Assembly (NCBI RefSeq): GCF_021442325.1
Contig: NZ_CP087879.1
Span: 186,001-250,000, forward strand
Direction of reading: 5' to 3'
DNA length: 64,000 nucleotides
From: Agromyces marinus
Lineage (GTDB): Bacteria; Actinomycetota; Actinomycetes; Actinomycetales; Microbacteriaceae
Part shown: positions 1 to 64,000 of the stretch, in pieces
Position numbering within the stretch: the stretch's first letter is position 1
Layout: each line of letters opens with the position of its first letter
The notes under the pieces: model-generated
What the model saw: only the letters and a program-made list of their open reading frames with translations
Told to the model about the DNA's origin: nothing
The model's database searches: none
Position numbers and translations under genes: made by a program

Positions 1-1154
1 ACGCGCACGACGATCCCGGCGTCGTCGAGGAACTGCCCGACGTCGTGCGCGTGCACGCCCTCGACGGCGACGCTCACCAGGCCGCCGCGCGCCTCGCCCG
101 CCTGCGGCCCGACGATGCGGACGCCGGGCAGCGCCGCGACGCCGTCGACGACGCGTTCCGCGAACGCGGCCTCGTGCGCGGCGAGCGCGCCCATGCCGAT
201 GCCGTCGAGGTAGCGGACGGCCGCAGCCAACCCGATCACCTGCGACACGGGCTGCGTGCCCGACTCGAAGCGCTGCGGCGCCGGCAGGAACTCGGCCGAG
301 TCGAAGCTCACCCGTGTGATCGTCGACCCGCCCGTCCGGGCGGGCGGCAGGGCGTCGAGCAGGTCGGCCCGCCCGTAGAGCACGCCGATGCCGTTCGGGC
401 CGAGCATCTTGTGCCCTGAGAAGGCCGCGAAGTCCACGCCGTACCCGTCGAAGTCGACCGGTCGGTGCGGAACCGACTGGCAGGCGTCGAGCACGACCAT
501 CGCCCGCGGCGCCCGCTCGCGCACGAGCGCGACGAGGTCGGCCACGCGCACGATGAGCCCGGTCACGTTCGACACCTCGGCGAACGCCACGACGCGCGTG
601 CGCGGCCCGAGCACGGCCGCGAGGTCGTCGGCGCCCCAGCATCCGTTCACGTCGACCTTCACGGGCACGAGCACGGCGCCGGTGCGCTGGGCGACCCGCT
701 GCCACGGCAGGAGGTTCGCGTGGTGCTCGGCCTCGGTGAGCACGATCTCGTCGCCGGGCTGCAGCGCGAAGCGCGCGGCATCCGCCCCGCCGATCCCGGC
801 GCTCGCATCGGCGATGCCGAGCGCGACCATGTTCAGCGCATCGGTCGCGTTCTGCGCCCACACGATCTCGCGCTCATCGGCGGCACCGACGAATCGCGCG
901 AGGTCGGCGCGAGCCTCCTCGAACCGGCTCGTCGACCGGCCGGTCGCGGCGCTCGCACCGCGATGCACGGCCGCGAGATCGTGCTCGAGGTAGTCGCGCT
1001 CGGCGTCGAGGACTGCCGAGGGGCGCTGCGACGTGGCCGCGGAATCGAGGTAGGCGGTCGGTCGGGCGTCGCCGGATGCCGCGAACGCCGGGAAGTCGCG
1101 GCGGATGTCGCGAACCGCCCGCCCGCCCACGGTGTCGGTGTCGGTGTGGCTCAT
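1..1154 (-). CDS. Class V aminotransferase, SufS/cysteine desulfurase-like (3' end beyond window)
   Basis: PLP-dependent fold-type I enzyme, probably a cysteine desulfurase-like protein that takes sulfur from cysteine. 384 residues are visible. The N-terminal half has a SufS-like AYLDSAATSQ stretch, an EAEHHANLLPWQ block (residues 141-152) and the cofactor-binding FSGHKMLGPNGIGV block, with the Schiff-base lysine near residue 249. The reading frame leaves the window at VVRV, just where family members carry the GHHC segment with the catalytic cysteine, so that residue cannot be checked. The ATG start lies 76 bp from the divergent prpD start. No other suf genes are visible, so a role in Fe-S assembly is not assured. 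Family sure, exact function moderate. Confidence 0.85.
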   Translation of the reverse strand, partial: MSHTDTDTVGGRAVRDIRRDFPAFAASGDARPTAYLDSAATSQRPSAVLDAERDYLEHDLAAVHRGASAATGRSTSRFEEARADLARFVGAADEREIVWAQNATDALNMVALGIADASAGIGGADAARFALQPGDEIVLTEAEHHANLLPWQRVAQRTGAVLVPVKVDVNGCWGADDLAAVLGPRTRVVAFAEVSNVTGLIVRVADLVALVRERAPRAMVVLDACQSVPHRPVDFDGYGVDFAAFSGHKMLGPNGIGVLYGRADLLDALPPARTGGSTITRVSFDSAEFLPAPQRFESGTQPVSQVIGLAAAVRYLDGIGMGALAAHEAAFAERVVDGVAALPGVRIVGPQAGEARGGLVSVAVEGVHAHDVGQFLDDAGIVVR

Positions 1155-1218
1155 CCCCACCATCGTCCCACGCTCCGGCCCGAGCGCGGCCGGGTGCGGC
1201 CGCACCGCCGGCGTTCGA

Positions 1219-1224
1219 TAGCGT
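1219..1224 (+). promoter_or_regulatory. Leaderless-type -10 box of prpD
   Basis: TAGCGT lies 6 nt before the GTG start of prpD. There is no Shine-Dalgarno sequence. The spacing fits a transcript starting at or near the GTG, and it supports this start choice. Confidence 0.5.
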
Positions 1225-1230
1225 GAGCGG

Positions 1231-2769
1231 GTGAAGACCCACCACGTGCGCGTCCACCGCAGCGATGAGAACCTGGCCCGCCCCGATCAGCTCGCCTGGA
1301 AGATCGCCGAGGTCGCGGTCGATCCGGTTGCGGTCGATGGTGATGTGGTGGAGATGGTCGTGAATCGGGTGATCGATAATGCGGCGGTGGCTGCGGCGTC
1401 GTTGGCTCGGGGGCCGGTGGTCGCGGCGCGTTCGCAGGCGTTGGCGCATCCGGTCTCGATCGGGGGTGCCGGGGCGAATGTGTTCGGGGTGGATGCGGGT
1501 CGGCGCACTTCTCCGGAGTGGGCGGCGTGGGCGAACGGGGTCGCGGTGCGGGAGTTGGATTTCCATGACACGTTCCTCGCGGCGGAGTATTCGCATCCGG
1601 CGGACAACATTCCCGCGGTGGTCGCGGTCGCGCAGCATTGCGCGGGCTCGCGTGGGTTGACGGGTCGGGATGTGGTGCGGGGCATCGCGACGGGGTACGA
1701 GGTGCAGGTGGACCTGGCCAAGGCGATCAGCCTGCACAAGCACAAGATCGATCATGTCGCGCATCTGGGGCCGTCGGCGGCTGCGGGGATCGGGACGTTG
1801 CTGGGGTTGGATCGGGAGACGATCTTCCAGGCGGTGGGGCAGGCGTTGCACACCACGACCGCGACGCGGCAGTCGCGCAAGGGTGAGATCTCGACGTGGA
1901 AGGCGCATGCGCCGGCGTTCGCGGGGAAGATGGCGGTCGAGGCGGTGGATCGGGCGATGCGGGGCCAGACCAGTCCGGTGCCGATCTACGAGGGTGAGGA
2001 CGGGGTGATCGCGTGGCTGCTGGACGGCCCGGACGCCGGGTACGAGGTGCCGTTGCCCGAACCGGGTGAGGGCAAGCGGGCGATCCTGGGCACGTACACG
2101 AAGGAGCACTCGGCGGAGTACCAGGCGCAGGCGTTGATCGACCTGGGTCGGAGGTTGCACCGGGAGTACCCGTTGATCCTGGACGACCCGGACCGGATCG
2201 AGTCGGTCACGATCCATACCTCGCACCACACCCATCACGTGATCGGGTCCGGGGCGGGCGACCCGCAGAAGTACGACCCGACCGCGTCGCGGGAGACGTT
2301 GGATCACTCGGTGCCCTACATCTTCACGGTCGCGTTGCAGGACGGTGCCTGGCATCACGTGGACTCGTACGCGCCGGAGCGGGCGGGCCGCCCGGACACG
2401 GTCGCGTTGTGGCGCAAGGTGGTCACGGTCGAGGACCCGGAATGGACCCGCCGGTACCACTCGCTGGACATGACGGAGAAGGCGTTCGGGGGCAGGGTCG
2501 TGATCCGCCTGGCCGATGGCGGCGAGATCGTGGAGGAGATCGCGGTCGCGGACGCGCACCCGCTCGGGGCGCGCCCGTTCGGTCGGGAGCAGTACGTGCA
2601 CAAGTTCCGCACCCTCGCCGAGGGGGTCCTGACCGAGGCCGAGATCGACCGGTTCCTCGACCTGGCCGTGCGTCTGCCCGACCTCGGCCCGGACGAGCTG
2701 ACCCACCTCACCATCACCGCCGCACCCGGCGCGCTCAACGGCGTCGACATCCCCACCGGCCTCTTCTGA
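1231..2769 (+). CDS. prpD: 2-methylcitrate dehydratase PrpD
   Basis: MmgE/PrpD-family dehydratase of 512 residues. It removes water from 2-methylcitrate in propionyl-CoA catabolism in the cytoplasm. The family's hallmark blocks are visible: the helical N-terminal domain with [15 protein letters not shown], then [17 protein letters not shown], the [22 protein letters not shown] region, [15 protein letters not shown], and a C-terminal domain ending [10 protein letters not shown]. The GTG start at 1231 is supported by a -10-like box 6 nt upstream. Codon use is odd. From about 1325 to 2350 the gene uses TTG Leu, GGG Gly, GTG Val and GAT Asp far more than its neighbours, while the last third returns to the C-ending style of the region. 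prpC follows 1.26 kb downstream, but prpB is absent between them. Confidence 0.93.
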
Positions 2770-2802
2770 CGTCCGTCGCCCCCGCTCGCTCCCTCTCGTC
2801 TG

Positions 2803-2848
2803 GACAGCTGTTGCGGGTCCGGGACCGCTGGAAGCCGCAACAACTGTC
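2803..2848. terminator. TTGCGG palindrome between prpD and the DUF559-type gene
   Basis: Arms 2803-2816 (GACAGCTGTTGCGG) and 2835-2848 (CCGCAACAACTGTC) pair over 14 positions with one mismatch, leaving an 18-nt loop. It lies between the ends of two convergent genes, so it can act as a bidirectional transcription stop, although no T-run follows. It shares CAG-N2-GTTGCGGGT with the hairpin at 3912-3949 on the other side of the gene at 2850-3809. Confidence 0.55.
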
Positions 2849-2849
2849 G

Positions 2850-3809
2850 TCACGAGCCGTGCTGACGGTGCGTGGGCGAGCGCGGACCGAGCGTGTCGGG
2901 AAACCAGCGTGACGGATTCGGCACGGAACGCCACCCTCGACGACGGAGGTTCGCGGCGATCCTGCGGATCAGAGCGTGCGGGTCATCGAGGTCCGCCTGT
3001 GTGACCTCGGTCACGTGGAACCCGAGGGCCTCGAGTTCGGCCTCGCGCGTGCGATCGCGTCGCCACTGTCGCACGTCGGTCCGATGATGGTCGCCCTGGT
3101 ACTCGATGATCTCGCCGAACTCCTCGAACAGCAGATCCACGCGGGCGACGAACCTCCCCCTCTCGTCGCGGACCTCGACGTTGACGCGCGGGCGAGGCAG
3201 CCCCGCGAGCACGATGAGCGCGCGCAACTCCGATTCCTTGGGAGACTCGCTTGCCGCGTCCACGAGATCGAGTGCCGTCGCGAGCCGCGCGTGCAACCGG
3301 CGGTCCGGGTGGTAGGTCGCTGCCCGCTCCAGTCGATCGACACCGACCAGGCGCACCGCGACATCCGCCGCTGCGACGAGTTGCGGCAGTGTCAGCGTGC
3401 GGGCCAGCTCGCACCAGGTGCGCGACAGCGTCGTGACACGTACGCCCCCGACGTTCGTGAGTTCGCGTTCGTCGATACGGAGGCTCCTGGCCTTCACGCC
3501 GACTCGGCGCACTGCGCGGGCCGGTGCCGGCACGGCCAGTTCGAGCCGGTCGCGCAGGGTCGCTGGGATCGGCAGTCCATGCAGGACCGCCGCCGTCGTT
3601 CCGCTGGCGAACGCTCGCGGATGCAGCACCTCCAGGGTGCTGCGGCACTTGTCGGCGTAGGTGTGCTCATGGTGCAGCCGCACCCCGCGGCTCGGCGCTT
3701 CGAGGTCGCGTGCGCGCAAGCGCGACGGGCTCACGCCGAGGAGGCGCGCTCGGGGCACGCCGAACCCAGTGCGGCGGATCGACTCTGGCAACTCGGCTCT
3801 GCGTGTCAT
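2850..3809 (-). CDS. DUF559-type PD-(D/E)xK endonuclease-like protein with AbiEi-like N-terminus
   Basis: 319 residues. The C-terminal part (about 195-290) has the Vsr/DUF559 pattern: SPKESELRALIVLAGLP, FVARVDLLFEEFGEIIEYQG with candidate catalytic D and E, QWRRDRTREAELEALGFHV and a closing LIRRIAANL helix. The N-terminal half resembles the proteins often labelled type IV TA AbiEi-like (HxxTAAVLHGLP-type block near residue 75). DNA cleavage is inferred from the fold and not established. The gene runs opposite to prpD and prpC and sits between them, with TTGCGG palindromes on both sides. No partner toxin gene is adjacent, so it stands alone. The start is ATG-type at 3809 with good family N-terminus spacing. 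Fold likely, biological role unknown. Confidence 0.75.
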   Translation of the reverse strand: MTRRAELPESIRRTGFGVPRARLLGVSPSRLRARDLEAPSRGVRLHHEHTYADKCRSTLEVLHPRAFASGTTAAVLHGLPIPATLRDRLELAVPAPARAVRRVGVKARSLRIDERELTNVGGVRVTTLSRTWCELARTLTLPQLVAAADVAVRLVGVDRLERAATYHPDRRLHARLATALDLVDAASESPKESELRALIVLAGLPRPRVNVEVRDERGRFVARVDLLFEEFGEIIEYQGDHHRTDVRQWRRDRTREAELEALGFHVTEVTQADLDDPHALIRRIAANLRRRGWRSVPNPSRWFPDTLGPRSPTHRQHGS

Positions 3810-3911
3810 CCGCTCGATCTTGGCGGCTGCCCGCCGGGCCGAACCGCGTTCCCGTCACCCTGTGTCGTTTCCCATTCCGCATCGCCTGGTGAGGACGACT
3901 CGGTGTGGGCA

Positions 3912-3949
3912 GTCGTTGCGGGTTCCGAGCCCGAAACACCCGCAACGAC
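3912..3949. repeat. Perfect TTGCGGGT hairpin upstream of prpC and the DUF559-type gene
   Basis: Arms 3912-3923 (GTCGTTGCGGGT) and 3938-3949 (ACCCGCAACGAC) are perfectly complementary over 12 bp with a 14-nt loop. It lies between divergent genes, so a terminator role is unlikely. An operator or a repeat-family element is more plausible. Its left arm matches the hairpin at 2803-2848. Confidence 0.65.
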
Positions 3950-4030
3950 CGACCGGACGGAAAGGGTCCTAGGCTGGGGGAGCGGGCGCGACGCGGCGGT
4001 CGCGAACGGATGAGCCCCACGAGGAGCGCG

Positions 4031-5206
4031 ATGAGCGAGCAGACCCCAGAGGCCGAGGCGCCGAAGATCTACAAGGGCCTTGCCGGCGTGCCCGTGGATG
4101 TGACGGCAATCTCGAAGGTCAATCCCGACACGAACTCGCTGCTGTACCGCGGCTACCCGGTCCAGGAGCTCGCGGCATCCGTCACCTTCGAAGAGGTCGC
4201 CTACCTCCTGTGGAACGGCGAGCTCCCGGATGACTCGGAGCTCGCCGCCTTCGAGGAGATCGAGCGCAGCCACCGCGGCCTCGACCACGAGACCAAGCGC
4301 ATCGTCGACGAGATCCCCCTCACCGCGCACCCCATGGACGTGGTGCGCACGGCGGTCAGCGTCATCGGCGCGAGCGACCCCGCGACGCCCGACGACTCCC
4401 GCGAGGCGAACCTCGAGAAGTCGATCCGCCTCTTCGCCAAGCTGCCCTCGATCGTCACCTACGACCAGCGACGCCGGCACGACCTCGACTTCGTCGAGCC
4501 GAACAACGACCTCGGATACTCGGCGAACTTCCTCTGGCAGGCATTCGGCGAGACGCCCGAGCTCGAGGTCGTGAACGCGTTCGACACGTCGATGATCCTG
4601 TACGCCGAGCACTCCTTCAACGCCTCGACCTTCACGGCACGCGTCATCGCGAGCACCCTCTCCGACCTCTACTCGGCGGTCACCGGGGCGATCGGCGCGC
4701 TCAAGGGCGCCCTGCACGGCGGGGCGAACGAGGCCGTCATGCACACCTTCGACGAGATCGGCGCCGGCGAGGGCGGGCCCGAGCGCGCCGTCGCCTGGCT
4801 CGACGCGGCACTCGCCGAGAAGCGCAAGATCATGGGCTTCGGCCACCGCGTCTACAAGCACGGCGACTCGCGCGTGCCGACCATGCGCGACGCCCTCGAG
4901 CGGATGGTCGAGCACTACGACCGGCCCGACCTGCTCGAGCTCTACGTCGCGCTCGAGCAGGCCATGGACGAGCGCAAGGGCATCAAGCCCAACCTCGACT
5001 ACCCGGCCGGGCCCGTCTACCACCTGATGGGGTTCGACACCGAGATCTTCACCCCGCTGTTCGTGGCCGCCCGCGTCACGGGGTGGACGGCGCACATCAT
5101 GGAGCAGCAGGCGTCGAACGCGCTCATCCGCCCGCTCTCGGTGTACGAGGGTCCCGACGAACGGCACGTGCCCGCGAAGGGGAACGCCGCCGGCGACGTC
5201 GCCTGA
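4031..5206 (+). CDS. prpC: 2-methylcitrate synthase / citrate synthase PrpC
   Basis: Citrate-synthase family enzyme of 391 residues that condenses propionyl-CoA (or acetyl-CoA) with oxaloacetate. The catalytic triad is visible: His229 in KGALHGGANE, His272 in GFGHRVYKHGD and Asp323 in PNLDYPAGPVY. The ATG at 4031 is preceded by GAGGAG at 4021-4026, so the longer frame reaching 3905 (which would run through the hairpin) is rejected. The short length and the prpD neighbour favour methylcitrate synthase over the main citrate synthase. A TAGGCT box at about 3970 could be its promoter, which would make it independent of prpD. Confidence 0.92.
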   Translation: MSEQTPEAEAPKIYKGLAGVPVDVTAISKVNPDTNSLLYRGYPVQELAASVTFEEVAYLLWNGELPDDSELAAFEEIERSHRGLDHETKRIVDEIPLTAHPMDVVRTAVSVIGASDPATPDDSREANLEKSIRLFAKLPSIVTYDQRRRHDLDFVEPNNDLGYSANFLWQAFGETPELEVVNAFDTSMILYAEHSFNASTFTARVIASTLSDLYSAVTGAIGALKGALHGGANEAVMHTFDEIGAGEGGPERAVAWLDAALAEKRKIMGFGHRVYKHGDSRVPTMRDALERMVEHYDRPDLLELYVALEQAMDERKGIKPNLDYPAGPVYHLMGFDTEIFTPLFVAARVTGWTAHIMEQQASNALIRPLSVYEGPDERHVPAKGNAAGDVA

Positions 5207-5294
5207 TCGGCGGGCGCGCACAACGCCGGGCCGCGGCATCCGCCCGGCCGCTGTGCACGCCCACCAATGAACGGATGCCACGACGGATCGGCAA

Positions 5295-5300
5295 TATCCT
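5295..5300 (+). promoter_or_regulatory. -10-like box before the thioesterase gene
   Basis: TATCCT lies 8 nt before the ATG at 5309. No Shine-Dalgarno sequence is visible, so a leaderless mRNA is likely. Confidence 0.4.
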
Positions 5301-5308
5301 CGTGGACT

Positions 5309-5872
5309 ATGCACATGCTGTTCCGGACCCTGCTCCACATCCTGTTCCTGTCGCGGCGCAAGCCCGACCTCGGCCACTGGGATGTCGCGCGGACCCGGTT
5401 CATCACGCTGCCGACCGACCTCGACATCAACCGGCACATGAACAACGGCGTGTACTTCTCGATCATGGACGTCGCCCGCTTCGACATGCTCGTGCGCAGC
5501 GGCGTCTTCGGAACGATGCGCGAGAAGGAGTGGTACCCGGTCGTCGCGAGCGAGACCATCACCTTCCGCAAGTCGCTCCAGCCCTGGCAGCGGTTCACGA
5601 TCGAGTCGCGGCTGCTCGGCTACGACGACCGCGCCGTGTACGTCGAGCACCGGGTCGTGCGCCCCGGGGCGGACGGTGTTCCCGAGATCTACGCGAAGGC
5701 CTTCATCCGCGCCCGGTTCCTGCGGAAGGCCGGCGGCACGGTGCCGGTCTCCGAGCTCATCGAGGCGTTCGGCGCTCCGCCGGCGGACGACGAACTGCCC
5801 GAGTGGATCGTGCGCTGGGGAACGGATGTCGCCCTGCCGGCGACGCGCGCCGCGGCACCGTCGGAGTGGTGA
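5309..5872 (+). CDS. Hotdog-fold acyl-CoA thioesterase-like protein
   Basis: 187 residues. After a short hydrophobic N-terminus (MHMLFRTLLHILFLS) comes a single hotdog domain: RFITLPTDLDINRHMNNGVYFSIMD carries the conserved D/N and the DxNxHxNN pattern, followed by a core helix and strands. This matches the THEM6/4HBT_2 group, which hydrolyses acyl-CoA esters or is of unknown substrate. Cytoplasmic or membrane-associated. The ATG at 5309 is chosen because a TATCCT box lies just upstream. A longer frame from 5267 lacks support. It follows prpC by 102 bp but is probably transcribed separately. Confidence 0.8.
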   Translation: MHMLFRTLLHILFLSRRKPDLGHWDVARTRFITLPTDLDINRHMNNGVYFSIMDVARFDMLVRSGVFGTMREKEWYPVVASETITFRKSLQPWQRFTIESRLLGYDDRAVYVEHRVVRPGADGVPEIYAKAFIRARFLRKAGGTVPVSELIEAFGAPPADDELPEWIVRWGTDVALPATRAAAPSEW

Positions 5873-5909
5873 GCACGCGCCGGGCGGGGCCCGGCGCGCA
5901 CCGGTCGCG

Positions 5910-7049
5910 CTAGATCCGCGCCTTCCAGGGCACCACGACCTCCTTGATGATGAGGAGGATGCCCGCGGCGACCGGGATGGCGACGAGCGCGCCCGGCAGG
6001 CCGGCGAGCGTGCCGCCCGCGAGGGCCGCGATCAGGACGATCGAGCCGGGCACCTGCACGGCGCGGTTCATGACCCTCGGGGTCAGGATGTACGCCTCGA
6101 CCTGCATGTAGATGAGCATGCCGACGAGCACGATGATCGCCGCGGTGGGCGAGGTGAACAGCGCGATCACCGACATGAACGCGGTCGTCAGGACGGTACC
6201 GATCATGGGGATCAGCGTGATGAAGAACGCCGCGACCGAGATGACGAGGGCGAACGGCACGCCCGCGATCGTGAGCAGGATCAGGCTGTACAGCGCATTG
6301 AAGAACGCGAGCACGACCATGCCGCTGAGGTAGCGGCCGACGTTCTGCATGATCTGCTCGGCGTACTCGACGACGCGGCTGCGGTGCGACGCGGCGATGA
6401 GCCGGTAGATCGCGGCCTTCGACGAGTCGAGCGTGGCCATGAAGTAGATCGTGAGGATGAAGATGAAGAAGCCGGTCGAGAGCCCGCCGATGATCGCGAT
6501 GCCGACGTTCAGTGCCCCGCCGCCCACGGTGGCCCACGTGTTCGGGTCGGTGATGAACTCGATGAACCAGGTGTACGCGCTCGCGAGCACGCCGCCGGAG
6601 TCGGAGGAGAGCTGCTGGAACCAGTCCTGTTCCTGCATGTCCGCGTAGAGCTCGGGGAGCGAGGTGATGAACTCGGCCGCCTGCGTGATCACGATCGGCA
6701 GGATGAGTCCGAGCATGCCCGCGATGACGAGGACGAAGAGGATGATCACGGTGAGGATCGCCCAGCCCCGCTTCATGCCGCGCCGCTCGAACCACCGCAC
6801 GAGCGGGTCGAGCCCGAGCGTGATGAACACGGCCGCGAAGACCGCGAAGACCACGCCCGACAGGCTGATGAGTGCGCTCGCCAGGCCCAGGGTGACGAGC
6901 ACGCCCGCGGTCGCGATCATGCCCCACACGAAGGGACGGTTCGCCATCATGCCGCCGGCCGGGGCGGGCGCGCCGCCCGTGCGCGCTGCGCCCGTGCGTG
7001 CACGTTCGGCGTCGGATTGTCGGGTGCGTCGCCGCTCGATGGCCTTCAC
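5910..7049 (-). CDS. AI-2E family transporter (PerM/UPF0118)
   Basis: 379-residue polytopic membrane protein. A basic, Ala/Gly-rich cytoplasmic N-terminus is followed by paired membrane segments (about residues 38-80), the LDPLVRWFERRGMKRGWAILTV loop, a large central domain with amphipathic helices, and four more C-terminal membrane segments, with PRVMNRAVQVPG typical of the family. Members export autoinducer-2, or in other cases act as ion/proton antiporters. The substrate here is unknown. The GTG start at 7049 is supported by a TAGGCT box 7 nt upstream. It converges on the thioesterase gene. Confidence 0.88.
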   Translation of the reverse strand: MKAIERRRTRQSDAERARTGAARTGGAPAPAGGMMANRPFVWGMIATAGVLVTLGLASALISLSGVVFAVFAAVFITLGLDPLVRWFERRGMKRGWAILTVIILFVLVIAGMLGLILPIVITQAAEFITSLPELYADMQEQDWFQQLSSDSGGVLASAYTWFIEFITDPNTWATVGGGALNVGIAIIGGLSTGFFIFILTIYFMATLDSSKAAIYRLIAASHRSRVVEYAEQIMQNVGRYLSGMVVLAFFNALYSLILLTIAGVPFALVISVAAFFITLIPMIGTVLTTAFMSVIALFTSPTAAIIVLVGMLIYMQVEAYILTPRVMNRAVQVPGSIVLIAALAGGTLAGLPGALVAIPVAAGILLIIKEVVVPWKARI

Positions 7050-7056
7050 CCGCGTC

Positions 7057-7062
7057 AGCCTA
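7057..7062 (-). promoter_or_regulatory. -10-like box of the AI-2E transporter gene
   Basis: TAGGCT on the minus strand lies 7 nt before the GTG at 7049, consistent with leaderless transcription. Confidence 0.5.
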
Positions 7063-7103
7063 GTGCGAGCGGCCCACGCCGATCGGGAAGCTCGCGCGGC
7101 AGG

Positions 7104-7634
7104 TCACCGACCGGCCGCGGGGTCTGCGACGGATGCCGCGTCGGGAACGTGCAGGCCCCGATACGTCTCGACGAGCCCGGGGTCGTACTGCTGCCAGTCG
7201 GGAAGCTCGGTTCCGGCCCGGGTGGCGACCAGCCGGTCGAGGAAGTAGTCCCAGCCGGGCCCCACCGACGTGGCGTCGGCGGCCGAGTGCAGGAGCTGCC
7301 CGAGCGTGAGGGTCGTCATCCCCCCGGCTTCGCGGAGGTGGCAGAACACCCGCACGGATGCCTCGCCCTCGCCGATGTCGGCACGGAAGCCGTAGGGGGC
7401 GTCGCACTCGAGGATCGAGGTGTTCTGCCATTCGGCGCCCTCGCCGGACATGCGGAACCGCACGGCACCGGTGGACGGGGTCCCCGTGTAGGTGCCGATC
7501 CACGCCTGCATCGCCGTCGGATTGGTCAGCGTGTACCAGACCTCCTCGATGGGGGATCGGAACAGCCGGTCGAACTGGAGGTGGAGCCCGTCGTCCTTGC
7601 GGACGTAGTGGCCGGTCGCCCGAGTGATGGTCAT
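7104..7634 (-). CDS. SRPBCC/AHSA1-domain protein
   Basis: 176 residues spanning one START-like ligand-binding fold: LQFDRLFRSPIEEVWYTLTNPTAMQAWIG is the canonical opening of activator-of-Hsp90 homologues, with GPGWDYFLDRLV forming the closing helix that covers the cavity. Ligand and partner are unknown. The start follows an AGGGGGCG ribosome-binding site. It reads away from the small membrane protein gene at 7703, with 68 bp between them. Confidence 0.82.
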   Translation of the reverse strand: MTITRATGHYVRKDDGLHLQFDRLFRSPIEEVWYTLTNPTAMQAWIGTYTGTPSTGAVRFRMSGEGAEWQNTSILECDAPYGFRADIGEGEASVRVFCHLREAGGMTTLTLGQLLHSAADATSVGPGWDYFLDRLVATRAGTELPDWQQYDPGLVETYRGLHVPDAASVADPAAGR

Positions 7635-7689
7635 GTCGCCCCCTGCGTGTCGTCCTGACCTCAGGCTAATCCGGTGGCACGCGGACGGC

Positions 7690-7695
7690 TAGAGT
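7690..7695 (+). promoter_or_regulatory. -10-like box of the small membrane protein gene
   Basis: TAGAGT lies 7 nt before the ATG at 7703, without a Shine-Dalgarno sequence. This favours 7703 over the in-frame GTG at 7694, which lies inside the box. Confidence 0.5.
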
Positions 7696-7702
7696 GGCGC
7701 GC

Positions 7703-8074
7703 ATGAGCAGCAAGGCTTCCTCGCACGAGACCCACGACGAGCAGACGCTCCACATCGCCGAGCGTCACCGCGGCATGTGGGGCTGGTTCAGCGGCATCAT
7801 CGTCCTGGCGCTGGTCGCCGTGCCGTTGAGCGCGGCGTTCGCGTTCGCAACCAACCCGGGCACGCAGCAGCTCTTCGGCGGGCGCCTCTCCGAGGCGACG
7901 ACGGGCGGCTACCAGGCGTTCTGGTGGATCGTGGCCCTGCTGCTCGTCGCGCTCCCGGTGCTCGTCGGCTACGGCGTCGCGAAGATGTCGGGTCGTGCGG
8001 TCGTGATCGTCGGCGCGGTCGTCGCGCTGTTCGTCATCGCGATCATGATCCTCGGGCAGCTCTTCGTCTTCTGA
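7703..8074 (+). CDS. Small membrane protein, unknown function
   Basis: 123 residues with three predicted membrane segments: WGWFSGIIVLALVAVPLSAA, FWWIVALLLVALPVLVGYGV and the C-terminal AVVIVGAVVALFVIAIMILG, after a hydrophilic 27-residue cytoplasmic head. I do not recognise a family. The gene ends 3 bp from the end of the convergent oxidoreductase gene. Confidence 0.7.
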   Translation: MSSKASSHETHDEQTLHIAERHRGMWGWFSGIIVLALVAVPLSAAFAFATNPGTQQLFGGRLSEATTGGYQAFWWIVALLLVALPVLVGYGVAKMSGRAVVIVGAVVALFVIAIMILGQLFVF

Positions 8075-8077
8075 CGC

Positions 8078-9694
8078 TCACTCGCCCTCGAGCACGGCCA
8101 TCGCGGCGTTGTGGCCGCCGATGCCGCTGACCGCGCCTCCGCGCACCGCGCCCGATCCGCAGATCAGCACTCGCGGATGCCGCGTGGCGACACCCCACCG
8201 CTGTGCGGGCGTGGCGGGCGCGGCGTCCGGTTCCGACCACGGCCACGACAGCGGCCCGTGGAAGATGTTCCCGCCCGGCATGTTCAGTGCCGACTCGAGG
8301 TCGCGCGTGGTCTTCACCTCGATGCAGGGGCGGCCGGCGGCATCCGTCGCGATCACGTCTGCGATCGGTTCCGCGAGCACGGAGTCGAGCGATGCGAGCA
8401 CCGCGCGCTCGAGCCGGGCGCGCAGGTCGTCGTTGCCGTACGCGTCGACGAGCCGGTCGGGCACGTGCAGTCCGAAGACCGTGAGGGTCTGGGTCGCGGA
8501 CTCGGCCAGTTCCGGTCCGAGGATGCTGCGGTCGCTCAGCGTGTGGCAGTAGATCTCGCACGGGATCGGGTCGGGCAGCGTGCCCGCCGCCGCGTCGGCG
8601 AACGCGGCGTCGAGCTGGGTGCGGAGCTCGTTGATGTGGAACGTGCCCGCGAACGCGTGCTCGGGTGCGACCTCGGCGTCCGCGAGGCGCGGCAGTCGCG
8701 TGAGCAGGAGGTTGACCTTCACCTGAGCGCCCTCGGGGCGGTCGTCGCGCGTCGGGCGCGGTTCCCGGGCTGCGTCGGGGGCGGATGCCGCGAGGCCCTC
8801 GAGCACGGCCGGGGCGACGTTCGCGAGCACCGTGCCGGCCCGCGCCGTGTGCTCCCGGCCGGCTTCGCGCCAGCGCACCTCGCCGGTTCCGCCGTCGATG
8901 GCGACGACCTCGGCGCCCGTGCGGAGCTCGGCCCCGGCCTCGCGCGCGGCTCGCGCGAGTTCGCCCGTGACGGCGCCCATGCCGCCGACGGGCACGTCCC
9001 AGTCGCCGGTGCCGCCCCCGATGACGTGGTACAGGAAGCAGCGGTTCGCGTCGAGCGAGGTGTCGTCGAGGTCGGCGAAGGTGCCGATGAGGCCGTCGGT
9101 CGCGACGACGCCCCGCACGAGGTCGTCGGCGAATCGCGCGTCGATGCCCGCCCCGAGCGGCCGCTCGATGAACTCGTCCCAGACGCGGTCGTCGCCGACG
9201 AGGGCTCGGGCCTCGTCGCGGGTGGGCAGCGGTTCGATCAGGGTCGGGAAGAGCGACTCGGCCAGCCGTGCGGTGTCGGCGGCGAACGCGTCCCACGCGT
9301 CGGCGTCGTCGGCCGCGCCGACCCGGGCGAAGGCGGCGCGCGCGGCCCCGGCATCCGCTTCGCCGTCGATGAGGAGCCCGCGCGACGGGTCGCGCGGGTC
9401 GGGCGTGTACGAGGAGAACCGGCGGCGGACCAGGCGGATGTCGAGCCCGAGGTCGTCGATGATGCGCCGGGGGAGCAGGCTCACGAGGTACGAGTACCGG
9501 CTGAGCCGGGCATCCACCCCGGCGAAGGCCTCGGCCGAGATCGCGGCGCCGCCGACGTGGTCGTCGCGCTCGAGCAGCAGCACGCGCTTGCCCGCACGGG
9601 CGAGGTAGGCGGCGGCGGTCAGGCCGTTGTGGCCGCCCCCGACGATGATCACGTCGGGGGATGCGGCAGGGGTGCGTCGCGCGTCGGTGGGCAT
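8078..9694 (-). CDS. FAD-dependent oxidoreductase, phytoene dehydrogenase (CrtI)-like
   Basis: 538 residues. The N-terminal dinucleotide-binding motif GGGHNGLTAAAYLARAGKRV and LLLERDDHVGGAA bind FAD, and the C-terminal GPLSWPWSEPDAAPATPAQRWGVAT leads into CGSGAVRGGAVSGIGGHNAA, the second FAD contact of this family. Such proteins desaturate or oxidise carotenoids and other apolar substrates, but no carotenoid genes are nearby, so the substrate is open. The ATG at 9694 is supported by a TACGCT box 6 nt upstream. Confidence 0.85.
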   Translation of the reverse strand: MPTDARRTPAASPDVIIVGGGHNGLTAAAYLARAGKRVLLLERDDHVGGAAISAEAFAGVDARLSRYSYLVSLLPRRIIDDLGLDIRLVRRRFSSYTPDPRDPSRGLLIDGEADAGAARAAFARVGAADDADAWDAFAADTARLAESLFPTLIEPLPTRDEARALVGDDRVWDEFIERPLGAGIDARFADDLVRGVVATDGLIGTFADLDDTSLDANRCFLYHVIGGGTGDWDVPVGGMGAVTGELARAAREAGAELRTGAEVVAIDGGTGEVRWREAGREHTARAGTVLANVAPAVLEGLAASAPDAAREPRPTRDDRPEGAQVKVNLLLTRLPRLADAEVAPEHAFAGTFHINELRTQLDAAFADAAAGTLPDPIPCEIYCHTLSDRSILGPELAESATQTLTVFGLHVPDRLVDAYGNDDLRARLERAVLASLDSVLAEPIADVIATDAAGRPCIEVKTTRDLESALNMPGGNIFHGPLSWPWSEPDAAPATPAQRWGVATRHPRVLICGSGAVRGGAVSGIGGHNAAMAVLEGE

Positions 9695-9700
9695 CTCCCG

Positions 9701-9706
9701 AGCGTA
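9701..9706 (-). promoter_or_regulatory. -10-like box of the oxidoreductase gene
   Basis: TACGCT on the minus strand, 6 nt before the ATG at 9694. Confidence 0.5.
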
Positions 9707-9737
9707 GACGAGCGGATGCCGCGGGGCGCCGGCGCGT

Positions 9738-10136
9738 TCACTCGGTGCGGTCGAGCGTCCCGATGGGCGAGCCGTCCTCGCCGAGCACGGTCATCGTGTC
9801 GTTCGCGACCTCGGCGGTGTGCAGGCCCGACAGCCAGTCGTCGACGTCGGCGCACGCCATCTTCGTCGAGGCGACGTCCTCGAACTCGACCTGGTCGGCC
9901 TCGTTGATCGACCACGTGCCCGTGAGCCGGTTGCAGCCGTCGGTGCCGGTCAGGCCGCCGCCGTCGGCGAGCTCGAGGTACGGCGACCCCTCGGCCTCCG
10001 CGTCGCCCCACGTGCCGGTCGGATCCACGTCGCCGCCCGTGTCCTCACCCGACATGCCGCTGCATCCCGAGAGGGCGAGTGCCGCCGCGATCAGGCCGAC
10101 GGCGAGCCCCGCGCTGAGTCCCTGCCTGCTGCTCAT
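9738..10136 (-). CDS. META-domain lipoprotein
   Basis: 132 residues. A type II signal peptide with lipobox ALSGC (cysteine near residue 25) anchors it to the outer face of the membrane. After an acidic linker comes a short META/HslJ-like domain: GTWG, LADGGGLTGTDGCNRLTGTW and a late ACADVDDWL block, the family's conserved G-T/S-D-G-C-N motif included. The function of META lipoproteins is not settled. They are often linked to stress. The ATG at 10136 has a TACGCT box 6 nt upstream. Confidence 0.82.
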   Translation of the reverse strand: MSSRQGLSAGLAVGLIAAALALSGCSGMSGEDTGGDVDPTGTWGDAEAEGSPYLELADGGGLTGTDGCNRLTGTWSINEADQVEFEDVASTKMACADVDDWLSGLHTAEVANDTMTVLGEDGSPIGTLDRTE

Positions 10137-10142
10137 GGGCGC

Positions 10143-10148
10143 AGCGTA
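10143..10148 (-). promoter_or_regulatory. -10-like box of the META lipoprotein gene
   Basis: TACGCT on the minus strand, 6 nt before the ATG at 10136. Confidence 0.5.
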
Positions 10149-10181
10149 GCCGCGGCGGGCGTCAGCGTCATCCGTCGAAGG

Positions 10182-11177
10182 TCACCCGTCATGCGTCGGG
10201 GTGGGTTCGCTGCGAGCTGCCGCGCGCGCCAGCGCGTCGCGCGCGGCGACGACCGCAGGGCGGCGGGATGCCGCGCGACGGGTCGAGGAGAACACCTCCC
10301 GGAACGGGTCCGCCGGGAGCGACGCGAGCTGCACGCTCGGGGGTTCGCCGGCCCAGACGAGATCGGGCAGGAGCCCGACGGCGTTGCCCGAGCGGATCAG
10401 CCGGATGTGAGCCATGAGGTCGGCCGTCTCGAAGCGCACGTCGGGCTCGAACCCGGCCTGGCGGCACAGCTGCTCGGCCCACTCCCGCGACGCGGTGCCG
10501 CGCGGCTCCATGACCCACGGGCGATCGGCCGCCGCGGCGAGGCCGTCGTCGGCGACGAGCCGCAGCAGTTCGGTCGGGGCGTGCATGGGCAGGGCGGCGG
10601 CGACCGGGTCGGGGCGCGGCAGCCCGCGCCGGCGCGCCGACGGGTGCGGGGGCAGTGCGAGCCGGATCGCGTCTCGTGCGAGCGGCACCCGGTCGAGTTC
10701 GGCGTGCAGCGGGCGAGTGTGGCCCGGGTACTGCTCGGCGATCACGAGGTCGAAGTCGCGCGCGGCGACGTCGAACAGGGCGATCTCGGGCTCGCGCTCG
10801 GTGACCTCCACGCGCAGCGACGGGTGCTCCGCGGCGAGGAGGGTGAGCGCCTGCGGGACGACGGCGTGCGCCGCGGACTGGAACACCGCGATGCGCACCG
10901 TGCCGCTCACCGTGGTCAGCGAGCGCGCGACATCCGCTTCGGCCTCTTCCAGCCGTTCGAGCACGGCCTGGGCGTGGCCGACGAGCAGTTCGGCCTGGGG
11001 GGTGAGCTGCACGCGGCGGCCGACCTGCACGAGCAGTGGGACGCCCGCCTCCTTCTCGAGCTGGCTCAGCTGCTGCGAGACCGACGACGGGCTGTACGAG
11101 AGCGCCTCGGCGACGGCCGTGAGCGTGCCGCGCTGTGCGAGTTCGACCAGGAGGCGCAGGCGTCGGACGTCGAGCAT
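10182..11177 (-). CDS. LysR-family transcriptional regulator
   Basis: 331 residues. The N-terminal winged helix-turn-helix (LRLLVELAQRGTLTAVAEAL, SPSSVSQQLSQLEKEAGVPL) is followed by the linker helix and the two-lobed LysR effector domain. It is transcribed away from putA across a 173-bp gap, the usual place for a regulator of the divergent operon. Control of proline catabolism by proline or a related amino acid is therefore a reasonable inference. No clean T-N11-A operator could be picked out. Confidence 0.88.
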   Translation of the reverse strand: MLDVRRLRLLVELAQRGTLTAVAEALSYSPSSVSQQLSQLEKEAGVPLLVQVGRRVQLTPQAELLVGHAQAVLERLEEAEADVARSLTTVSGTVRIAVFQSAAHAVVPQALTLLAAEHPSLRVEVTEREPEIALFDVAARDFDLVIAEQYPGHTRPLHAELDRVPLARDAIRLALPPHPSARRRGLPRPDPVAAALPMHAPTELLRLVADDGLAAAADRPWVMEPRGTASREWAEQLCRQAGFEPDVRFETADLMAHIRLIRSGNAVGLLPDLVWAGEPPSVQLASLPADPFREVFSSTRRAASRRPAVVAARDALARAAARSEPTPTHDG

Positions 11178-11350
11178 GCGTGGTCGCCTCCTTTCGTGGC
11201 ATCCGTCGTCTCCCGCCGGGAATCATTCGGGAAACACGAACAGTATGCATCGGATTCATTCGCTGTACTGAACGGATGCCGGGGCGCACACTGGAAGGGC
11301 GGGGCCGACAGCTCCCGCGCGCCCGACCGAGACCGAAGGACATCGCCGTC

Positions 11351-14300
11351 GTGACCACACCGAAGCTGCTCGCGGACGTACTCCCCGACACCGACCACGT
11401 CATCGCGCTCGTCGAGCGCTGGCTCGCCGAGAGCGAGCGCCACCCCGTCGACCCCGCGGCCGAACGCCTCGCGGGCGTGCTCAAGGACCCGAACGGGCTC
11501 GCGTTCACCGTCGGGTTCGTCGACGGCGTCATGCGCCCCGAAGACCTCGGCGTCGCCGCGCGCAACCTCGCCGAGGTCGCGAAGCTCACCCCGAAGTTCC
11601 TGCCGTGGTTCCTCAAGGCCGCCATCCGCCTCGGCGGCGCGGTCGCCCCGCTGCTGCCGTGGATCGTCATCCCCATCGCGCGCCGGGTCCTCCGGGCCAT
11701 GGTCGGCCACCTCGTGCTCGACGCGACCCCCGCCAAGCTCGGTCCCGCCATCGCGAAGCTGCGCGAATCGGGCAACCGACTGAACCTCAACCTCCTCGGC
11801 GAGGCCGTCCTCGGCGAGCACGAGGCCGACCGTCGCCTGCAGGGCACGTACGACTTCCTCGCCCGCGACGACGTCGACTACGTCTCGATCAAGGTGTCGA
11901 GCGTCGTCAGCCAGCTCTCGATGTGGTCGTTCGACGAGGCCGTCGAGAAGGTCGTCGCGAAGCTCACCCCGCTCTACGAGCTCGCAGCGCGGGGAGCGGC
12001 GCAGGGCAAGGCCAAGTTCATCAACCTCGACATGGAGGAGTACCGCGACCTCGACCTCACGATCGCGGTCTTCAAGCAGGTGCTCGAGCAGCCGCAGCTG
12101 CAGCAGCTCGAGGCCGGCATCGTGCTCCAGACCTACCTGCCCGACGCGCTCGGCGCCATCCAGGACCTCACCGAGTGGGCGCAGGCCCGTCGCGCCGCCG
12201 GCGGCGCTCCCATCAAGGTCCGCGTCGTCAAGGGCGCGAACCTCGCCATGGAGACCGTCGACGCCCACATCCACGACTGGCCGCTCGCGACCTACTCGAC
12301 CAAGCAGGACTCCGACACCAACTACAAGCGCGTCCTGCACTGGTCGATGACGCCCGAGCGCATCGACGCCGTCAAGCTCGGCATCGCCGGCCACAACCTG
12401 TTCGACGTCGCCCACGCCCACCTCACCGCGAAGGAGCGCGGCGTCGAGCACGGCGTCGAGTTCGAGATGCTGCTCGGCATGGCCACCGGCCAGGCCGAGG
12501 CCGTGCGCGGCGACGTCGGCCGGCTACTGCTCTACACGCCCGTCGTGAACCCGTCGGAGTTCGACGTCGCCATCGCCTACCTGATCCGCCGGCTCGAGGA
12601 GAACGCGAGCCAGGAGAACTTCATGTCGGCAGTGTTCGAACTCTCGCAGGACCGCGGCCTGTTCGACCGCGAACGCGACCGCTACCTCCGCTCGCTCGAC
12701 GCGCTCGACGGCGTGCCCGCCGACGCATCCGCACCCGCCCCGAACCGGACCCAGAACCGCCGCACCGAATGGGACGAGCAGGACGCCGCCGACCTCGGCG
12801 CCGTCGCCGGCGCGCCCGCGCCCGGCGACGAGCACGAGGGGTCCCTGACGAGCGTCGTGCTCGGCATCACGCGCGGTTCGGCAGCCGACGGCGAGGTGAC
12901 GGATGCCGCGGCATCCGCTCATCTCGCCGGATCCGGCCTCACGGGGCCCGGCGTCACCCCGGGCTTCCGCAACGAACCCGACACCGACCCCGCCCTCGCG
13001 GCGAACCGCGACTGGGGACGCCGGATCCTCGCCCGGGTTCCGGGATCGACGCTCGGCATCGACACGCTGCGGGCCAACCGCATCGAGACCGCCGACGAGC
13101 TCGAGTCGCTCATGACCGCCGTCACCGAGCGCGGCGCCGCATGGGGCGCCCTGTCCGGGGACGAGCGCGCGGCTGTGCTGCATCGCGCCGGCCTCGCGCT
13201 CGCCGCGAACCGCGACCGCCTCATCGAGGTCATGGCCGCTGAGACCGGCAAGACCATCGACCAGGCCGACCCCGAGATCAGCGAGGCGATCGACTTCGCG
13301 CACTACTACGCCGAGCGCGCCCGCGAACTCGACCACGTGCAGGGCGCCCGCTTCGTGCCCTCGAAGCTGACCGTCGTCACGCCGCCGTGGAACTTCCCCG
13401 TCGCGATCCCCGCCGGCGGCGTGCTCGCGGCGCTCGCCGCGGGCTCGGGCGTCATCATCAAGCCCGCGAAGCTCTCGCAGCGCTCGGGTGCGGTCATGGT
13501 CGAGGCGCTGTGGGAGGCCGGCATCCCCAAGGACCTCCTCGCGCTCGTCGACCTCGGCTCGCGCGATCTCGGCACCAAGCTCGTCTCCGACGAGAAGGTC
13601 GACCGCGTCATCCTCACGGGCGCCTACGAGACGGCAGAGCTGTTCCGGTCGTTCCGCAAGGACCTGCCGCTGCTCGCCGAGACGAGCGGCAAGAACGCGA
13701 TCATCGTCACGCCGTCGGCCGACCTCGACCTCGCGGCATCCGACGTCGTCAAGAGCGCGTTCGGCCACGCCGGCCAGAAGTGCTCGGCCGCGTCGCTCGT
13801 GATCCTGGTCGGGTCGGTCGCGAAGTCCGAGCGGTTCCGCCGCCAGCTCGTGGACGCCGCGACGAGCTTGCGCGTCGGCTGGCCCGAGCACCCCTCCAGC
13901 CAGATGGGGCCCCTCGTGGAGCCCGCGGACGGCAAGCTGCTGCACGCCCTGACCACGCTCGGCGCCGACGAGGAATGGCTCGTCGAACCGCGACGGCTCG
14001 ACGACACCGGCCGGCTCTGGTCGCCCGGAGTTCGCGCGAACGTCAAGCCCGGGTCGTACTTCCACCTCACCGAGTTCTTCGGACCGGTGCTCGGCATCAT
14101 GCACGCGAAGGACCTCGACGAGGCCATCCGCTTCCAGAACGCCGTCGACTTCGGGCTCACCGCCGGCCTGCACTCGCTCGACGCCGACGAGCTCGCGACG
14201 TGGCTCGACCGGGTCGAGGCCGGCAACCTGTACGTCAACCGCGGCATCACCGGCGCGATCGTGCAGCGCCAGCCGTTCGGCGGATGGAAGCGCTCCTCCG

Positions 14301-14989
14301 TCGGCGCGGGCGCGAAGGCCGGCGGACCGAACTACCTGTTCGGGCTCGGCGACTGGGCGCCCGACCACTCCGAACCGAGCCGGTCGCTGCACCTGCGCGG
14401 GCTCGAGCAGCGCGTGAGCGACCTCATCGAGGCCTCGCAGTCCTCCCTCGCCTACGAGGAGTACGAGGTGCTGCGCAGGTCGGCGCTCTCCGACGCGGTC
14501 GCGTGGGCCGACGAGTACGCCACGGTGAAGGACGTGTCGGGCCTGGGCGTCGAGCGGAACCTGTTCCGCTACCTGCCCGTGCCGGTCACCGTCCGCGTCA
14601 GCGAGGACGCCGCGCTCGCGGACGGCCTGCGCATCATCGCGGCGGGCCTGCTCGCCAGGTCGCCGCTCGCGGTCTCGACCGCGCACGAGCTGCCGAAGGG
14701 CGTCCGCGCACTGCTCGCGGCCCGCGACATCCGCATCGTCCGCGAGGGCGACGCCGGCTGGATCGACCGCGCCGCGAAGGGCGAGGTCACCGGGCGGGTG
14801 CGCCTGCTCGGCGGCTCGCCGAGCGCCCTCGCCGAGGCGACGGGCGGCACGCCCGACCTCGCGGTGTGGTCGCACCCGGCGACGCCGTCGGGTCGTGTCG
14901 AGCTGCTGCCGTTCCTGCACGAGCAGGCGATCTCGATCACGAACCACCGCTTCGGCAACCCGACCACGATCTCGGACGGGGTCATCTAG
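11351..14989 (+). CDS. putA: Bifunctional proline dehydrogenase / P5C dehydrogenase
   Basis: 1212 residues, oxidising proline to glutamate in two steps. The FAD-dependent proline dehydrogenase barrel covers about residues 90-490 (KVSSVVSQLSMW, FINLDMEEYRDLDLT, VRVVKGANLAME, GIAGHNLFDVAHA). The aldehyde dehydrogenase covers about 570-1060, with LAETSGKNAI and the catalytic cysteine in GHAGQKCSAAS. A C-terminal domain follows. No N-terminal ribbon-helix-helix domain is present, so control probably lies with the divergent LysR gene. The GTG at 11351 follows GAAGGA, and the longer upstream frame is rejected. The TAG stop (14987-14989) lies inside the CTAGC target duplication of the adjoining insertion sequence, so the protein is intact. 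Confidence 0.95.
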   Translation: MTTPKLLADVLPDTDHVIALVERWLAESERHPVDPAAERLAGVLKDPNGLAFTVGFVDGVMRPEDLGVAARNLAEVAKLTPKFLPWFLKAAIRLGGAVAPLLPWIVIPIARRVLRAMVGHLVLDATPAKLGPAIAKLRESGNRLNLNLLGEAVLGEHEADRRLQGTYDFLARDDVDYVSIKVSSVVSQLSMWSFDEAVEKVVAKLTPLYELAARGAAQGKAKFINLDMEEYRDLDLTIAVFKQVLEQPQLQQLEAGIVLQTYLPDALGAIQDLTEWAQARRAAGGAPIKVRVVKGANLAMETVDAHIHDWPLATYSTKQDSDTNYKRVLHWSMTPERIDAVKLGIAGHNLFDVAHAHLTAKERGVEHGVEFEMLLGMATGQAEAVRGDVGRLLLYTPVVNPSEFDVAIAYLIRRLEENASQENFMSAVFELSQDRGLFDRERDRYLRSLDALDGVPADASAPAPNRTQNRRTEWDEQDAADLGAVAGAPAPGDEHEGSLTSVVLGITRGSAADGEVTDAAASAHLAGSGLTGPGVTPGFRNEPDTDPALAANRDWGRRILARVPGSTLGIDTLRANRIETADELESLMTAVTERGAAWGALSGDERAAVLHRAGLALAANRDRLIEVMAAETGKTIDQADPEISEAIDFAHYYAERARELDHVQGARFVPSKLTVVTPPWNFPVAIPAGGVLAALAAGSGVIIKPAKLSQRSGAVMVEALWEAGIPKDLLALVDLGSRDLGTKLVSDEKVDRVILTGAYETAELFRSFRKDLPLLAETSGKNAIIVTPSADLDLAASDVVKSAFGHAGQKCSAASLVILVGSVAKSERFRRQLVDAATSLRVGWPEHPSSQMGPLVEPADGKLLHALTTLGADEEWLVEPRRLDDTGRLWSPGVRANVKPGSYFHLTEFFGPVLGIMHAKDLDEAIRFQNAVDFGLTAGLHSLDADELATWLDRVEAGNLYVNRGITGAIVQRQPFGGWKRSSVGAGAKAGGPNYLFGLGDWAPDHSEPSRSLHLRGLEQRVSDLIEASQSSLAYEEYEVLRRSALSDAVAWADEYATVKDVSGLGVERNLFRYLPVPVTVRVSEDAALADGLRIIAAGLLARSPLAVSTAHELPKGVRALLAARDIRIVREGDAGWIDRAAKGEVTGRVRLLGGSPSALAEATGGTPDLAVWSHPATPSGRVELLPFLHEQAISITNHRFGNPTTISDGVI

Positions 14990-14990
14990 C

Positions 14991-16066
14991 TGTACTTCCC
15001 ACGGTGGTTGTGTGCAGCGTGGTGTGACGGGGTGAGGTGAGGACCTCCGGTATCGATGTGGGTTACCACACTCACTCGACACAACGGAGGTCCTCGTGTC
15101 CTACGCTACCCATGCCCGTGCTGCGCTCACCGTGACCGGGCGGATCAAGATCGCGTTGCTCGTCGTCGACGACGGGTGGACACAGGCTCGTGTCGCTGAA
15201 CGGTTCCAGGTCGCTCGTGGCACGGTGTCGAAGTGGGTCGCCCGGTACCGGGCAGGCGGGCGTGCGGCGATGCAGGATCGGTCCTCGAAGCCGAAGGTCT
15301 CGCCGTCGCGGACGCCGCAGCGCACCGAGCGTCGCATCATCGGGTTGCGGGTGAACCGGCGCTGGGGTCCGCACCGGATCGCGTACCACCTCGGCCTGCC
15401 GCAGTCGACGGTCTCGAAGGTGCTGAACCGGTACCGGGTGCCGCTGCTGGGACAGGTCGACAAGAACACCGGAGTCCGGGTCCGCAAGCCCAAGCCCGTC
15501 CGCTACGAACGCGCCGTGCCGGGCGAACTGGTGCACGTGGACGTGAAGAAACTCGGCCGCATCCCCGACGGCGGCGGGTGGCGCACCCTGGGCCGTTCCG
15601 CAGGGCGCAAGCACCGGTCCGGGGCCGGCTACTCGTACCTGCATTCCGCGATCGATGACCATGCCCGCCTGGTGTACTCCGAGATCCTCGACGACGAACG
15701 CAAGGACACCGCCGCGGGGTTCTGGGAACGCGCGAACGCGTTCTACACCGGCCACGGCATCACCGTGCAACGCGTGATGACGGACAACGGGTCCTGCTAC
15801 CGCTCGAAGGCATTCAACGACGCGCTCGGCGAGAACGTGACGCACAAGTACACCCGCCCGTACCGGCCACAGACGAACGGCAAGATCGAGCGGTTCCACC
15901 GCACCCTCGCCGACGAATGGGCATACGCCCGGCACTACGCGTCAGACCAGCAGCGCGCCACGAGCTACCCCGACTGGCTGCATCACTACAATCACCACAG
16001 ACCCCACACCGGGATCGGCGGCCTCGCACCCATCGACCGCGTCCACAACGTCAGTGGGAAGAACAA
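14991..16066 (+). mobile_element. IS481-family insertion sequence
   Basis: About 1076 bp. The ends are imperfect inverted repeats, TGTACTTCCCAC on the left (from 14991) and, read inward, TGTTCTTCCCAC on the right (to 16065), with a further GTTGTG match inside. The flanks show CTAGC on both sides (14986-14990 and 16067-16071), a target duplication of the CTAG type known for this family. It holds one transposase gene, which appears intact. The left CTAG supplies the stop codon of putA and the right CTAG that of the transposase. Confidence 0.9.
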
Positions 16067-16070
16067 CTAG
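15096..16070 (+). CDS. IS481-family transposase
   Basis: 324 residues. An N-terminal helix-turn-helix (DDGWTQARVAERFQVARGTV, second HTH around 80-110) is followed by the retroviral-type catalytic core with Asp149 in HVDVKK, Asp230 in VMTDNGS and Glu265 in NGKIERFH (34 residues between the last two), then the GGLAPIDRV tail. It cuts and joins DNA at the element's ends. The GTG start follows GGAGG at 15086-15090. The stop codon TAG (16068-16070) lies in the target duplication, outside the element. All catalytic residues are present, so it may be active. Confidence 0.93.
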   Translation: MSYATHARAALTVTGRIKIALLVVDDGWTQARVAERFQVARGTVSKWVARYRAGGRAAMQDRSSKPKVSPSRTPQRTERRIIGLRVNRRWGPHRIAYHLGLPQSTVSKVLNRYRVPLLGQVDKNTGVRVRKPKPVRYERAVPGELVHVDVKKLGRIPDGGGWRTLGRSAGRKHRSGAGYSYLHSAIDDHARLVYSEILDDERKDTAAGFWERANAFYTGHGITVQRVMTDNGSCYRSKAFNDALGENVTHKYTRPYRPQTNGKIERFHRTLADEWAYARHYASDQQRATSYPDWLHHYNHHRPHTGIGGLAPIDRVHNVSGKNN

Positions 16071-16121
16071 CGCGCCGGCGGCGGGCGCCGGGCGCTCGCC
16101 GCCCGGGTGCCAACCGGAACA

Positions 16122-16176
16122 CATGAGAATCCGGCCGATGCCCCCTCCAGCGGGGGACATCGGCCGGATTCTCATG
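16122..16176. terminator. Long near-perfect hairpin downstream of putA/IS481
   Basis: Arms 16122-16140 and 16158-16176 are perfectly complementary over 19 bp (core GAGAATCCGGCCGATG), and five further C:G pairs continue inward after one bulged A, leaving a 6-nt loop. It lies 15 bp before the 52-bp repeat copy at 16192. It probably served as a two-way terminator between putA and the gene that once ended here. No T-run follows. The 304-bp gap 16071-16374 otherwise holds the repeat copy and the permease leader. Confidence 0.6.
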
Positions 16177-16191
16177 CAGAACGGCGGCGCC

Positions 16192-16243
16192 TCACTCGCG
16201 CCCGCGGTTGCGGCGACGGATGGCGCGGGGCGCCCGCCCGCCG
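16192..16243 (-). repeat. 52-bp direct repeat, copy A (detached 3' end of the protease gene)
   Basis: Identical to 19150-19201 except for one base (C at 16201 against G at 19159). In copy B it encodes the last 16 codons and the stop of the retropepsin-like protease, so copy A is a detached gene end. The two copies bound the arcD-arcA pair. GGAAC follows both copies, offset by one base. Confidence 0.88.
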
Positions 16244-16374
16244 GGAACCCGCCGCCGCACCACCTCGCCTCGGCTCTTGTGCGTGCCCCGAATCCTGCGC
16301 TAGACACTGAACAGGTTGCGACAGCGCATCTCGGACCGACCGTTCCGCGGAGGCCCGGGTGGGGAGGGGCCCTG

Positions 16375-17832
16375 ATGGCATCGACCACCGGGCAGCGGGC
16401 GACATCGAAGCTCGGCCTGCCCGCGCTCACCGGCATGGTCGTCGGATCAATGGTCGGTGCGGGCGTCTTCCAGCTTCCGGCGCGCTTCGCCGGCCAGACC
16501 GGCGTGTACGGGGCGGTCATCGCCTGGGCGATCGCCGGACTCGGAATGCTGACGCTCGCGCTCGTCTTCCAGACGCTCGCGATGCGGAAGCCGAAGCTCG
16601 ACAACGGGGTCTACGTCTACGCACGGACCGGGTTCGGCGTGTACCCGGGGTTCCTCTCCGCTGTCGGCTACTGGGCGTCGGCGTGCGCGGGCAACGCGTT
16701 CTACTGGGTGCTCATCATGACCACCCTCTCGCAGCTGTTCCCCGAGCTCTCCCCGGTGCTCGGCGAGGGCGACACGTGGCCCGCGTTCATCGTCTCGGTG
16801 GCCGCGGTGTGGGGCGTCTTCCTGCTGATCCGGCGGGGCGTGCGCGAGGCCGCCGCCGTGAACTTCATCGTGACGATCGCCAAGCTGGTGCCGCTCGCCC
16901 TCTTCCTCCTGCTCGTCGCCTTCTTCTTCGACTGGGACGTCTTCGTCGGCAACCTCTCGGGCGATGCAGGCGCCGGCGGCGACTCGCTGTTCGCGCAGGT
17001 GCAGGGCACGATGCTCATCACCGTGTTCGTCTTCCTCGGCATCGAGGGAGCGAGCGTGTACTCGCGCTACGCGAAGAAGCGGTCGGACGTCGGCCGCGCC
17101 ACCGTGCTCGGATTCCTCTCGGTGCTGGCGCTCTTCGCTTCGGTCTCGATCCTGTCGTACGGAATCCTGCCGCAGGCCGAGATCGCCGCCCTCCCGCAAC
17201 CATCGGCGGGCGGCGTGCTCGAGGCGGCAGTCGGGCCGTGGGGCGGTGCGTTCATCCGCGTCGGACTCATCATCTCGGTGCTCGGCGCCTACCTGGCGTG
17301 GCAACTGCTCGCCGCCGACGTCGTCTTCGCCGCGGCGAAGGACCAGGATCTCCCGCGCTACTTCGCGAAGCAGAACTCCCGCGAGGTTCCGGAGCGCGCG
17401 GTGCTGTGGACCTCGATCCTCGTCACGCTCATCCTGTTCCTCGTCCAGTTCGTCGAGGACGCGCTCGACTTCACGCTCGACCTCACCGCGGCGCTCTCGC
17501 TCGCGCCGTACGCGCTCGCGAGCGCCTACGCCGTGAAGATCGCGATACGACGCGACGGGTACGAGGGCGCAGCGCCCGCGCGCCGCAACCGCGAACTCGT
17601 GATCGCGGCGATCTCCACGGCGTACACGCTCTTCCTGATCTGGGCTGCCGGCTACGTGTTCCTCTTCATCGCATGCATCCTGCTCGCGCCCGCGACGGCG
17701 CTCTACGTCGTCGCCCGACGTCAGCAGCAGGCGAAGGTCTTCACCCCCGCCGGGCTCGTCGTCTTCATCGTGATCGTCGCATTCGCCGTGGTGGGCGTGG
17801 TCCTGCTCGCCACCGGAAGCGTCCAGCTCTGA
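16375..17832 (+). CDS. arcD: APC-family basic amino acid antiporter, ArcD-like
   Basis: 485 residues with about 12 membrane helices. The N-terminal [20 protein letters not shown] is the APC substrate-binding break in helix 1, and [21 protein letters not shown] is the conserved helix 6 and loop. The protein fits the basic amino acid/polyamine antiporter group that exchanges arginine for ornithine. The next gene, 35 bp on, is arginine deiminase, which supports an arginine substrate. The ATG at 16375 follows a GGGGAGGGG ribosome-binding site, and the longer frame back to 16054 passes through the hairpin and is rejected. Confidence 0.85.
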
Positions 17833-17867
17833 ACAGATCCGCGCCGCGGCGCAGAAGGGAGCACGCC

Positions 17868-19106
17868 ATGTCGCACCAGTCGTACGGGGTCCACTCCGAG
17901 GTCGGCCGGCTCCGGAAGGTCCTGGTCTGCCGGCCGGGGCTCGGGCACGAGCGGCTCACGCCGAGCAACAGCGATGCCCTCCTGTTCGACGACGTGCTCT
18001 GGGTGCAGAACGCCCGGCGAGATCACGCCGACTTCGTGCAGCACCTGGGCGACCGCGGGGTCGAGGTCGTCGAGCTCCACGACCTCCTCGCCGAGACCCT
18101 CGCGGTGCCCGATGCCCGCGACTGGCTGCTCGATCGCAAGATCGTCGCGAACGAGGTCGGATCGGGCCTCGTCGCCGACACGCGGGCGTTCCTCGACGCA
18201 CTCGACCACGCGACGCTCACCGAGTACCTCATCGGCGGGCTGTCGACGCGCGATCTCCCGGAGGAGTTCCGGTCATCCGAGGTCGCCCTGGTCCGCGAGT
18301 CCGCGGGGATGACCGAGTACCTCATGCCACCGCTGCCGAACACGATCTACACGCGCGACACGACGTGCTGGATCTACGGCGGCCTGACGCTGAACCCGCT
18401 CTACTGGCCGGCACGGCACGCCGAGACCATGCTCATGAAGGCGATCTACCGGTTCCATCCCGACTACGTCGGCAGCACCGTGTGGTGGGGCGACCCGGAG
18501 CAGGACTGGGGTCAGGCGACGCTCGAGGGCGGCGACGTCATGCCCGTCGGCAACGGCGTCGTGCTCATCGGCATGAGCGAGCGCACCTCCCGCCAGGCGA
18601 TCACGGCGGTCGCTTCGCGGCTGTTCGAGGAGGGAGCCGCACAGCGCGTCGTGGTCGCCGGCATGCCCAAGCTTCGCGCCGCGATGCACCTCGACACGGT
18701 CTTCACGTTCGCCGACCGCGACCTCGTGACCTACTACCCCGACATCGTCGACGGCATCCAGACGTTCTCGCTTCGTCCGGCCGACCGCGGCGGCGTCGAG
18801 GTCACGGAGGAGCGCTCGTCGTTCATCGACGTCGTCGCCGAATCGCTCGGGCTCGCGAAGCTGCGTGCGGTCGAGCCCGGCGGCGGGTGGTATGCCGGCG
18901 AGCGCCAGCAGTGGGACAGCGGCAACAACGCGGTCGCGGTCGAGCCGGGCGTCGTGTTCACCTACGACCGCAACACGTACACGAACGCGCTGCTCCGCGA
19001 TGCGGGCGTCGAGGTCATCGAGATCGTCGGCGCCGAACTCGGGCGGGGGCGTGGCGGGGGGCACTGCATGACCTGTCCGATCTCCCGCGACGCGGTCGAG
19101 TACTGA
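17868..19106 (+). CDS. arcA: Arginine deiminase
   Basis: 412 residues, hydrolysing arginine to citrulline and ammonia. The pentein-fold signatures are all present: [28 protein letters not shown], the HLDTVF histidine block, [12 protein letters not shown] and the C-terminal [17 protein letters not shown] with catalytic Cys400. AAGGGAG precedes the ATG at 17868. The longer frame upstream is a shadow of arcD. arcB and arcC, which normally complete the ATP-yielding pathway, are not in the window, so the pair may serve acid tolerance or nitrogen supply instead. Gene pair and flanks lie between 52-bp direct repeats. Confidence 0.95.
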
Positions 19107-19149
19107 GCGGATGCCGGTGGGCTCGCCGCTCGCGGCTCGGCCCGTCAGG

Positions 19150-19201
19150 TCACTCGCGGCCGCGGTTGCGGCGACGGATGGCGCGGGGCGCCCGCCCGCC
19201 G
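19150..19201 (-). repeat. 52-bp direct repeat, copy B (3' end of the protease gene)
   Basis: Matches 16192-16243 with one mismatch. It begins exactly at the stop codon of the gene it belongs to, the arrangement usually seen where an element has integrated at a gene's 3' end. Confidence 0.88.
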
Positions 19202-19632
19202 AGGAACGAGCGCCCGGCGTCGACGAGGAACCCCGTGCGCAGCGCCTCGCGGCCGATGAGCATGCGGAAGCCCATCTCGTCGCGGTTGGTCAGCGTGACC
19301 TCCGCGGTCACCTCGCGGCCGAGCAGCACGACGTCCATGAGCACGACCAGCCGCTCCTGGGTGTGCCCGGTCGAACTGCGGACGACCCGGCGATCATGCA
19401 CTGGAGTCTCGATCGCCGTGGCATCCGCATCGGAGTTCTGCCAGGGATGGATGCCGAAGCGCACCCAGTCCGCACCGTCGCGCTCGAACTCCTCGACGTC
19501 GAACGCGTGCAGCGCCGACGAGCGCGCACCTGTGTCGAGCTTCGCCTTGATCCACTCGACTTCGGCCTGAGGCAGGCGGACCCATTCGCGCCATCCGGCG
19601 ATGGTGTTTGAATGGGTCGACACGTCCGTCAC
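19150..19632 (-). CDS. Retropepsin-like ATP-dependent zinc protease family protein (RimK-associated)
   Basis: About 160 residues. AGWREWVRLPQAEVEWIKAK leads into LDTGARSSALHA, a DTGA aspartic-protease-type motif (Asp near residue 33), and IGREALRTGFLVDAG closes the single retropepsin-like domain. The family is named ATP-dependent zinc protease, though its chemistry is uncertain. Homologues commonly sit beside RimK-type ligases, as here, where rimK starts divergently. A GTG at 19656 would extend it by 8 residues but leaves only 2 bp to rimK, so 19632 is preferred. The last 16 codons exist a second time at 16192-16243. Confidence 0.78.
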   Translation of the reverse strand: MTDVSTHSNTIAGWREWVRLPQAEVEWIKAKLDTGARSSALHAFDVEEFERDGADWVRFGIHPWQNSDADATAIETPVHDRRVVRSSTGHTQERLVVLMDVVLLGREVTAEVTLTNRDEMGFRMLIGREALRTGFLVDAGRSFLGGRAPRAIRRRNRGRE

Positions 19633-19658
19633 CAGATCATCTTCGCAGGGACCCACGC

Positions 19659-20861
19659 ATGAAACTCGCGATCCTGTCGCGCGCGCCCCAGGCCTACTCC
19701 ACCCAGCGTCTCCGTGCGGCCGCGCAGCAACGCGGGCACGACGTCAAGGTCCTGAACACCCTCCGCTTCGGAATCGACCTCTCGGGGGCCGAACCCGACC
19801 TGCAGTACCGCGGTCGCCCGCTGTCGGACTACGACGCGATCCTGCCCCGCATCGGCAACTCGATCACGTACTTCGGCACGGCCGTCGTGCGCCAGTTCGA
19901 GCAGATGGACGTCTACACCCCGAACACCGCGAACGGCATCACGAACGCGCGCGACAAGCTCCGCGCGAACCAGATCCTGTCGCGCCACAACATCGCGCTG
20001 CCCGCGACCACGTTCGTGCGCAACCGCGCCGACCTGCGGCCCGCGATCGAGTCGGTCGGCGGCGCGCCGGTCGTGATCAAGCTGCTCGAGGGCACGCAGG
20101 GCATCGGCGTCATCCTCGCCCCGACGGTCAAGGTCGCCGAAGCCATCATCGAGACGCTGCACTCGACCAAGCAGAACGTGCTGATCCAGAAGTTCATCGC
20201 GGAATCGCGCGGGCGCGACATCCGCGCCCTCGTCGTCGGCGACCGCGTCGTCGCGGCCATGCGACGCGTCGCGAGCGGCGACGAGTTCCGCTCCAACGTG
20301 CACCGCGGCGGCAGCGTCGAGCGGGTCGAGCTGACGCCCGAGTACGAGCAGGCGGCCGTGCGGTCGGCGCAGATCATGGGGCTGAAGGTCGCGGGAGTCG
20401 ACATGCTCGAGGGCAACGAGGGCCCGCTCGTCATGGAGGTCAACTCGTCGCCGGGCCTGCAGGGCATCGAGACGGCGACGAACCTCGACGTCGCGGGGGC
20501 GATCATCGACTACATCGGCAACCAGGTCGCGTTCCCCGAGATCGACGTACGCCAGCGGCTCACCGTCTCGACGGGGTACGGCGTGGCCGAACTGCTCGTG
20601 CACGGCGACGCCGACCTCATCGGCAAGACCCTGGGCGAGTCGGGGCTCTGGGAGCGCGACATCACGGTGCTCACCCTGCACCGCGGCACCACCGTGATCC
20701 CGAACCCGCGCAAGGGGGTCGTGCTCGAGGCCGAGGACCGCCTGCTCTGCTTCGGCAAGCTCGAGGAGATGCGCTCGATGATCCCCGAGCGCCGTCGCCG
20801 TCGGCAGAAGGTCCGTCGCCTGCCGAAGGAACCCATCCCGGTCTCGGACGTCGCGTCCTGA
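19659..20861 (+). CDS. rimK: RimK-type ATP-grasp glutamate ligase with C-terminal RCK_C domain
   Basis: 400 residues. The RimK N-terminal domain (KLAILSRAPQAYSTQRL) is followed by an ATP-grasp fold: TFVRNRADLRPAIESVGGAP, VIKLLEGTQGIGVIL, VLIQKFIAES and MEVNSSPGLQGIE with the metal-binding E and N. Residues about 318-385 (GVAELLVHGDADLIGKTLGE, ITVLTLHRGTTVIPNP) form a TrkA-C/RCK_C-like domain not found in E. coli RimK. The enzyme probably adds glutamate to ribosomal protein S6 or another carboxyl acceptor, perhaps under a ligand sensed by RCK_C. The ATG follows AGGGA. Confidence 0.88.
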   Translation: MKLAILSRAPQAYSTQRLRAAAQQRGHDVKVLNTLRFGIDLSGAEPDLQYRGRPLSDYDAILPRIGNSITYFGTAVVRQFEQMDVYTPNTANGITNARDKLRANQILSRHNIALPATTFVRNRADLRPAIESVGGAPVVIKLLEGTQGIGVILAPTVKVAEAIIETLHSTKQNVLIQKFIAESRGRDIRALVVGDRVVAAMRRVASGDEFRSNVHRGGSVERVELTPEYEQAAVRSAQIMGLKVAGVDMLEGNEGPLVMEVNSSPGLQGIETATNLDVAGAIIDYIGNQVAFPEIDVRQRLTVSTGYGVAELLVHGDADLIGKTLGESGLWERDITVLTLHRGTTVIPNPRKGVVLEAEDRLLCFGKLEEMRSMIPERRRRRQKVRRLPKEPIPVSDVAS

Positions 20862-20876
20862 GCGGGCGCGCCCCGG

Positions 20877-21239
20877 TCAGTCGCGGGAGCGGAGTGCGCG
20901 TGCGACCGCGTCGAGCGCGGCATCCGAGGGGACGCCCAGCCTGAGGGCGGCGTCGGCGAACACGGATGCCGCGCTCTGCAACGCCTGCGCGACCGGGTCG
21001 CCCGCCGTGCTGACGAACGTGCCCGCACGCCCGCGCCCCTCGACCACGCCGTCGGCCTCGAGCTCCTTGTAGGCCCGCGCGACGGTGTTCGCGGCGATGC
21101 CGAGCTCCTCGGCGAGGGCCCGGACGGTGGGCAGCTTCGCGCCGGCCGCGAGCCGGCCCGAGGCGACGGCGTCCACGACCTGCATGCGCAGTTGCTCGTA
21201 CGGCGGGGTGCCGGAGCCGGCGTCGACGGTGAAGCGCAT
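20877..21239 (-). CDS. GntR-family regulator, YtrA type
   Basis: 120 residues: a GntR winged helix (PPYEQLRMQVVDAVASGRL, LPTVRALAEELGIAANTVAR, DGVVEGRGRAGTFV) followed by only about 45 residues, the short C-terminus of the YtrA group. It probably binds DNA as a dimer and often controls adjacent ABC transporters, though none is present here. It lies 15 bp after the Lrp gene and is likely cotranscribed with it. Confidence 0.87.
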   Translation of the reverse strand: MRFTVDAGSGTPPYEQLRMQVVDAVASGRLAAGAKLPTVRALAEELGIAANTVARAYKELEADGVVEGRGRAGTFVSTAGDPVAQALQSAASVFADAALRLGVPSDAALDAVARALRSRD

Positions 21240-21254
21240 CGGTCGGAGCCCCGC

Positions 21255-21692
21255 TCAGTCGCGACTGCGGTTCACGAGCCGGGAGAGCACGATCGCGCTG
21301 CGCGTGTGGTCGACGTTGGGTGCGATGCGCACGCGTTCGAGGGCATCCTCGAGCGAGGTGATGTCGCGGGCGCGCATGAGCACGATGGCGTCGGCGCTGC
21401 CCGTGACCGTGCCGGCGTAGACCACCTCGGGCACGTTCTGCAGGATGCGCTGCAGCTCGTCGGGCGCGACGGTGCCGCGGCAGAACAGTTCGACGACGGC
21501 CTCGGTGCTCATGCCGTCGACGGCCGGGTCGACCTGGATCGTGAAGGCCTTGATGACCCCGTCGGCGACGAGCCGGTCGACCCGGCGCTTGACGGCGGAC
21601 GCCGACAGCCCCACCGACGACCCGATGTCGCCGTAGCCGGCTCGCGAGTTCTGCCGGAGCAGGTCGAGGATGGCCCGGTCGAGGTTGTCCAT
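21255..21692 (-). CDS. Lrp/AsnC-family regulator
   Basis: 145 residues. An N-terminal helix-turn-helix (NLDRAILDLLRQNSRAGYGD, LSASAVKRRVDRLVADGVI) is followed by the RAM/AsnC ligand domain (VYAGTVTGSADAIVLMRARD). Members sense amino acids, and the nearby arginine and proline genes are possible targets. The ATG at 21692 gives the canonical MDNLDR start and has a TACAGT box 7 nt upstream, so the GTG three codons earlier is not used. Confidence 0.88.
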   Translation of the reverse strand: MDNLDRAILDLLRQNSRAGYGDIGSSVGLSASAVKRRVDRLVADGVIKAFTIQVDPAVDGMSTEAVVELFCRGTVAPDELQRILQNVPEVVYAGTVTGSADAIVLMRARDITSLEDALERVRIAPNVDHTRSAIVLSRLVNRSRD

Positions 21693-21699
21693 GGGCACC

Positions 21700-21705
21700 A
21701 CTGTA
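21700..21705 (-). promoter_or_regulatory. -10-like box of the Lrp gene
   Basis: TACAGT on the minus strand, 7 nt before the ATG at 21692. Confidence 0.45.
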
Positions 21706-21797
21706 GGAGCGTCCGTTGCGTGGGAACAGGTGCGCGCGCGGATTCCGTGCGCGCCGTTGCAGGTTCGTGATCGGGATCGGGCGCGCTCGCGCCTCGA

Positions 21798-22415
21798 TCA
21801 GTTCGGGGTGGGGGAATCGTGGCGGGCGCGCAGGCCGTGCATGAGCGCTGCGAGGCCGACCCGGAACGCGGATTCGGCGCCCGAGGCGTCCGCATGCTCG
21901 GCGTCGAGTGCGGAACGCAGGGAGACGAGTTCGGAGGGCACGCTCGCCTGGGCGAGCAGGTCGCCGGGCGCGACGATGTCGAGCGCGGAGCCCAGCACGT
22001 GCGCCTCGACGGTGCGCATGACCGCGACGGCGTCGTGCTCGCGCCACCCGCCGCGGACGAGCGAGCCGACCACGGTGTCGTACATCTCGAGCGTCGAGCG
22101 GTCGCGGATGGGCGTGGTCGCGAGCAGGGGGATCACGTTCGGGTGAGCCGCGAACGCCGTGAGGTAGGAACGCGCCCACGCCTCGAGCGCGGGATCCCAT
22201 GGATGCACCCCGAATGCGGACACGTCGATGCCGGCGACGATCCGCGCCCTGATGTGCTCGATCAGCTCGCCTCGACTCGCGATGTGGTTGTAGAGCGAGG
22301 AGACCTGCCGGTCGACGCGCGCGGCGAGCGCGCGCATGGTCAGCGCCTCCGCTCCGTCCTCGTCGATGAGGTCGAGCGCTGCCAGCACGAGCTGCTCCCG
22401 CTTGAGACGAGCCAC
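21798..22415 (-). CDS. TetR-family regulator
   Basis: 205 residues. The N-terminal TetR helix-turn-helix (LVLAALDLIDEDGAEALTMR, LAARVDRQVSSLYNHIASRG) is followed by a TetR_C-like ligand domain (VHPWDPALEAWARSYLTAFA, AVAVMRTVEAHVLGSALD). The GTG start follows a strong GGAGGA at the right distance. It diverges from the amidohydrolase gene, and a perfect palindrome in the gap is a good candidate for its operator. It probably represses the downstream amidohydrolase-permease genes and itself. Confidence 0.88.
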   Translation of the reverse strand: MARLKREQLVLAALDLIDEDGAEALTMRALAARVDRQVSSLYNHIASRGELIEHIRARIVAGIDVSAFGVHPWDPALEAWARSYLTAFAAHPNVIPLLATTPIRDRSTLEMYDTVVGSLVRGGWREHDAVAVMRTVEAHVLGSALDIVAPGDLLAQASVPSELVSLRSALDAEHADASGAESAFRVGLAALMHGLRARHDSPTPN

Positions 22416-22476
22416 GGATGTCCTCCGGAATCTTCCGTCGTCGTGCTCGGGAGTGTATCGTGCTCGCAGCGCGAAA

Positions 22477-22491
22477 ACGAACACTGTTCGT
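22477..22491. promoter_or_regulatory. Candidate TetR operator
   Basis: ACGAACACTGTTCGT is a perfect 7-1-7 palindrome in the 122-bp gap between the tetR-type gene and the amidohydrolase gene. Confidence 0.6.
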
Positions 22492-22537
22492 ACAGGATGC
22501 CAGGGCGGCATCCACCCGATCGAGAGGAACCGACCCG

Positions 22538-24247
22538 GTGACGACGACGTACTTCCACGGCGGCACGATCTGGCTCGGCGGCGCCGTCGCCGACCGCCCG
22601 GAGGCCGAAGCGGATGCCACGGCGCTCCTCGTGCGCGACGGGCGCATCGCCGCCATCGGCGCCGATGCGGAAGCAGCCGCATCGACCGCGGACACCGTCG
22701 TCGACCTGGACGGCGGGCTGCTCATGCCGTCCTTCGGCGACGGCCACGCGCACCCCCTCTTCGGAGGGCTCGAGGCCGAGGGCCCCGACATCCGCTCCTG
22801 CCGTTCGATCGACGAGATCGTCGCCGAAGTGCGCCGCTACGCCGACGCCCACCCCGAACTCGAGTGGATCACGGGCGCGTCCTACGACGGCAGCCTCGCC
22901 GAGGGCGGCCTGTTCGACGCGCGGCTGCTCGACCGGGCCGTGCCCGACCGGCCGGTGGTGCTCCGGGCCTGGGACTACCACACGGTGTGGGTCAACAGCC
23001 GGGCCCTCGAGCTCGCGGGCATCCACGCGGACACCCCCGAACCCGAACTCGGGGAGATCCCCCGTCGACCCGACGGCACGCCGATCGGAACGCTCCGCGA
23101 GTGGGGAGCCGTCGACCTCGTCGCCGCGGTCATGCCGAGTCGAAGCGCCGAGGTGGGCCTGCGCGCGCTGCACCGGGCCGGCCGGTACTACCTCGAGCGC
23201 GGGGTGACCTGGGTGCAGGACGCCTGGGTCGAACCGGCCGAGCTCGACGTGTACCTCGCCGCCGCGGCGCACGGCGCCCTCCCCATCCGCTTCAACCTCG
23301 CGCTCTACGCCGATCCCCGGCGCTTCGCCGCCGAACTTCCGGACATGATCGCCGCGCGCGACCGGGTGCGTGCCGCGGCATCGCCGCGACTCACCGCCGA
23401 CACGGTCAAGTTCTTCGCCGACGGCGTCGTCGAGAACGAGACCGGTGCGCTGCTCGAGCCCTACTGCACCGGCCTGCACGACCACGGCATGGAGGTGTGG
23501 GGGGCCGAACGGCTCGCCGAAGCCGTCCGCGCGGTCGACGCCGCCGGCTTCCAGATCCACATCCACGCCATCGGCGATGCGGCCGTGCGCCAGGCGCTCG
23601 ACGCGATCGCGGGCGCGATCGCAGCGAACGGGCCGCGCGACCGCCGCCCGGTGATCGCGCACGCCCAACTCGTCGACGACGCCGACCTCGCGCGATTCGC
23701 CGAGCTCGGCGTCATCCCCAACATGCAACCGCTGTGGGCCCAGCTCGACGCGCTCATGACCGTCCTCACCGTGCCGCGCCTCGGCGCGGAGCGCGCCGAC
23801 CGCCAGTACCGCATGCACACCCTCGCGGCGTCCGGCGCCCCGCTCGCGTTCGGTTCGGACTGGCCGGTGTCCTCGGGCGACCCGCGCGACGGCCTCGCGA
23901 TCGCCGCGTCGCGCACCACGCTCGACGGCGAACCCGCCGGCGGCTGGACCCCGGACGAGATCATGCCCATCGAGGCCGCGCTGACCGCCTACACGACGGC
24001 GGTCGCACACCAGGCGTTCGCCGACCGCGCCGAGGCGCCGTGGGGTCGGATCGAGGTCGGAGCGAGCGCCGACCTCGTCCACCTCGGCAGCGACCCGCGC
24101 GACTGTGACCCCCACGACCTTCCCCGCATCCAGGTGCGGCAGACCTACCTCGCAGGCGAGGCGACGCTCGACGCCGCCCCGACCGGCGCACCCGATCCGA
24201 ACCCCGCACACCCCGCCAGCGAGCGCAGCGCTGCGCTCCCGTCCTGA
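22538..24247 (+). CDS. Amidohydrolase family 3 (YtcJ-like)
   Basis: 569 residues. Metal-dependent TIM-barrel hydrolase: FGDGHAHP carries the HxH metal pair (His70, His72), HIHAIGDAAVRQALDA and VIAHAQLVDD carry further ligands, and FGSDWPVSSGDPRDGLAIA holds the catalytic Asp. The small beta domain is formed by both ends (NDGRIAAIGAD-type start, GRIEVGASADLVHLG). The GTG at 22538 follows GAGAGG. An APC permease gene starts 11 bp after it, so the pair may import and hydrolyse an amide or cyclic amide. The substrate is unknown. Confidence 0.88.
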   Translation: MTTTYFHGGTIWLGGAVADRPEAEADATALLVRDGRIAAIGADAEAAASTADTVVDLDGGLLMPSFGDGHAHPLFGGLEAEGPDIRSCRSIDEIVAEVRRYADAHPELEWITGASYDGSLAEGGLFDARLLDRAVPDRPVVLRAWDYHTVWVNSRALELAGIHADTPEPELGEIPRRPDGTPIGTLREWGAVDLVAAVMPSRSAEVGLRALHRAGRYYLERGVTWVQDAWVEPAELDVYLAAAAHGALPIRFNLALYADPRRFAAELPDMIAARDRVRAAASPRLTADTVKFFADGVVENETGALLEPYCTGLHDHGMEVWGAERLAEAVRAVDAAGFQIHIHAIGDAAVRQALDAIAGAIAANGPRDRRPVIAHAQLVDDADLARFAELGVIPNMQPLWAQLDALMTVLTVPRLGAERADRQYRMHTLAASGAPLAFGSDWPVSSGDPRDGLAIAASRTTLDGEPAGGWTPDEIMPIEAALTAYTTAVAHQAFADRAEAPWGRIEVGASADLVHLGSDPRDCDPHDLPRIQVRQTYLAGEATLDAAPTGAPDPNPAHPASERSAALPS

Positions 24248-24258
24248 AAGGCCCACCG

Positions 24259-25680
24259 ATGTCCCAGCCCACCGTCGCCGGTCCGCCGGCACACGAGACA
24301 TCCGCCGAAGAGACCTCGCACCTGCGGCGCGTCCTCGGCGTCCCCTCGCTCGTCCTCTTCGGTCTGGTCTACATGGTGCCGCTCACGGTCTTCACGACCT
24401 ACGGCATCGTCACGCAACTGACCGGCGGACGCGTGCCCTTCGCATACGTCATCACCCTCGTGGCGATGGCGTTCACGGCGCGCTCCTACGCCCGGATGGC
24501 CGCCGCCTACCCGTTCGCCGGGTCCGCCTACGTGTACGCGCAGCGCAGCTTCGGCCCAGGCGTCGGCTTCCTCGCCGGCTGGGCGCTCATGCTCGACTAC
24601 CTGTTCCTGCCGATGATCAACTACCTCGTCATCGGGATCTACCTGAACGCGGCGTTCCCCGCCGTTCCGCAGTGGGTCTTCATCCTCGCGACCATCGCGC
24701 TCGTGACCGTGCTCAACGTCGTGGGCATCGTCTCCGTCGCACGTGCGAACTTCGTCATCATCGCCGTGCAGGCGCTCTTCATCGGCACGTTCGTCGTCAT
24801 GAGCCTCGTCGCCATCGGCGGGGCCGGCGAGGTCGACCCGCTCGCGCCGTTCACCGGCGACGGAACCGTCGACGGCGCGGGCGTGCTCTTCGCCGGGGCC
24901 GCGGTGCTGTGCCTGTCCTTCCTCGGCTTCGACGCGGTCTCCACCCTCGCCGAGGAGGCGAAGGACGCGAAGCGCTCGGTGCCGCGCGCGATCATCATCA
25001 CGACCGTCGCGGCGGGCGTGATCTTCATCGGCCTGTCGTACCTGTCCCAGCTCGTGTACCCCTCCAACGCGTTCGCCGACGTGGACTCCGCCGCGCTCGA
25101 CGTCATGGGCGCCGCGGGCGGGCAGTTCCTGGCGGCGTTCTTCACGGCCGCGTACATCGCGGGTGCGACGGGCTCGGCGCTCACGTCGCAGGCATCCGTC
25201 GCCCGCATCATCTTCGCGATGGGCCGCGACGGCGTGCTCCCGCGCACCGTGTTCGGCCGGCTCTCGGCGCGGTTCCGCACGCCCGTGGTCGCGATCCTCG
25301 TCGTCTCCGCGGTGTCGCTGCTCGCGATCGTGATCGACCTGGGCCTGCTCGTCGAGATGATCAGCTTCGGCGCGCTCATCGCCTTCTCGGTCGTGAACCT
25401 CACCGTGCTCAAGCACTACTTCATCGACCGACGCGAGCGCTCGGGCGGTGCGATCGTGAACAACCTCGTGCTGCCGCTGATCGGCTTCGGACTGACCGTG
25501 TGGCTCTGGACGAGCCTGTCGCAGCGCACGTTCGTCGTCGGCCTGATCTGGTTGGCGCTCGGCGTGGTGCTGCTCGCGGTCGTCACGCGCGGCTTCCGCC
25601 GCCCGACCCCGATGCTCGACCTGCGCGAGGACGCCTCGGTCGACGATGCGCCCGACCGCGGGAGCGCGTCGCCGGCCTGA
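24259..25680 (+). CDS. APC-family amino acid/polyamine permease
   Basis: 473 residues, about 12 membrane helices. VLGVPSLVLFGLVYMVPLTV is helix 1 and FLGFDAVSTLAEEAKDAKRS is the conserved helix 6 and loop. The layout resembles the PuuP/YveA-like importers. It is separated from the amidohydrolase gene by 11 bp, with an AAAGG ribosome-binding site, and is presumably under the same TetR control. Substrate unknown. Confidence 0.88.
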   Translation: MSQPTVAGPPAHETSAEETSHLRRVLGVPSLVLFGLVYMVPLTVFTTYGIVTQLTGGRVPFAYVITLVAMAFTARSYARMAAAYPFAGSAYVYAQRSFGPGVGFLAGWALMLDYLFLPMINYLVIGIYLNAAFPAVPQWVFILATIALVTVLNVVGIVSVARANFVIIAVQALFIGTFVVMSLVAIGGAGEVDPLAPFTGDGTVDGAGVLFAGAAVLCLSFLGFDAVSTLAEEAKDAKRSVPRAIIITTVAAGVIFIGLSYLSQLVYPSNAFADVDSAALDVMGAAGGQFLAAFFTAAYIAGATGSALTSQASVARIIFAMGRDGVLPRTVFGRLSARFRTPVVAILVVSAVSLLAIVIDLGLLVEMISFGALIAFSVVNLTVLKHYFIDRRERSGGAIVNNLVLPLIGFGLTVWLWTSLSQRTFVVGLIWLALGVVLLAVVTRGFRRPTPMLDLREDASVDDAPDRGSASPA

Positions 25681-25711
25681 TCGCGTGCGGGGGCGCAGCA
25701 GCCGCGACTCG

Positions 25712-25717
25712 TATCGT
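25712..25717 (+). promoter_or_regulatory. -10-like box of the LLM oxidoreductase gene
   Basis: TATCGT lies 7 nt before the ATG at 25725, so this gene can be transcribed apart from the permease gene. Confidence 0.45.
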
Positions 25718-25724
25718 GGGAGCC

Positions 25725-26549
25725 ATGACCCCGAACACCCCCGCACGCCTCGCCGTGCAGCTGCAGCCCCAGCACGCGACCTACCCGCAGATCCGAGACG
25801 CCGTGCTCCGCATGGAGGACCTCGGCGTCGACGTCGTCATGAACTGGGATCACTTCTTCCCGCTCTCGGGCGACCCGGACGGCCTCCACTTCGAGGCGTG
25901 GACCATGCTCGGCGCCTGGGCCGAGCAGACCGAGCGGGTCGAGTTCGGCTCGCTCGTGAACTGCAACTCGTACCGCAACGCCGACCTGCAGGCCGACATG
26001 GCGCGCACGCTCGACCACATCAGCGCGAAGGGCGGCGACGCCGGCCGCTTCATCTTCGGCACGGGGTCCGGATGGTTCGAGCGCGACTACGACGAGTACG
26101 GCTACGAGTTCGGCACGGTCGGCTCGCGCCTGGACGACCTGGCCGAGGCCCTGCCTCGCGTGAAGGCGCGGTGGGCGAAGCTCAACCCGGCGCCGACGCG
26201 CGAGATCCCGATCATGATCGGCGGCAAGGGCGAGCGGAAGACGCTGCGCCTGGTCGCGGAGCACGCCGACATCTGGCACTCGTTCGTGCGACCCGACGAA
26301 CTGGCGCACAAGCTCGAGGTCCTGAAGGGCTGGGGCGAGCGTGTCGGGCGGGATGTCTCGGAGATCACCATCTCGAACGAGCTCCGCCGCGACGGCCTCG
26401 ACGACGAGTACGCGGACGCCCTGTACGCCGGCGGCGTGCGCCTGTTCACGCTCGGCATCTCAGGTCCCGACTACGACGACACCGCGGTCAGACACTGGCT
26501 CGCGTGGCGCGACCGCCGCAACGAGGACGCTGAGGTGCGCGCCGCCTGA
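25725..26549 (+). CDS. LLM-class F420-dependent oxidoreductase
   Basis: 274 residues, luciferase-like TIM barrel. VQLQPQHATYPQIRDAVLRM and VDVVMNWDHFFPLSGDP form the first strands, FIFGTGSGWFERDYDEYGY is the family signature, and EIPIMIGGKGERKTLRLVAE is the cofactor-binding strand and helix. Actinobacterial members use deazaflavin F420 to reduce or oxidise varied substrates. The substrate here is unknown. It follows the permease gene by 44 bp. Confidence 0.88.
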   Translation: MTPNTPARLAVQLQPQHATYPQIRDAVLRMEDLGVDVVMNWDHFFPLSGDPDGLHFEAWTMLGAWAEQTERVEFGSLVNCNSYRNADLQADMARTLDHISAKGGDAGRFIFGTGSGWFERDYDEYGYEFGTVGSRLDDLAEALPRVKARWAKLNPAPTREIPIMIGGKGERKTLRLVAEHADIWHSFVRPDELAHKLEVLKGWGERVGRDVSEITISNELRRDGLDDEYADALYAGGVRLFTLGISGPDYDDTAVRHWLAWRDRRNEDAEVRAA

Positions 26550-26579
26550 CGCGCCGGCGGCTCGCGTGGCTCCGGCGGC

Positions 26580-26617
26580 TCCGGCGGCTCGGCGGCGAAG
26601 CGGATGCCGCCGCCGGA
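26580..26617. terminator. Hairpin between convergent genes
   Basis: TCCGGCGGC (26580-26588) pairs with GCCGCCGGA (26609-26617). It lies between the ends of the LLM gene and the membrane protein gene. GC-rich, without a T-run. Confidence 0.5.
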
Positions 26618-26631
26618 CGCCGTCGTGAGGG

Positions 26632-27486
26632 TCACCGGTATCCGGGCAGGATCGCCAGCGATCCGTCGGCGCCGAGACGGACGCCGCGTCCATCCATTCC
26701 CAGGACGAGCCCGGCGCCCGGGAACATGCCGTCGTTCGTGCACGTTCCGCCTGCACTCGTCGTGTCGAAGCGCATGGCCAGGCACAGGTCGCCCTCGGCG
26801 GTGAGCAGGACGTGGACGGCGGACGACTCGTCCCACGCCACCAGGAGCCGAGGACTGTCGGGCACGATCTCGAGGTGCGAGAAGAGCTCCCGGTCGATAT
26901 CGAGGTCTGCATCCGTCGGCGCACGATCGAACAGCCGGAACACCTGCGTCCGGCCGACCGGGACGTCGCCGCCGTCCGCGCCGGGCGCGGGCTCGGTCTC
27001 GGTCTCGGTCTCGTCGAGGTCGAACGTGATGGAGGAGTCCCGATCGTCGGGCCCGGGCGCCGGCTCCGCCAGGTTCGTCGCAGCCACCCAGCCGGCCGCG
27101 AAGCCGATCGCGAGCGCCATCGCGGAGGCGAGGCCCGCGACGCGGAGCACGGTGGCGGCGCGAGCGGATGCCGCCTCGGGCCGGGTCTCGTCGTCGAGCC
27201 CGGTCAGGAGCTCGTCGAGGCCTCCCGTCGCCGCCTCCCGCGCCGCGCCCCGCTCGGCGACGGCCACGGCGGCGCCCGATCCGGCGCGCGCCGCGCTGGT
27301 GGCGGTGCCCGTGGTGCCCGTGGCGGTGGTGCCGGTGGTGCCGGCGGTGCCGCTCCCGCCGCTGGTGCCGCTCCGGCCGCGGCGCAGGTCCTCGAGTTCC
27401 GCGGCCGCACGAGCGCGTTCGATGTCGCCGGTGCCCGCGCCGTACGCGAGGCGCTGCAGGGCGGCGATGCGGTCGGCGTCGGGCAT
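26632..27486 (-). CDS. Single-pass membrane protein, unknown function
   Basis: 284 residues. An N-terminal helix (ALQRLAYGAGTGDIERARAA), a Gly/Thr-rich low-complexity stretch (about 38-63), one membrane segment at about 113-137, and an extracytoplasmic acidic domain ending ADGSLAILPGYR. The outer domain has two cysteines that could form a disulfide (near DLCLAMRF and GGTCTNDG). I do not recognise a family, although actinobacterial relatives with this layout exist. GAGGAG precedes the ATG at 27486. Its upstream side is the 827-bp repeat region. Confidence 0.75.
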   Translation of the reverse strand: MPDADRIAALQRLAYGAGTGDIERARAAAELEDLRRGRSGTSGGSGTAGTTGTTATGTTGTATSAARAGSGAAVAVAERGAAREAATGGLDELLTGLDDETRPEAASARAATVLRVAGLASAMALAIGFAAGWVAATNLAEPAPGPDDRDSSITFDLDETETETEPAPGADGGDVPVGRTQVFRLFDRAPTDADLDIDRELFSHLEIVPDSPRLLVAWDESSAVHVLLTAEGDLCLAMRFDTTSAGGTCTNDGMFPGAGLVLGMDGRGVRLGADGSLAILPGYR

Positions 27487-27616
27487 GCGGCTCCTCGTTC
27501 GGCCGGCACTCGGCCGGGCTCGGCTCAGGATGTCGCATGCGCGCCACCCACGGCAAGCACCGCGGCCCGCTGCCGGCCGCGCCGTGCCGCCCGACTGCCG
27601 CCCGCCGCCGCGCGCT

Positions 27617-27698
27617 GCGCGCCGCCCCCGCCCCCCGCCCCCGCTCGCGCCGCCGCGCGCGCGCGCCGCCCCCGCCCCCCCCGCCCCCGCTCGCGCCG
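27617..27698. repeat. C-rich tandem duplication
   Basis: A 36-bp unit (27617-27652) recurs at 27661-27698 with two extra Cs in its longest C-run. Core GCCGCCCCCGCCCCCC. On the minus strand it is a G-run array. Confidence 0.7.
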
Positions 27699-27717
27699 AC
27701 CGCGATGCCCCGTGCCC

Positions 27718-27806
27718 GAGCACCCTTCGCGGCCGCGGTCCGCCGAGTGGGTGCCATGTGCACCGCTTGCCGGGTCCGAGCGGTGCAGATGGCACCCTCT
27801 CGTGGG
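27718..27806 (+). repeat. 89-bp hairpin unit, copy 1
   Basis: Contains a 19-bp inverted repeat (27749-27767 with 27779-27797, one mismatch, 11-nt loop; stem core TGCACCGCT). It repeats at 27875-27963 with two mismatches. Confidence 0.9.
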
Positions 27807-27866
27807 CGTGGGCGTGGGCGTGGGCGTGGGCGTGGGCGTGGGCGTGGGCGTGGGCGTGGGCGTGGG
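27801..27866 (+). repeat. (CGTGGG)11 microsatellite
   Basis: Eleven perfect CGTGGG units. They start in the last bases of hairpin unit 1. GGG tracts separated by three bases fit a G-quadruplex-forming strand. Confidence 0.95.
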
Positions 27867-27874
27867 CGCCCGCG

Positions 27875-27963
27875 GAGCACCCTTCGTCGCCGCGGTCCGC
27901 CGAGTGGGTGCCATGTGCACCGCTTGCCGGGTCCGAGCGGTGCAGATGGCACCCTCTCGTGGG
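27875..27963 (+). repeat. 89-bp hairpin unit, copy 2
   Basis: Second copy of the unit at 27718-27806, offset 157 bp. Hairpin arms 27906-27924 and 27936-27954. Confidence 0.9.
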
Positions 27964-28027
27964 GAGTGGGGAGTGGGGAGTGGGGAGTGGGGAGTGGGGA
28001 GTGGGGAGTGGGGAGTGGGGAGTGGGG
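27959..28027 (+). repeat. (GTGGGGA)9 microsatellite
   Basis: Nine perfect GTGGGGA units plus a partial one, starting in the last bases of hairpin unit 2. GGGG tracts are separated by three bases. Confidence 0.95.
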
Positions 28028-28313
28028 TGCGCGTGAATCGTGCGCGCGGTTGGCGCGGATCGACGGCGGAAACGAGCGGATGCGGCATCCGTCGCCCCTG
28101 ATGCGTTGCGCGAACGGTGCGAACGCGCACGAATCGTGTGCGCCATGCCGAGAAGCGCCGCGCTCCGAGGATCACACTGGAAGTGGCGTCTCGGCGGCGG
28201 TGAGATCCGAACACCGTCGTCGAGGCTCGGAAGAGCGACCTGGTCCGCCGACACCCCACCGGCCGTGTCCGGCGGCGAGCCGCCGCGCCCGGCCTCCAGC
28301 ACCGAGGAGTGAG

Positions 28314-29207
28314 ATGTCGACCACGACCGAGACCCAGAGCACCGAGACCCAGACCGCGACCGCCGCGACCGCGACCGGCCGCTCGGCACCCGAGCGGACC
28401 CCGACGAAGAAGACCGTGCTGATGTGCCGCCCCGATCACTTCACCGTCGTCTACCAGATCAACCCGTGGATGGATCCGGCCAAGCCGACCGACACGGCGC
28501 TCGCCGTGGCTCAGTGGCAGACGCTGCACGACACCTACGTCGGCCTCGGCTTCGACGTGCGCCTCATCGACCCCGTCGAGGGCCTGCCCGACATGGTCTA
28601 CGCCGCGAACGGCGGCACGGTCATCGACGGCATCGCGTACGGCGCGAAGTTCACGCACGAGCAGCGCGCGGCGGAGGGCCCGGCCTACATGGAGTGGTTC
28701 GGGGCGAACGGCTTCGACGTGCACGAGCCGGTCGAGACGAACGAGGGCGAGGGGGACTTCCTGCTCGTCGGGGACGTGGTCCTCGCGGGGACCGGATTCC
28801 GAAGCGACGCGTCGAGCCATGAGGAACTCGCCCGGGTCATCGGCCGCGAGATCATCACGCTGACCCTCGTCAACCCGAGCTTCTACCACCTCGACACGGC
28901 GATCGCCGTGCTCGACTCCCGCCCGGGGCAGGAGCACATCGCGTACCTGCCGAGTGCGTTCGACGGGCCCTCGCTCGAGATCCTGCGCGAGCGCTACCCC
29001 GACGCGATCCTCGTCTCCGAGGAGGATGCCGCGGTGCTCGGCCTGAACTCGTTCAGCGACGGCAGGAATGTGGTCATCGCGGCCCGCGCGACGGGGTTCG
29101 AGGCGCAACTGGTCGAAGCCGGGTACCGCCCGATCGGCGTCGACCTGTCCGAGCTGCTGCTCGGCGGGGGCGGCGTGAAGTGCTGCACCCTCGAGCTTCG
29201 GCGCTGA
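28314..29207 (+). CDS. ddaH: Dimethylarginine dimethylaminohydrolase (dimethylargininase)-like protein
   Basis: 297 residues, pentein fold. After a Thr/Ala-rich 30-residue tail come VLMCRPDHFTVVYQINPWMD, LPDMVYAANGGTVIDG, FYHLDTAIAVL with the catalytic histidine, and GGGGVKCCTLELRR with the nucleophilic cysteine (290 or 291). The KCCT-LEL ending is typical of bacterial and animal DDAH, which release dimethylamine from methylated arginine. A related guanidino-modifying activity is possible. GAGGAG precedes the ATG at 28314, and the longer upstream frame reads through the repeats and is rejected. It is the second arginine-type hydrolase in 11 kb, after arcA. Confidence 0.85.
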   Translation: MSTTTETQSTETQTATAATATGRSAPERTPTKKTVLMCRPDHFTVVYQINPWMDPAKPTDTALAVAQWQTLHDTYVGLGFDVRLIDPVEGLPDMVYAANGGTVIDGIAYGAKFTHEQRAAEGPAYMEWFGANGFDVHEPVETNEGEGDFLLVGDVVLAGTGFRSDASSHEELARVIGREIITLTLVNPSFYHLDTAIAVLDSRPGQEHIAYLPSAFDGPSLEILRERYPDAILVSEEDAAVLGLNSFSDGRNVVIAARATGFEAQLVEAGYRPIGVDLSELLLGGGGVKCCTLELRR

Positions 29208-29237
29208 GTCGCCGAGTCGCCGAGTCGCCGAGTCGCG
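29206..29237 (+). repeat. GAGTCGCC octamer repeat at the ddaH stop
   Basis: Four tandem units (the fourth ends GCG). The first overlaps the TGA stop codon. Confidence 0.85.
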
Positions 29238-29273
29238 AGCCGGAGCCCCCGTGCCGCCCGCGCATGCCGGGTG

Positions 29274-29279
29274 TAGTCT
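29274..29279 (+). promoter_or_regulatory. -10-like box of the peptide transporter gene
   Basis: TAGTCT lies 6 nt before the ATG at 29286. Confidence 0.5.
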
Positions 29280-29285
29280 CGCGCC

Positions 29286-30830
29286 ATGCAGCACGATGAC
29301 CGTCCTGCGGGGGAACACGACGAGTCGGTCGCCGAGGCCGGAGCGACGGCCGGGCTGACCGCGCCCACCATCGAATCCGGTCGCGGCGATGCGCGGCGCG
29401 ACCACGGGTTCTTCGGGCAACCGCGAGCGCTCGCGCACATCTTCGGCGTCGAGATGTGGGAGCGGTTCAGCTTCTACGGCATGCAGTCCATCCTGCTGCT
29501 GTACATGTACTTCTCCGTGTCCGAGGGCGGCCTCGGCATGGAGCAGAGCACCGCGGCCGGCATCGTCGGCGCCTACGGCGGGGCCGTGTACCTGTCGACG
29601 ATCCTCGGCGCGTGGATCGCCGACCGGATCCTCGGCAGCGAGCGGGTGCTGTTCATCTCGGCGATCGTGATCATGGCGGGCCACATCGCGCTGGCCGTGC
29701 TTCCTGGGTTCGTCGGCCTGGGCGTCGGCCTGGTGCTGGTCGCGTTCGGGTCGGGCGGTCTCAAGGCGAACGCGACGAGCGTCGTCGGCACGCTGTACAC
29801 GCGCGACGACCCGCGACGCGACGCGGGCTTCTCGATCTTCTACCTGGGCATCAACCTCGGTGCCTTCCTCGGGCCGCTGCTCACGGGCCTGCTGCAGTCG
29901 ACGGTCGGGTTCCACTGGGGGTTCGCGGCTGCGGCGATCGGCATGGCGATCGGACTCGTCCAGTACTCGTTCGGCAGGCGGGGCCTGCCGCCCGAGGCAT
30001 CCGCCGTACCCAACCCGCTGCCCCGCGACCGGACCGCGCTCGTCATCGGCATCGCGGTGGCCTCGGTGCTGCTCATCGCCGCGCTCGTGCTGACCGGCCT
30101 CGTGACCGCGGAGAACCTCGTCACGTGGGTCATCGGCGGCACCGTCGTGGCCGCGGTCGCGTACTTCGTGGTCATCCTCGGCAGCAGGGCCGTCACGAAG
30201 GTCGAACGCAGTCGCGTCATCGGCTTCATCCCGCTGTTCATCGCGAGCGTCGCGTTCTGGTCGCTGTACCAGCAGCAGTTCACGGTGCTCACGATCTACT
30301 CCGACGAGCAGCTCGACCGGAACCTGTTCGGCTGGGAGATGCCGATCTCGTGGGTGCAGTCGATCAACCCGGTGTTCATCATCATCCTGTCGGGCGTGTT
30401 CGCCGCGATCTGGACCAGGATGGGCTCGCGGCAGCCGTCGACGCCGGTGAAGTTCGCGCTCGGCACGATCATCATGGGCGTGGCGTTCCTGCTGTTCCTG
30501 CCGTTCGCGGGCGGCGGGCCGAGCTCGACCCCGCTCCTGGCGATGGTCGGCATCCTGTTCGTCTTCACGGTCGCCGAGCTCCTGCTGTCGCCGGTCGGCC
30601 TCTCGGTGGCGACGAAGCTCGCGCCCGAGCGGTTCCACACCCAGATGGTCGCGCTGTTCTTCCTCTCGGTGGCCCTGGGCACGGCGATCGCGGGCCGGCT
30701 GGCCGAGCTCTACACCTCGGTTCCGGAGGCGGTCTACTTCAGCGTGCTTGGTGGCATCGCGATCGTGCTCGGCGCCGGTCTCGCGCTCGCGACGAAGCCC
30801 GTGCTGCGCCTCATGCAGGGCGTGCGCTGA
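29286..30830 (+). CDS. POT-family proton-coupled peptide transporter
   Basis: 514 residues, about 14 membrane helices. The family motifs are clear: EMWERFSFYGMQSIL in helix 1 (ExxERFxYY type), GAYGGAVYLSTILGAWIADR and FSIFYLGINLGAFLGPLLTG (PTR2 signature). It imports di- and tripeptides with protons across the cytoplasmic membrane. A 55-residue hydrophilic N-terminus precedes helix 1. Leaderless-type promoter upstream. Confidence 0.93.
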   Translation: MQHDDRPAGEHDESVAEAGATAGLTAPTIESGRGDARRDHGFFGQPRALAHIFGVEMWERFSFYGMQSILLLYMYFSVSEGGLGMEQSTAAGIVGAYGGAVYLSTILGAWIADRILGSERVLFISAIVIMAGHIALAVLPGFVGLGVGLVLVAFGSGGLKANATSVVGTLYTRDDPRRDAGFSIFYLGINLGAFLGPLLTGLLQSTVGFHWGFAAAAIGMAIGLVQYSFGRRGLPPEASAVPNPLPRDRTALVIGIAVASVLLIAALVLTGLVTAENLVTWVIGGTVVAAVAYFVVILGSRAVTKVERSRVIGFIPLFIASVAFWSLYQQQFTVLTIYSDEQLDRNLFGWEMPISWVQSINPVFIIILSGVFAAIWTRMGSRQPSTPVKFALGTIIMGVAFLLFLPFAGGGPSSTPLLAMVGILFVFTVAELLLSPVGLSVATKLAPERFHTQMVALFFLSVALGTAIAGRLAELYTSVPEAVYFSVLGGIAIVLGAGLALATKPVLRLMQGVR

Positions 30831-30863
30831 CGGCGGCGTCCCGGGCTCGCAGCGTTCGACGGG

Positions 30864-30869
30864 TACGAT
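30864..30869 (+). promoter_or_regulatory. -10-like box of the mannosyltransferase gene
   Basis: TACGAT lies 6 nt before the ATG at 30876. Confidence 0.5.
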
Positions 30870-30875
30870 GCCCTG

Positions 30876-31682
30876 ATGTCTGCGCGTGATGAGGGGCTTG
30901 CGAGCGGTGCGCTCGTGGTGATCCCCACGTACGACGAGCGCGAGAACCTCGGCCCGATCATCGCGCGGGTCCGTGCGGCGCTGCCCGCGGCATCCGTGCT
31001 CGTCGTCGATGACGGATCGCCGGACGGGACGGGCGCGCTCGCCGATGAGATCGCGGCGGCGGATGCCGCGGTGCGGGTGCTGCACCGCACCGGCAAGGCC
31101 GGGCTCGGCGCCGCCTACCTGGCGGCGTTCGATCGCGCGCTCGCGGACGGGTTCGATCCGGTGATCCAGCTCGACGCCGACGGGTCGCACGCGCCCGAGC
31201 AGCTTCCGGCGATGCTCGAAGCCCTCGAGGGGGCGGATGCCTCGGGGTGCACGCCGGACGTCGTCATCGGGTCGCGCTGGGTTGCGGGCGGGTCGATCGT
31301 GAACTGGCCGCGGCGGCGCGTCTGGCTGTCGAAGGCGGGCAGTTCGTACTCGCGGTGGATGCTGGGGCTTCCGGTGCGGGATGCGACGGCGGGGTTCCGG
31401 GTGTACCGGGCCCGCGCGTTGCGCGCGCTGCACCTGGAGGACGTGCACACGCGCGGGTACGGCTTCCAGGTCGACATGACGTGGCACGCCGTGTCAGCGG
31501 GACTGCGCGTCGTGGAGGTCCCTATCACGTTCGTCGAGCGCGAGCGGGGGCGGTCGAAGATGAGCGCGGGCATCGTGCTCGAGGCGATCTCGCGGGTGAC
31601 GGGCTGGGGGATCGCCCGGCGGGTGCGGGGGATGCGTCAGACGGATGCCGCGAGCACGGCCCGCAGGCGGTCGCGGGCCTGA
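30876..31682 (+). CDS. Polyprenol-monophosphomannose synthase (GT2)
   Basis: 268 residues. GT2 domain of the dolichyl-phosphate mannosyltransferase type: VVIPTYDERENLGPIIARVR, VLVVDDGSPDGTGALADEIA, IQLDADGSHAPEQLPAM (DAD metal motif) and VERERGRSKMSAGIV. It transfers mannose from GDP-mannose to polyprenyl phosphate at the membrane, the donor for extracytoplasmic mannosylation of lipoglycans and proteins. It lacks the apolipoprotein N-acyltransferase part seen fused in mycobacterial Ppm1. Its last 46 bp overlap the convergent ROK gene. Confidence 0.9.
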   Translation: MSARDEGLASGALVVIPTYDERENLGPIIARVRAALPAASVLVVDDGSPDGTGALADEIAAADAAVRVLHRTGKAGLGAAYLAAFDRALADGFDPVIQLDADGSHAPEQLPAMLEALEGADASGCTPDVVIGSRWVAGGSIVNWPRRRVWLSKAGSSYSRWMLGLPVRDATAGFRVYRARALRALHLEDVHTRGYGFQVDMTWHAVSAGLRVVEVPITFVERERGRSKMSAGIVLEAISRVTGWGIARRVRGMRQTDAASTARRRSRA

Positions 31683-32881
31683 GCACGCGCGCCGGCGTAC
31701 CCGTCGGGGTCGCCGGGGCGGGCGGTGGTGAACGCGGGCAGGCCGTCGAGTGCGCCGCCGCCGATGGTGGGCCGGTTGTCGCGGAACGACGCTTCGATGT
31801 CGGCGGCGAACGGCCCCCACCAGCCTCCGACGACGACGACGTCGGGGTCGAGCGTGGGGATGACGGCCTGCAGGGTGCGGCCGATCCAGTGCGCGGCATC
31901 CAACCACGCCCAGCGGGCGCGGTCCTCAGCGGCGACGATGCGTTCGGCGAGCTCCGCGATCGCCGCCCGGCGGCCGTAGACGTGCGCGAAGTCGTCGAGT
32001 TCGGCGCGTGCGAGCACGATCGCGGGTGCGGCGACGGTGGCGAGGCATCCGCGTTGCCCGCACGCGCAGCGCACCCCGTCGGGCACGATCGGCACGTGCC
32101 CGAAGGTGCCGGCCAGTCCGTGCGCTCCCTGGTAGGGGATGCCGCGGATCACGATCGACGCGGAGACCTGGGTGTCGCCGGAGAGGTGCAGCAGCACGGA
32201 GTCGGGGTGCCCGGCGGCGTCGGTCGCGGCGCGGGCCGTCGCGGCGCTGCGCAGTCCGGCGGGGGCGATGAGGTCGGCTTCGATCCGGGCGAACGGCTGG
32301 GATCGCGCGCGGAGCGCGGCGAGCACGTCGATCGGTTCGAGGCCGAGCGCGGCGTCGCCGAGTGCGAGTTCGGGTGCGCCGACAACGGCGCCCTGGACGA
32401 TGATGGTGGCGTCGGCGAGGGGGCGGCCGTCGCGTTCTGCCTGCTCGATGGCCCGGTCGACGACGAGTGCGAGGGCGTCGAGCGGTGCAGCGGATGCCGG
32501 CCGCCGGTCGTCGTCGACGATCGCGACGGGTTCCTCGTAGCGGGCGAGTTCGGTGCCGTCGAGGTCGGCGAGGGTCGCGGTGGCGTCGTCGCCGGCGACG
32601 CCCGCGGTGAGCAGCACGCGGTCGGCGGCCGCCAGGCGCAGTGCGCCGTGCCTGGAGTCGGCGGGGTGCCGTTCGCCGAGGACGCCGACCTCGAGCATGC
32701 GGGAGACGGTCGCTGCGACGGTCGTGCGGCCGAGTCCGGTGGCGCCGGCGAGTTCGGTCCGGGTGGCGTGGCCGTGGTCGATGAGGTGGTCGATGATCGC
32801 CGCGGCGTGGTCGGGTCGTCCGGGCGGACCGGCGACGGGCTCGGCGGGATGGTGGGCGGCGGTGGCGCCGGGCTGCGTCAT
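31637..32881 (-). CDS. ROK-family transcriptional repressor
   Basis: 414 residues. An N-terminal MarR-like winged helix (AAIIDHLIDHGHATRTELAG, LGRTTVAATVSRMLEVGVL) is followed by a sugar-kinase-like ROK domain with GTFGHVPIVPDGVRCACGQR and the zinc cysteines of CACGQRGCL. Such proteins repress sugar genes and release DNA on binding a sugar or sugar phosphate. The catalytic Asp of true kinases is not evident in GLAGTFGH. It diverges from the phosphorylase gene at 33111, whose cluster it may control. Confidence 0.88.
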   Translation of the reverse strand: MTQPGATAAHHPAEPVAGPPGRPDHAAAIIDHLIDHGHATRTELAGATGLGRTTVAATVSRMLEVGVLGERHPADSRHGALRLAAADRVLLTAGVAGDDATATLADLDGTELARYEEPVAIVDDDRRPASAAPLDALALVVDRAIEQAERDGRPLADATIIVQGAVVGAPELALGDAALGLEPIDVLAALRARSQPFARIEADLIAPAGLRSAATARAATDAAGHPDSVLLHLSGDTQVSASIVIRGIPYQGAHGLAGTFGHVPIVPDGVRCACGQRGCLATVAAPAIVLARAELDDFAHVYGRRAAIAELAERIVAAEDRARWAWLDAAHWIGRTLQAVIPTLDPDVVVVGGWWGPFAADIEASFRDNRPTIGGGALDGLPAFTTARPGDPDGYAGARAQARDRLRAVLAASV

Positions 32882-32918
32882 GCCGCCAGCATCCCGTGTC
32901 GCGGCCCTGCTCGAAAAG

Positions 32919-32936
32919 TGCCCCGTTCGGGGGGCA
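32919..32936. promoter_or_regulatory. Hairpin/candidate operator upstream of the ROK gene
   Basis: TGCCCC-GTTC-GGGGGGCA forms a short palindrome 37 bp upstream of the ROK start. Possible autoregulatory site. Confidence 0.35.
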
Positions 32937-33110
32937 TGCGGTCGTCGGGGTGCCTTCACGCCGCACCGGCGCGACCGCTGCCCCCTTGGGGCGCGCCGCG
33001 TCGAGGCGTACCCTCACCCGTACGCCCGCGTCCGCGTTCACGACGTCTGGACAGCGGATCGTAAGGAAGTCATCGTTCGGGGGGACCTGATGGCGGGGCA
33101 GGGTTGAGCC

Positions 33111-33902
33111 ATGGAGATGGTGGGGATCGTCGGGGGGACCGGTCTCGGCTCGCTGATCGAGGGCGAGGAGCGCGAGCACGCCACGCCGTACGGGCCGGTG
33201 CGCGTCACCCTCGGCCGGTTCGGCGGACGGCCGGTCGCGTTCCTCGCTCGCCACGGAGCCGCGCACACGGTCACGCCGCACCGCATCCCCGCTCGTGCGA
33301 ACCTCTGGGCGTTCGCCGACCTCGGGGTCCGCGCGATCGTGTCGACCGCGGCGGTGGGCTCGCTCCGCGCCGAGCACGCGCCGGAATCGTGGGCGATTCC
33401 CGACCAGCTGCTCGACCGGACGTACGGGCGGGCGGACACGTTCTACGACGGCGACCTCGTGCGGCACCTGCCGTTCGCGGACCCGTTCTGCCCCGTGCTG
33501 CGCCGCACGGCGATCTCGGCGGTCCCGGATGCCGCAGCGAGGGCATGCGTCGCCGTGATCCAGGGTCCGAGGTTCTCGACCCGGGCCGAGGCGGACGTGC
33601 TCCGAGGAGCGGGCGCCGACCTCGTCAACATGACGCTCTGCCCCGAGGTGGCACTCGCAGCCGAGCTCGGGATGGGTACGGTGACGCTGTGCCTGGTGAC
33701 CGACACCGACACCGGGCGCGACGAGGGCGACCCGGACGCGGTCACCGCCGACCTCGTGTTCCGGCGACTCGCGGACGCCCGCCCGCGCATGGCCGCGGCG
33801 CTCGAACGGATCGTCTCCGCCGTCCCGGCGGGGTATGCGCCGCGCCCCCTCATCGACGACGAGGCGATCGCGCACGTGCTCGCCCGGCCGGTGATGCGAT
33901 GA
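33111..33902 (+). CDS. MTAP/PNP-family nucleoside phosphorylase
   Basis: 263 residues. Resembles 5'-methylthioadenosine phosphorylase: VGIVGGTGLGSLIEGE (phosphate loop), FLARHGAAHTVTPHRIPARA, GVRAIVSTAAVGSLRAEHAP, VIQGPRFSTRAEADVLRGAG and LVNMTLCPEVALAAELGM. It would split a purine nucleoside to the base and a sugar 1-phosphate. The catalytic Asp region VTDTDTG is present. First gene of a coupled run (ATGA overlap with the next). In this setting it may feed a 5-modified ribose 1-phosphate to the sugar enzymes downstream, which is inference. Confidence 0.87.
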   Translation: MEMVGIVGGTGLGSLIEGEEREHATPYGPVRVTLGRFGGRPVAFLARHGAAHTVTPHRIPARANLWAFADLGVRAIVSTAAVGSLRAEHAPESWAIPDQLLDRTYGRADTFYDGDLVRHLPFADPFCPVLRRTAISAVPDAAARACVAVIQGPRFSTRAEADVLRGAGADLVNMTLCPEVALAAELGMGTVTLCLVTDTDTGRDEGDPDAVTADLVFRRLADARPRMAAALERIVSAVPAGYAPRPLIDDEAIAHVLARPVMR

Positions 33903-34957
33903 GGATCCTCGTCACGGGTGGGGCCGGATTCATCGGCGGCGAGATCGTGCGCGGCGCGCTCGCCCGGGGCGAGGCCGTGCGGGTGCTGGACTCGTGGCGG
34001 ACCGACGTGCACGCGGCATCCGCAGCCCTGCCCGACGGGGCCGAGGGCCTCCGAGGCGACGTGCGCGACGCGGACGCCCTCGATCGGGCGCTCGAGGGCG
34101 TCGATGTCGTCTGCCACCAGGCTGCGAAGGTCGGCCTCGGCGTCGACCTGCAGGACTCGCCCGACTACGCCTCCTCGAACGTGGTCGGCACCGCCGAGCT
34201 CATCGCGGCCATGGCCCGCGCCCGGGTCGGCCGCCTGGTGATCGCATCGTCGATGGTCGTGTACGGCGAGGGCGCGTACCGGGATGCCGCGGGAGCCCGC
34301 CGTCGCCCGGCGCCGCGCACCGAGGCCGACCTGGCCGCGGGGCGGTTCGACCCGCGCGACCCCGCGTCGGGGCATCCGCTCGTGCCGGACCTCGTCGACG
34401 AGGACGACGCGCTCGACCCGCGCAACGTGTACGCCCTCACGAAGCTCGCGCAGGAGCACCTCGCGGGCGCGTGGGCGCGCGCGACCGGCGGGCGGGCCGC
34501 GCTGCTGCGGTACCACAACGTCTACGGGCAGCGGATGCCGCGCGACACGCCCTACGCCGGCGTCGCGGCGATCTTCCGCTCGTCGCTCGCCGCGGGCGAG
34601 GCTCCGCGCGTGTTCGAGGACGGCGCGCAGCGCCGCGACTTCGTGCACGTGACGGATGTCGCCTCCGCCAACCTCGCGGCCGCCGACCGGCTCGCGGCGC
34701 TTCCCGACGGGTCGGCCCGGGCGTACAACATCGGATCCGGTGCCGTCACGACGGTCGGGCAGATCGCCGCGGGGCTCGCGCGCGCGATGCGCGGACCGGA
34801 CCCGATCGTCACGGGGGAGTACCGGCTCGGCGACGTGCGGCACATCACCGCGTCATCCGCTCGTGCCAGGGCCGAGCTCGCCTGGACGCCGCGGATCCCG
34901 CTCGAGACCGGGCTCGCGGAGTTCGCCGCCGCGCAGCCCGCGGGGGCGAACCCGTGA
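33899..34957 (+). CDS. NAD-dependent sugar epimerase/dehydratase
   Basis: 352 residues, extended SDR. ILVTGGAGFIGGEIVRGAL binds NAD, ASSMVVYGEG and NVYALTKLAQEHL (YxxxK) hold the catalytic residues, and RRDFVHVTDVASANLAAADR is the sugar-nucleotide-binding region. It acts on a nucleotide sugar that cannot be named. Coupled by ATGA to the phosphorylase gene and by GTGA to the glycosyltransferase gene. Confidence 0.88.
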   Translation: MRILVTGGAGFIGGEIVRGALARGEAVRVLDSWRTDVHAASAALPDGAEGLRGDVRDADALDRALEGVDVVCHQAAKVGLGVDLQDSPDYASSNVVGTAELIAAMARARVGRLVIASSMVVYGEGAYRDAAGARRRPAPRTEADLAAGRFDPRDPASGHPLVPDLVDEDDALDPRNVYALTKLAQEHLAGAWARATGGRAALLRYHNVYGQRMPRDTPYAGVAAIFRSSLAAGEAPRVFEDGAQRRDFVHVTDVASANLAAADRLAALPDGSARAYNIGSGAVTTVGQIAAGLARAMRGPDPIVTGEYRLGDVRHITASSARARAELAWTPRIPLETGLAEFAAAQPAGANP

Positions 34958-35640
34958 GCGGCGCGCACGCCGCGAGCACGCCGCGGGTCGACCTCGTGCT
35001 CCCGTGCCTCGACGAGGAGCGGGCCCTGCCGTGGGTGCTCGAACGGGTCCCCGACGGAGTCCGGGCGATCGTGGTCGACAACGGATCGACCGACCGATCG
35101 GCCGAGATCGCACGAGAACTCGGCGCCACGGTCGTCACGGAGTCGCGGCGCGGATTCGGAGCGGCCGCGCACGCGGGGCTCGAGGCTGCGACGGCCCCGT
35201 TCGTGGCGTTCTGCGACGCCGACGCGTCGCTCGACCCGGGCGACCTGCCCCGACTGCTGCGACTCGTCGAACGCGGCGAGGCCGACCTGGTGCTCGGCCG
35301 GCGCCGCCCGACGGAGCACTCCGCCTGGCCCGCTCATGCACGACTGGCCAACCGCGTGCTCGCGCGACGCATGACGGCCCGCACGGGAACGCCGCTGCAC
35401 GACCTCGGGCCGTTGCGCGTCGCCGCCACCGAGCGGCTGCGCGCGCTCGGCCTCCGCGACCGTCGCAGCGGGTACCCGCTGGAGATGGTCCTGCGTGCCG
35501 CGGCCGACGGATGGCGCATCCGCGAGGTCGACGTCCCGTACCGTCCGCGCGAGGGACGCTCCAAGGTCACGGGCACCCTCCGCGGCACGGTGATCGCGGC
35601 CCGCGACATGTCGCGCATCCTCGCCGAGGTGCACGCGTGA
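34954..35640 (+). CDS. GT2-family glycosyltransferase
   Basis: 228 residues, single GT-A domain: VDLVLPCLDEERALPWVLER, IVVDNGSTDRSAEIARELGA, FCDADASLDPGDLP with the metal-binding DAD, and a C-terminal VDVPYRPREGRSKVTGTLRG. No membrane helices. The size and EGRSKVTG tail resemble the small DPM-like and rSAM-associated transferase groups. GTG start overlaps the stop of the epimerase gene (GTGA). Confidence 0.87.
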   Translation: MSGAHAASTPRVDLVLPCLDEERALPWVLERVPDGVRAIVVDNGSTDRSAEIARELGATVVTESRRGFGAAAHAGLEAATAPFVAFCDADASLDPGDLPRLLRLVERGEADLVLGRRRPTEHSAWPAHARLANRVLARRMTARTGTPLHDLGPLRVAATERLRALGLRDRRSGYPLEMVLRAAADGWRIREVDVPYRPREGRSKVTGTLRGTVIAARDMSRILAEVHA

Positions 35641-36299
35641 GCGCCGTCGCGATCATCGCCAAGCAGTGCCGGCCGGGTCGGGTGAAGACCCGGCTCTCCC
35701 CGCCGTTCACGCCCGAACAGGCGGCGGGGCTCGCCGAGGCGGCGCTCGTCGACACGCTCGACACGGTCGCGGCGCTCCCGGTCGAGCGGCGCATCCTCTA
35801 CTTCGCTGGCGACGCGCCGCCGCGCGCCGCCAGCGGGTTCGAACTCATGGCGCAGCCGGGCGGCGGCCTCGACGAACGGCTGGCGCACCTGTTCGACGTG
35901 ATCGAAGAGCCGTTGCTGCTCCTCGGCATGGACACGCCGCAGGTGCGCGGCGACGATGTCGCCGCGGTGTTCGAGGGGTTCGGGGCTGCCGTCGGGATCG
36001 GGCCTGCCTCCGCCTCGCTGGGGCACGACGCCTGGCTGGGGCCCGCCGCCGACGGCGGCTTCTGGGCGCTCGCGATGGGCGAACCCGACGGCTCGCTCAT
36101 CCGCGGCGTCCCCATGTCGCGTGCGGACACGGGCCGGCTCCAACTCGCCCGGCTCGAGGCGTCGGGGCGAGCAGTCGGCCTGCTGGGCGAGCTCGCCGAC
36201 GTCGACACGGCGGCCACGGCGGCATCCGTCGCGCTCGCCGCACCCGACTCGCGATTCGCCCGCCTGCACGCCGAGTTCACCGCGGGGGTGCAGGTATGA
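35637..36299 (+). CDS. DUF2064 / TIGR04282-like transferase
   Basis: 220 residues. AIIAKQCRPGRVKTRLSPPFTPEQAAGLAEA is the family opening, LLLLGMDTPQV stands at the G-x-D-x-P nucleotide-sugar position, and LGPAADGGFWALAMGEPDG is the second signature. The fold is GT-A/nucleotidyltransferase-like and the reaction is unknown. In other bacteria this family often pairs with a small GT2 protein, as here. GTGA coupling upstream, ATGA coupling downstream. Confidence 0.85.
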   Translation: MSAVAIIAKQCRPGRVKTRLSPPFTPEQAAGLAEAALVDTLDTVAALPVERRILYFAGDAPPRAASGFELMAQPGGGLDERLAHLFDVIEEPLLLLGMDTPQVRGDDVAAVFEGFGAAVGIGPASASLGHDAWLGPAADGGFWALAMGEPDGSLIRGVPMSRADTGRLQLARLEASGRAVGLLGELADVDTAATAASVALAAPDSRFARLHAEFTAGVQV

Positions 36300-37099
36300 G
36301 CGTCCCGCCGCTGCGTCGGACCGGCCCGCCCGCAGGGGGGATCGGGCCCTCGGGTCGTGCGGACTTCGGCACGGGCGGCGGCGATCCGTGGCCGCGCCTC
36401 CTGCGGCAGGCGGGCCGGCACCTCGGGCCGCTCACGCTCAGGGGTCCCGACGGCACCACGCACGACCTGCCGGCGGACCGGTGGGCGGATGCGGCCGGCG
36501 TAGCCGACCACTCGGTGCTCGACCGGGCGGTCGGCCCCGTGCTCGACGTGGGCTGCGGGCCGGGGCGGATGCTGCACGCCGCGGCCGCACGCGCCATCCC
36601 CGCCGTCGGGATCGATGTCGTGCCGCACGCCGTCGCCCGGGCGCGCGGCGCCGGCGGGCTCGCCCTGCACCGTTCGGTGTTCGCCCGGCTGCCGCTCGAG
36701 GGCCGGTGGCGGAGCGTGCTGCTCATGGACGGCAACATCGGCATCGGCGGCGACCCGTCGGCACTCCTGCACCGGTGCGGGGGCCTGGCCGGCGACGGCG
36801 GCACGGTGCTCGTCGAGGTCGAGGCCGACCCCGGTCTCGCGATCATCGGCGACTGCACGGTCGTCGACGGCGCCGGCCGCGAGAGCGCGCCGTTCGCGTG
36901 GGCGCGGGTCGGGCGTTCCGCGATCCGCGAGGTCGCGGCCGACGCGGGACTCACGGTCGTCGAGCAGTGGGAGTCGGTGGGGCGTCACTTCGTGCGCATC
37001 GCCCGGCCCCTGCGCACGACTTCGGCGCGGGAGCGGACGAGGGCGTTCGCGGCGACGGCCACGACGACCGCCCAGATCACCGCGAGCGCGATTCCGTAG
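36296..37099 (+). CDS. Class I SAM-dependent methyltransferase
   Basis: 267 residues. PVLDVGCGPGRMLHAAAARA is motif I, VGIDVVPHAVARAR motif II and LLMDGNIGIGGDPSALLHR the later acidic block. GDGGTVLVEVEADPG follows. The N-terminal 80 residues have a Pro/Gly-rich start and a DPWPRLLRQAGRHLGPLTL segment. The substrate is unknown. Last gene of the plus-strand run. Its 3' 115 bp overlap the convergent membrane-protein gene, so the final 38 residues are read from DNA that also encodes that protein's tail. Confidence 0.82.
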   Translation: MSVPPLRRTGPPAGGIGPSGRADFGTGGGDPWPRLLRQAGRHLGPLTLRGPDGTTHDLPADRWADAAGVADHSVLDRAVGPVLDVGCGPGRMLHAAAARAIPAVGIDVVPHAVARARGAGGLALHRSVFARLPLEGRWRSVLLMDGNIGIGGDPSALLHRCGGLAGDGGTVLVEVEADPGLAIIGDCTVVDGAGRESAPFAWARVGRSAIREVAADAGLTVVEQWESVGRHFVRIARPLRTTSARERTRAFAATATTTAQITASAIP

Positions 37100-37437
37100 G
37101 ACCCGACCAGGATCGTCGGATTCGGATTGCCGAGCGTCGACGCGACGAGCGCGGGCACGGTGATCGCGGTGAGCACCGCCCCGACGACGAGCGCCCCCTG
37201 CGCGACCGCGACCCCGCGGCGACCGAGCCGATCGCGCACGCGTTCGGCGCCGAGGCCGATCGCGACGACGATCGGCGCGAGCACGCCGTCGTGCAGCAGG
37301 ATCGCCGCGGCCACCCACACGCCGATCCCGAGCCATCGCGAGGGGGCGATCCCGGTGAGGATGAGCAGCCCGCCGATCCCGAGCAGTGCGAGCCCGCCGG
37401 CGATCAGGATGCCGCGTGCCTTCGTCATCCGGGTCAT
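36985..37437 (-). CDS. Small integral membrane protein, unknown function
   Basis: 150 residues with four predicted membrane helices (GILIAGGLALLGIGGLLILT, LGIGVWVAAAILLHDGVLAP, VAQGALVVGAVLTAITVPAL, VGSYGIALAVIWAVVVAVAA) and a basic cytoplasmic tail. The ATG at 37437 overlaps the stop of the molybdoenzyme gene (ATGA), so the two are translated together. It may be a membrane partner of that enzyme. No family recognised. Confidence 0.75.
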   Translation of the reverse strand: MTRMTKARGILIAGGLALLGIGGLLILTGIAPSRWLGIGVWVAAAILLHDGVLAPIVVAIGLGAERVRDRLGRRGVAVAQGALVVGAVLTAITVPALVASTLGNPNPTILVGSYGIALAVIWAVVVAVAANALVRSRAEVVRRGRAMRTK

Positions 37438-38624
37438 GCGGTCACCTCGATGCGCCGCAGCCACTTCGTCTGCATGACGCCCGGACGCCCGGGCGCGATG
37501 AGCCGCGCCGGGAACCCGTGGTCGACGTGGAGGGGGCCGCCGTTGAGCTCGAGTGCGACGAGGGTGAGCGGGTCGCGCGCGTAGTGCGGCGGCATCTCGG
37601 TGCGGGCGAACGCGCCGCGCTCCTGCAGGCTCTCGAATCCGACGGGGGCGTTCGGCTCGCCGGCATCCGCTTCGGCGAGCAGGTCGACCAGTCGCACGCC
37701 CCGCCACGTCGCCGACTGGCTCCACCCCTCCACGCACGCGATGGGCAGCACGGCCTCGGTCTGCGGCAGTGCGCGCAGCTCGTCGAGCGTGAAGTCGCGC
37801 GACCCGGCCGGGCTCGCGACCGTCAGCACCCAGTCGGGCGCGACCGCTGTCTCGGTGACGCCGGCCTGCGCCGCGGTCCGGTTGATCGGCAGGCCCTGCG
37901 GGCCGACGCCCATGCGGCGCGGCGCGAGCGCGTTGAACGGGGCCAGTACAGGCACCGACTGTCCGGCCGTCAGCAGCACAGCGGATGCCGCGGCGGTGCC
38001 GACCGTGCGGACGAAGCCGCGGCGGGTGACCGTACGGCCCGGGGCATCCGGCCGGTCGCGCGGGTCTCGCCGCCAGACGCGCACGATGACGGGCAGCTTC
38101 ACCCCGAGGTGGATGGCGAGCGCGCCGATCAGCACCCAGGCGAGTGCGAAGTGCGTGGCGCGGAACGGGAACGGGAAGACGTACCACTGCACGAGGTTCA
38201 GCAGGCCGATGGTCACCTCGACGAGTGACACGCCCACGAGCACCGCGATCGACGCGCGTTCGAGCGCGTGCCCGACCGACCGCACCGGCGGCCACGCGAA
38301 CAGTCGGGGATAGACCGACCACAGCTTCGCGAGCAGCAGCGGCACGGCCGCGGTTCCGGCGATGACGTGCAGACCCTGCGTGACGCGGTACAGACTGACG
38401 GGGCGCGCGGGCATGGGCAGCCAGGGCAGCGGGTTCTGCAGCAGGTGGCTGTAGATGCCCGTGGCGAAGCAGATGAGGAACGCGGCGCCGAGCAGGCGGC
38501 CGATGACGACGGTGGTGCGGGCGGATTTCACCGGCGGGTCGGATGCCGCGTCGTGCGCCCCGCGCGCGAGCGGTTCGAGCCGTTCGGCGATGCGGGCCGA
38601 GGCGCGTTCGGTGAAGCCGGCCAT
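37434..38624 (-). CDS. Molybdopterin-dependent oxidoreductase with cytochrome b-type membrane domain
   Basis: 396 residues. The N-terminal half has four membrane helices (about 37-60, 82-105, 124-148, 157-180) with histidines at 60, 86, 158 and 172 suited to haem binding. A fifth hydrophobic segment follows a TRRGFVR stretch near residue 200. The C-terminal half is a sulfite-oxidase-type molybdopterin domain with Cys297 in LPIACVEGWSQSATWRG. It probably moves electrons between a substrate on the outer face and the membrane. The substrate is unknown, since sulfite-oxidase-fold proteins also reduce methionine sulfoxide and others. Confidence 0.87.
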   Translation of the reverse strand: MAGFTERASARIAERLEPLARGAHDAASDPPVKSARTTVVIGRLLGAAFLICFATGIYSHLLQNPLPWLPMPARPVSLYRVTQGLHVIAGTAAVPLLLAKLWSVYPRLFAWPPVRSVGHALERASIAVLVGVSLVEVTIGLLNLVQWYVFPFPFRATHFALAWVLIGALAIHLGVKLPVIVRVWRRDPRDRPDAPGRTVTRRGFVRTVGTAAASAVLLTAGQSVPVLAPFNALAPRRMGVGPQGLPINRTAAQAGVTETAVAPDWVLTVASPAGSRDFTLDELRALPQTEAVLPIACVEGWSQSATWRGVRLVDLLAEADAGEPNAPVGFESLQERGAFARTEMPPHYARDPLTLVALELNGGPLHVDHGFPARLIAPGRPGVMQTKWLRRIEVTA

Positions 38625-38741
38625 GGGTCCAGTCGACCACCCGAGCGCTCCCGCCGCGAGAGTCGGAGGTTACGGTTCGCGGACGTGCGCCGTCGTCGTT
38701 CCGTAAGGTCTCCGGGCCTGTCGGGTGGGGCGCGCGCTCCG

Positions 38742-38747
38742 TAGGCT
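38742..38747 (+). promoter_or_regulatory. -10-like box of the GT-C-like gene
   Basis: TAGGCT lies 7 nt before the GTG at 38755. Confidence 0.5.
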
Positions 38748-38754
38748 CGGGGTC

Positions 38755-40104
38755 GTGCGCGAACAGCAGACCGCCCGCGGCCGGCTCGAGACCCTGGCGC
38801 CCTGGATCGGTCTCGGGGTCTCGCTCGCGCTCATCCCGCTCGCGATCATCGTCCCGCCGCTGCTCGGTCAGGACGTGAACGTCCGCTGGTTCCCGCCGCT
38901 GCACGCCGAGTGGATGCCACGGCTCGGCCCCGGCACGCTTCCGGCCGTGCTGCTCGCGATCGCGGCATCCGTCTGGGGTGGCCCGCTCGCGCGGCGGCTG
39001 CCCTGGGGCGGGCTGCTCGCGACCGCGTACGCGGCGGGGGTCGCCTGGATGGTCGCGCTCGCGACGGTCGACGGGTGGGAGGGCATCGGCAGCATCCTCG
39101 AGCACAGGTACGAGTACCTCGGCACGGCGCGTGAGGTCACCGACTTCGGTGCGACGCTGCGCGAGTACGTCAGCCGGATCCCGCTCGACTCGGAGGACAA
39201 CTGGCCCGTGCACATCGCCGGCCACCCGCCGGGCGCGCTGCTGTTCTTCGTGGTGCTCGTTCGGCTCGGCCTCGGCGGCGGCCTCGCGGCGGGGTTCGTC
39301 GTGCTGCTCGTCGGGGCGAGCGCGGCGGTCGCCGTGCTGCTGTTGCTGCGCCGGCTCGGCGCGGAGGATGCCGCCCGCCGGGCAGCGCCGTTCCTGGCCA
39401 TGGGCCCCGCTGCGATCTGGTTCGCGGTCTCGGCCGACGGGATGTTCGCCGCGGTCGCCGCGTGGGGGCTCTGCACGCTCGGGTTCGCGGCGACCGCACG
39501 CCGCCCCGGCACCATGGCCGCGTGGAGCGTGCTCGCGGGCCTCCTGCTCGGGTACTGCGTCATGATGTCGTACGGACTGCCGCTGCTCGGCATCCTCGCA
39601 CTCGCCGTGCTCGCGCTCGGACGCGACTGGCGTCCGCTGCCGATCGCCGCGGTCGCGGCGCTCGCGGTCGTGCTCGCGTTCGCCGCGTTCGGGTTCGCGT
39701 GGTGGGAGGCGTTCCCCGTGCTCGTCGAGCGCTACTGGGACGGCGTCGCGAGCCGCCGCCAGTTCACCTACTGGGTGTGGGGCAACCTCGCGGCGCTCTC
39801 GTTCAGCGCCGGACCGCTCGCGGGCGCGGCGGTCGCGACGGCGGGGGCGCGGGGCTTGTCGTGGCGGGCGCAGGCGCGGCCGGAACGCGTCGTCATCGTG
39901 CTCGCGCTCGCCGCAGCGCTCACGATCGTCGCCGCCGACCTGTCGCAGATGAGCAAGGCGGAGGTCGAGCGCATCTGGCTGCCCTTCGTGCCGTGGCTGC
40001 TCGTCGGCACCGCCCTGCTCACGGCCCGCTGGCGCCGATGGGGGTTCGCCGGTCAACTCGCCTTCGCCCTCGTCGTGCAGCACCTGCTGCTCACGAGCTG
40101 GTGA
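38755..40104 (+). CDS. Polytopic membrane protein, GT-C glycosyltransferase-like
   Basis: 449 residues, about 11 membrane helices. An early extracytoplasmic loop (about 95-145: DGWEGIGSILEHRYEYLGTA, VSRIPLDSEDNWPVHIAGHP) carries acidic residues where GT-C enzymes have their catalytic Asp/Glu, and AEVERIWLPFVPWLL near the end resembles mannosyltransferase families using polyprenyl-phosphate donors. Assignment is by layout only. The GTG start is supported by the box upstream. It reads away from the molybdoenzyme gene, 130 bp apart, and completes the cluster at 33-40 kb. Confidence 0.72.
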   Translation: MREQQTARGRLETLAPWIGLGVSLALIPLAIIVPPLLGQDVNVRWFPPLHAEWMPRLGPGTLPAVLLAIAASVWGGPLARRLPWGGLLATAYAAGVAWMVALATVDGWEGIGSILEHRYEYLGTAREVTDFGATLREYVSRIPLDSEDNWPVHIAGHPPGALLFFVVLVRLGLGGGLAAGFVVLLVGASAAVAVLLLLRRLGAEDAARRAAPFLAMGPAAIWFAVSADGMFAAVAAWGLCTLGFAATARRPGTMAAWSVLAGLLLGYCVMMSYGLPLLGILALAVLALGRDWRPLPIAAVAALAVVLAFAAFGFAWWEAFPVLVERYWDGVASRRQFTYWVWGNLAALSFSAGPLAGAAVATAGARGLSWRAQARPERVVIVLALAAALTIVAADLSQMSKAEVERIWLPFVPWLLVGTALLTARWRRWGFAGQLAFALVVQHLLLTSW

Positions 40105-40219
40105 GCGATCGCTGACTGCGTCGGTGCTCGGCATCGGCGCTCGGGAGGAGCGCCGTCAGGCGCCGAGATCGTCAACGCGGCCGCGCACGAGCCGGGGCGG
40201 CAGTTGCCTTCGCGAACCG

Positions 40220-40255
40220 GGTACCGAAGTACCGGCCTCGCGGTACCGAAGTACC
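40220..40255. repeat. Paired GGTACC hairpins, element 1
   Basis: Two copies of GGTACCGAAGTACC (40220-40233, 40242-40255), each a GGTAC/GTACC stem with a CGAA loop, at 22-bp period. A second such pair lies at 42660-42695. The surrounding gap 40105-40340 holds nothing else recognisable. Confidence 0.85.
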
Positions 40256-40340
40256 GGAGGTCGCAGAAGGGCAGTGCTCCGCGCTCGTCACCCCGTCGCC
40301 CCTCCGCGACGGCAGGCGAACCCGGCGCTCGAGGGGCGTC

Positions 40341-40925
40341 TCACAGCCGAGCGAGGGTCACCCACTGCTCGTCGACGACGTACCCGACGGATCGGTTGGC
40401 GGCGAGGCTCGCCGGGTTGTCAGCCGAGCCGCCGGTGCGGAAGACCCCGATGCCCGAGTCCGCGAGGGCGAGAACGGGTGCCGCCTTGACCGCCGCACCG
40501 ACGCCGAGCCCGCGGTGGTCCCGGGCGACCACGGTGAAGTCGGTCTCGGCGCGACGGCCGTCGATGTCGACGTACGTGACGCCGAGTGCGCGGCCGTCGA
40601 CGTCGAACAGGCCGAACGCGCGGCGTTCGGGTGAGACGCGGGCGCGCTCGGGGGTGAGTGGCTCGTGGCGCGTCGCCACCCCGCCCGGGTAGTCGGCGAG
40701 CGTCGCCGCGTCGAGTTCGAGCACAGCATGGAGGTCTGCGTCCATGACCTCGCGGACCTCGCCGACGTCGCGCACGCGGTCGACGAGTCGCTCCAGCCGG
40801 TCGCGGACCACAGTGACGCCGGTCAGCTGCGCCGCCCATGATCGAGCGGTGACGGTCCAGCCGTCGGCCTGCAGCGCCGCAGCGCGCGGATCATCGGCGC
40901 GGAGGACGACGGGTTCGTTCGGCAT
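40341..40925 (-). CDS. GNAT-family N-acetyltransferase
   Basis: 194 residues. One GNAT domain: a long helical start (VMDADLHAVLELDAATLADY), FGLFDVDGRALGVTYVDIDG strands, TDFTVVARDHRGLGVGAAVK with the acetyl-CoA loop (R-x-x-G-x-G/A), and DNPASLAANRSVGYVVDEQW near the end, as in the mycothiol-synthase-like group. Acceptor unknown. The ATG at 40925 was chosen because MPNEPVVLRADD fits a domain start. It lies between the GGTACC element and the 72-bp repeat copy. Confidence 0.85.
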   Translation of the reverse strand: MPNEPVVLRADDPRAAALQADGWTVTARSWAAQLTGVTVVRDRLERLVDRVRDVGEVREVMDADLHAVLELDAATLADYPGGVATRHEPLTPERARVSPERRAFGLFDVDGRALGVTYVDIDGRRAETDFTVVARDHRGLGVGAAVKAAPVLALADSGIGVFRTGGSADNPASLAANRSVGYVVDEQWVTLARL

Positions 40926-40963
40926 CCGCTCATTCTCGCCGATCGCAGCCGAAGGACCGGCGT

Positions 40964-41035
40964 TCAGGACAACGGCACCACGCACGACGGCGCGCGCAGC
41001 GCGAGCGCCTCGCGCACCGCGCCCGTGACGAGGTC
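40964..41035 (-). repeat. 72-bp repeat, copy A (detached 3' end of a lactonase gene)
   Basis: Aligns in frame, without gaps, with the last 24 codons of the lactonase gene (42806-42877), differing at 6 of 72 positions. Read on the minus strand it encodes [21 protein letters not shown] and a stop, with no gene attached. Confidence 0.85.
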
Positions 41036-41086
41036 CCGAGGGGCAAGATGGTGTGAACCGAAACGAGGGGATCGAGCAATACGGAT

Positions 41087-41680
41087 GTGAGCCCCGACAA
41101 CGAGGTGATTGAGCGGTCGGCCCGAGAGCCGGCCGCCTTCGCGATGCTGTTCGACCGTCACGCGAAGGCCGTGTACCGGTATGTCGCGCAACGGTTGGGC
41201 GACCAGGTCGCGGATGACGTGATGTCGGAGACCTTCCTCGTGGCGTTCGAGCGGCGGTCGTCGTTCGACCTCGAGGTCGGCGATGCCAGGCCATGGCTCC
41301 TCGGTATCGCGACGCGGCTGATGCGGAAGCATGCGCGGGTGGAGGCGGTGGCGTGGAAGGGGATGTCCGCCGACCTGGCAGCGCGGATCGCGCCGGACTT
41401 CATCGAGCAGGTGGGTTCCCGCATCGACGCCGAGCGGCTGACCCGGCGCCTGGGGAACGCGCTCCGCAGGCTGTCGGAGGCGGATCGCGACACGTTGCTG
41501 CTGTACGCGTGGGGCGATCTGAACTACGCGTCGATCGCCGCGGCGATGCGGGTGCCGGTCGGAACGGTGCGCTCACGACTCAACCGCGCGCGGCGGCAGC
41601 TCCGCCGCGCCGCGGGACTCGGCACCCTCGAACAGGAGACGGAACATGGACGAACTGACACTGCTCCGCAGCACTCGTGA
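41087..41680 (+). CDS. ECF-type RNA polymerase sigma factor
   Basis: 197 residues. Region 2: AFAMLFDRHAKAVYRYVAQR, DQVADDVMSETFLVAFERRS, ARPWLLGIATRLMRKH. Region 4: ALRRLSEADRDTLLLYAWGD, NYASIAAAMRVPVGTVRSRL, NRARRQLRR. It would direct RNA polymerase to a small regulon. GTG start at 41087 with poor ribosome-binding signal. The next gene overlaps it by 35 bp and is probably a membrane partner. Together they lie between the two lactonase-end repeats. Confidence 0.92.
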   Translation: MSPDNEVIERSAREPAAFAMLFDRHAKAVYRYVAQRLGDQVADDVMSETFLVAFERRSSFDLEVGDARPWLLGIATRLMRKHARVEAVAWKGMSADLAARIAPDFIEQVGSRIDAERLTRRLGNALRRLSEADRDTLLLYAWGDLNYASIAAAMRVPVGTVRSRLNRARRQLRRAAGLGTLEQETEHGRTDTAPQHS

Positions 41681-42623
41681 CGACGACCGCGAACCCAGCC
41701 CCGAGGCCCTCACGGCCGCGCGCGCGGCGCTGCTCGCCCGAGTGGCCGACGAGGTCTCGGGCACGTCGAGTGCGAGGCCGGCTGAGCACCGGCGACGGTG
41801 GCTGCCACGCCTGACGTGGGTGGGCGTCGGCGTCGCGGCGACACTGACCGGGGTGCTCGTCGCGGGGAACGTGAGCTTGAACGCTTCGACGGCGTACGCG
41901 AGCGACGTGCTCCGCACCGCAGCGGCCGAGACCGGGCGGTATGCCGATCTCGTTCCCGGTTCCGGCGAGTACCTCCGCTCCCGCACGCATGCGCGCTGGC
42001 AGGTCTGCTCGGGCAGCGAAGACACCGCGAAGGTCGTCTGCGAGCCGAATGACCAGATCCTCGACGTGTACATGCCGGCCGACCCCACCGCCGAGTGGGT
42101 GCTGTACCGCGATTGGGGCAGCATGCAGGGAGTACTCACCGGAGAGTCGATCGAGACGGCACGAGCCGCCGACGGGCGGTTCTACGGACCCGAGAGCCCG
42201 TGGGTACGGGTGGACTACGCCGATATCCCGACGAACGGTGCGGCGGCCTACGCCTGGATCGACGAGCAGTACACCGGCGGCTCCGCCTCCCGTGACGAGG
42301 ACAACTTCGTCCGGATCGCGGACATCCTCCGTTCGGGGCTCGTCCCGGCGGCCCCACGAGCCGCGCTCCTCGATGCCCTGTCGCGTATTCCCGGTGTGAC
42401 CGCGACCGACGACATCGCGAACCTCGATGGCGTGACCGGGGTCGCGATCGGCCGGAACGAACCGTTCCGCGCCGGCGAGCGCCAGGAGATCATCATCGAC
42501 CCGGATACCGGGCTCGTGATCGGGGAGCGTCGACTCGCGGGGGCGACGATCTTCGGCTGGACCTTCGGCGAGGAGACCGAGCTCACCGCGGTCGAGTCGA
42601 CCATCGTCGACACCGCACCGTGA
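41646..42623 (+). CDS. CU044_5270-like membrane protein paired with the sigma factor
   Basis: 325 residues. An acidic, helical cytoplasmic start (MDELTLLRSTRDDDREPSPE) is followed by one membrane segment (about 55-75, TWVGVGVAATLTGVLVAGNV) and a large outer domain with two cysteines and repeated aromatic strands. This is the layout of the CU044_5270 family, commonly encoded directly after an ECF sigma gene. An anti-sigma or signal-sensing role is inferred from that position. No zinc-binding anti-sigma motif is visible. Confidence 0.78.
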   Translation: MDELTLLRSTRDDDREPSPEALTAARAALLARVADEVSGTSSARPAEHRRRWLPRLTWVGVGVAATLTGVLVAGNVSLNASTAYASDVLRTAAAETGRYADLVPGSGEYLRSRTHARWQVCSGSEDTAKVVCEPNDQILDVYMPADPTAEWVLYRDWGSMQGVLTGESIETARAADGRFYGPESPWVRVDYADIPTNGAAAYAWIDEQYTGGSASRDEDNFVRIADILRSGLVPAAPRAALLDALSRIPGVTATDDIANLDGVTGVAIGRNEPFRAGERQEIIIDPDTGLVIGERRLAGATIFGWTFGEETELTAVESTIVDTAP

Positions 42624-42659
42624 GCCGTGAGCCGCGCGGCAGCCTCGGTATCAGGGCGC

Positions 42660-42695
42660 GGTACCGGTGTACCGGCGCGGCGGTACCGAAGTACC
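42660..42695. repeat. Paired GGTACC hairpins, element 2
   Basis: GGTACCGGTGTACC (42660-42673) and GGTACCGAAGTACC (42682-42695), the same 22-bp period and 8-bp GC-rich spacer as at 40220-40255. Confidence 0.85.
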
Positions 42696-42789
42696 GGGCG
42701 ATTGCGCGGGCGTGTTCCCCTGCGGGCCGCAACCGCGGTCCCGATACGCCGATGGCGGCGTCGGCCAGGCCGATGGACGCTGTCGGCGC

Positions 42790-42806
42790 AGGCGGAAGCG
42801 CCGCCT
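42790..42806 (-). terminator. Hairpin at the end of the lactonase operon
   Basis: AGGCGG (42790-42795) and CCGCCT (42801-42806) form a perfect short stem around AAGCG, touching the lactonase stop codon. Confidence 0.4.
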
Positions 42807-42877
42807 CAGGCGAGCGGCACCACGCACGACGGCGCGCGCAGCGCGAGCGCCTCGCGCAGTGCGCCCGTGACCAGGTC
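42806..42877 (-). repeat. 72-bp repeat, copy B (3' end of the lactonase gene)
   Basis: In-frame counterpart of 40964-41035 (66 of 72 positions identical), here as the genuine 3' end of the lactonase gene, beginning at its stop codon. Confidence 0.85.
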
Positions 42878-43849
42878 GAGCTCGATGAGGGCATTGCCGA
42901 ACTGTGCGGCCACGACGACCGTGCGGTCGTCGAGGTGGGCGTGGTGGCGGGGCCAGGTTCCCGTGCCGAGCGGGTGCTCGGCCGCGAGGCGCGGAACGCC
43001 CGCGCCCTGAGCCTCTCGACGGGCGGCATCGAACACCGCGACCGTGTCTCGCCCGCGCACGAGCGTCGTGAGCAGCCGGCCCGAGGGAGCGAGATCCAGG
43101 TGCGACGGGTACACGTCGCCCTCGGCATCCGGGTCGAGCACCGCGGCGGCGCTGCCGAGAGGCGAAACCTCCGTCGCGTCGAACGCGAACGTGTGCAGGC
43201 GGCCGTCGAGTTCGCCGATCACGTGCAGCACGCCCTCCGTCAGCACCATGTGCCGTGGGCCGGTTCCGGCCGGCAGGTCGAGCGAGCGGACGACGCGGAG
43301 CGTCGGCACCGCGGCATCCGCCGTCTCGACGGTGAACTCGTGGACCGCGTCACCGCCGAGGTCGCTCACGAGGTGCGTGCCCCACGGAGTCGCGGCGATC
43401 TGGTGGGCGTGCGGCCCATCCTGACGGCCGGTCACCGGTCCGGTGCGGTGCGGCAGTGCGAGGGTTCTCGGCGTTCCGAGCGTGCCGCCCGAGGCGAACG
43501 GGACCACCGTCACCGAGCCGCCCGAGTAGTTCGCGATGAGCACGAGGCTGCGCGTCGCGTCGACCACGACGTGGCACGGGTCGCCCTCGCCGTGCTCGAC
43601 CGCGTCGACCGGCGTGAGCGTGTTTCCGACCAGGCGGAAGCTGCGCAGCGAGCCCGAGGCATCTTCTCCGACCGCGAACCACAGGTCGTCGTGCACCGCG
43701 AGGAACGACGGATTCGAGGCCTCCGCCGAGGCGACGATGCTCCAGTCACCATCGACCGACCGCTCCACCACGTGCACGCCCGGACCCGGACCATCGGGCG
43801 TGTACGACCCGACCGCGAAGCGGCGCGCTGCGCGCCCCTCGCCCGTCAC
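42806..43849 (-). CDS. Lactonase, 6-phosphogluconolactonase-like seven-bladed beta-propeller
   Basis: 347 residues of beta-propeller repeats. [20 protein letters not shown] opens blade 1, [20 protein letters not shown] and [20 protein letters not shown] are the family's blade motifs, and [20 protein letters not shown] and [20 protein letters not shown] carry the conserved His residues. It belongs to the YbhE-type lactonases, which open sugar lactones. Its start overlaps the stop of the alpha-hydroxyacid dehydrogenase gene (ATGA), so it is the last gene of that operon. Its 3' end has a duplicate at 40964-41035. Confidence 0.87.
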
Positions 43850-45132
43850 AGCTGCGCCGGCATCCGCTCGGCCGCCTGCTCGCCCGCAACGGCGGCGGGC
43901 GCGGCGACCGGCACCAGCCGCGTCAGCTGGGTCACGTGCTTCGGCGTCAGTTCGTCGAGCGAGGCGACCTCGAGCAGCTTCATCGTGCGCACGATCTCAC
44001 TCTGCAGGATCTCGATGGCCTTGTCGACGCCGCGCCGGCCGCCGGCCATGAGCCCGTACAGGTAGGCGCGGCCGATGAGGGTGAACCGCGCGCCGAGCGC
44101 GATCGACGCGACGATGTCGGCGCCCGACATGATGCCCGTGTCGACGTGCACCTCGAGGTCGCCGCCGACCTCGCGCACGACGTGCGGCAGCAGCAGGAAC
44201 GGCACGGGTGCGCGGTCGAGCTGGCGACCGCCGTGGTTGGAGAGCACGATGCCGTCGACGCCGCGGTCGGCGAGGAGCTTGGCATCCTCGACGGTCTGCA
44301 CGCCCTTCACGACGATCCTGCCCGGCCAGATCCCCCGGATCACGTCGAGGTCGTCGAACGAGATCGTCGGGTCCATCGCCGAGTCGAGCAGCTCGCCGAC
44401 CGTGCCGCCCGTCGAGGAGAGCGACGCGAACTCGAGCTTCGGCGTGGTCAGGAAGTTGATCCACCAGGCGGGCCGTGGGATCGCGTTGACCACGGTGCCG
44501 AGCGTGAGCTGCGGAGGAATCGAGAACCCGTTCCGCTTGTCACGCAGGCGCGCCCCCGCGACCGGGGTGTCGACCGTGAAGAACAGCGTGTCGAAGCCCG
44601 CGGCCGCTGCGCGCTCGGCCAGGCCGTACGAGATCTCGCGCTGCTTCATGACGTACAGCTGGAACCAGTTGCGCCCGGTCGGGTTCGCGGCCTTCACGCC
44701 CTCGATCGAGGTCGTTCCGAGCGTCGAGAGCGTGAACGGGATGCCCGCGGCGCCCGCGGCGCCCGCGCCGGCCTCCTCGCCCTCGGTCTGCATCATGCGC
44801 GTGAAGCCCGTCGGCGCGATGCCGAACGGCAGCGCGCTCGGGCCGCCGAGCACCTCGCGGGTCGTGTCGACCTCGGGCACGTTCCGCAGGATCGACGGGT
44901 GGAACTCGATGTCGAGGAACGCCTGCCGTGCCCGCGCGAGCGAGAGCTCGCCCTCGGCCGACCCCTCGGTGTAGTCGAACGGCGCCTTCGGCGTGCGGCG
45001 CTTCGCGATGGTGCGCAGGTCGCCGATCGTGAGCGCCTTCTCGAGCCGCCGCTCGGTGGGGTTCAGGGTCGGCGTCTTGAACTTCATGAGCTCGGCGAGC
45101 TCGCGGGGCTTCGGGAACTGGCGCTGGACCAT
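43846..45132 (-). CDS. lldD: FMN-dependent alpha-hydroxyacid (L-lactate) dehydrogenase
   Basis: 428 residues, FMN TIM barrel: [100 protein letters not shown] with the catalytic His, and [20 protein letters not shown]. It oxidises L-lactate or a similar 2-hydroxyacid, passing electrons to the membrane chain. AGGAGAAG precedes the ATG. It lies 14 bp after the FadR-type regulator gene, the usual lldR-lldD order. Confidence 0.9.
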
Positions 45133-45146
45133 CGTGGTGCCTTCTC

Positions 45147-45896
45147 CTACGGGTGGGTGGGGTCGGGGGAGATCTCGGCGTAGTACCCCGAGATGTGGTC
45201 GTGGATGCGATCACGCGCGGCCGCGGCATCCGCTGCCCGGATCGCGGCGAGCACGCCGCGATGCTCGGCGCGCAGTCTCGCCGAGGTCGCGGTCCAGTCG
45301 GCGATGCGGGCCTGCCCGGCGAGCGCGTAGCCCTCGATTCCGCTGCGCAGGCCGGCCATCGTCGCGGTCACGACCTGGTTGCCGGACGCCTCGGCGAGGG
45401 CGAGGTGGAACGCCGCGTCAAGCGCGAGGAACTCGGCCGGGTCGAGGCCCGGGGCATCCATCGCGTCGAGCAGGCGCTCGGCCGCGGCGAGATCGGGGGC
45501 GGATGCCGCATCGCCGGCGCTCGCCGCGGCGAGGCCGGCCGCGACGTGCGACTCGAGCAGGAGCCGGGTCGCGACGATGTCGTTCACGGGGAACCCGCTC
45601 GCGGCGACCTGCAGGCGCATGAGCGCGCTCATGCCGCCACCGGGGGTCGCGATGATGATCGCGCCCGAGGTCGGGCCCGACCCGGTGTGGGTGCGGATGA
45701 GCCCGAGCACCTCGAGCACGCGCAGGGCCTCGCGCACGCTCGACCGGCCGACGCCGAGGTCGGCCGCGAGCTGGCGCTCGCCGGGCAGCCGGTCTCCGGG
45801 GGCGAGTTCGCCGCCCAGGAGCTTGCGCTCGACGTGCTCGAGGACGGCCTGCCAGGCGCGGGGCTCGATCGTGCGAGCGGATGCCTTGTCGGCCAT
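45147..45896 (-). CDS. FadR-type GntR regulator (LldR-like)
   Basis: 249 residues. A GntR winged helix ([40 protein letters not shown]) is followed by an FCD ligand domain ([40 protein letters not shown] with metal-binding His). First gene of the lactate-type operon. Two identical TGTGGTCAGACCACA palindromes in front of it point to autoregulation of the whole operon. The ATG at 45896 is preceded by GAGGAGAG. Confidence 0.9.
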
Positions 45897-45916
45897 GGCT
45901 CTCCTCGCTCGCTGCA

Positions 45917-45957
45917 CTGTGGTCAGACCACAGAGTACCAGATGTGGTCAGACCACA
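45917..45957. promoter_or_regulatory. Double FadR-type operator
   Basis: TGTGGTCAGACCACA occurs twice (45918-45932 and 45943-45957), centres 25 bp apart. The first extends to a 17-bp palindrome. TGGTC-N-GACCA is the classical FadR-group half-site pattern. Confidence 0.75.
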
Positions 45958-46034
45958 AAGCGATCGAGGCGCCCGGACGGGCTTCGGCCGAGACGCGGTG
46001 GCGAGGATGGGCGCGCGTGCGCCACGCTGGAGGA

Positions 46035-46379
46035 ATGAGCGGATACGCCGAACCTGACCGACCGCAGGAACGCCTGAGCGACGCCGAACGCGAAGAAGCG
46101 GTCGTGCACCTCGCCTCCGCGCGGGCCGAGGGCCGTCTGACCGCCGCCGAACTCGCGGATCGTTCAGCATCCGCACGTGCAGCCGCGACCTGGGGCGACC
46201 TCGTCCCGCTGTTCGCCGACCTGCCGAGGGTCGCACCGCGCACGACGCCCCCTGCCGCCGCTGCAGCGCCGACGCACGACCTGTCATCCCGGATGGCGCC
46301 GCCGAGCTGGGCCCCACCCCACCGCCGAAGCGGCGATCCCGAGCTCTCGGCGGCCGCACCGGCGACACCACGGGCGTGA
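46035..46379 (+). CDS. DUF1707-domain protein
   Basis: 114 residues. LSDAEREEAVVHLASARAEG, RLTAAELADRSASARAAATW and DLVPLFADLP make a DUF1707 domain (about 14-66), followed by a Pro/Ala-rich tail. AGGAGGA-type sequence precedes the ATG. Odd point: after the stop, another frame reads GVIIYGGGSTRDDR to a stop at about 46416 with good codon use, as if a frameshift near 46340-46375 had cut the natural end. No membrane segment in the visible protein. Confidence 0.75.
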   Translation: MSGYAEPDRPQERLSDAEREEAVVHLASARAEGRLTAAELADRSASARAAATWGDLVPLFADLPRVAPRTTPPAAAAAPTHDLSSRMAPPSWAPPHRRSGDPELSAAAPATPRA

Positions 46380-46438
46380 TCATCTACGGCGGAGGGTCGA
46401 CCAGGGACGACCGCTGAGCTCCGGGCGTCGACCCGGGC

Positions 46439-47554
46439 TCAGCCCTTCTTCGGGCGGATCCGGACCCGGTTCTGCCCCGGCGACTCATCGAGCTCGACGA
46501 CCCCGCCGCGCGACTTCAGGAACTCGGTGAACGACGCGAAGCCGAGGCGGCGCTCCTGGAACGACGGATCCATCCGCATCATCTGGTTCTTGACCGCACC
46601 CGAGGGCTGCCACTCGTCGTCGCTCTTGGCGCGCAGCAGTTCGAGGGCCTTCAGCAGCAGGCGCCCGGGGTTGCGCGTGGTGCCGGTCGCGCCGTCCTCG
46701 AGCGACTGGCCGGGAGCCACGAACCGGACCGCCGTCGACGGGACGGAGGGTTCGGCGGGCGTGCCGTCGGACGCGGCATCCGTCGCGACGTCGGCCGACC
46801 CGGCATCCGCCACCGACTTCGACGTCGCGCGCCGGCGGCGCGGCGCAGGCGGCGCCTCGTCGGCGGCCTGTGCCTCATCGGCAGCCGGCTCCGGGGCCTT
46901 GGCCGCCTTCGACGCCGCACCCGACCTCCGGCCACCCTTCGCGGGTGCGGCCGGAGGCGCGGGCACGTCGGCCTCGTCTTCGGCCACGGCGGCATCCGTC
47001 GCCAGCAGTGCGTCGTAGTCGGCGTACTCGTCGCACGCCGCCGTGAGCGCGCGGCTCGTGCCGCCCGCCACGCCGATGCCGACGACGTACCGGCCGAGGC
47101 GCTTGGCCTTCTGCGCGAGCGCCACGTAATCGGAATCGCCCGCGACGATCACGATGTGCGACAGGTCGTCGATGCGGAACATGTCTTCCACCGCGTCGAC
47201 CGAGAGTCGGATGTCGGCGCCGTTCTTCGTCGCGGACAGCGGGAAGAGCTGCACGAGGTCGACCGCACGGTCGATCAACTGCCCGCGATAGCTCGCGTTC
47301 ACGGGCGTTGACCAGTCGGCGTAGGCACGCGCGATCGCGATCGTGCCGAACGTCGCGGCGAAATCGAGCACCGCGTCCACGTCGACCGTGGCCTCACGCA
47401 GGCGATCCGCCGCCTTCGTGCCCGGCGAGATCGACTTCCCCCGAGACGTGTCCTTGCGGTACTGGCTGTCGCCGTGGAGTTGGTCGTACCGCGAGATGAC
47501 GATGTTGTCGAAATCGAAGTACAGGGCGACGCGGGGTTCGACCGAAGCGGGCAT
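46439..47554 (-). CDS. NYN-domain nuclease-like protein with LOTUS/OST-HTH domain
   Basis: 371 residues. The NYN (PIN-like) domain spans about 7-190: VALYFDFDNIVISRYD with acidic metal ligands, GADIRLSVDAVEDMF and HIVIVAGDSDYVALAQKAKR. A 90-residue Ala/Glu-rich linker leads to an OST-HTH/LOTUS domain at about 298-368 (LLLKALELLRAKSDDEWQPS, FASFTEFLKSRGGVVELD). The pairing suggests an RNA-binding ribonuclease. Substrate unknown. The ATG at 47554 has a TAGGCT box 6 nt upstream. Confidence 0.88.
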   Translation of the reverse strand: MPASVEPRVALYFDFDNIVISRYDQLHGDSQYRKDTSRGKSISPGTKAADRLREATVDVDAVLDFAATFGTIAIARAYADWSTPVNASYRGQLIDRAVDLVQLFPLSATKNGADIRLSVDAVEDMFRIDDLSHIVIVAGDSDYVALAQKAKRLGRYVVGIGVAGGTSRALTAACDEYADYDALLATDAAVAEDEADVPAPPAAPAKGGRRSGAASKAAKAPEPAADEAQAADEAPPAPRRRRATSKSVADAGSADVATDAASDGTPAEPSVPSTAVRFVAPGQSLEDGATGTTRNPGRLLLKALELLRAKSDDEWQPSGAVKNQMMRMDPSFQERRLGFASFTEFLKSRGGVVELDESPGQNRVRIRPKKG

Positions 47555-47560
47555 GACCCG

Positions 47561-47566
47561 AGCCTA
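47561..47566 (-). promoter_or_regulatory. -10-like box of the NYN gene
   Basis: TAGGCT on the minus strand, 6 nt before the ATG at 47554. Confidence 0.5.
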
Positions 47567-47609
47567 CGCCGCAGGGGTGGAACCGCCGCGGCTCCGGTCG
47601 GTCCGTCGC

Positions 47610-48209
47610 TCAGGCGGCAGGGCTGACCTCGGCTGCGGCAGCCTCGGCCGGCACGACCCCTGCGTCGGCGAGCACCGCGAGGAACGCGCGCATCCACATG
47701 CCGTTGTCGGGCCACGCCCGCGAGGTCACGAGGTTGCCGTCGACGACCCCGCCGCCGTTCTCGAACGCGGCGCCCACGACCTCGAGGTCGATCGCGAGCT
47801 CCGGGTAGATCGACGACGTCCGGCCCTCGAGCACGCCCGCCGCGGCGAGCAGCAGCGGACCGTGGCAGGTCGCGGCGACCGGGGCGTCCTGATCGAAGAA
47901 GTGCCGCACGATGCGCTTGGCGTCGTCGTTGTTGCGCAGGTACTCCGGCGCCCGCCCGCCGGGGATCACGATCGCCGCGTAGTCCGCGGGATCGACGTCG
48001 GCGAGCGCGATGTCGGCCGGCCAGGTGTGGCCGAGCTTCTCGGTGTAGGTGTCGAAGCCGTCGACGAAGTCGTGCACGACGAACTGCAGGCGGCGTGCCT
48101 CGGGTGCGCCGATGTGCACCTCGAAGCCCTCCTCCTTGAGTCGCTCGTACGGGTAGAAGACCTCGAGCGTCTCGGCCGCGTCGCCGGTGATGATGAGGAT
48201 CTTGGTCAT
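47610..48209 (-). CDS. DJ-1/PfpI-family protein
   Basis: 199 residues. One class I glutamine amidotransferase-like fold: KILIITGDAAETLEVFYPYE, YAAIVIPGGRAPEYLRN and PVAATCHGPLLLAAAGVLEG with the nucleophile-elbow cysteine followed by His. Members act as chaperone/deglycase-type stress proteins or peptidases. Divergent from an IclR regulator gene with a palindrome between them, so it is probably controlled by that regulator. Confidence 0.9.
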   Translation of the reverse strand: MTKILIITGDAAETLEVFYPYERLKEEGFEVHIGAPEARRLQFVVHDFVDGFDTYTEKLGHTWPADIALADVDPADYAAIVIPGGRAPEYLRNNDDAKRIVRHFFDQDAPVAATCHGPLLLAAAGVLEGRTSSIYPELAIDLEVVGAAFENGGGVVDGNLVTSRAWPDNGMWMRAFLAVLADAGVVPAEAAAAEVSPAA

Positions 48210-48295
48210 GGGTGGTGCCTCCGGATGTGTCGGGCGGTCCTGTCCGCCGCGTTCGAACCAGCCTGCGACCGGCCCGGGCGCGTGGTCACGCCCCC

Positions 48296-48312
48296 TTCGC
48301 ACTATGTGCGAA
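48296..48312. promoter_or_regulatory. Candidate IclR operator
   Basis: TTCGCACTATGTGCGAA, a perfect 7-3-7 palindrome in the 156-bp gap between the PfpI and IclR genes. Confidence 0.6.
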
Positions 48313-48353
48313 AGACCGACGATCCACCGGGACGACGACTGCCGCGCGCGGCG

Positions 48354-48359
48354 TACGAT
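48354..48359 (+). promoter_or_regulatory. -10-like box of the IclR gene
   Basis: TACGAT lies 6 nt before the ATG at 48366. Confidence 0.5.
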
Positions 48360-48365
48360 CGGCAC

Positions 48366-49142
48366 ATGAGCGTGACGGAGCGCGGCGGCGGAGCGGGCAT
48401 CCAGTCGGCCGAGCGTGCCCTTCGGATCCTCGACCTCGTCTCGGGGGCACCGGAGGGCCTCACCGCCGCGGAGATCGCCGCTGAACTCGGCCTCGGGCAA
48501 TCCACGACCTACCGACTGCTCGCCACCCTCCAGCAGCAGGACTACCTCGCACGCCAGGCCGGTGAGCACCGGTACCTCCTCGGGCGCGCCGTCGACCGGC
48601 TCGGTCGAGCGCTCGCGTACCAGATGGTCGTGACCGACCCCGTCCGCCGGGCGCTGCGCGCGGTCCACGACGAGGTCGGGGCGCCCGCCTACCTCACCGT
48701 GTTCCGCGGGGACGACATCGCGATCGCGCACATCGAGGACTCGGCGGCGCACCCGCGCATCGGGCAGCTGCACGTCGGATTCTCCGAGGCGGCGCACACG
48801 ACCGCGTTCGGCAAGCTCATGCTCGCCTCGCGCGACGACGCCGCGGTGGCGAGGTTCCTCGACCGGCACGGTGCGCGCCGACTCACCGCGTCGTCGATGA
48901 CGGATGCCGCGGCACTCCGTGACACGCTCGACGACGTCCGCGCACAGCAACTCGCGGTCGAGGTCGAGGAGTACCTGCCGAAGCTCGCCTGCATCGCCGC
49001 GCCCGTGCGGTCGAGCGCCGGGCGAACCGTCGGGGCGGTCTCGGTCTCGGTATCGGCCGCCGACCTGTCGGCCCGCGCGCGCGACCTCGAGCGCGCCGTG
49101 CGGCGCGGGGCCTGGCAGGTGTCCGGGCGGCTCGGGCGCTGA
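48366..49142 (+). CDS. IclR-family regulator
   Basis: 258 residues. An N-terminal winged helix (IQSAERALRILDLVSGAPEG, LTAAEIAAELGLGQSTTYRL) is followed by the IclR effector domain (VGFSEAAHTTAFGKLMLASR, VEEYLPKLACIAAPVRSSAG, RTVGAVSVSVSA). The ligand is unknown. It diverges from the PfpI gene and probably binds the palindrome at 48296. Confidence 0.9.
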   Translation: MSVTERGGGAGIQSAERALRILDLVSGAPEGLTAAEIAAELGLGQSTTYRLLATLQQQDYLARQAGEHRYLLGRAVDRLGRALAYQMVVTDPVRRALRAVHDEVGAPAYLTVFRGDDIAIAHIEDSAAHPRIGQLHVGFSEAAHTTAFGKLMLASRDDAAVARFLDRHGARRLTASSMTDAAALRDTLDDVRAQQLAVEVEEYLPKLACIAAPVRSSAGRTVGAVSVSVSAADLSARARDLERAVRRGAWQVSGRLGR

Positions 49143-49209
49143 CCGGGTCGTGCCGCCGGTGCGTTCGGCACCCGGCGGGCGGAATCGACCGCGACGCGCG
49201 GCCGATCCA

Positions 49210-51129
49210 CTACTCGGCGGGCAGTTGCCGGACACGCACGATGAACTCGCCCCGATTGTCGCCCGGCGCGGCGTCGTTCACCCCGACCCACAACGTGCCC
49301 GCGTTCGGGCAGGCGTAGGTCGTCGACGTGCCGACGGGAACCCGCTCGTCGGCGTGGTGGAGCAGGCCCGCGATGACCGCGGCATGCGGCAGGCCGGCGA
49401 CGAGACCCGGCTGATCGACATCCGCACCGCCCGGTCCGGTGACCCCTTCGTCGGTGCCGTTCCAGCTCATCTCGCCCTCGGCCTCGAGCGCGAAGAGATC
49501 GCCGGCGGAACACGTCAGTTCCGTCGAGACCCACTGGTCGGTGTTCGTCAGCGCGACGACCGCATCGGCGGGTGTCCCGTCGGACATCGTGTCGCCGGTC
49601 ACGACGCCGTCGCCGGCCTGCGTGCCCTGCCCGCCTCCCGCACCGACGTCCTCGGTCGCGGTGCCGCTTCCGATCAGCCTCGGGACGACCAGCACCGCTG
49701 CGACCACGATCGCCGCCACCGCCACGAGCGCGACGACGACCCACGGGAGCCATCGCGGTGTGCCGCCTCGCCGAGGGGAAGCCGAGCGGCCGCGCCCGGT
49801 GGCGACCTCATCGGAAGTGGGCCACCAGGGCTGCGGGGTCGGCGCGGTCGTCGGGGTGGGCGCCGGTGATGCACTCTCCGGGGCGGGTCCGCGCGCCGAC
49901 GGGGGTGCAGCGCGCGCCTGCGTGGGTGGGGGCGTCGGCGCGGGCGCGGGTATCGGCGCCGTCGCCGGGGGAGGCGCGGAGACCGGGTCTGGTGCAGGCG
50001 GCGCGGGCCGCGGCATCCGCTCGACCTCCCGGAAGTCGAACAGGCGCGTGTCCTCACCGCGCAGGTACAGGACCGGAGTCACCCACTCCAGCGTGCCCGG
50101 CCCGGTGCCGAGGATCCCGATCCGGCCGCTGCGCACCGCCTCGTCGATGCCGCGACCGTGCGCGAGCGCCGAGTAGAACCCGCGCGAGAACTGCAGCGCC
50201 GCGGAGTCGCTGATCGAGAACTGCATCGCCGCGACCGCGTGGATGCCGCTGTGCGCGAGCGCGGCGGCGGTGCCCGAGAACAGGTCGGCCGTGCCGCCTG
50301 CGCCCGATCGGCACGAGTTGAGGAGCACGAGCCGCGGAGTGGGGTCGGCTTCGTCGAGGAGGTCGGCGAGACTCGAAGCGGGCACGTAGTCCGCGCGGCC
50401 GTGCTCGTCGACGAATGCGAGCACGCCCTCGTCGGAGACCGTGTCGTACGTCCCGTGCCCGATGAAGTGCAGCACGTGCCATTCGCCGTCGAGCAGCCGG
50501 TCGTGCACGTTCGACCACGTCACCTCGGTCAGCCAGTCGACCTCGACGCGGCCATCGCGGAGGTGCTCGCGCAGGGCCCCATCGAGGAGTTCGCGCTCGT
50601 GGTCGGCGTCGAGCGGCGGAAGACCGCGTGGCGAGGACACCATCGCGAGCACGCGCAACGGCGGAGCGACCTCGAGCGACGGCGGCGTGTACCCCGTCGG
50701 CACATGGCGGACGAGCGGCTCCTTGCGGCACAGGTACACGCCTTCGACCGGGTCGAACAGCGCCTCCCACGGCAGCGCCGCGAGCCCGGGCGCGGTGAGT
50801 CGCAGCGCGAGCTGCACCCCGCTGCCGCGTTCGGCCGCGACCGCGACACTCGTGCGGTACGCGGCGCGCACCTCGCCGGTGAACGCGGACTCGAACAGCG
50901 TGCGCCCGACCTGCCGTATGGCGGCCTCGGACTCGGTGAGCACGCGGCGCGCCGTGACCGCCGATGCGAGCACGCTCGCTTCGAGGTCGTCGCGGCGATC
51001 CACCAGGGACTCCAGGTCGAGGCTCATCGTCGCGCGGGGCTGTCCGCCCCCGACGGACCTCAGCACGTCGACGGTGTAGGAGCCCGGTTCGGGGCCGGGC
51101 CCGATCTCCAACTCCAGGACGGCGTCCAT
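49210..51129 (-). CDS. Membrane-anchored CHAT protease with C-terminal LecA-like domain
   Basis: 639 residues. A CHAT (caspase-like) domain covers about 80-365. His225 in LHFIGHGTYD and Cys273 in LVLLNSCRSGAGG form the predicted dyad, preceded by GLAALPWEALFDP. A Pro/Ala-rich linker (370-435) and basic stretch lead to one membrane helix (461-483). The outer C-terminal part (about 541-635: GDLFALEAEGEMSWNG, GTLWVGVNDAAPGDNRGEF) resembles the PA-IL/LecA galactose-binding domain, with the ND and DN calcium-site positions kept. So a protease inside is joined to a lectin-like domain outside. Function unknown: sensing and self-cleavage are possible. The ATG at 51129 is uncertain: a GTG lies five codons upstream. 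No obvious substrate gene is adjacent. Confidence 0.83.
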   Translation of the reverse strand: MDAVLELEIGPGPEPGSYTVDVLRSVGGGQPRATMSLDLESLVDRRDDLEASVLASAVTARRVLTESEAAIRQVGRTLFESAFTGEVRAAYRTSVAVAAERGSGVQLALRLTAPGLAALPWEALFDPVEGVYLCRKEPLVRHVPTGYTPPSLEVAPPLRVLAMVSSPRGLPPLDADHERELLDGALREHLRDGRVEVDWLTEVTWSNVHDRLLDGEWHVLHFIGHGTYDTVSDEGVLAFVDEHGRADYVPASSLADLLDEADPTPRLVLLNSCRSGAGGTADLFSGTAAALAHSGIHAVAAMQFSISDSAALQFSRGFYSALAHGRGIDEAVRSGRIGILGTGPGTLEWVTPVLYLRGEDTRLFDFREVERMPRPAPPAPDPVSAPPPATAPIPAPAPTPPPTQARAAPPSARGPAPESASPAPTPTTAPTPQPWWPTSDEVATGRGRSASPRRGGTPRWLPWVVVALVAVAAIVVAAVLVVPRLIGSGTATEDVGAGGGQGTQAGDGVVTGDTMSDGTPADAVVALTNTDQWVSTELTCSAGDLFALEAEGEMSWNGTDEGVTGPGGADVDQPGLVAGLPHAAVIAGLLHHADERVPVGTSTTYACPNAGTLWVGVNDAAPGDNRGEFIVRVRQLPAE

Positions 51130-51217
51130 GTGCGCAGGGTGCACCGGGGCGCCGGACGCCGCAAGGGGGCTGTCCCTGAGATTCCGGCGTTCCCCGTGCG
51201 GGCGGCCGTTCCCCGTG

Positions 51218-51267
51218 TGGACAGTTCTCGTGGGTCCCGGGGGCGCGACACCCGCATCAACGGTCCA
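51218..51267 (-). terminator. Weak hairpin after the 2-hydroxyacid dehydrogenase gene
   Basis: TGGAC (51218-51222) pairs with GTCCA (51263-51267), with an inner GGGT/ACCC pair. It lies between two minus-strand genes, 18 bp past the stop at 51285, and may end the rhaB-dehydrogenase transcript. Confidence 0.3.
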
Positions 51268-51284
51268 GACGCGCGGACGCCCCC

Positions 51285-52235
51285 TCAGCTGCGCAGCACG
51301 ACGTTGCGTGGGGCGTCGCCGCGAAGCATCCGCTCGATCTGCTCGCGCAGCAGCCGCGCCATGCGCGGCATCATCGCGCTCGTCGCGCCCCCGACATGCG
51401 GGGTGATCAGCACGTTCGGCAGGCCGAACAGCGGGTGGCCGTCGGGCAGCGGCTCGGGGTCGGTGACGTCGAGCGCGAAGCGCAGCCGAGCGGATGCCGC
51501 CTCGGCGAGGATCGCGTCCGTGTCGGCGACGGGACCGCGCGCGACGTTCACGACGAGGGCACCGTCAGGCAGGGCGGCGAGGAAGCCGGCGTCGACGAGC
51601 CCGGTCGTGGCATCCGAGAGCGGCACGACGACGATGACGATCTCGGCGCCGGGCAGCAGGCCCGGCAGTTCGTCGACGCCGTGGATGTGCCCGCGCTCGT
51701 CATCGCGGGCGCGGCTCGCGACGCGCGTGAGCTCGACCTCGAAGCCCGCGAGCCGCTCCTCGATCGCCCGGCCCACCCCGCCGTACCCGACGAGCAGCAC
51801 GCGCCGGTCGGCGAGGCTCGCGTGGCGTGCGGGAGCCCAGCGGCCCTCGCCGGCCTCCCGGACGAAGTCGGGGATGCCGCGCTGCGCCGCGATCACGAGC
51901 CCGAGCGCGAGTTCGGCCGTCGAGGCCTCGTGAACGGATGCCGCGTTCGCGAACACGTGCCCCGGCGGCAGCGCGGCGGGCACGCCGTCGTAGCCGATCG
52001 ACTGCGACTGCACGAGCCCGACCTCGACGCCCGCGAGCGCTCCGAGCCGCGCCGCGGCACCCATGTACGGCGGGACGACGATGTCGATCCGGCGCCCGTC
52101 GGCCTCGGCCGGAGGCGGCCCGGTCATGTCCCATTCGAGCACGTCGACCCCGTCCGGAACGCCGCCCGCGGTCTGCTCGAGGGTTCGCCGCAGCGTGGCA
52201 CCGGGCACGGTCACGAGAAGCCGGTCGTCGTTCAT
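51285..52235 (-). CDS. D-isomer-specific 2-hydroxyacid dehydrogenase
   Basis: 316 residues. The NAD-binding core has VLLVGYGGVGRAIEERL, the catalytic Arg in NVARGPVADTDAI, the Glu region in DVTDPEPLPDGHPLFG, and the catalytic His in ITPHVGGATSAM. It reduces a 2-keto acid or oxidises a D-2-hydroxyacid. It follows rhaB by 53 bp on the same strand. A link to lactaldehyde/lactate handling from rhamnose breakdown is possible but unproven. An AAGGATCGAGGG ribosome-binding region precedes the ATG. Confidence 0.9.
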   Translation of the reverse strand: MNDDRLLVTVPGATLRRTLEQTAGGVPDGVDVLEWDMTGPPPAEADGRRIDIVVPPYMGAAARLGALAGVEVGLVQSQSIGYDGVPAALPPGHVFANAASVHEASTAELALGLVIAAQRGIPDFVREAGEGRWAPARHASLADRRVLLVGYGGVGRAIEERLAGFEVELTRVASRARDDERGHIHGVDELPGLLPGAEIVIVVVPLSDATTGLVDAGFLAALPDGALVVNVARGPVADTDAILAEAASARLRFALDVTDPEPLPDGHPLFGLPNVLITPHVGGATSAMMPRMARLLREQIERMLRGDAPRNVVLRS

Positions 52236-52288
52236 CCCTCGATCCTTCCAGAGCCGCGGGCGCCCGATGATGCGCCCGCCCCGATGGC

Positions 52289-53722
52289 TCAGCGCGCGGA
52301 CGGCGCGTAGCGCGTGGGCGCGAACGCCTGCGCGACGAGGGCGCGGAGCGACTCGAGGTCGCCCGACGCGAAGCCCTGCGCGCGGGCCTGCACGAGCACG
52401 TTGCCGATCGCGGTCGCCTCGACCGGCCCCGCGAGCACGGGCAGGCCCGACCGGTCGGCGGTGCGCTGGCACAGGAGCGCGTTGAGCGAGCCGCCGCCGA
52501 CGACGTGGATCGTCTCGACGTCCACGCCCGAGAGCACCGACGCCGTGCGCACCGCCCCCGCGAACGCCTCGGCGAGGCTCTCGATGATCGACCGGGCGAA
52601 CTCCGCCCGGGTCCGCGGCGCGGGCACGTCGTGCTCGGCGCACCACTCGGCGATGCGCCCGGGCAGGTCCCCGGGGGCCAGGAACCGCGGGTCGTTCGCG
52701 TCGAACACCGCGATCTCGCCGGTGACGGATGCCGCGGCCGCGAGCAGCTCGGGCAGGACGACGGGCTCGCCGTCCCGCTCCCACCACCGCACCGACTCCG
52801 ACAGCAGCCACAGGCCCATGACGTTGTGCAGGAACCGGACCCGACCGTCGACGCCGCCCTCGTTCGTGAAGTTCGCCTCCCGCGCGGCATCCGTCGTCAC
52901 GGGCCGCTCGAGCTCGACGCCCACGAGACCCCAGGTGCCGCACGAGATGTACGCGGCCGACTCGGCCCGCATCGGCACCGCGACGACCGCCGACGCGGTG
53001 TCGTGCGATCCGACGGCGACGACCTCGATGCCGGCCGGGGCACCGAGGTCGGCCGCGACATCCGCTCGCAACGGCCCGAGCGAGGCGCCGGGGTCGATGA
53101 GCGGGGCGAGGACGGATGCCGGCAGCCCGAGCTGCGCGATGAGCTCGTCGTCCCATTCGCCGGTCGACACGTCGACGAGGCCGGTGGTCGAGGCGTTCGT
53201 GCGCTCGGCCACGCGCGCACCGGTCAGCTGGAAGCCGATGAGGTCGGGGATCAGCAGGAGCGAATCGGCGAGGTCGAGCCATCCGCTCTGCTGCTCGGCG
53301 GCCAGCTGGTACACCGTGTTGAACGGCAGGAACTGGAGGCCGTTGCGCCGGTAGAGCTCGGCGAACGGCACGGTCGCGTGCACGGACTCGACCGCCGCCT
53401 CGTTCCGCGCGTCCCGGTAGTGGAACGGCTCGCCGAGGAGGCGGTCGCCGCGGAGCAGGCCGTAGTCGACCGCCCACGAGTCCACGCCGATCGACGCGAC
53501 CGCGGGTTCGCGGCGGAACGCGTCGGCGAGGCCGCTCGCCAGGTCGCGGTACAGGCCCGCGACGTCCCAGTGCAGCCCCGACGCCATCCGCACCGGCCCG
53601 TTCGGGAACCTCGCGACGTGGTCGAGTTCGAGCCGCCCTGCCCCCTGGTCGACGCGCCCGACGACGACCCGCCCGCTCGTCGCACCCAGGTCGACGGCGG
53701 CGACCGCGCCCCCGCTGCTCAT
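52289..53722 (-). CDS. rhaB: Rhamnulokinase
   Basis: 477 residues, FGGY sugar kinase. AVDLGATSGRVVVGRV is the first phosphate loop, SIGVDSWAVDYGLLRGDRLL, GEPFHYRDARN and NGLQFLPFNTVYQL are rhamnulokinase-type blocks, and HVVGGGSLNALLCQRTADRS is the adenosine-binding loop. It phosphorylates L-rhamnulose. GGAGGAGAGGG precedes the ATG at 53722. It lies downstream of rhaEW with a hairpin in the 103-bp gap. Confidence 0.93.
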   Translation of the reverse strand: MSSGGAVAAVDLGATSGRVVVGRVDQGAGRLELDHVARFPNGPVRMASGLHWDVAGLYRDLASGLADAFRREPAVASIGVDSWAVDYGLLRGDRLLGEPFHYRDARNEAAVESVHATVPFAELYRRNGLQFLPFNTVYQLAAEQQSGWLDLADSLLLIPDLIGFQLTGARVAERTNASTTGLVDVSTGEWDDELIAQLGLPASVLAPLIDPGASLGPLRADVAADLGAPAGIEVVAVGSHDTASAVVAVPMRAESAAYISCGTWGLVGVELERPVTTDAAREANFTNEGGVDGRVRFLHNVMGLWLLSESVRWWERDGEPVVLPELLAAAASVTGEIAVFDANDPRFLAPGDLPGRIAEWCAEHDVPAPRTRAEFARSIIESLAEAFAGAVRTASVLSGVDVETIHVVGGGSLNALLCQRTADRSGLPVLAGPVEATAIGNVLVQARAQGFASGDLESLRALVAQAFAPTRYAPSAR

Positions 53723-53750
53723 CCCTCTCCTCCAGAGGCTGGGCGGGCGC

Positions 53751-53807
53751 CGAGTGTCCAGTTGGTGTCGGTGCACGGCACGCCGAGGCGCACCGATCGG
53801 ACACTCG
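53751..53807 (-). terminator. Hairpin between rhaEW and rhaB
   Basis: CGAGTGTCC (53751-53759) and GGACACTCG (53799-53807) pair perfectly over 9 bp, with an inner CGGTGC/GCACCG stem. It may reduce read-through from rhaEW into rhaB. Confidence 0.5.
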
Positions 53808-53825
53808 TCGAGGGGGCCGGCGCAA

Positions 53826-55862
53826 TCATCGCAGGAAGGCGGCGGCGACGCCGGAGTCGACGGGGATGTGCAGGCCCGTGGTGCGGGAGAGCTCGGGGCC
53901 GGTCAGCACGTAGACGGCGTCAGCTACGTTCTCGGGCACGACCTCGCGCTTGAGGATCGTGCGATTCGCGTAGAACTGGCCGAGGTCCTCCTCCTTGACG
54001 CCGTAGGTCGCGGCGCGGTTCGCGCCCCAGCCGGCGGCGAAGATGCCCGAGCCGCGCACGACGCCGTCCGGGTTGATGCCGTTGACGCGCACGCCGTGCT
54101 CGCCGAGCTCGACGGCGAGGAGGCGCACCTGGTGGGCCTGGTCGGCCTTGGTCGCGGAGTAGGCGATGTTGTTGGGGCCGGCGAACACCGAGTTCTTCGA
54201 CGAGATGTAGATCACGTCGCCGCCCATCCTCTGCTCGATGAGCGCCTTCGCGGCCGCCTTCGCGACGAGGAACGAACCCTTGGCCATGACGTCGTGCTGG
54301 AGGTCCCAGTCCTGCTCGGTGGTCTCGAGCAGCGGCTTCGACAGCGACAGGCCGGCGTTGTTCACGACGAGGTCGATGCCGCCGAACGCGAGCACGGTGG
54401 CGTCGATCGCGGCCTGCACGCCCTCGGCGTCGGCGACGTTCGCGGCGACGCCGATCGCGACGTCGGTGCCGCCGAGTTCGGCGGCGGCCGCCTGCGCCTT
54501 CTCGAGGTCGAGGTCGGCGACGACGACGCACGCGCCCTCGGCCGCGAGGCGGGTCGCGATCGCCTTGCCGATGCCGGATGCCGCGCCGGTCACGAACGCG
54601 ATCCGGCCCTGGTGGGTCTTGGGCTTCGGCATCCGCTGGAGCTTGGCCTCTTCCAGCGCCCAGTACTCGATGCGGAACTTCTCGGCGTCGGAGATCGGGG
54701 CGTACGTCGAGAGCGCCTCCGCGCCGCGCATCACGTTGATGGCGTTGACGTAGAACTCGCCCGCCACGCGTGCGGTCTGCTTGTTCGCGCCGTAGCTGAA
54801 CATGCCGACGCCGGGCACGAGCACGATGAGCGGGTCGGCGCCTCGGATGGCGGGGCTGTCGGCCGTCGCGTGCGCGTCGTAGTACGCCTGGTAGTCGGCG
54901 CGATACTCGGCGTGCAGCTCGTTCAGGCGGGCGAGCTGCTCCTCGACGCTCGCCGTCGCCGGCAGGTCGAGGATCATGGGCTTGACCTTGGTGCGCAGGA
55001 AGTGATCGGGGCAGCTCGTGCCGAGGGCGGCGAGCGCCGGCGCCTGCTCGGATGCCAGGAAGTCCAGCACGACGTCGGAGTCGGTGTAGTGGCCGACCAT
55101 GGGCTTGTCGGTGGAGGCGAGGCCGCGGATCGTCGGCGCGAGGGCGGCGGCGCGCGCGTGGCGCTCGGCCTCGGGCAGCGCCTCGAATCCGGTGCGCACG
55201 CCGCCGAACGGGTCGGCCTTGCCGTTCGCCTCGATGTACGCGGCGGCGGTGTCGATGATCCACAGCGAGTTGGACTCTGCCTCCTCCGAGGTGTCGCCCC
55301 ACGCGGTGATGCCGTGGCCGCCGAGGATGCAGCCGATCGCCTGCGGGTTCGCGGCCTTGATCTCGGCGATGTCGAGGCCGAGCTGGAATCCCGGGCGACG
55401 CCACGGCACCCAGACGACCTTCTCGCCGAAGACCTTCGCTGTGAGCTCCTCGCCGTCGGCCGCCGTCGCGATCGCGATGCCTGCGTCCGGGTGCAGGTGG
55501 TCGACGTGCGCGGCGTCGACGAGTCCGTGCATCGCGGTGTCGATCGACGGGGCGGCACCGCCCTTGCCGTGCAGGCAGTAGTCGAACGCGGCGACCATCT
55601 CGTCCTCGCGGTCGACGCCCGGGTAGGTGCTCACGAGCGCGCGCATGCGGTCCAGGCGCAGCACTGCGAGGCCCGGCTCGGTGAGCGTGCCGAGGTCGCC
55701 GCCCGAGCCCTTGACCCACAGCAGCTCGACGGGCTCGCCGGTCACCGGGTCGGTCTCGGTGCCCTTCGCCGACGTGTTGCCGCCGGCGTAGTTCGTGTTC
55801 TTGGGGTCGGCGCCGAGGCGGTTCGACCGCGCGATGAGGTCGGCAGCTGCCGGATTCGTCAT
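53826..55862 (-). CDS. rhaEW: Bifunctional rhamnulose-1-phosphate aldolase / short-chain dehydrogenase
   Basis: 678 residues. The N-terminal class II aldolase domain (to about 390) has NTNYAGGNTSAKGTE, DHLHPDAGIAIATAADGEEL with metal-binding His residues, and LGGHGITAWGDTSEEAE. The C-terminal SDR domain has VTGAASGIGKAIATRLAAEG, NNAGLSLSKPLLE and the YSATK catalytic pair. It splits rhamnulose 1-phosphate to dihydroxyacetone phosphate and L-lactaldehyde and oxidises the aldehyde. GAAGGAACGAC precedes the ATG. It follows the isomerase gene by 143 bp on the same strand. Confidence 0.92.
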   Translation of the reverse strand: MTNPAAADLIARSNRLGADPKNTNYAGGNTSAKGTETDPVTGEPVELLWVKGSGGDLGTLTEPGLAVLRLDRMRALVSTYPGVDREDEMVAAFDYCLHGKGGAAPSIDTAMHGLVDAAHVDHLHPDAGIAIATAADGEELTAKVFGEKVVWVPWRRPGFQLGLDIAEIKAANPQAIGCILGGHGITAWGDTSEEAESNSLWIIDTAAAYIEANGKADPFGGVRTGFEALPEAERHARAAALAPTIRGLASTDKPMVGHYTDSDVVLDFLASEQAPALAALGTSCPDHFLRTKVKPMILDLPATASVEEQLARLNELHAEYRADYQAYYDAHATADSPAIRGADPLIVLVPGVGMFSYGANKQTARVAGEFYVNAINVMRGAEALSTYAPISDAEKFRIEYWALEEAKLQRMPKPKTHQGRIAFVTGAASGIGKAIATRLAAEGACVVVADLDLEKAQAAAAELGGTDVAIGVAANVADAEGVQAAIDATVLAFGGIDLVVNNAGLSLSKPLLETTEQDWDLQHDVMAKGSFLVAKAAAKALIEQRMGGDVIYISSKNSVFAGPNNIAYSATKADQAHQVRLLAVELGEHGVRVNGINPDGVVRGSGIFAAGWGANRAATYGVKEEDLGQFYANRTILKREVVPENVADAVYVLTGPELSRTTGLHIPVDSGVAAAFLR

Positions 55863-56005
55863 GATGTCGTTCCTTCGAGTCTGTGGCTGTCGTGACTGGA
55901 TGCGTTTCGCGGTCTGCCGAGCTCGTCAGTCAACGCTGGCGCGTCGCCTGACTCCTGCTCCCGCCTTTCGTGAGGAGGCGTGTCGCTGCGCGCGCCACGC
56001 TGACC

Positions 56006-57172
56006 TCACGCGCCCCAGCCGGCCTGCACGCCGCCGACGCGGTCGGCGGCGATCTGCGCGAGGTAGCCGGATGCCGCGAACGCGGCCATCGGGTCGGCGG
56101 GCAGGCCGCGCGACTCTCGCCACTCGGCGAGGGCCGGGCGCACGTCGGTGTAGAAGGCGTCCATGAAGATGCGGTTCGCCTCGAGCACGTCGCCCGAGAC
56201 CTGCGCGGCCCGCAGCGCGTCGGTGTCGACGAGCAGTGCCCGCGCAGTCATCTCCTGCACGTTCAGCACCGAGCGGATCTGGCCGGGGATCTTGTCCTCA
56301 ACGTTGTGGCACTGGTCGAGCATGAACGCGACGTCGGGGTGGTTCAGGCCGCCGCCGCGCGCCACCTCGTAGACGATGCGGAACAGCTGGAACGGGTCGG
56401 CCGCGCCGACGATGAGGTCGTCATCGGCGTAGAAGCGCGAGTTGAAGTCGAACGAACCGAGCTTGCCGAGGCGCAGCAGCTGCATGACGATGAACTCGAT
56501 GTTCGTGCCGGGCGCGTGGTGGCCGGTGTCGAGGCAGACCATGGCCTTGTCGCCGAGGGCTGCGACCTGGGCGTAGCTCGTGCCCCAGTCCGGAACGTCG
56601 GTGTGGTAGAACGCCGGCTCGAAGAACTTGTACTCGAGCACGAGGCGCTGCTCGTCGCCGAGGCGGTCGTAGATCGTGGCGAGCGACTCGTGCAGGCGGT
56701 CCTGGCGGCCGCGCAGATCGGCCTGGCCCGGGTAGTTCGAGCCCTCGGCGAGCCAGATCTTCAGGTCGCGCGAGCCGGTCGCGTGCATGATGTCGATGCA
56801 CTCGAGGTGGTGGTCGATCGCCTTCTGCCGGACGGCCGCGTCTTCGTGGGTGAGGGCGCCGAACTTGTAGTCGTCGTCCTGGAACGTGTTCGAGTTGATG
56901 GTGCCGAGCGAGACGCCGAGGCCCTCGGCGTGGCGGCGGAGGTCGTCGTAGTCGTCGACCTTGTCCCACGGGATGTGCAGCGCGACCGTCGGCGCCAGCG
57001 CGGTGTACCGGTGCACCTGCGCGGCATCCGCGATCTTCTCGTACGGGTCGCGCGGGGTGCCGGGCGTCGCGAACACCTTGAAGCGGGTGCCGGAGTTGCC
57101 GAACGCCCAGCTCGGCAGTTCGATCGCCTGGAGCTCGAGCTGGTCGAGGACGGTCTGCGGAATGGTGCTCAC
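56006..57172 (-). CDS. rhaI: L-rhamnose isomerase
   Basis: 388 residues, xylose-isomerase-like TIM barrel of the actinobacterial/rhizobial RhaI type. PSWAFGNSGTRFKVFATPGT, VALHIPWDKVDDYDDLR, LGTINSNTFQDDDYKFGALT, YKFFEPAFYHTDVPDWG and VCLDTGHHAPGTNIEF hold the metal-binding and catalytic residues. It converts L-rhamnose to L-rhamnulose. Its start overlaps the mutarotase stop (ATGA), so the two are translated together. Confidence 0.92.
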   Translation of the reverse strand: MSTIPQTVLDQLELQAIELPSWAFGNSGTRFKVFATPGTPRDPYEKIADAAQVHRYTALAPTVALHIPWDKVDDYDDLRRHAEGLGVSLGTINSNTFQDDDYKFGALTHEDAAVRQKAIDHHLECIDIMHATGSRDLKIWLAEGSNYPGQADLRGRQDRLHESLATIYDRLGDEQRLVLEYKFFEPAFYHTDVPDWGTSYAQVAALGDKAMVCLDTGHHAPGTNIEFIVMQLLRLGKLGSFDFNSRFYADDDLIVGAADPFQLFRIVYEVARGGGLNHPDVAFMLDQCHNVEDKIPGQIRSVLNVQEMTARALLVDTDALRAAQVSGDVLEANRIFMDAFYTDVRPALAEWRESRGLPADPMAAFAASGYLAQIAADRVGGVQAGWGA

Positions 57173-57582
57173 GATTCGCTGCTTTCTGTGCGGGTGGTGA
57201 CGGATGCCGCGCGCTCACCGGGCGCGTCGAGCGCGGCGAGCTGGTCCTCGAGGTGGAACACCTCGGGAAGTCGAGGGGCGCCCTGGTCCGGGCGGCGGCC
57301 GTCGAGCGCGATGAAGAACTCGGCCATCTCGGCCTCCCAGGCCGCGGTGCGGGGGTCGCTCGCGAGCGCTGCCTGGGCCGCGGCGTCGTCGTCGACCTCG
57401 TAGTAGCCGATGAGCAGGCCGTCCTGGCGGAGGAAGAGCGAGTAGTTGCGTCGGCCGGATGCCTCGATGGCCCGGAGCATGTCGGGCCACACCGCAGCGT
57501 GGCGTTCGCGGTACTCGTCGAGGCGGGCGGGATCGACCTGCAGTTGGAAGCAGACGCGCTGGCTGATGTTCGTCGTCGTCAT
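57169..57582 (-). CDS. rhaM: L-rhamnose mutarotase
   Basis: 137 residues. RVCFQLQVDPARLDEYRERH, AVWPDMLRAIEASGRRNYSL and FLRQDGLLIGYYEVDDD are the RhaM signatures, with the active-site His and Tyr. It interconverts the anomers of L-rhamnose. About 30 extra residues at the C-terminus follow the domain. First gene of the rhaM-rhaI-rhaEW-rhaB run, facing the LacI regulator across 148 bp. Confidence 0.92.
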   Translation of the reverse strand: MTTTNISQRVCFQLQVDPARLDEYRERHAAVWPDMLRAIEASGRRNYSLFLRQDGLLIGYYEVDDDAAAQAALASDPRTAAWEAEMAEFFIALDGRRPDQGAPRLPEVFHLEDQLAALDAPGERAASVTTRTESSES

Positions 57583-57604
57583 CTCATTCCGGTCCAATAC
57601 GTGA

Positions 57605-57616
57605 TGAATCGTTTCA
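57605..57616. promoter_or_regulatory. Candidate LacI-type operator
   Basis: TGAATCGTTTCA, a palindrome around a central CG with one mismatched pair, in the gap between rhaM and the lacI-type gene, 23 bp from the rhaM start. Confidence 0.55.
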
Positions 57617-57730
57617 ACACTAGAACGTCGCGGTCGAGACCGCAAGTGGATGCACCGCATCCCGAACCTGGGCGCACCGCGGTCGATCGGCGCCACGACG
57701 ACTCGTAGACTCCGACCGAAGGAGGTTCGC

Positions 57731-58735
57731 ATGGCAGTCAGTGTGCGCGACGTCGCGGCCGCGGCATCCGTTTCGGTGGGCACCGTGTCGAACGTGCTGA
57801 ACCGGCCCGACAGAGTCGCGCCCGACACCGTCGCCCGCGTGCTCGCGGCGATCGACGAACTCGGGTTCGTGCGCAACGATGCCGCGCGGCAGCTGCGCGC
57901 CGGGCGGAGCCGCTCGATCGGCCTCGTCGTGCTCGACGTGCGCAACCCGTTCTTCACCGAGGTCGCGAGCGGCGCCGAAGAGCGCGCCGCAGCCGACGGC
58001 ATGTCGATCCTGCTCGCGAGCAGCAACGACGACGCCGAGCGCGAACGCGCCTACCTCGACCTGTTCGAGGAGCAGCGCGTGCTCGGCGTGCTCATCTCAC
58101 CCCGGGGTGAGGACCAGCCGCGGCTCGCGCTCGCGCGCTCGCGCGGCATGCCCGTCGTGCTCGTCGACCGCGAGTCGGAGGACCACACCATCTCCTCGGT
58201 CGCCGTCGACGATGTCGTCGGCGGGGCGATGGCCGTGCGGCACCTGCTCGAGCGCGGTCGGCGGCGCATCGCGTTCATCGGGGGGCCGAGGACGACGCGA
58301 CAGGTCGCCGACCGCCTGGCGGGCGCCCGCCGAGCGGTCGCCGAGGTGACGGATGCCGCGCTCGAGGTCGTCGACACCGACGCCACCACCGTGTTCGCGG
58401 GGCGGGTGGCCGGCGAGGCGATCCGCGATCGCGCGACGGCCGACCGGCCCGACGCGATCTTCTGCGCGAACGACCTGCTCGCGCTCGGCGTACTGCAGGC
58501 GCTCATCATGCTCGGCGACGTCCGCGTGCCCGACGACATCGCCCTCATCGGGTACGACGACATCGACTTCGCGCAGTCCGCGGTCGTGCCGCTGAGCTCG
58601 ATCCGCCAGCCCGCTGCCCTCATCGGCTCCACGGCGGTCGACCTGCTGTTGCGCGAGGCGAGCCGCGATGAGGGGTTCCGCCCCGAACAGGTGCAGTTCC
58701 AACCCGAGCTCGTCGTGCGCGACTCGTCGCGCTGA
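57731..58735 (+). CDS. LacI-family regulator of rhamnose genes
   Basis: 334 residues. The N-terminal helix-turn-helix and hinge (SVRDVAAAASVSVGTVSNVL, NRPDRVAPDTVARV) is followed by a periplasmic-binding-protein-like sugar domain (IGLVVLDVRNPFFTEVASGA, DAIFCANDLLALGVLQAL, IALIGYDDIDFAQSAVVPLS). Divergent from rhaM, so it very likely controls the rhamnose genes. GAAGGAGG precedes the ATG, an ideal ribosome-binding site. Confidence 0.93.
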   Translation: MAVSVRDVAAAASVSVGTVSNVLNRPDRVAPDTVARVLAAIDELGFVRNDAARQLRAGRSRSIGLVVLDVRNPFFTEVASGAEERAAADGMSILLASSNDDAERERAYLDLFEEQRVLGVLISPRGEDQPRLALARSRGMPVVLVDRESEDHTISSVAVDDVVGGAMAVRHLLERGRRRIAFIGGPRTTRQVADRLAGARRAVAEVTDAALEVVDTDATTVFAGRVAGEAIRDRATADRPDAIFCANDLLALGVLQALIMLGDVRVPDDIALIGYDDIDFAQSAVVPLSSIRQPAALIGSTAVDLLLREASRDEGFRPEQVQFQPELVVRDSSR

Positions 58736-58768
58736 GCGCGGGCAGCCGCGCCGTCCGGCCCGCGCGCG

Positions 58769-61363
58769 TCACGCGAGGTCGGCGGTGAACGCGTGCGAGC
58801 CGCTGCCGACCAGGTGCGACCGGCCGTCGGGCAGGACGACCTCGGCGTCGGCTCCGGTCGGCACGGTCACGTCGACGTGCATCGACGAACCCTCGAGGCG
58901 CCACGCGATGGCTGCGCGGCCGTAGGGGGTCTCATGCTCGGCTGCGGCATGCGTGAAGCCGCCGCCCGGGCGCGGCGCGAACCGGATCGAGCGGTAGCCG
59001 GGTGCCGCCGGTGCGATGCCCGCGACCACGCGGTGCATCCAGTCGGCGACCGCGCCGAGCGCGTAGTGGTTGAACGAGGTCATCGCTCCGGGATTGACCG
59101 TGCCGTCCGGGCGGAGGCTGTCCCAACGCTCCCAGATCGTGGTGCCGCCCTGGCGGACGGCGTACAGCCACGACGGCGACTCCTCCTCGAGCAGGAGGTC
59201 GTACGCCGAGCCGAGGTTTCCGGTCGAGGTGAGCGCGTCCGAGACGAGCGGGGTGCCGACGAAGCCGGTGGCGATGCGGTGACCGGCCTCCTCGACGAGT
59301 TCGGCGAGCCGTCGACCGGCGGCGAGCAGGGCCTGCTCGTCGACGAGTTCGAACGCGATCGCGAGCGAGTACGCGGTTTGCGCGTCGCTGGTCATGCGGC
59401 CGTCCTCGAGGACGTACTCGGAGCGGAACGCCGCGCGCACCTCGGCCGCGAGCGCCTCGAAGCGTTCGGCGTCATCCGTGCGACCGAGCACCCGCGCCAT
59501 GCGCGCCATCCGGTCCGCCGAACGCGCGAAGTACGCCGTCGCGACGAGGTACCGGTCCGTCGCGGCATCCGCCGGATCGTGGGGCGGCGCAGCCGGGTCC
59601 AGCCAGTCGCCGAGCTGGAACCCGTCGTTCCAGAGCCGGTCCGGGCCGGCGAGGCGCTCGACGAGTTCGACCCAGGCCTTCGCGCTGTCGTACTGCGCGG
59701 TGAGGATCCGCTCGTCGCCGAACCGCTCGTACAGCGTCCACGGCGTGAACGTCGCGACATCCCCCCACGCGGCGCCGGGCCGGATCGGCGTCCACATTCG
59801 GATGGCGGGGATCACGGGCACGTACCAGGGCACGGTTCCGTCGGGGAGCTGCTCGATCGCGACGTCCTCGAGCCAGGAGCCCAGCATGCCCGACACGTCG
59901 AACAGGAACGACGCGGTCGGCGCGAAGACCTGGATGTCGCCCGTCCACCCGGCGCGTTCGTCCCGCTGCGGGCAGTCGGTCGGGATGTCGAGGAAGTTCC
60001 CGCGCATGCTCCACACGACGTTCTCGTGCAGCCGGTCGACGAGCGGGTTCGACGAGCTGAACCATCCCGTCCGCTCGAGGTCCGTGTGGTAGACGCGGGC
60101 GACGACGTCGCCGTTCGCGACGGCCGCGTCGAGGTCGCCCGGCCAGCCGTCGACCTCGACGTACCGGAAGCCGTGGAACGTGAAGCGCGGCTCCCATTCC
60201 TCGACGCCCGTGCCGGCGAGCACGTACTCGTCGGTCGACTTCGCCGAGCGCAGGGGGCGCGTGTAGACCTCGCCGTCCTGCAGGACCTCCGCGGTGCGGA
60301 AGGTCACGTGGTCGCCTGCGGCTCCCGAGACCCGGATCCGGGGGCGCCCGACGAGGTTCTGCCCGAAGTCGAGGACGCGCTTGCCGCTCGGGCTGGTCAG
60401 CACTGCGATGGGCGCGACCTCCTGGGTGCAGCGCACGGGCGGGCCCTGCGGGGCGACGAGCGTGGCGGTGTCGCGGTGCGCGGCGACGACGCGGTGCCAG
60501 GCGGCGTCGTCGAAGCCGGCCCGCGACCAGCCCTCGATCGCGGCCGCCTCGCGGGCATCGTAGAGTTCGCCGTCGTAGTTCCCGGAACGGATGATCGGGC
60601 TCGGGTGCGCCCGCCACGCGTCATCCGTTGCGATCGTCTCGGTGCGGCCGTCGTCGTAGCGCAGCTCGATCTGCGCGATGAGCGACAGGTCGAAGCCGTA
60701 CAGGTTGCGGAAGCCGGTGTACCAGCCCAGCCGCCCGCGGTACCAGCCGTCGCCGAGCCACGCACCGATCGCGTTCTCGCCCGAGGCGAGCCGGTCGGTG
60801 ATGTCGTAGGTCGCGTACCGCAGCTTGTCGCGGTACGGCGTCCAGCCGGGCGCCATCGCCTCGGCGCCGACGCGCTCGCCGTTGAGTTCCATCTCGTAGA
60901 CGCCGTGCGCGGTGACGTAGAGGCGAGCGGATGCCAGTCCCTCGCGGACCACGAAGTCGCGGCGGAGTATCGACGGGCGGCGCTCGTCGGAGCCCGGGTC
61001 GTCCTCCCAGGTCGCGCCGACGGGCAGGGCGACCCAGTCGGATGCCTCGAGGAGGCCCGGCTCGACGGAAGCGGACCCACTCCAGTCGGAGGCAGCGCCG
61101 TCTGCACCGGTCACGCGGACGCGCACCTCGGCGCGCTCGCGCGAGACCAGCGGGGCGTCGGGCCACGCGACGAGCACGGAGTCTCCGGACGCGACCTCGA
61201 ACGCCCGGCGCTCGGAGCCGCGTCTGGTGATCTCGATCTCGTACCCGGACTGGGTCCAGCCGGCCGGCGCGACGGTCTTCCATGACAGGCGCGGCGCGGC
61301 TGCTCCGATGCCGAGCGCTTCGCGCACGTGCTCGAAGGTCGGCGGGGTGACGGTGATGCTCAC
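58769..61363 (-). CDS. GH78 alpha-L-rhamnosidase
   Basis: 864 residues. The N-terminal beta-sandwich domains (PRLSWKTVAPAGWTQSGYEI, ASARLYVTAHGVYEMELNGE, GWTPYRDKLRYATYDITDRL) precede the (alpha/alpha)6 barrel with IPTDCPQRDERAGWTGDIQV, which contains the catalytic acidic residues, and TTIWERWDSLRPDG. No signal peptide is visible, so it acts in the cytoplasm on imported rhamnosides. The GTG start overlaps the stop of the SMP-30 gene (GTGA). Supplies free rhamnose to the pathway. Confidence 0.93.
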   Translation of the reverse strand: MSITVTPPTFEHVREALGIGAAAPRLSWKTVAPAGWTQSGYEIEITRRGSERRAFEVASGDSVLVAWPDAPLVSRERAEVRVRVTGADGAASDWSGSASVEPGLLEASDWVALPVGATWEDDPGSDERRPSILRRDFVVREGLASARLYVTAHGVYEMELNGERVGAEAMAPGWTPYRDKLRYATYDITDRLASGENAIGAWLGDGWYRGRLGWYTGFRNLYGFDLSLIAQIELRYDDGRTETIATDDAWRAHPSPIIRSGNYDGELYDAREAAAIEGWSRAGFDDAAWHRVVAAHRDTATLVAPQGPPVRCTQEVAPIAVLTSPSGKRVLDFGQNLVGRPRIRVSGAAGDHVTFRTAEVLQDGEVYTRPLRSAKSTDEYVLAGTGVEEWEPRFTFHGFRYVEVDGWPGDLDAAVANGDVVARVYHTDLERTGWFSSSNPLVDRLHENVVWSMRGNFLDIPTDCPQRDERAGWTGDIQVFAPTASFLFDVSGMLGSWLEDVAIEQLPDGTVPWYVPVIPAIRMWTPIRPGAAWGDVATFTPWTLYERFGDERILTAQYDSAKAWVELVERLAGPDRLWNDGFQLGDWLDPAAPPHDPADAATDRYLVATAYFARSADRMARMARVLGRTDDAERFEALAAEVRAAFRSEYVLEDGRMTSDAQTAYSLAIAFELVDEQALLAAGRRLAELVEEAGHRIATGFVGTPLVSDALTSTGNLGSAYDLLLEEESPSWLYAVRQGGTTIWERWDSLRPDGTVNPGAMTSFNHYALGAVADWMHRVVAGIAPAAPGYRSIRFAPRPGGGFTHAAAEHETPYGRAAIAWRLEGSSMHVDVTVPTGADAEVVLPDGRSHLVGSGSHAFTADLA

Positions 61364-62295
61364 GGTGACTCCAGGGTCGGTGCGGTGGTCGTGGTGCGGA
61401 TGCGGTACAGCGTCGTCGTGGCCGTGATGAAGAGGTCGTGGCCGTCGTCGCCGCCGAAGGTCAGGTTCGAGACGGTCTCCGGGACGGGCACGTGCTCGAC
61501 GAGCCCACCGTCGGGAGCGTAGACGTACACGCCGTCGCCGGCCGAACTCCACAGTCGGCCCTCGCGGTCGATCGTGAGTCCGTCCGAGGCTCCGACCGGG
61601 ACGCGGGCGAAGACCTCGCCCGGACCGGTGACGGCGGCGCCGTCGACGGGGAAGCGCATGATGTGCTTCGCGTCGGGCCGGTCGCCGTAGAACCCGGTGT
61701 CGGCGACGTACAGGTGGCGTTCGTCGGGTGAGAACGCGATGCCGTTCGGGTGGACCATCGAGGTGACCACGGGTGCGACGGCGGAGCCGTCGGGCGGGAT
61801 GCGGAAGACGTGGCATCCGTCGTAGTCCTGTGGGCCCGGCCGCCCCTCGCGGCCGCTGGGGTGCAGCCCGTATGGCGGGTCCGTGAACCAGATCGACCGG
61901 TCGGAAGCCACGGCGAGGTCGTTGGGGGAGTTGAACCGGCCCTGCGCCCACCGGGTCGCGACCGGCACCGGGCCGGCCTCGGTCTCGCGCTCGATCGCGC
62001 GCCGGCCGTGGCTGCACTGCAGCACGGTGCCGTCGCGGTCGAGCGCGCGCCCGTTGGCGAACTCGGCGCCGGTGCGGAAGACGTGCTGCTCGCCGGTCGC
62101 GGCATCCCACTCGAGGATGCGGTCGTTCGGGATGTCGCTGAAGCGCACGCGGCGCTCGGATGCGAGCCAGACGGGGCCCTCGGCCCATGCCGCACCGGCG
62201 CAGAGCGCCTCGAGCTCTGCACCGGGGGCGATCAGGCTCGATGCGGCGGGGGTCTGCGACGGAGCGGGGGCGTCCGAGTGGTGTGGTGTAGACAC
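61360..62295 (-). CDS. SMP-30/gluconolactonase-type lactonase
   Basis: 311 residues, six-bladed propeller. AEGPVWLASERRVRFSDIPN holds the metal-binding Glu, RFNSPNDLAVASDRSIWFTD the Asn, and VHPNGIAFSPDERHLYVADT with DGLTIDREGRLW the remaining ligands. It hydrolyses sugar lactones. Next to rhamnose genes it could act on L-rhamnono-lactone, but the kinase pathway here does not need that step. GAGGAGGATC precedes the GTG at 62295. Confidence 0.9.
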   Translation of the reverse strand: MSTPHHSDAPAPSQTPAASSLIAPGAELEALCAGAAWAEGPVWLASERRVRFSDIPNDRILEWDAATGEQHVFRTGAEFANGRALDRDGTVLQCSHGRRAIERETEAGPVPVATRWAQGRFNSPNDLAVASDRSIWFTDPPYGLHPSGREGRPGPQDYDGCHVFRIPPDGSAVAPVVTSMVHPNGIAFSPDERHLYVADTGFYGDRPDAKHIMRFPVDGAAVTGPGEVFARVPVGASDGLTIDREGRLWSSAGDGVYVYAPDGGLVEHVPVPETVSNLTFGGDDGHDLFITATTTLYRIRTTTTAPTLESP

Positions 62296-62416
62296 GATCC
62301 TCCTCGATCGGCGAGCTGCAACAAGGTACTCGGGCGCGGCGCCCGGCAGGCTACAGGTCAACCGGTTCTGGGATATCGTAGCGTGGGGGCACAGCCCGAC
62401 GAAGGGAACCACCACC

Positions 62417-63292
62417 ATGCGCATCGCTGTCACTGGAAGCTCGGGCAAGCTCGGCCGGGCCACCGTCGCCCGGCTCATCGACGACGGGCACGAGGTCACC
62501 GGCTTCGACCTGCACGGAACCCCCGGCCCCGGATTCACCCGCGTCGACCTGAACGACTACGGCCAGACGCTCGACAGCCTGCTGGGCGTGACTGCCCGTC
62601 ACGCGGGGCTCGACGCCATCGTGCACCTGGCCGCAATCCCGGTCAACGGCCTGGTTCCGGATGCCACGACCTTCACCACGAACATCACGGCGAGCTTCAA
62701 TGTGGTCCATGCCGCGGCCCGCGCCGGCATCCGCACGATCGTGACGGCGTCGAGCATCACAGCCATGGGCTTCCCGTTCGACACGCCGCCTGCGGCGCTG
62801 CCGGTCGACGAGACGCTGACCGAGGCGAACAACACCTACGGCCTCGGCAAGGTCGCCGAGGAGGCGATGTGGGGCCAGCTCGCCCGGTGGATGCCGGGCC
62901 TGTCGATCACCTCGTTGCGGTTCACGAACGTGGTCGCACCGGGGGAGTACGGCGCGTTCGAGCGGGCGGAGGACCCGGACTACCGCCGGGACCTGCTGTT
63001 CAGTTATGTCGACTCGCGCGACGGCGCGGCTTCGGTCGCGCTCGCCCTGGCCGCTGCGGAGCCGGGGTTCGAGGTGTACGACATCGCCGCGTCCGATACC
63101 GGCAGTGCGGTGCCCTCGGCCGAGCTGTGCGCGCACCACTTCCCGGGCGTGCCCGTGCGCGAGGGGCTCGGCGAGTTCGAGACGCTCGTGTCGGTCGACA
63201 AGGCGCGCGACCGGCTCGGCTTCGTGGCGCGGCACCTCTGGCGTGAGGAGTACGCGGCGCAGCGCGCGGCCGAGGGTGGCGCGACGCGCTGA
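62417..63292 (+). CDS. NAD-dependent epimerase/dehydratase family protein
   Basis: 291 residues, SDR: RIAVTGSSGKLGRATVARLI binds NAD(P), TASSITAMGFPF and NNTYGLGKVAEEAM (YxxxK) hold the catalytic residues. The protein resembles the uronate-dehydrogenase/epimerase-like group. Divergent from the SMP-30 gene and convergent with the FadR gene at 63320. An AACCGGTT palindrome at 62360-62367 in its upstream region may be a GntR-type site. Substrate unknown. Confidence 0.85.
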   Translation: MRIAVTGSSGKLGRATVARLIDDGHEVTGFDLHGTPGPGFTRVDLNDYGQTLDSLLGVTARHAGLDAIVHLAAIPVNGLVPDATTFTTNITASFNVVHAAARAGIRTIVTASSITAMGFPFDTPPAALPVDETLTEANNTYGLGKVAEEAMWGQLARWMPGLSITSLRFTNVVAPGEYGAFERAEDPDYRRDLLFSYVDSRDGAASVALALAAAEPGFEVYDIAASDTGSAVPSAELCAHHFPGVPVREGLGEFETLVSVDKARDRLGFVARHLWREEYAAQRAAEGGATR

Positions 63293-63319
63293 CGCCTCGC
63301 CGATCCGCGCGGTCGAGGC

Positions 63320-64000
63320 TCAGGCGTCGGCCGTGCGGGACAGTCGCTCCGACGCGGTGCTCATGTGCGAGGCCATGGCGGACGCCGCTGCGTCGGGGTC
63401 GTGCGCTCGAAGCGCGTCGAACACGGCCTCGTGCTCGGTCAGCGCCGTCCGCGCGTCGTCGGCGCCGTGGACGGCGCGGTCGACCCACACCCGGAGCAGC
63501 GACTGGACGACCTGCAGCAGCCCGACGAGGGTCGAGTTGCCGGCGATCGACGCGAGTTCGTGGTGCCACGCCAGGTCGGCCTTGACGAACGCGCGCAGGT
63601 CGTCGTCGACGTTCGCACGCATGCGGTTCAGGTGCCGTTCGAGGACCTCGACCCGGTCGTCGGTGATCCGGGCGGCGGCGAGCCGGGCGACGTAGATCTC
63701 GAGTCCTGAGCGGAGCTCGAGCAGTTCGGCGGTGCTGCGTTCGCCGATGAGGATGCCCCAGCTGAGCGTCTGGGGGAGCATCTCGCTCGCGGTGCCGCGC
63801 AGGTAGGTCCCGGACCCGGGGCGCACGTCGACGATGCCGAGGATCTCGAGCGCGGCGAGGGCTTCGCGTACGGCCGACCGGCCGACCTCGAGGCTCGCCG
63901 CGAGCTGCCGTTCGGGGGGCAGGCGGGTGCCCGGTGCGATGGAGCCGCTCGTGAAGAGGTCGAGCAGTCGGGTGGCGACGACCGAGACGGCCGAGCCCGA
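63320..64000 (-). CDS. FadR-type GntR regulator (5' end beyond window)
   Basis: 226 residues visible, lacking only the extreme N-terminus. The winged helix (LLDLFTSGSIAPGTRLPPER, QLAASLEVGRSAVREALAAL) and the FCD domain (VKADLAWHHELASIAGNSTL, LTEHEAVFDALRAHDPDAAA) with metal-binding His residues are complete. It likely controls the epimerase gene facing it or genes beyond the window. Ligand probably a sugar acid, by family. Confidence 0.9.
   Translation of the reverse strand, partial: SGSAVSVVATRLLDLFTSGSIAPGTRLPPERQLAASLEVGRSAVREALAALEILGIVDVRPGSGTYLRGTASEMLPQTLSWGILIGERSTAELLELRSGLEIYVARLAAARITDDRVEVLERHLNRMRANVDDDLRAFVKADLAWHHELASIAGNSTLVGLLQVVQSLLRVWVDRAVHGADDARTALTEHEAVFDALRAHDPDAAASAMASHMSTASERLSRTADA

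Follow-up and report, generated by a model that had tools for sequence, protein, structure and literature searches.

The genes arcD and arcA of the genome G000 lie between two copies of a 52-bp sequence, and this sequence is the 3′ end of the neighbouring protease gene. The duplicate could be considered as the scar of a late recombination at a variable spot, not as the footprint of a mobile element; comparison of the sequences gives this reading about an even chance. The sequences show the repeat and its uniqueness in the tested regions, the repeat-free occurrence of the two genes (arcDA, hereafter) in relatives, the lack of a pfkB orthologue in G000, and the variability of the spot. The locus as a whole is an ordinary one.

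The protease gene end and its detached copy

The window is the whole stretch of 64 kb analysed here (positions 186001–250000 of contig C1), and the G000 genome of 3.2 Mb is one contig. The features of the locus, in positions of the window, are as follows.

11135–14989, plus strand: ORF with an uncertain start, the left anchor, taken to be putA (bifunctional proline utilisation) as in the earlier reading
14990–16066 (first base 14990 or 14991), plus strand: insertion sequence of the IS481 family at the putA stop codon, one of four genome copies
15096–16070, plus strand: IS481 transposase (NF033577, 347.7 bits, cut-off 224)
16122–16177, no strand: near-perfect palindrome of 56 nt, a member of a dispersed family (fold z −8.2)
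16192–16243 (to 16248 with one gap), minus strand: left copy, the detached protease 3′ end (self-comparison)
16252–16374, plus strand: arcD leader, aligned with the putA–arcD intergenic DNA of relatives; the start is approximate
16375–17832, plus strand: arcD, basic amino acid antiporter (TIGR00905, 457.5 bits, cut-off 409)
17868–19106, plus strand: arcA, arginine deiminase (PF02274, 448 bits)
19150–19201, minus strand: right copy, the genuine protease 3′ end from the stop codon (self-comparison)
19150–19656, minus strand: gene of the RimB-like retropepsin / ATP-dependent zinc protease family (PF05618, 130 bits, cut-off 27)
19659–20861, plus strand: rimK, the right anchor (PF08443; NF007764 above cut-off)

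Against TIGR03810, the arginine-ornithine antiporter, arcD scores 481 bits, under the cut-off of 591. arcA is above the cut-off of NF002381 and slightly under that of TIGR01078 (487.9 vs 489.1). The protease gene scores 103 bits against NF052261 (RimB), under the cut-off of 200. The putA and rimB-like protease genes are convergent, and the variable spot is between them.

According to the self-comparison of the window, 16192–16243 and 19150–19201 are identical at 51 of 52 bases, with arcD and arcA sitting between them. The lone mismatch, at column 10, is C in the left copy and G in the right copy. It is synonymous, and the minus-strand translation of either copy is GGRAPRAIRRRNRGRE-stop. If one gap is allowed, the repeat extends to 16248/19207 (58 columns, 96.6%, E 3e-19). 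A preliminary description of this DNA had already reported the repeat with its one mismatch, the right copy as the genuine protease end starting at the stop codon, and the left copy as a detached end just after a long hairpin, and all of this is confirmed. The left copy starts about 15 bases past the hairpin, which is very stable.

In the DNA that precedes each stop codon, no similarity was found between the left and the right side. Matching coding ends next to unlike pre-stop DNA are to be expected if two alleles that differ in their downstream history have been joined, and recombination between strains is favoured for this reason. Both copies have CT after the stop codon. Among relatives whose protease sequence is available, the six nearest lack this CT. 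Since it is also seen in nine of the other 57 genomes (G046 and eight more), CT is a weak marker and not a clear mark of the G000 lineage.

When the left copy and its flank are compared with the whole G000 genome, the sole long match besides the sequence itself is the protease end. The other matches are 24–53 bases long, and one of them (35 bases, 91%) is within the 52-bp stretch. A general intergenic repeat family was also considered and rejected. Every long match in a relative is that genome's own protease end, and the rest are short pieces or the hairpin. With partial matches only, the repeat is not the widespread intergenic family that the preliminary description had named as a possible objection to its own reading.

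At the criteria used for the self-comparison (at least 35 bp, at least 88%, E ≤ 1e-8, word 16), the window contains two direct repeats, one of which flanks arcDA. The other (72 bp, 92%) is at 40964–41035 and 42806–42877. The copy at 42806–42877 begins at the stop codon of the minus-strand ORF 42806–43849, and the copy at 40964–41035 likewise begins with a stop codon, which belongs to an open frame on the minus strand. Possibly these are two related genes.

Family search of the two genes between the 52-bp copies, the antiporter and the arginine deiminase, found no recombinase, in agreement with the earlier statement that no integrase is present. The complete IS481-family element between putA and the hairpin had been omitted from that description; it is not a site-specific integrase.

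The IS481 family prefers CTAG targets. Here, CTAG is seen on either side of the element (14986–14989 and 16067–16070), and the TAG stop codon of the transposase comes from the flanking CTAG. The other three copies in G000 show 0, 1, and 2 differences from the window copy over the 1085 bases from CTAG to CTAG. All four copies have CTAG at both sides, and this short target duplication fits their membership of the family. The window copy is outside the repeats, with about 126 bp separating its end from the left copy. This closeness and the presence of four copies could suggest that an IS481-driven rearrangement made the duplication. However, CTAG at both sides of every copy is as after simple insertions, and the ends of the element are clear of the repeat. 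Such an origin is very improbable.

The hairpin before the left copy belongs to a family of dispersed palindromes of 56–61 bp, which occur in several Agromyces genomes. Searching with a covariance model built from eight G000 copies (E ≤ 0.01) gave 24 matches in G000, 22 in G018, 5 in G007, 32 in G046, and 1 in G009. No matches at this threshold are seen in G026, G034, and G042. Most palindromes match on both strands, so the matches were merged by hand to elements: at least 12 in G000, at least 11 in G018, at least 3 in G007, at least 17 in G046, and at least 1 in G009, all of them lower bounds, with 150 of the 2,037–3,112 first-look candidates scored per genome. The palindromes of G000 are near 173, 179, 202, 346, 354, 394, 395, 412, 489, 2721 (two), and 2728 kb of the contig. 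Counted from dnaA, 12/12 elements of G000, 11/11 of G018, 2/3 of G007, and 14/17 of G046 are in the origin-proximal half. This half was picked with the G000 result already in view, and an element inherited at one position enters these numbers twice. For clustered palindromes, the corresponding numbers are 10/10, 8/8, 2/3, and 13/16, the single element of G009 being left out. Covariation in the eight-row alignment of palindromes is modest: four pairs are changed on both sides, which is matched by 19 of 500 shuffles. No Rfam family reaches its gathering score over 14900–19700. Other palindromic repeats (GAGTTCGCAGGATGA...TCCTGCGAACTC) are seen by eye in relatives between pfkB and the protease gene (loci L053–L055).

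The spot between putA and the protease gene in relatives

The protease is seen in 58 of the 60 Agromyces genomes sampled, including G000 itself. Regions were taken from the other 57, and the window was added as the 58th. In 50 of the 58 regions, with one genome per species, the C-terminal 330 aa of putA is located close to the protease; the eight regions without putA in the fetched stretch were left out. The gap between the two genes is nearly empty in 27 of the 50, where the last aligned putA residue is within 452 bp of the protease stop, and occupied by 1.05–6.2 kb in 23 (the putA matches of G023 and G028 are partial and may be mis-assigned, and the gene end of G055 is unlike that of the family).

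arcD-arcA is within the gap in five of the 50 regions (G000, G012, G025, G029, and G018). The order is putA-arcD-arcA-pfkB-protease in G012 and G029, putA-arcD-arcA-amidohydrolase-pfkB-protease in G025, and putA-ORF-pfkB-arcD-arcA-protease in G018, where arcA is about 20 bp from the protease gene. The genes of relatives are taken to be pfkB and amidohydrolase from their sequences. G022 has the order putA-pfkB-protease. G011 has putA-arcD-arcA-amidohydrolase-pfkB, and its contig ends in pfkB. Both rimK and the protease gene were looked for in G011 and not found. In other Agromyces, such as G015, arcA is away from the protease gene. The right flank of arcDA differs among G000, G018, G025, and the pair of G012 and G029, and no right end is common across lineages.

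The last 70 bases of each region's own protease gene were compared with the rest of the region in all 58 regions. Matches at E ≤ 1e-3 are seen in nine regions. That of G000 spans 58 columns (E 5e-23) and is the only long one; those of the other eight regions span 21–45 columns. Eighty named loci, overlapping some of the same genomes, gave 10 short or weak matches, the longest of which is 64 columns at 75%. The 52-bp duplicate is private to G000 among the 58 Agromyces protease regions tested. No flanking repeat copies of comparable quality are seen in G012, G025, G029, and G018, which carry arcDA at the same spot. Nor is a second protease-end copy of comparable quality seen in the arcDA-free relatives examined. 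The preliminary description had predicted that putA would adjoin the protease gene beside a single gene end at an empty site. The near-empty relatives show this arrangement, and none of the empty-site relatives examined has two such copies.

The same description proposed that arcDA had entered as an element at the gene end and had duplicated it. More specifically, arcDA might be a mobile cassette, site-specific at the protease 3′ end, which made the 52 bp as an att duplication, its recombinase either having acted in trans or having since been lost. The repeat begins at the stop codon and completes the gene. Regions without arcDA have no comparable second copy, arcA is found elsewhere than at the protease gene, and the arcA tree conflicts with the marker tree (see below), all of which would be consistent with a cassette. 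Against this, arcDA lacks bounding repeats in G012, G025, G029, and G018, and arcA is followed there at once by pfkB (G012 and G029) or amidohydrolase (G025), or after about 20 bp by the protease gene (G018). Besides, only arcD and arcA were identified between the repeats, and IS481 is outside with its CTAG flanks intact. A cassette of this type is unlikely. That arcD-arcA is a clean on/off cassette, an integrase-less unit which moves among Agromyces strains with the protease gene end as its landing place, is hardly probable. If a cassette were present, recombination of the copies would remove the arginine deiminase and the antiporter and restore the same protease, and the locus would hold an integrase-less mobile unit of gene ends; the relatives argue against it. 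Thus, from the reading of a gene-end insertion, the repeat and the detached copy are retained, and the entry of an element is not, as arcDA is already at this spot without repeats in four relatives. Horizontal movement of arcDA is still likely.

No orthologue of pfkB is found in the G000 genome, the best own match being 35%. The main rival explanation, a tandem duplication followed by differential loss, begins with an ancestor of the order putA-arcDA-pfkB-hairpin-protease. Duplication from the arcD leader to 52–58 bp inside the protease gene would be followed by loss of the first arcDA-pfkB and of the second pfkB-hairpin, and the hairpin and a gene end would be left on the left of arcDA. This route yields the junction observed near 16248–16252. 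It also explains the missing pfkB, the position of the hairpin next to the left copy, and the order of pfkB and arcDA in G018 versus G012, G025, and G029. However, three events are needed, and G018 has no remnant copy. Moreover, as no similarity was found in the pre-stop DNA of the copies, the endpoint of the second deletion would have to fall nearly on the protease stop codon. The tandem route is possible but doubtful.

Divergence of arcDA and age of the duplication

The arcA and arcD genes of G000 show 10–14% DNA difference from those of G011, G012, G025, and G029, and 17–19% from those of G018. The difference is 10–12% for putA from the same four genomes and 8% for rimK from G012, G025, and G029. 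The tree paths from G000 are 0.18–0.19 for arcDA and 0.12–0.13 for putA and rimK, and the rpoB and gyrB path to the five nearest rows is 0.13–0.15. Judged from these distances, G000 and the relatives have diverged in arcDA no less than in the core genes. The probability of at most one difference in 52 is 0.028, 0.0022, and 0.00013 at assumed per-site divergences of 0.10, 0.15, and 0.20, respectively. As the copies differ at one of 52 positions while arcDA differs by 10–14%, the duplication should have arisen after arcDA diverged from that of the relatives, unless the copies were homogenised by gene conversion. Such conversion could preserve their likeness and give a false impression of youth. 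An insertion of arcDA which brought the duplication with it, as first proposed, fits these values poorly.

The rpoB and gyrB tree places G000 outside the group of G007, G018, G012, G025, and G029 (support 100/99). This fork is not resolved when putA and rimK are added, nor with putA and rimK alone. In the arcA tree, G000 is grouped with G011, G012, G025, and G029, excluding G018 (100/99); this tree covers 10 of the 15 genomes with a strong arcA match, and its root is uncertain, the chosen outgroup not being one side of any branch. The arcDA tree was rooted on G018 by choice. The one-clade tests of the markers also covered G011, whose own history shifts its position, and are not tests of G000 alone. 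Since the arcA and marker trees disagree, the history of arcDA is not purely vertical, and some horizontal movement is likely. The arcDA of G018 may be a separate acquisition. By parsimony, the presence of arcDA in the common ancestor and its loss in G007 is the simplest history, and separate gains are possible. There is thus some room for arcDA to have entered G000, but not in the form of a fixed-end cassette. A late re-entry of arcDA from a near-identical, unsampled donor is conceivable.

G011 offers a hint of exchange at this locus. Over the C-terminal 72 residues of putA, it differs from G025 at 8% of 4-fold sites, and its arcA is also closest to that of G025, while rpoB and gyrB place G011 with G022. 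The locus, including the flanking core gene putA, might have been exchanged. Alternatively, this may be contamination, which is possible in this assembly of 840 contigs, of which C132 carries the putA/arcDA locus.

The preferred explanation of the duplicate in G000 is one-sided homologous recombination. The DNA would come from a closely related donor cell that already carried arcD-arcA joined to this protease gene end. One crossover, on the protease/rimK side, would be homologous; the second, at the arcD leader, would be illegitimate. What remains on the left would be the gene end of the recipient, the hairpin with the 52 bp, and on the right the donor's end would complete the protease gene. 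The end of the left copy (16248) roughly coincides with the start of the leader common to relatives, at 16252 with G012. The local alignments of the leader start at 16252 (G012), 16268 (G029), 16234 (G011), and 16202 (G025), a range of 16202–16268. The boundary is approximate, since the alignments of G011 and G025 extend into the left copy across GC-rich DNA with gaps. If DNA entered in this event, the donor's protease end was 98% identical to that of the recipient, with arcDA already joined to it. The identity of the donor, the direction, and the order of events are what we infer.

RecA-dependent recombination between the two copies is expected to delete arcDA and leave the protease frame intact. 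A repeat similar to an attachment site could arise without an integrating element, and the locus could be an example of gene turnover where no integrase is seen.

Comparison with known systems

Elements that integrate at gene ends with tyrosine recombinases are bounded by a direct repeat of the 3′ end of the gene, which is thereby completed. Similar to them, the arcDA segment is bounded by a direct repeat of the protease 3′ end, and the gene is complete. Unlike them, arcDA shows neither a recombinase between the repeats nor constant ends, and the segment is free of repeats in relatives.

Hotspots without integrases, at which recombination occurs at flanking core genes, are among those described by Oliveira et al. 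2017 (PMC5635113). The spot between putA and the protease gene resembles the hotspots outlined there: conserved genes flank a gap, its content varies among genomes, and no integrase is seen at this site in the window. Unlike in that study, one genome per species is compared here.

Homology-facilitated illegitimate recombination is a process of transformable bacteria, in which it is shown by experiment, as outlined in PMC6382021, whereas in Agromyces it is suggested by one scar. One homologous and one non-homologous junction, as in that process, would give the anatomy seen in G000.
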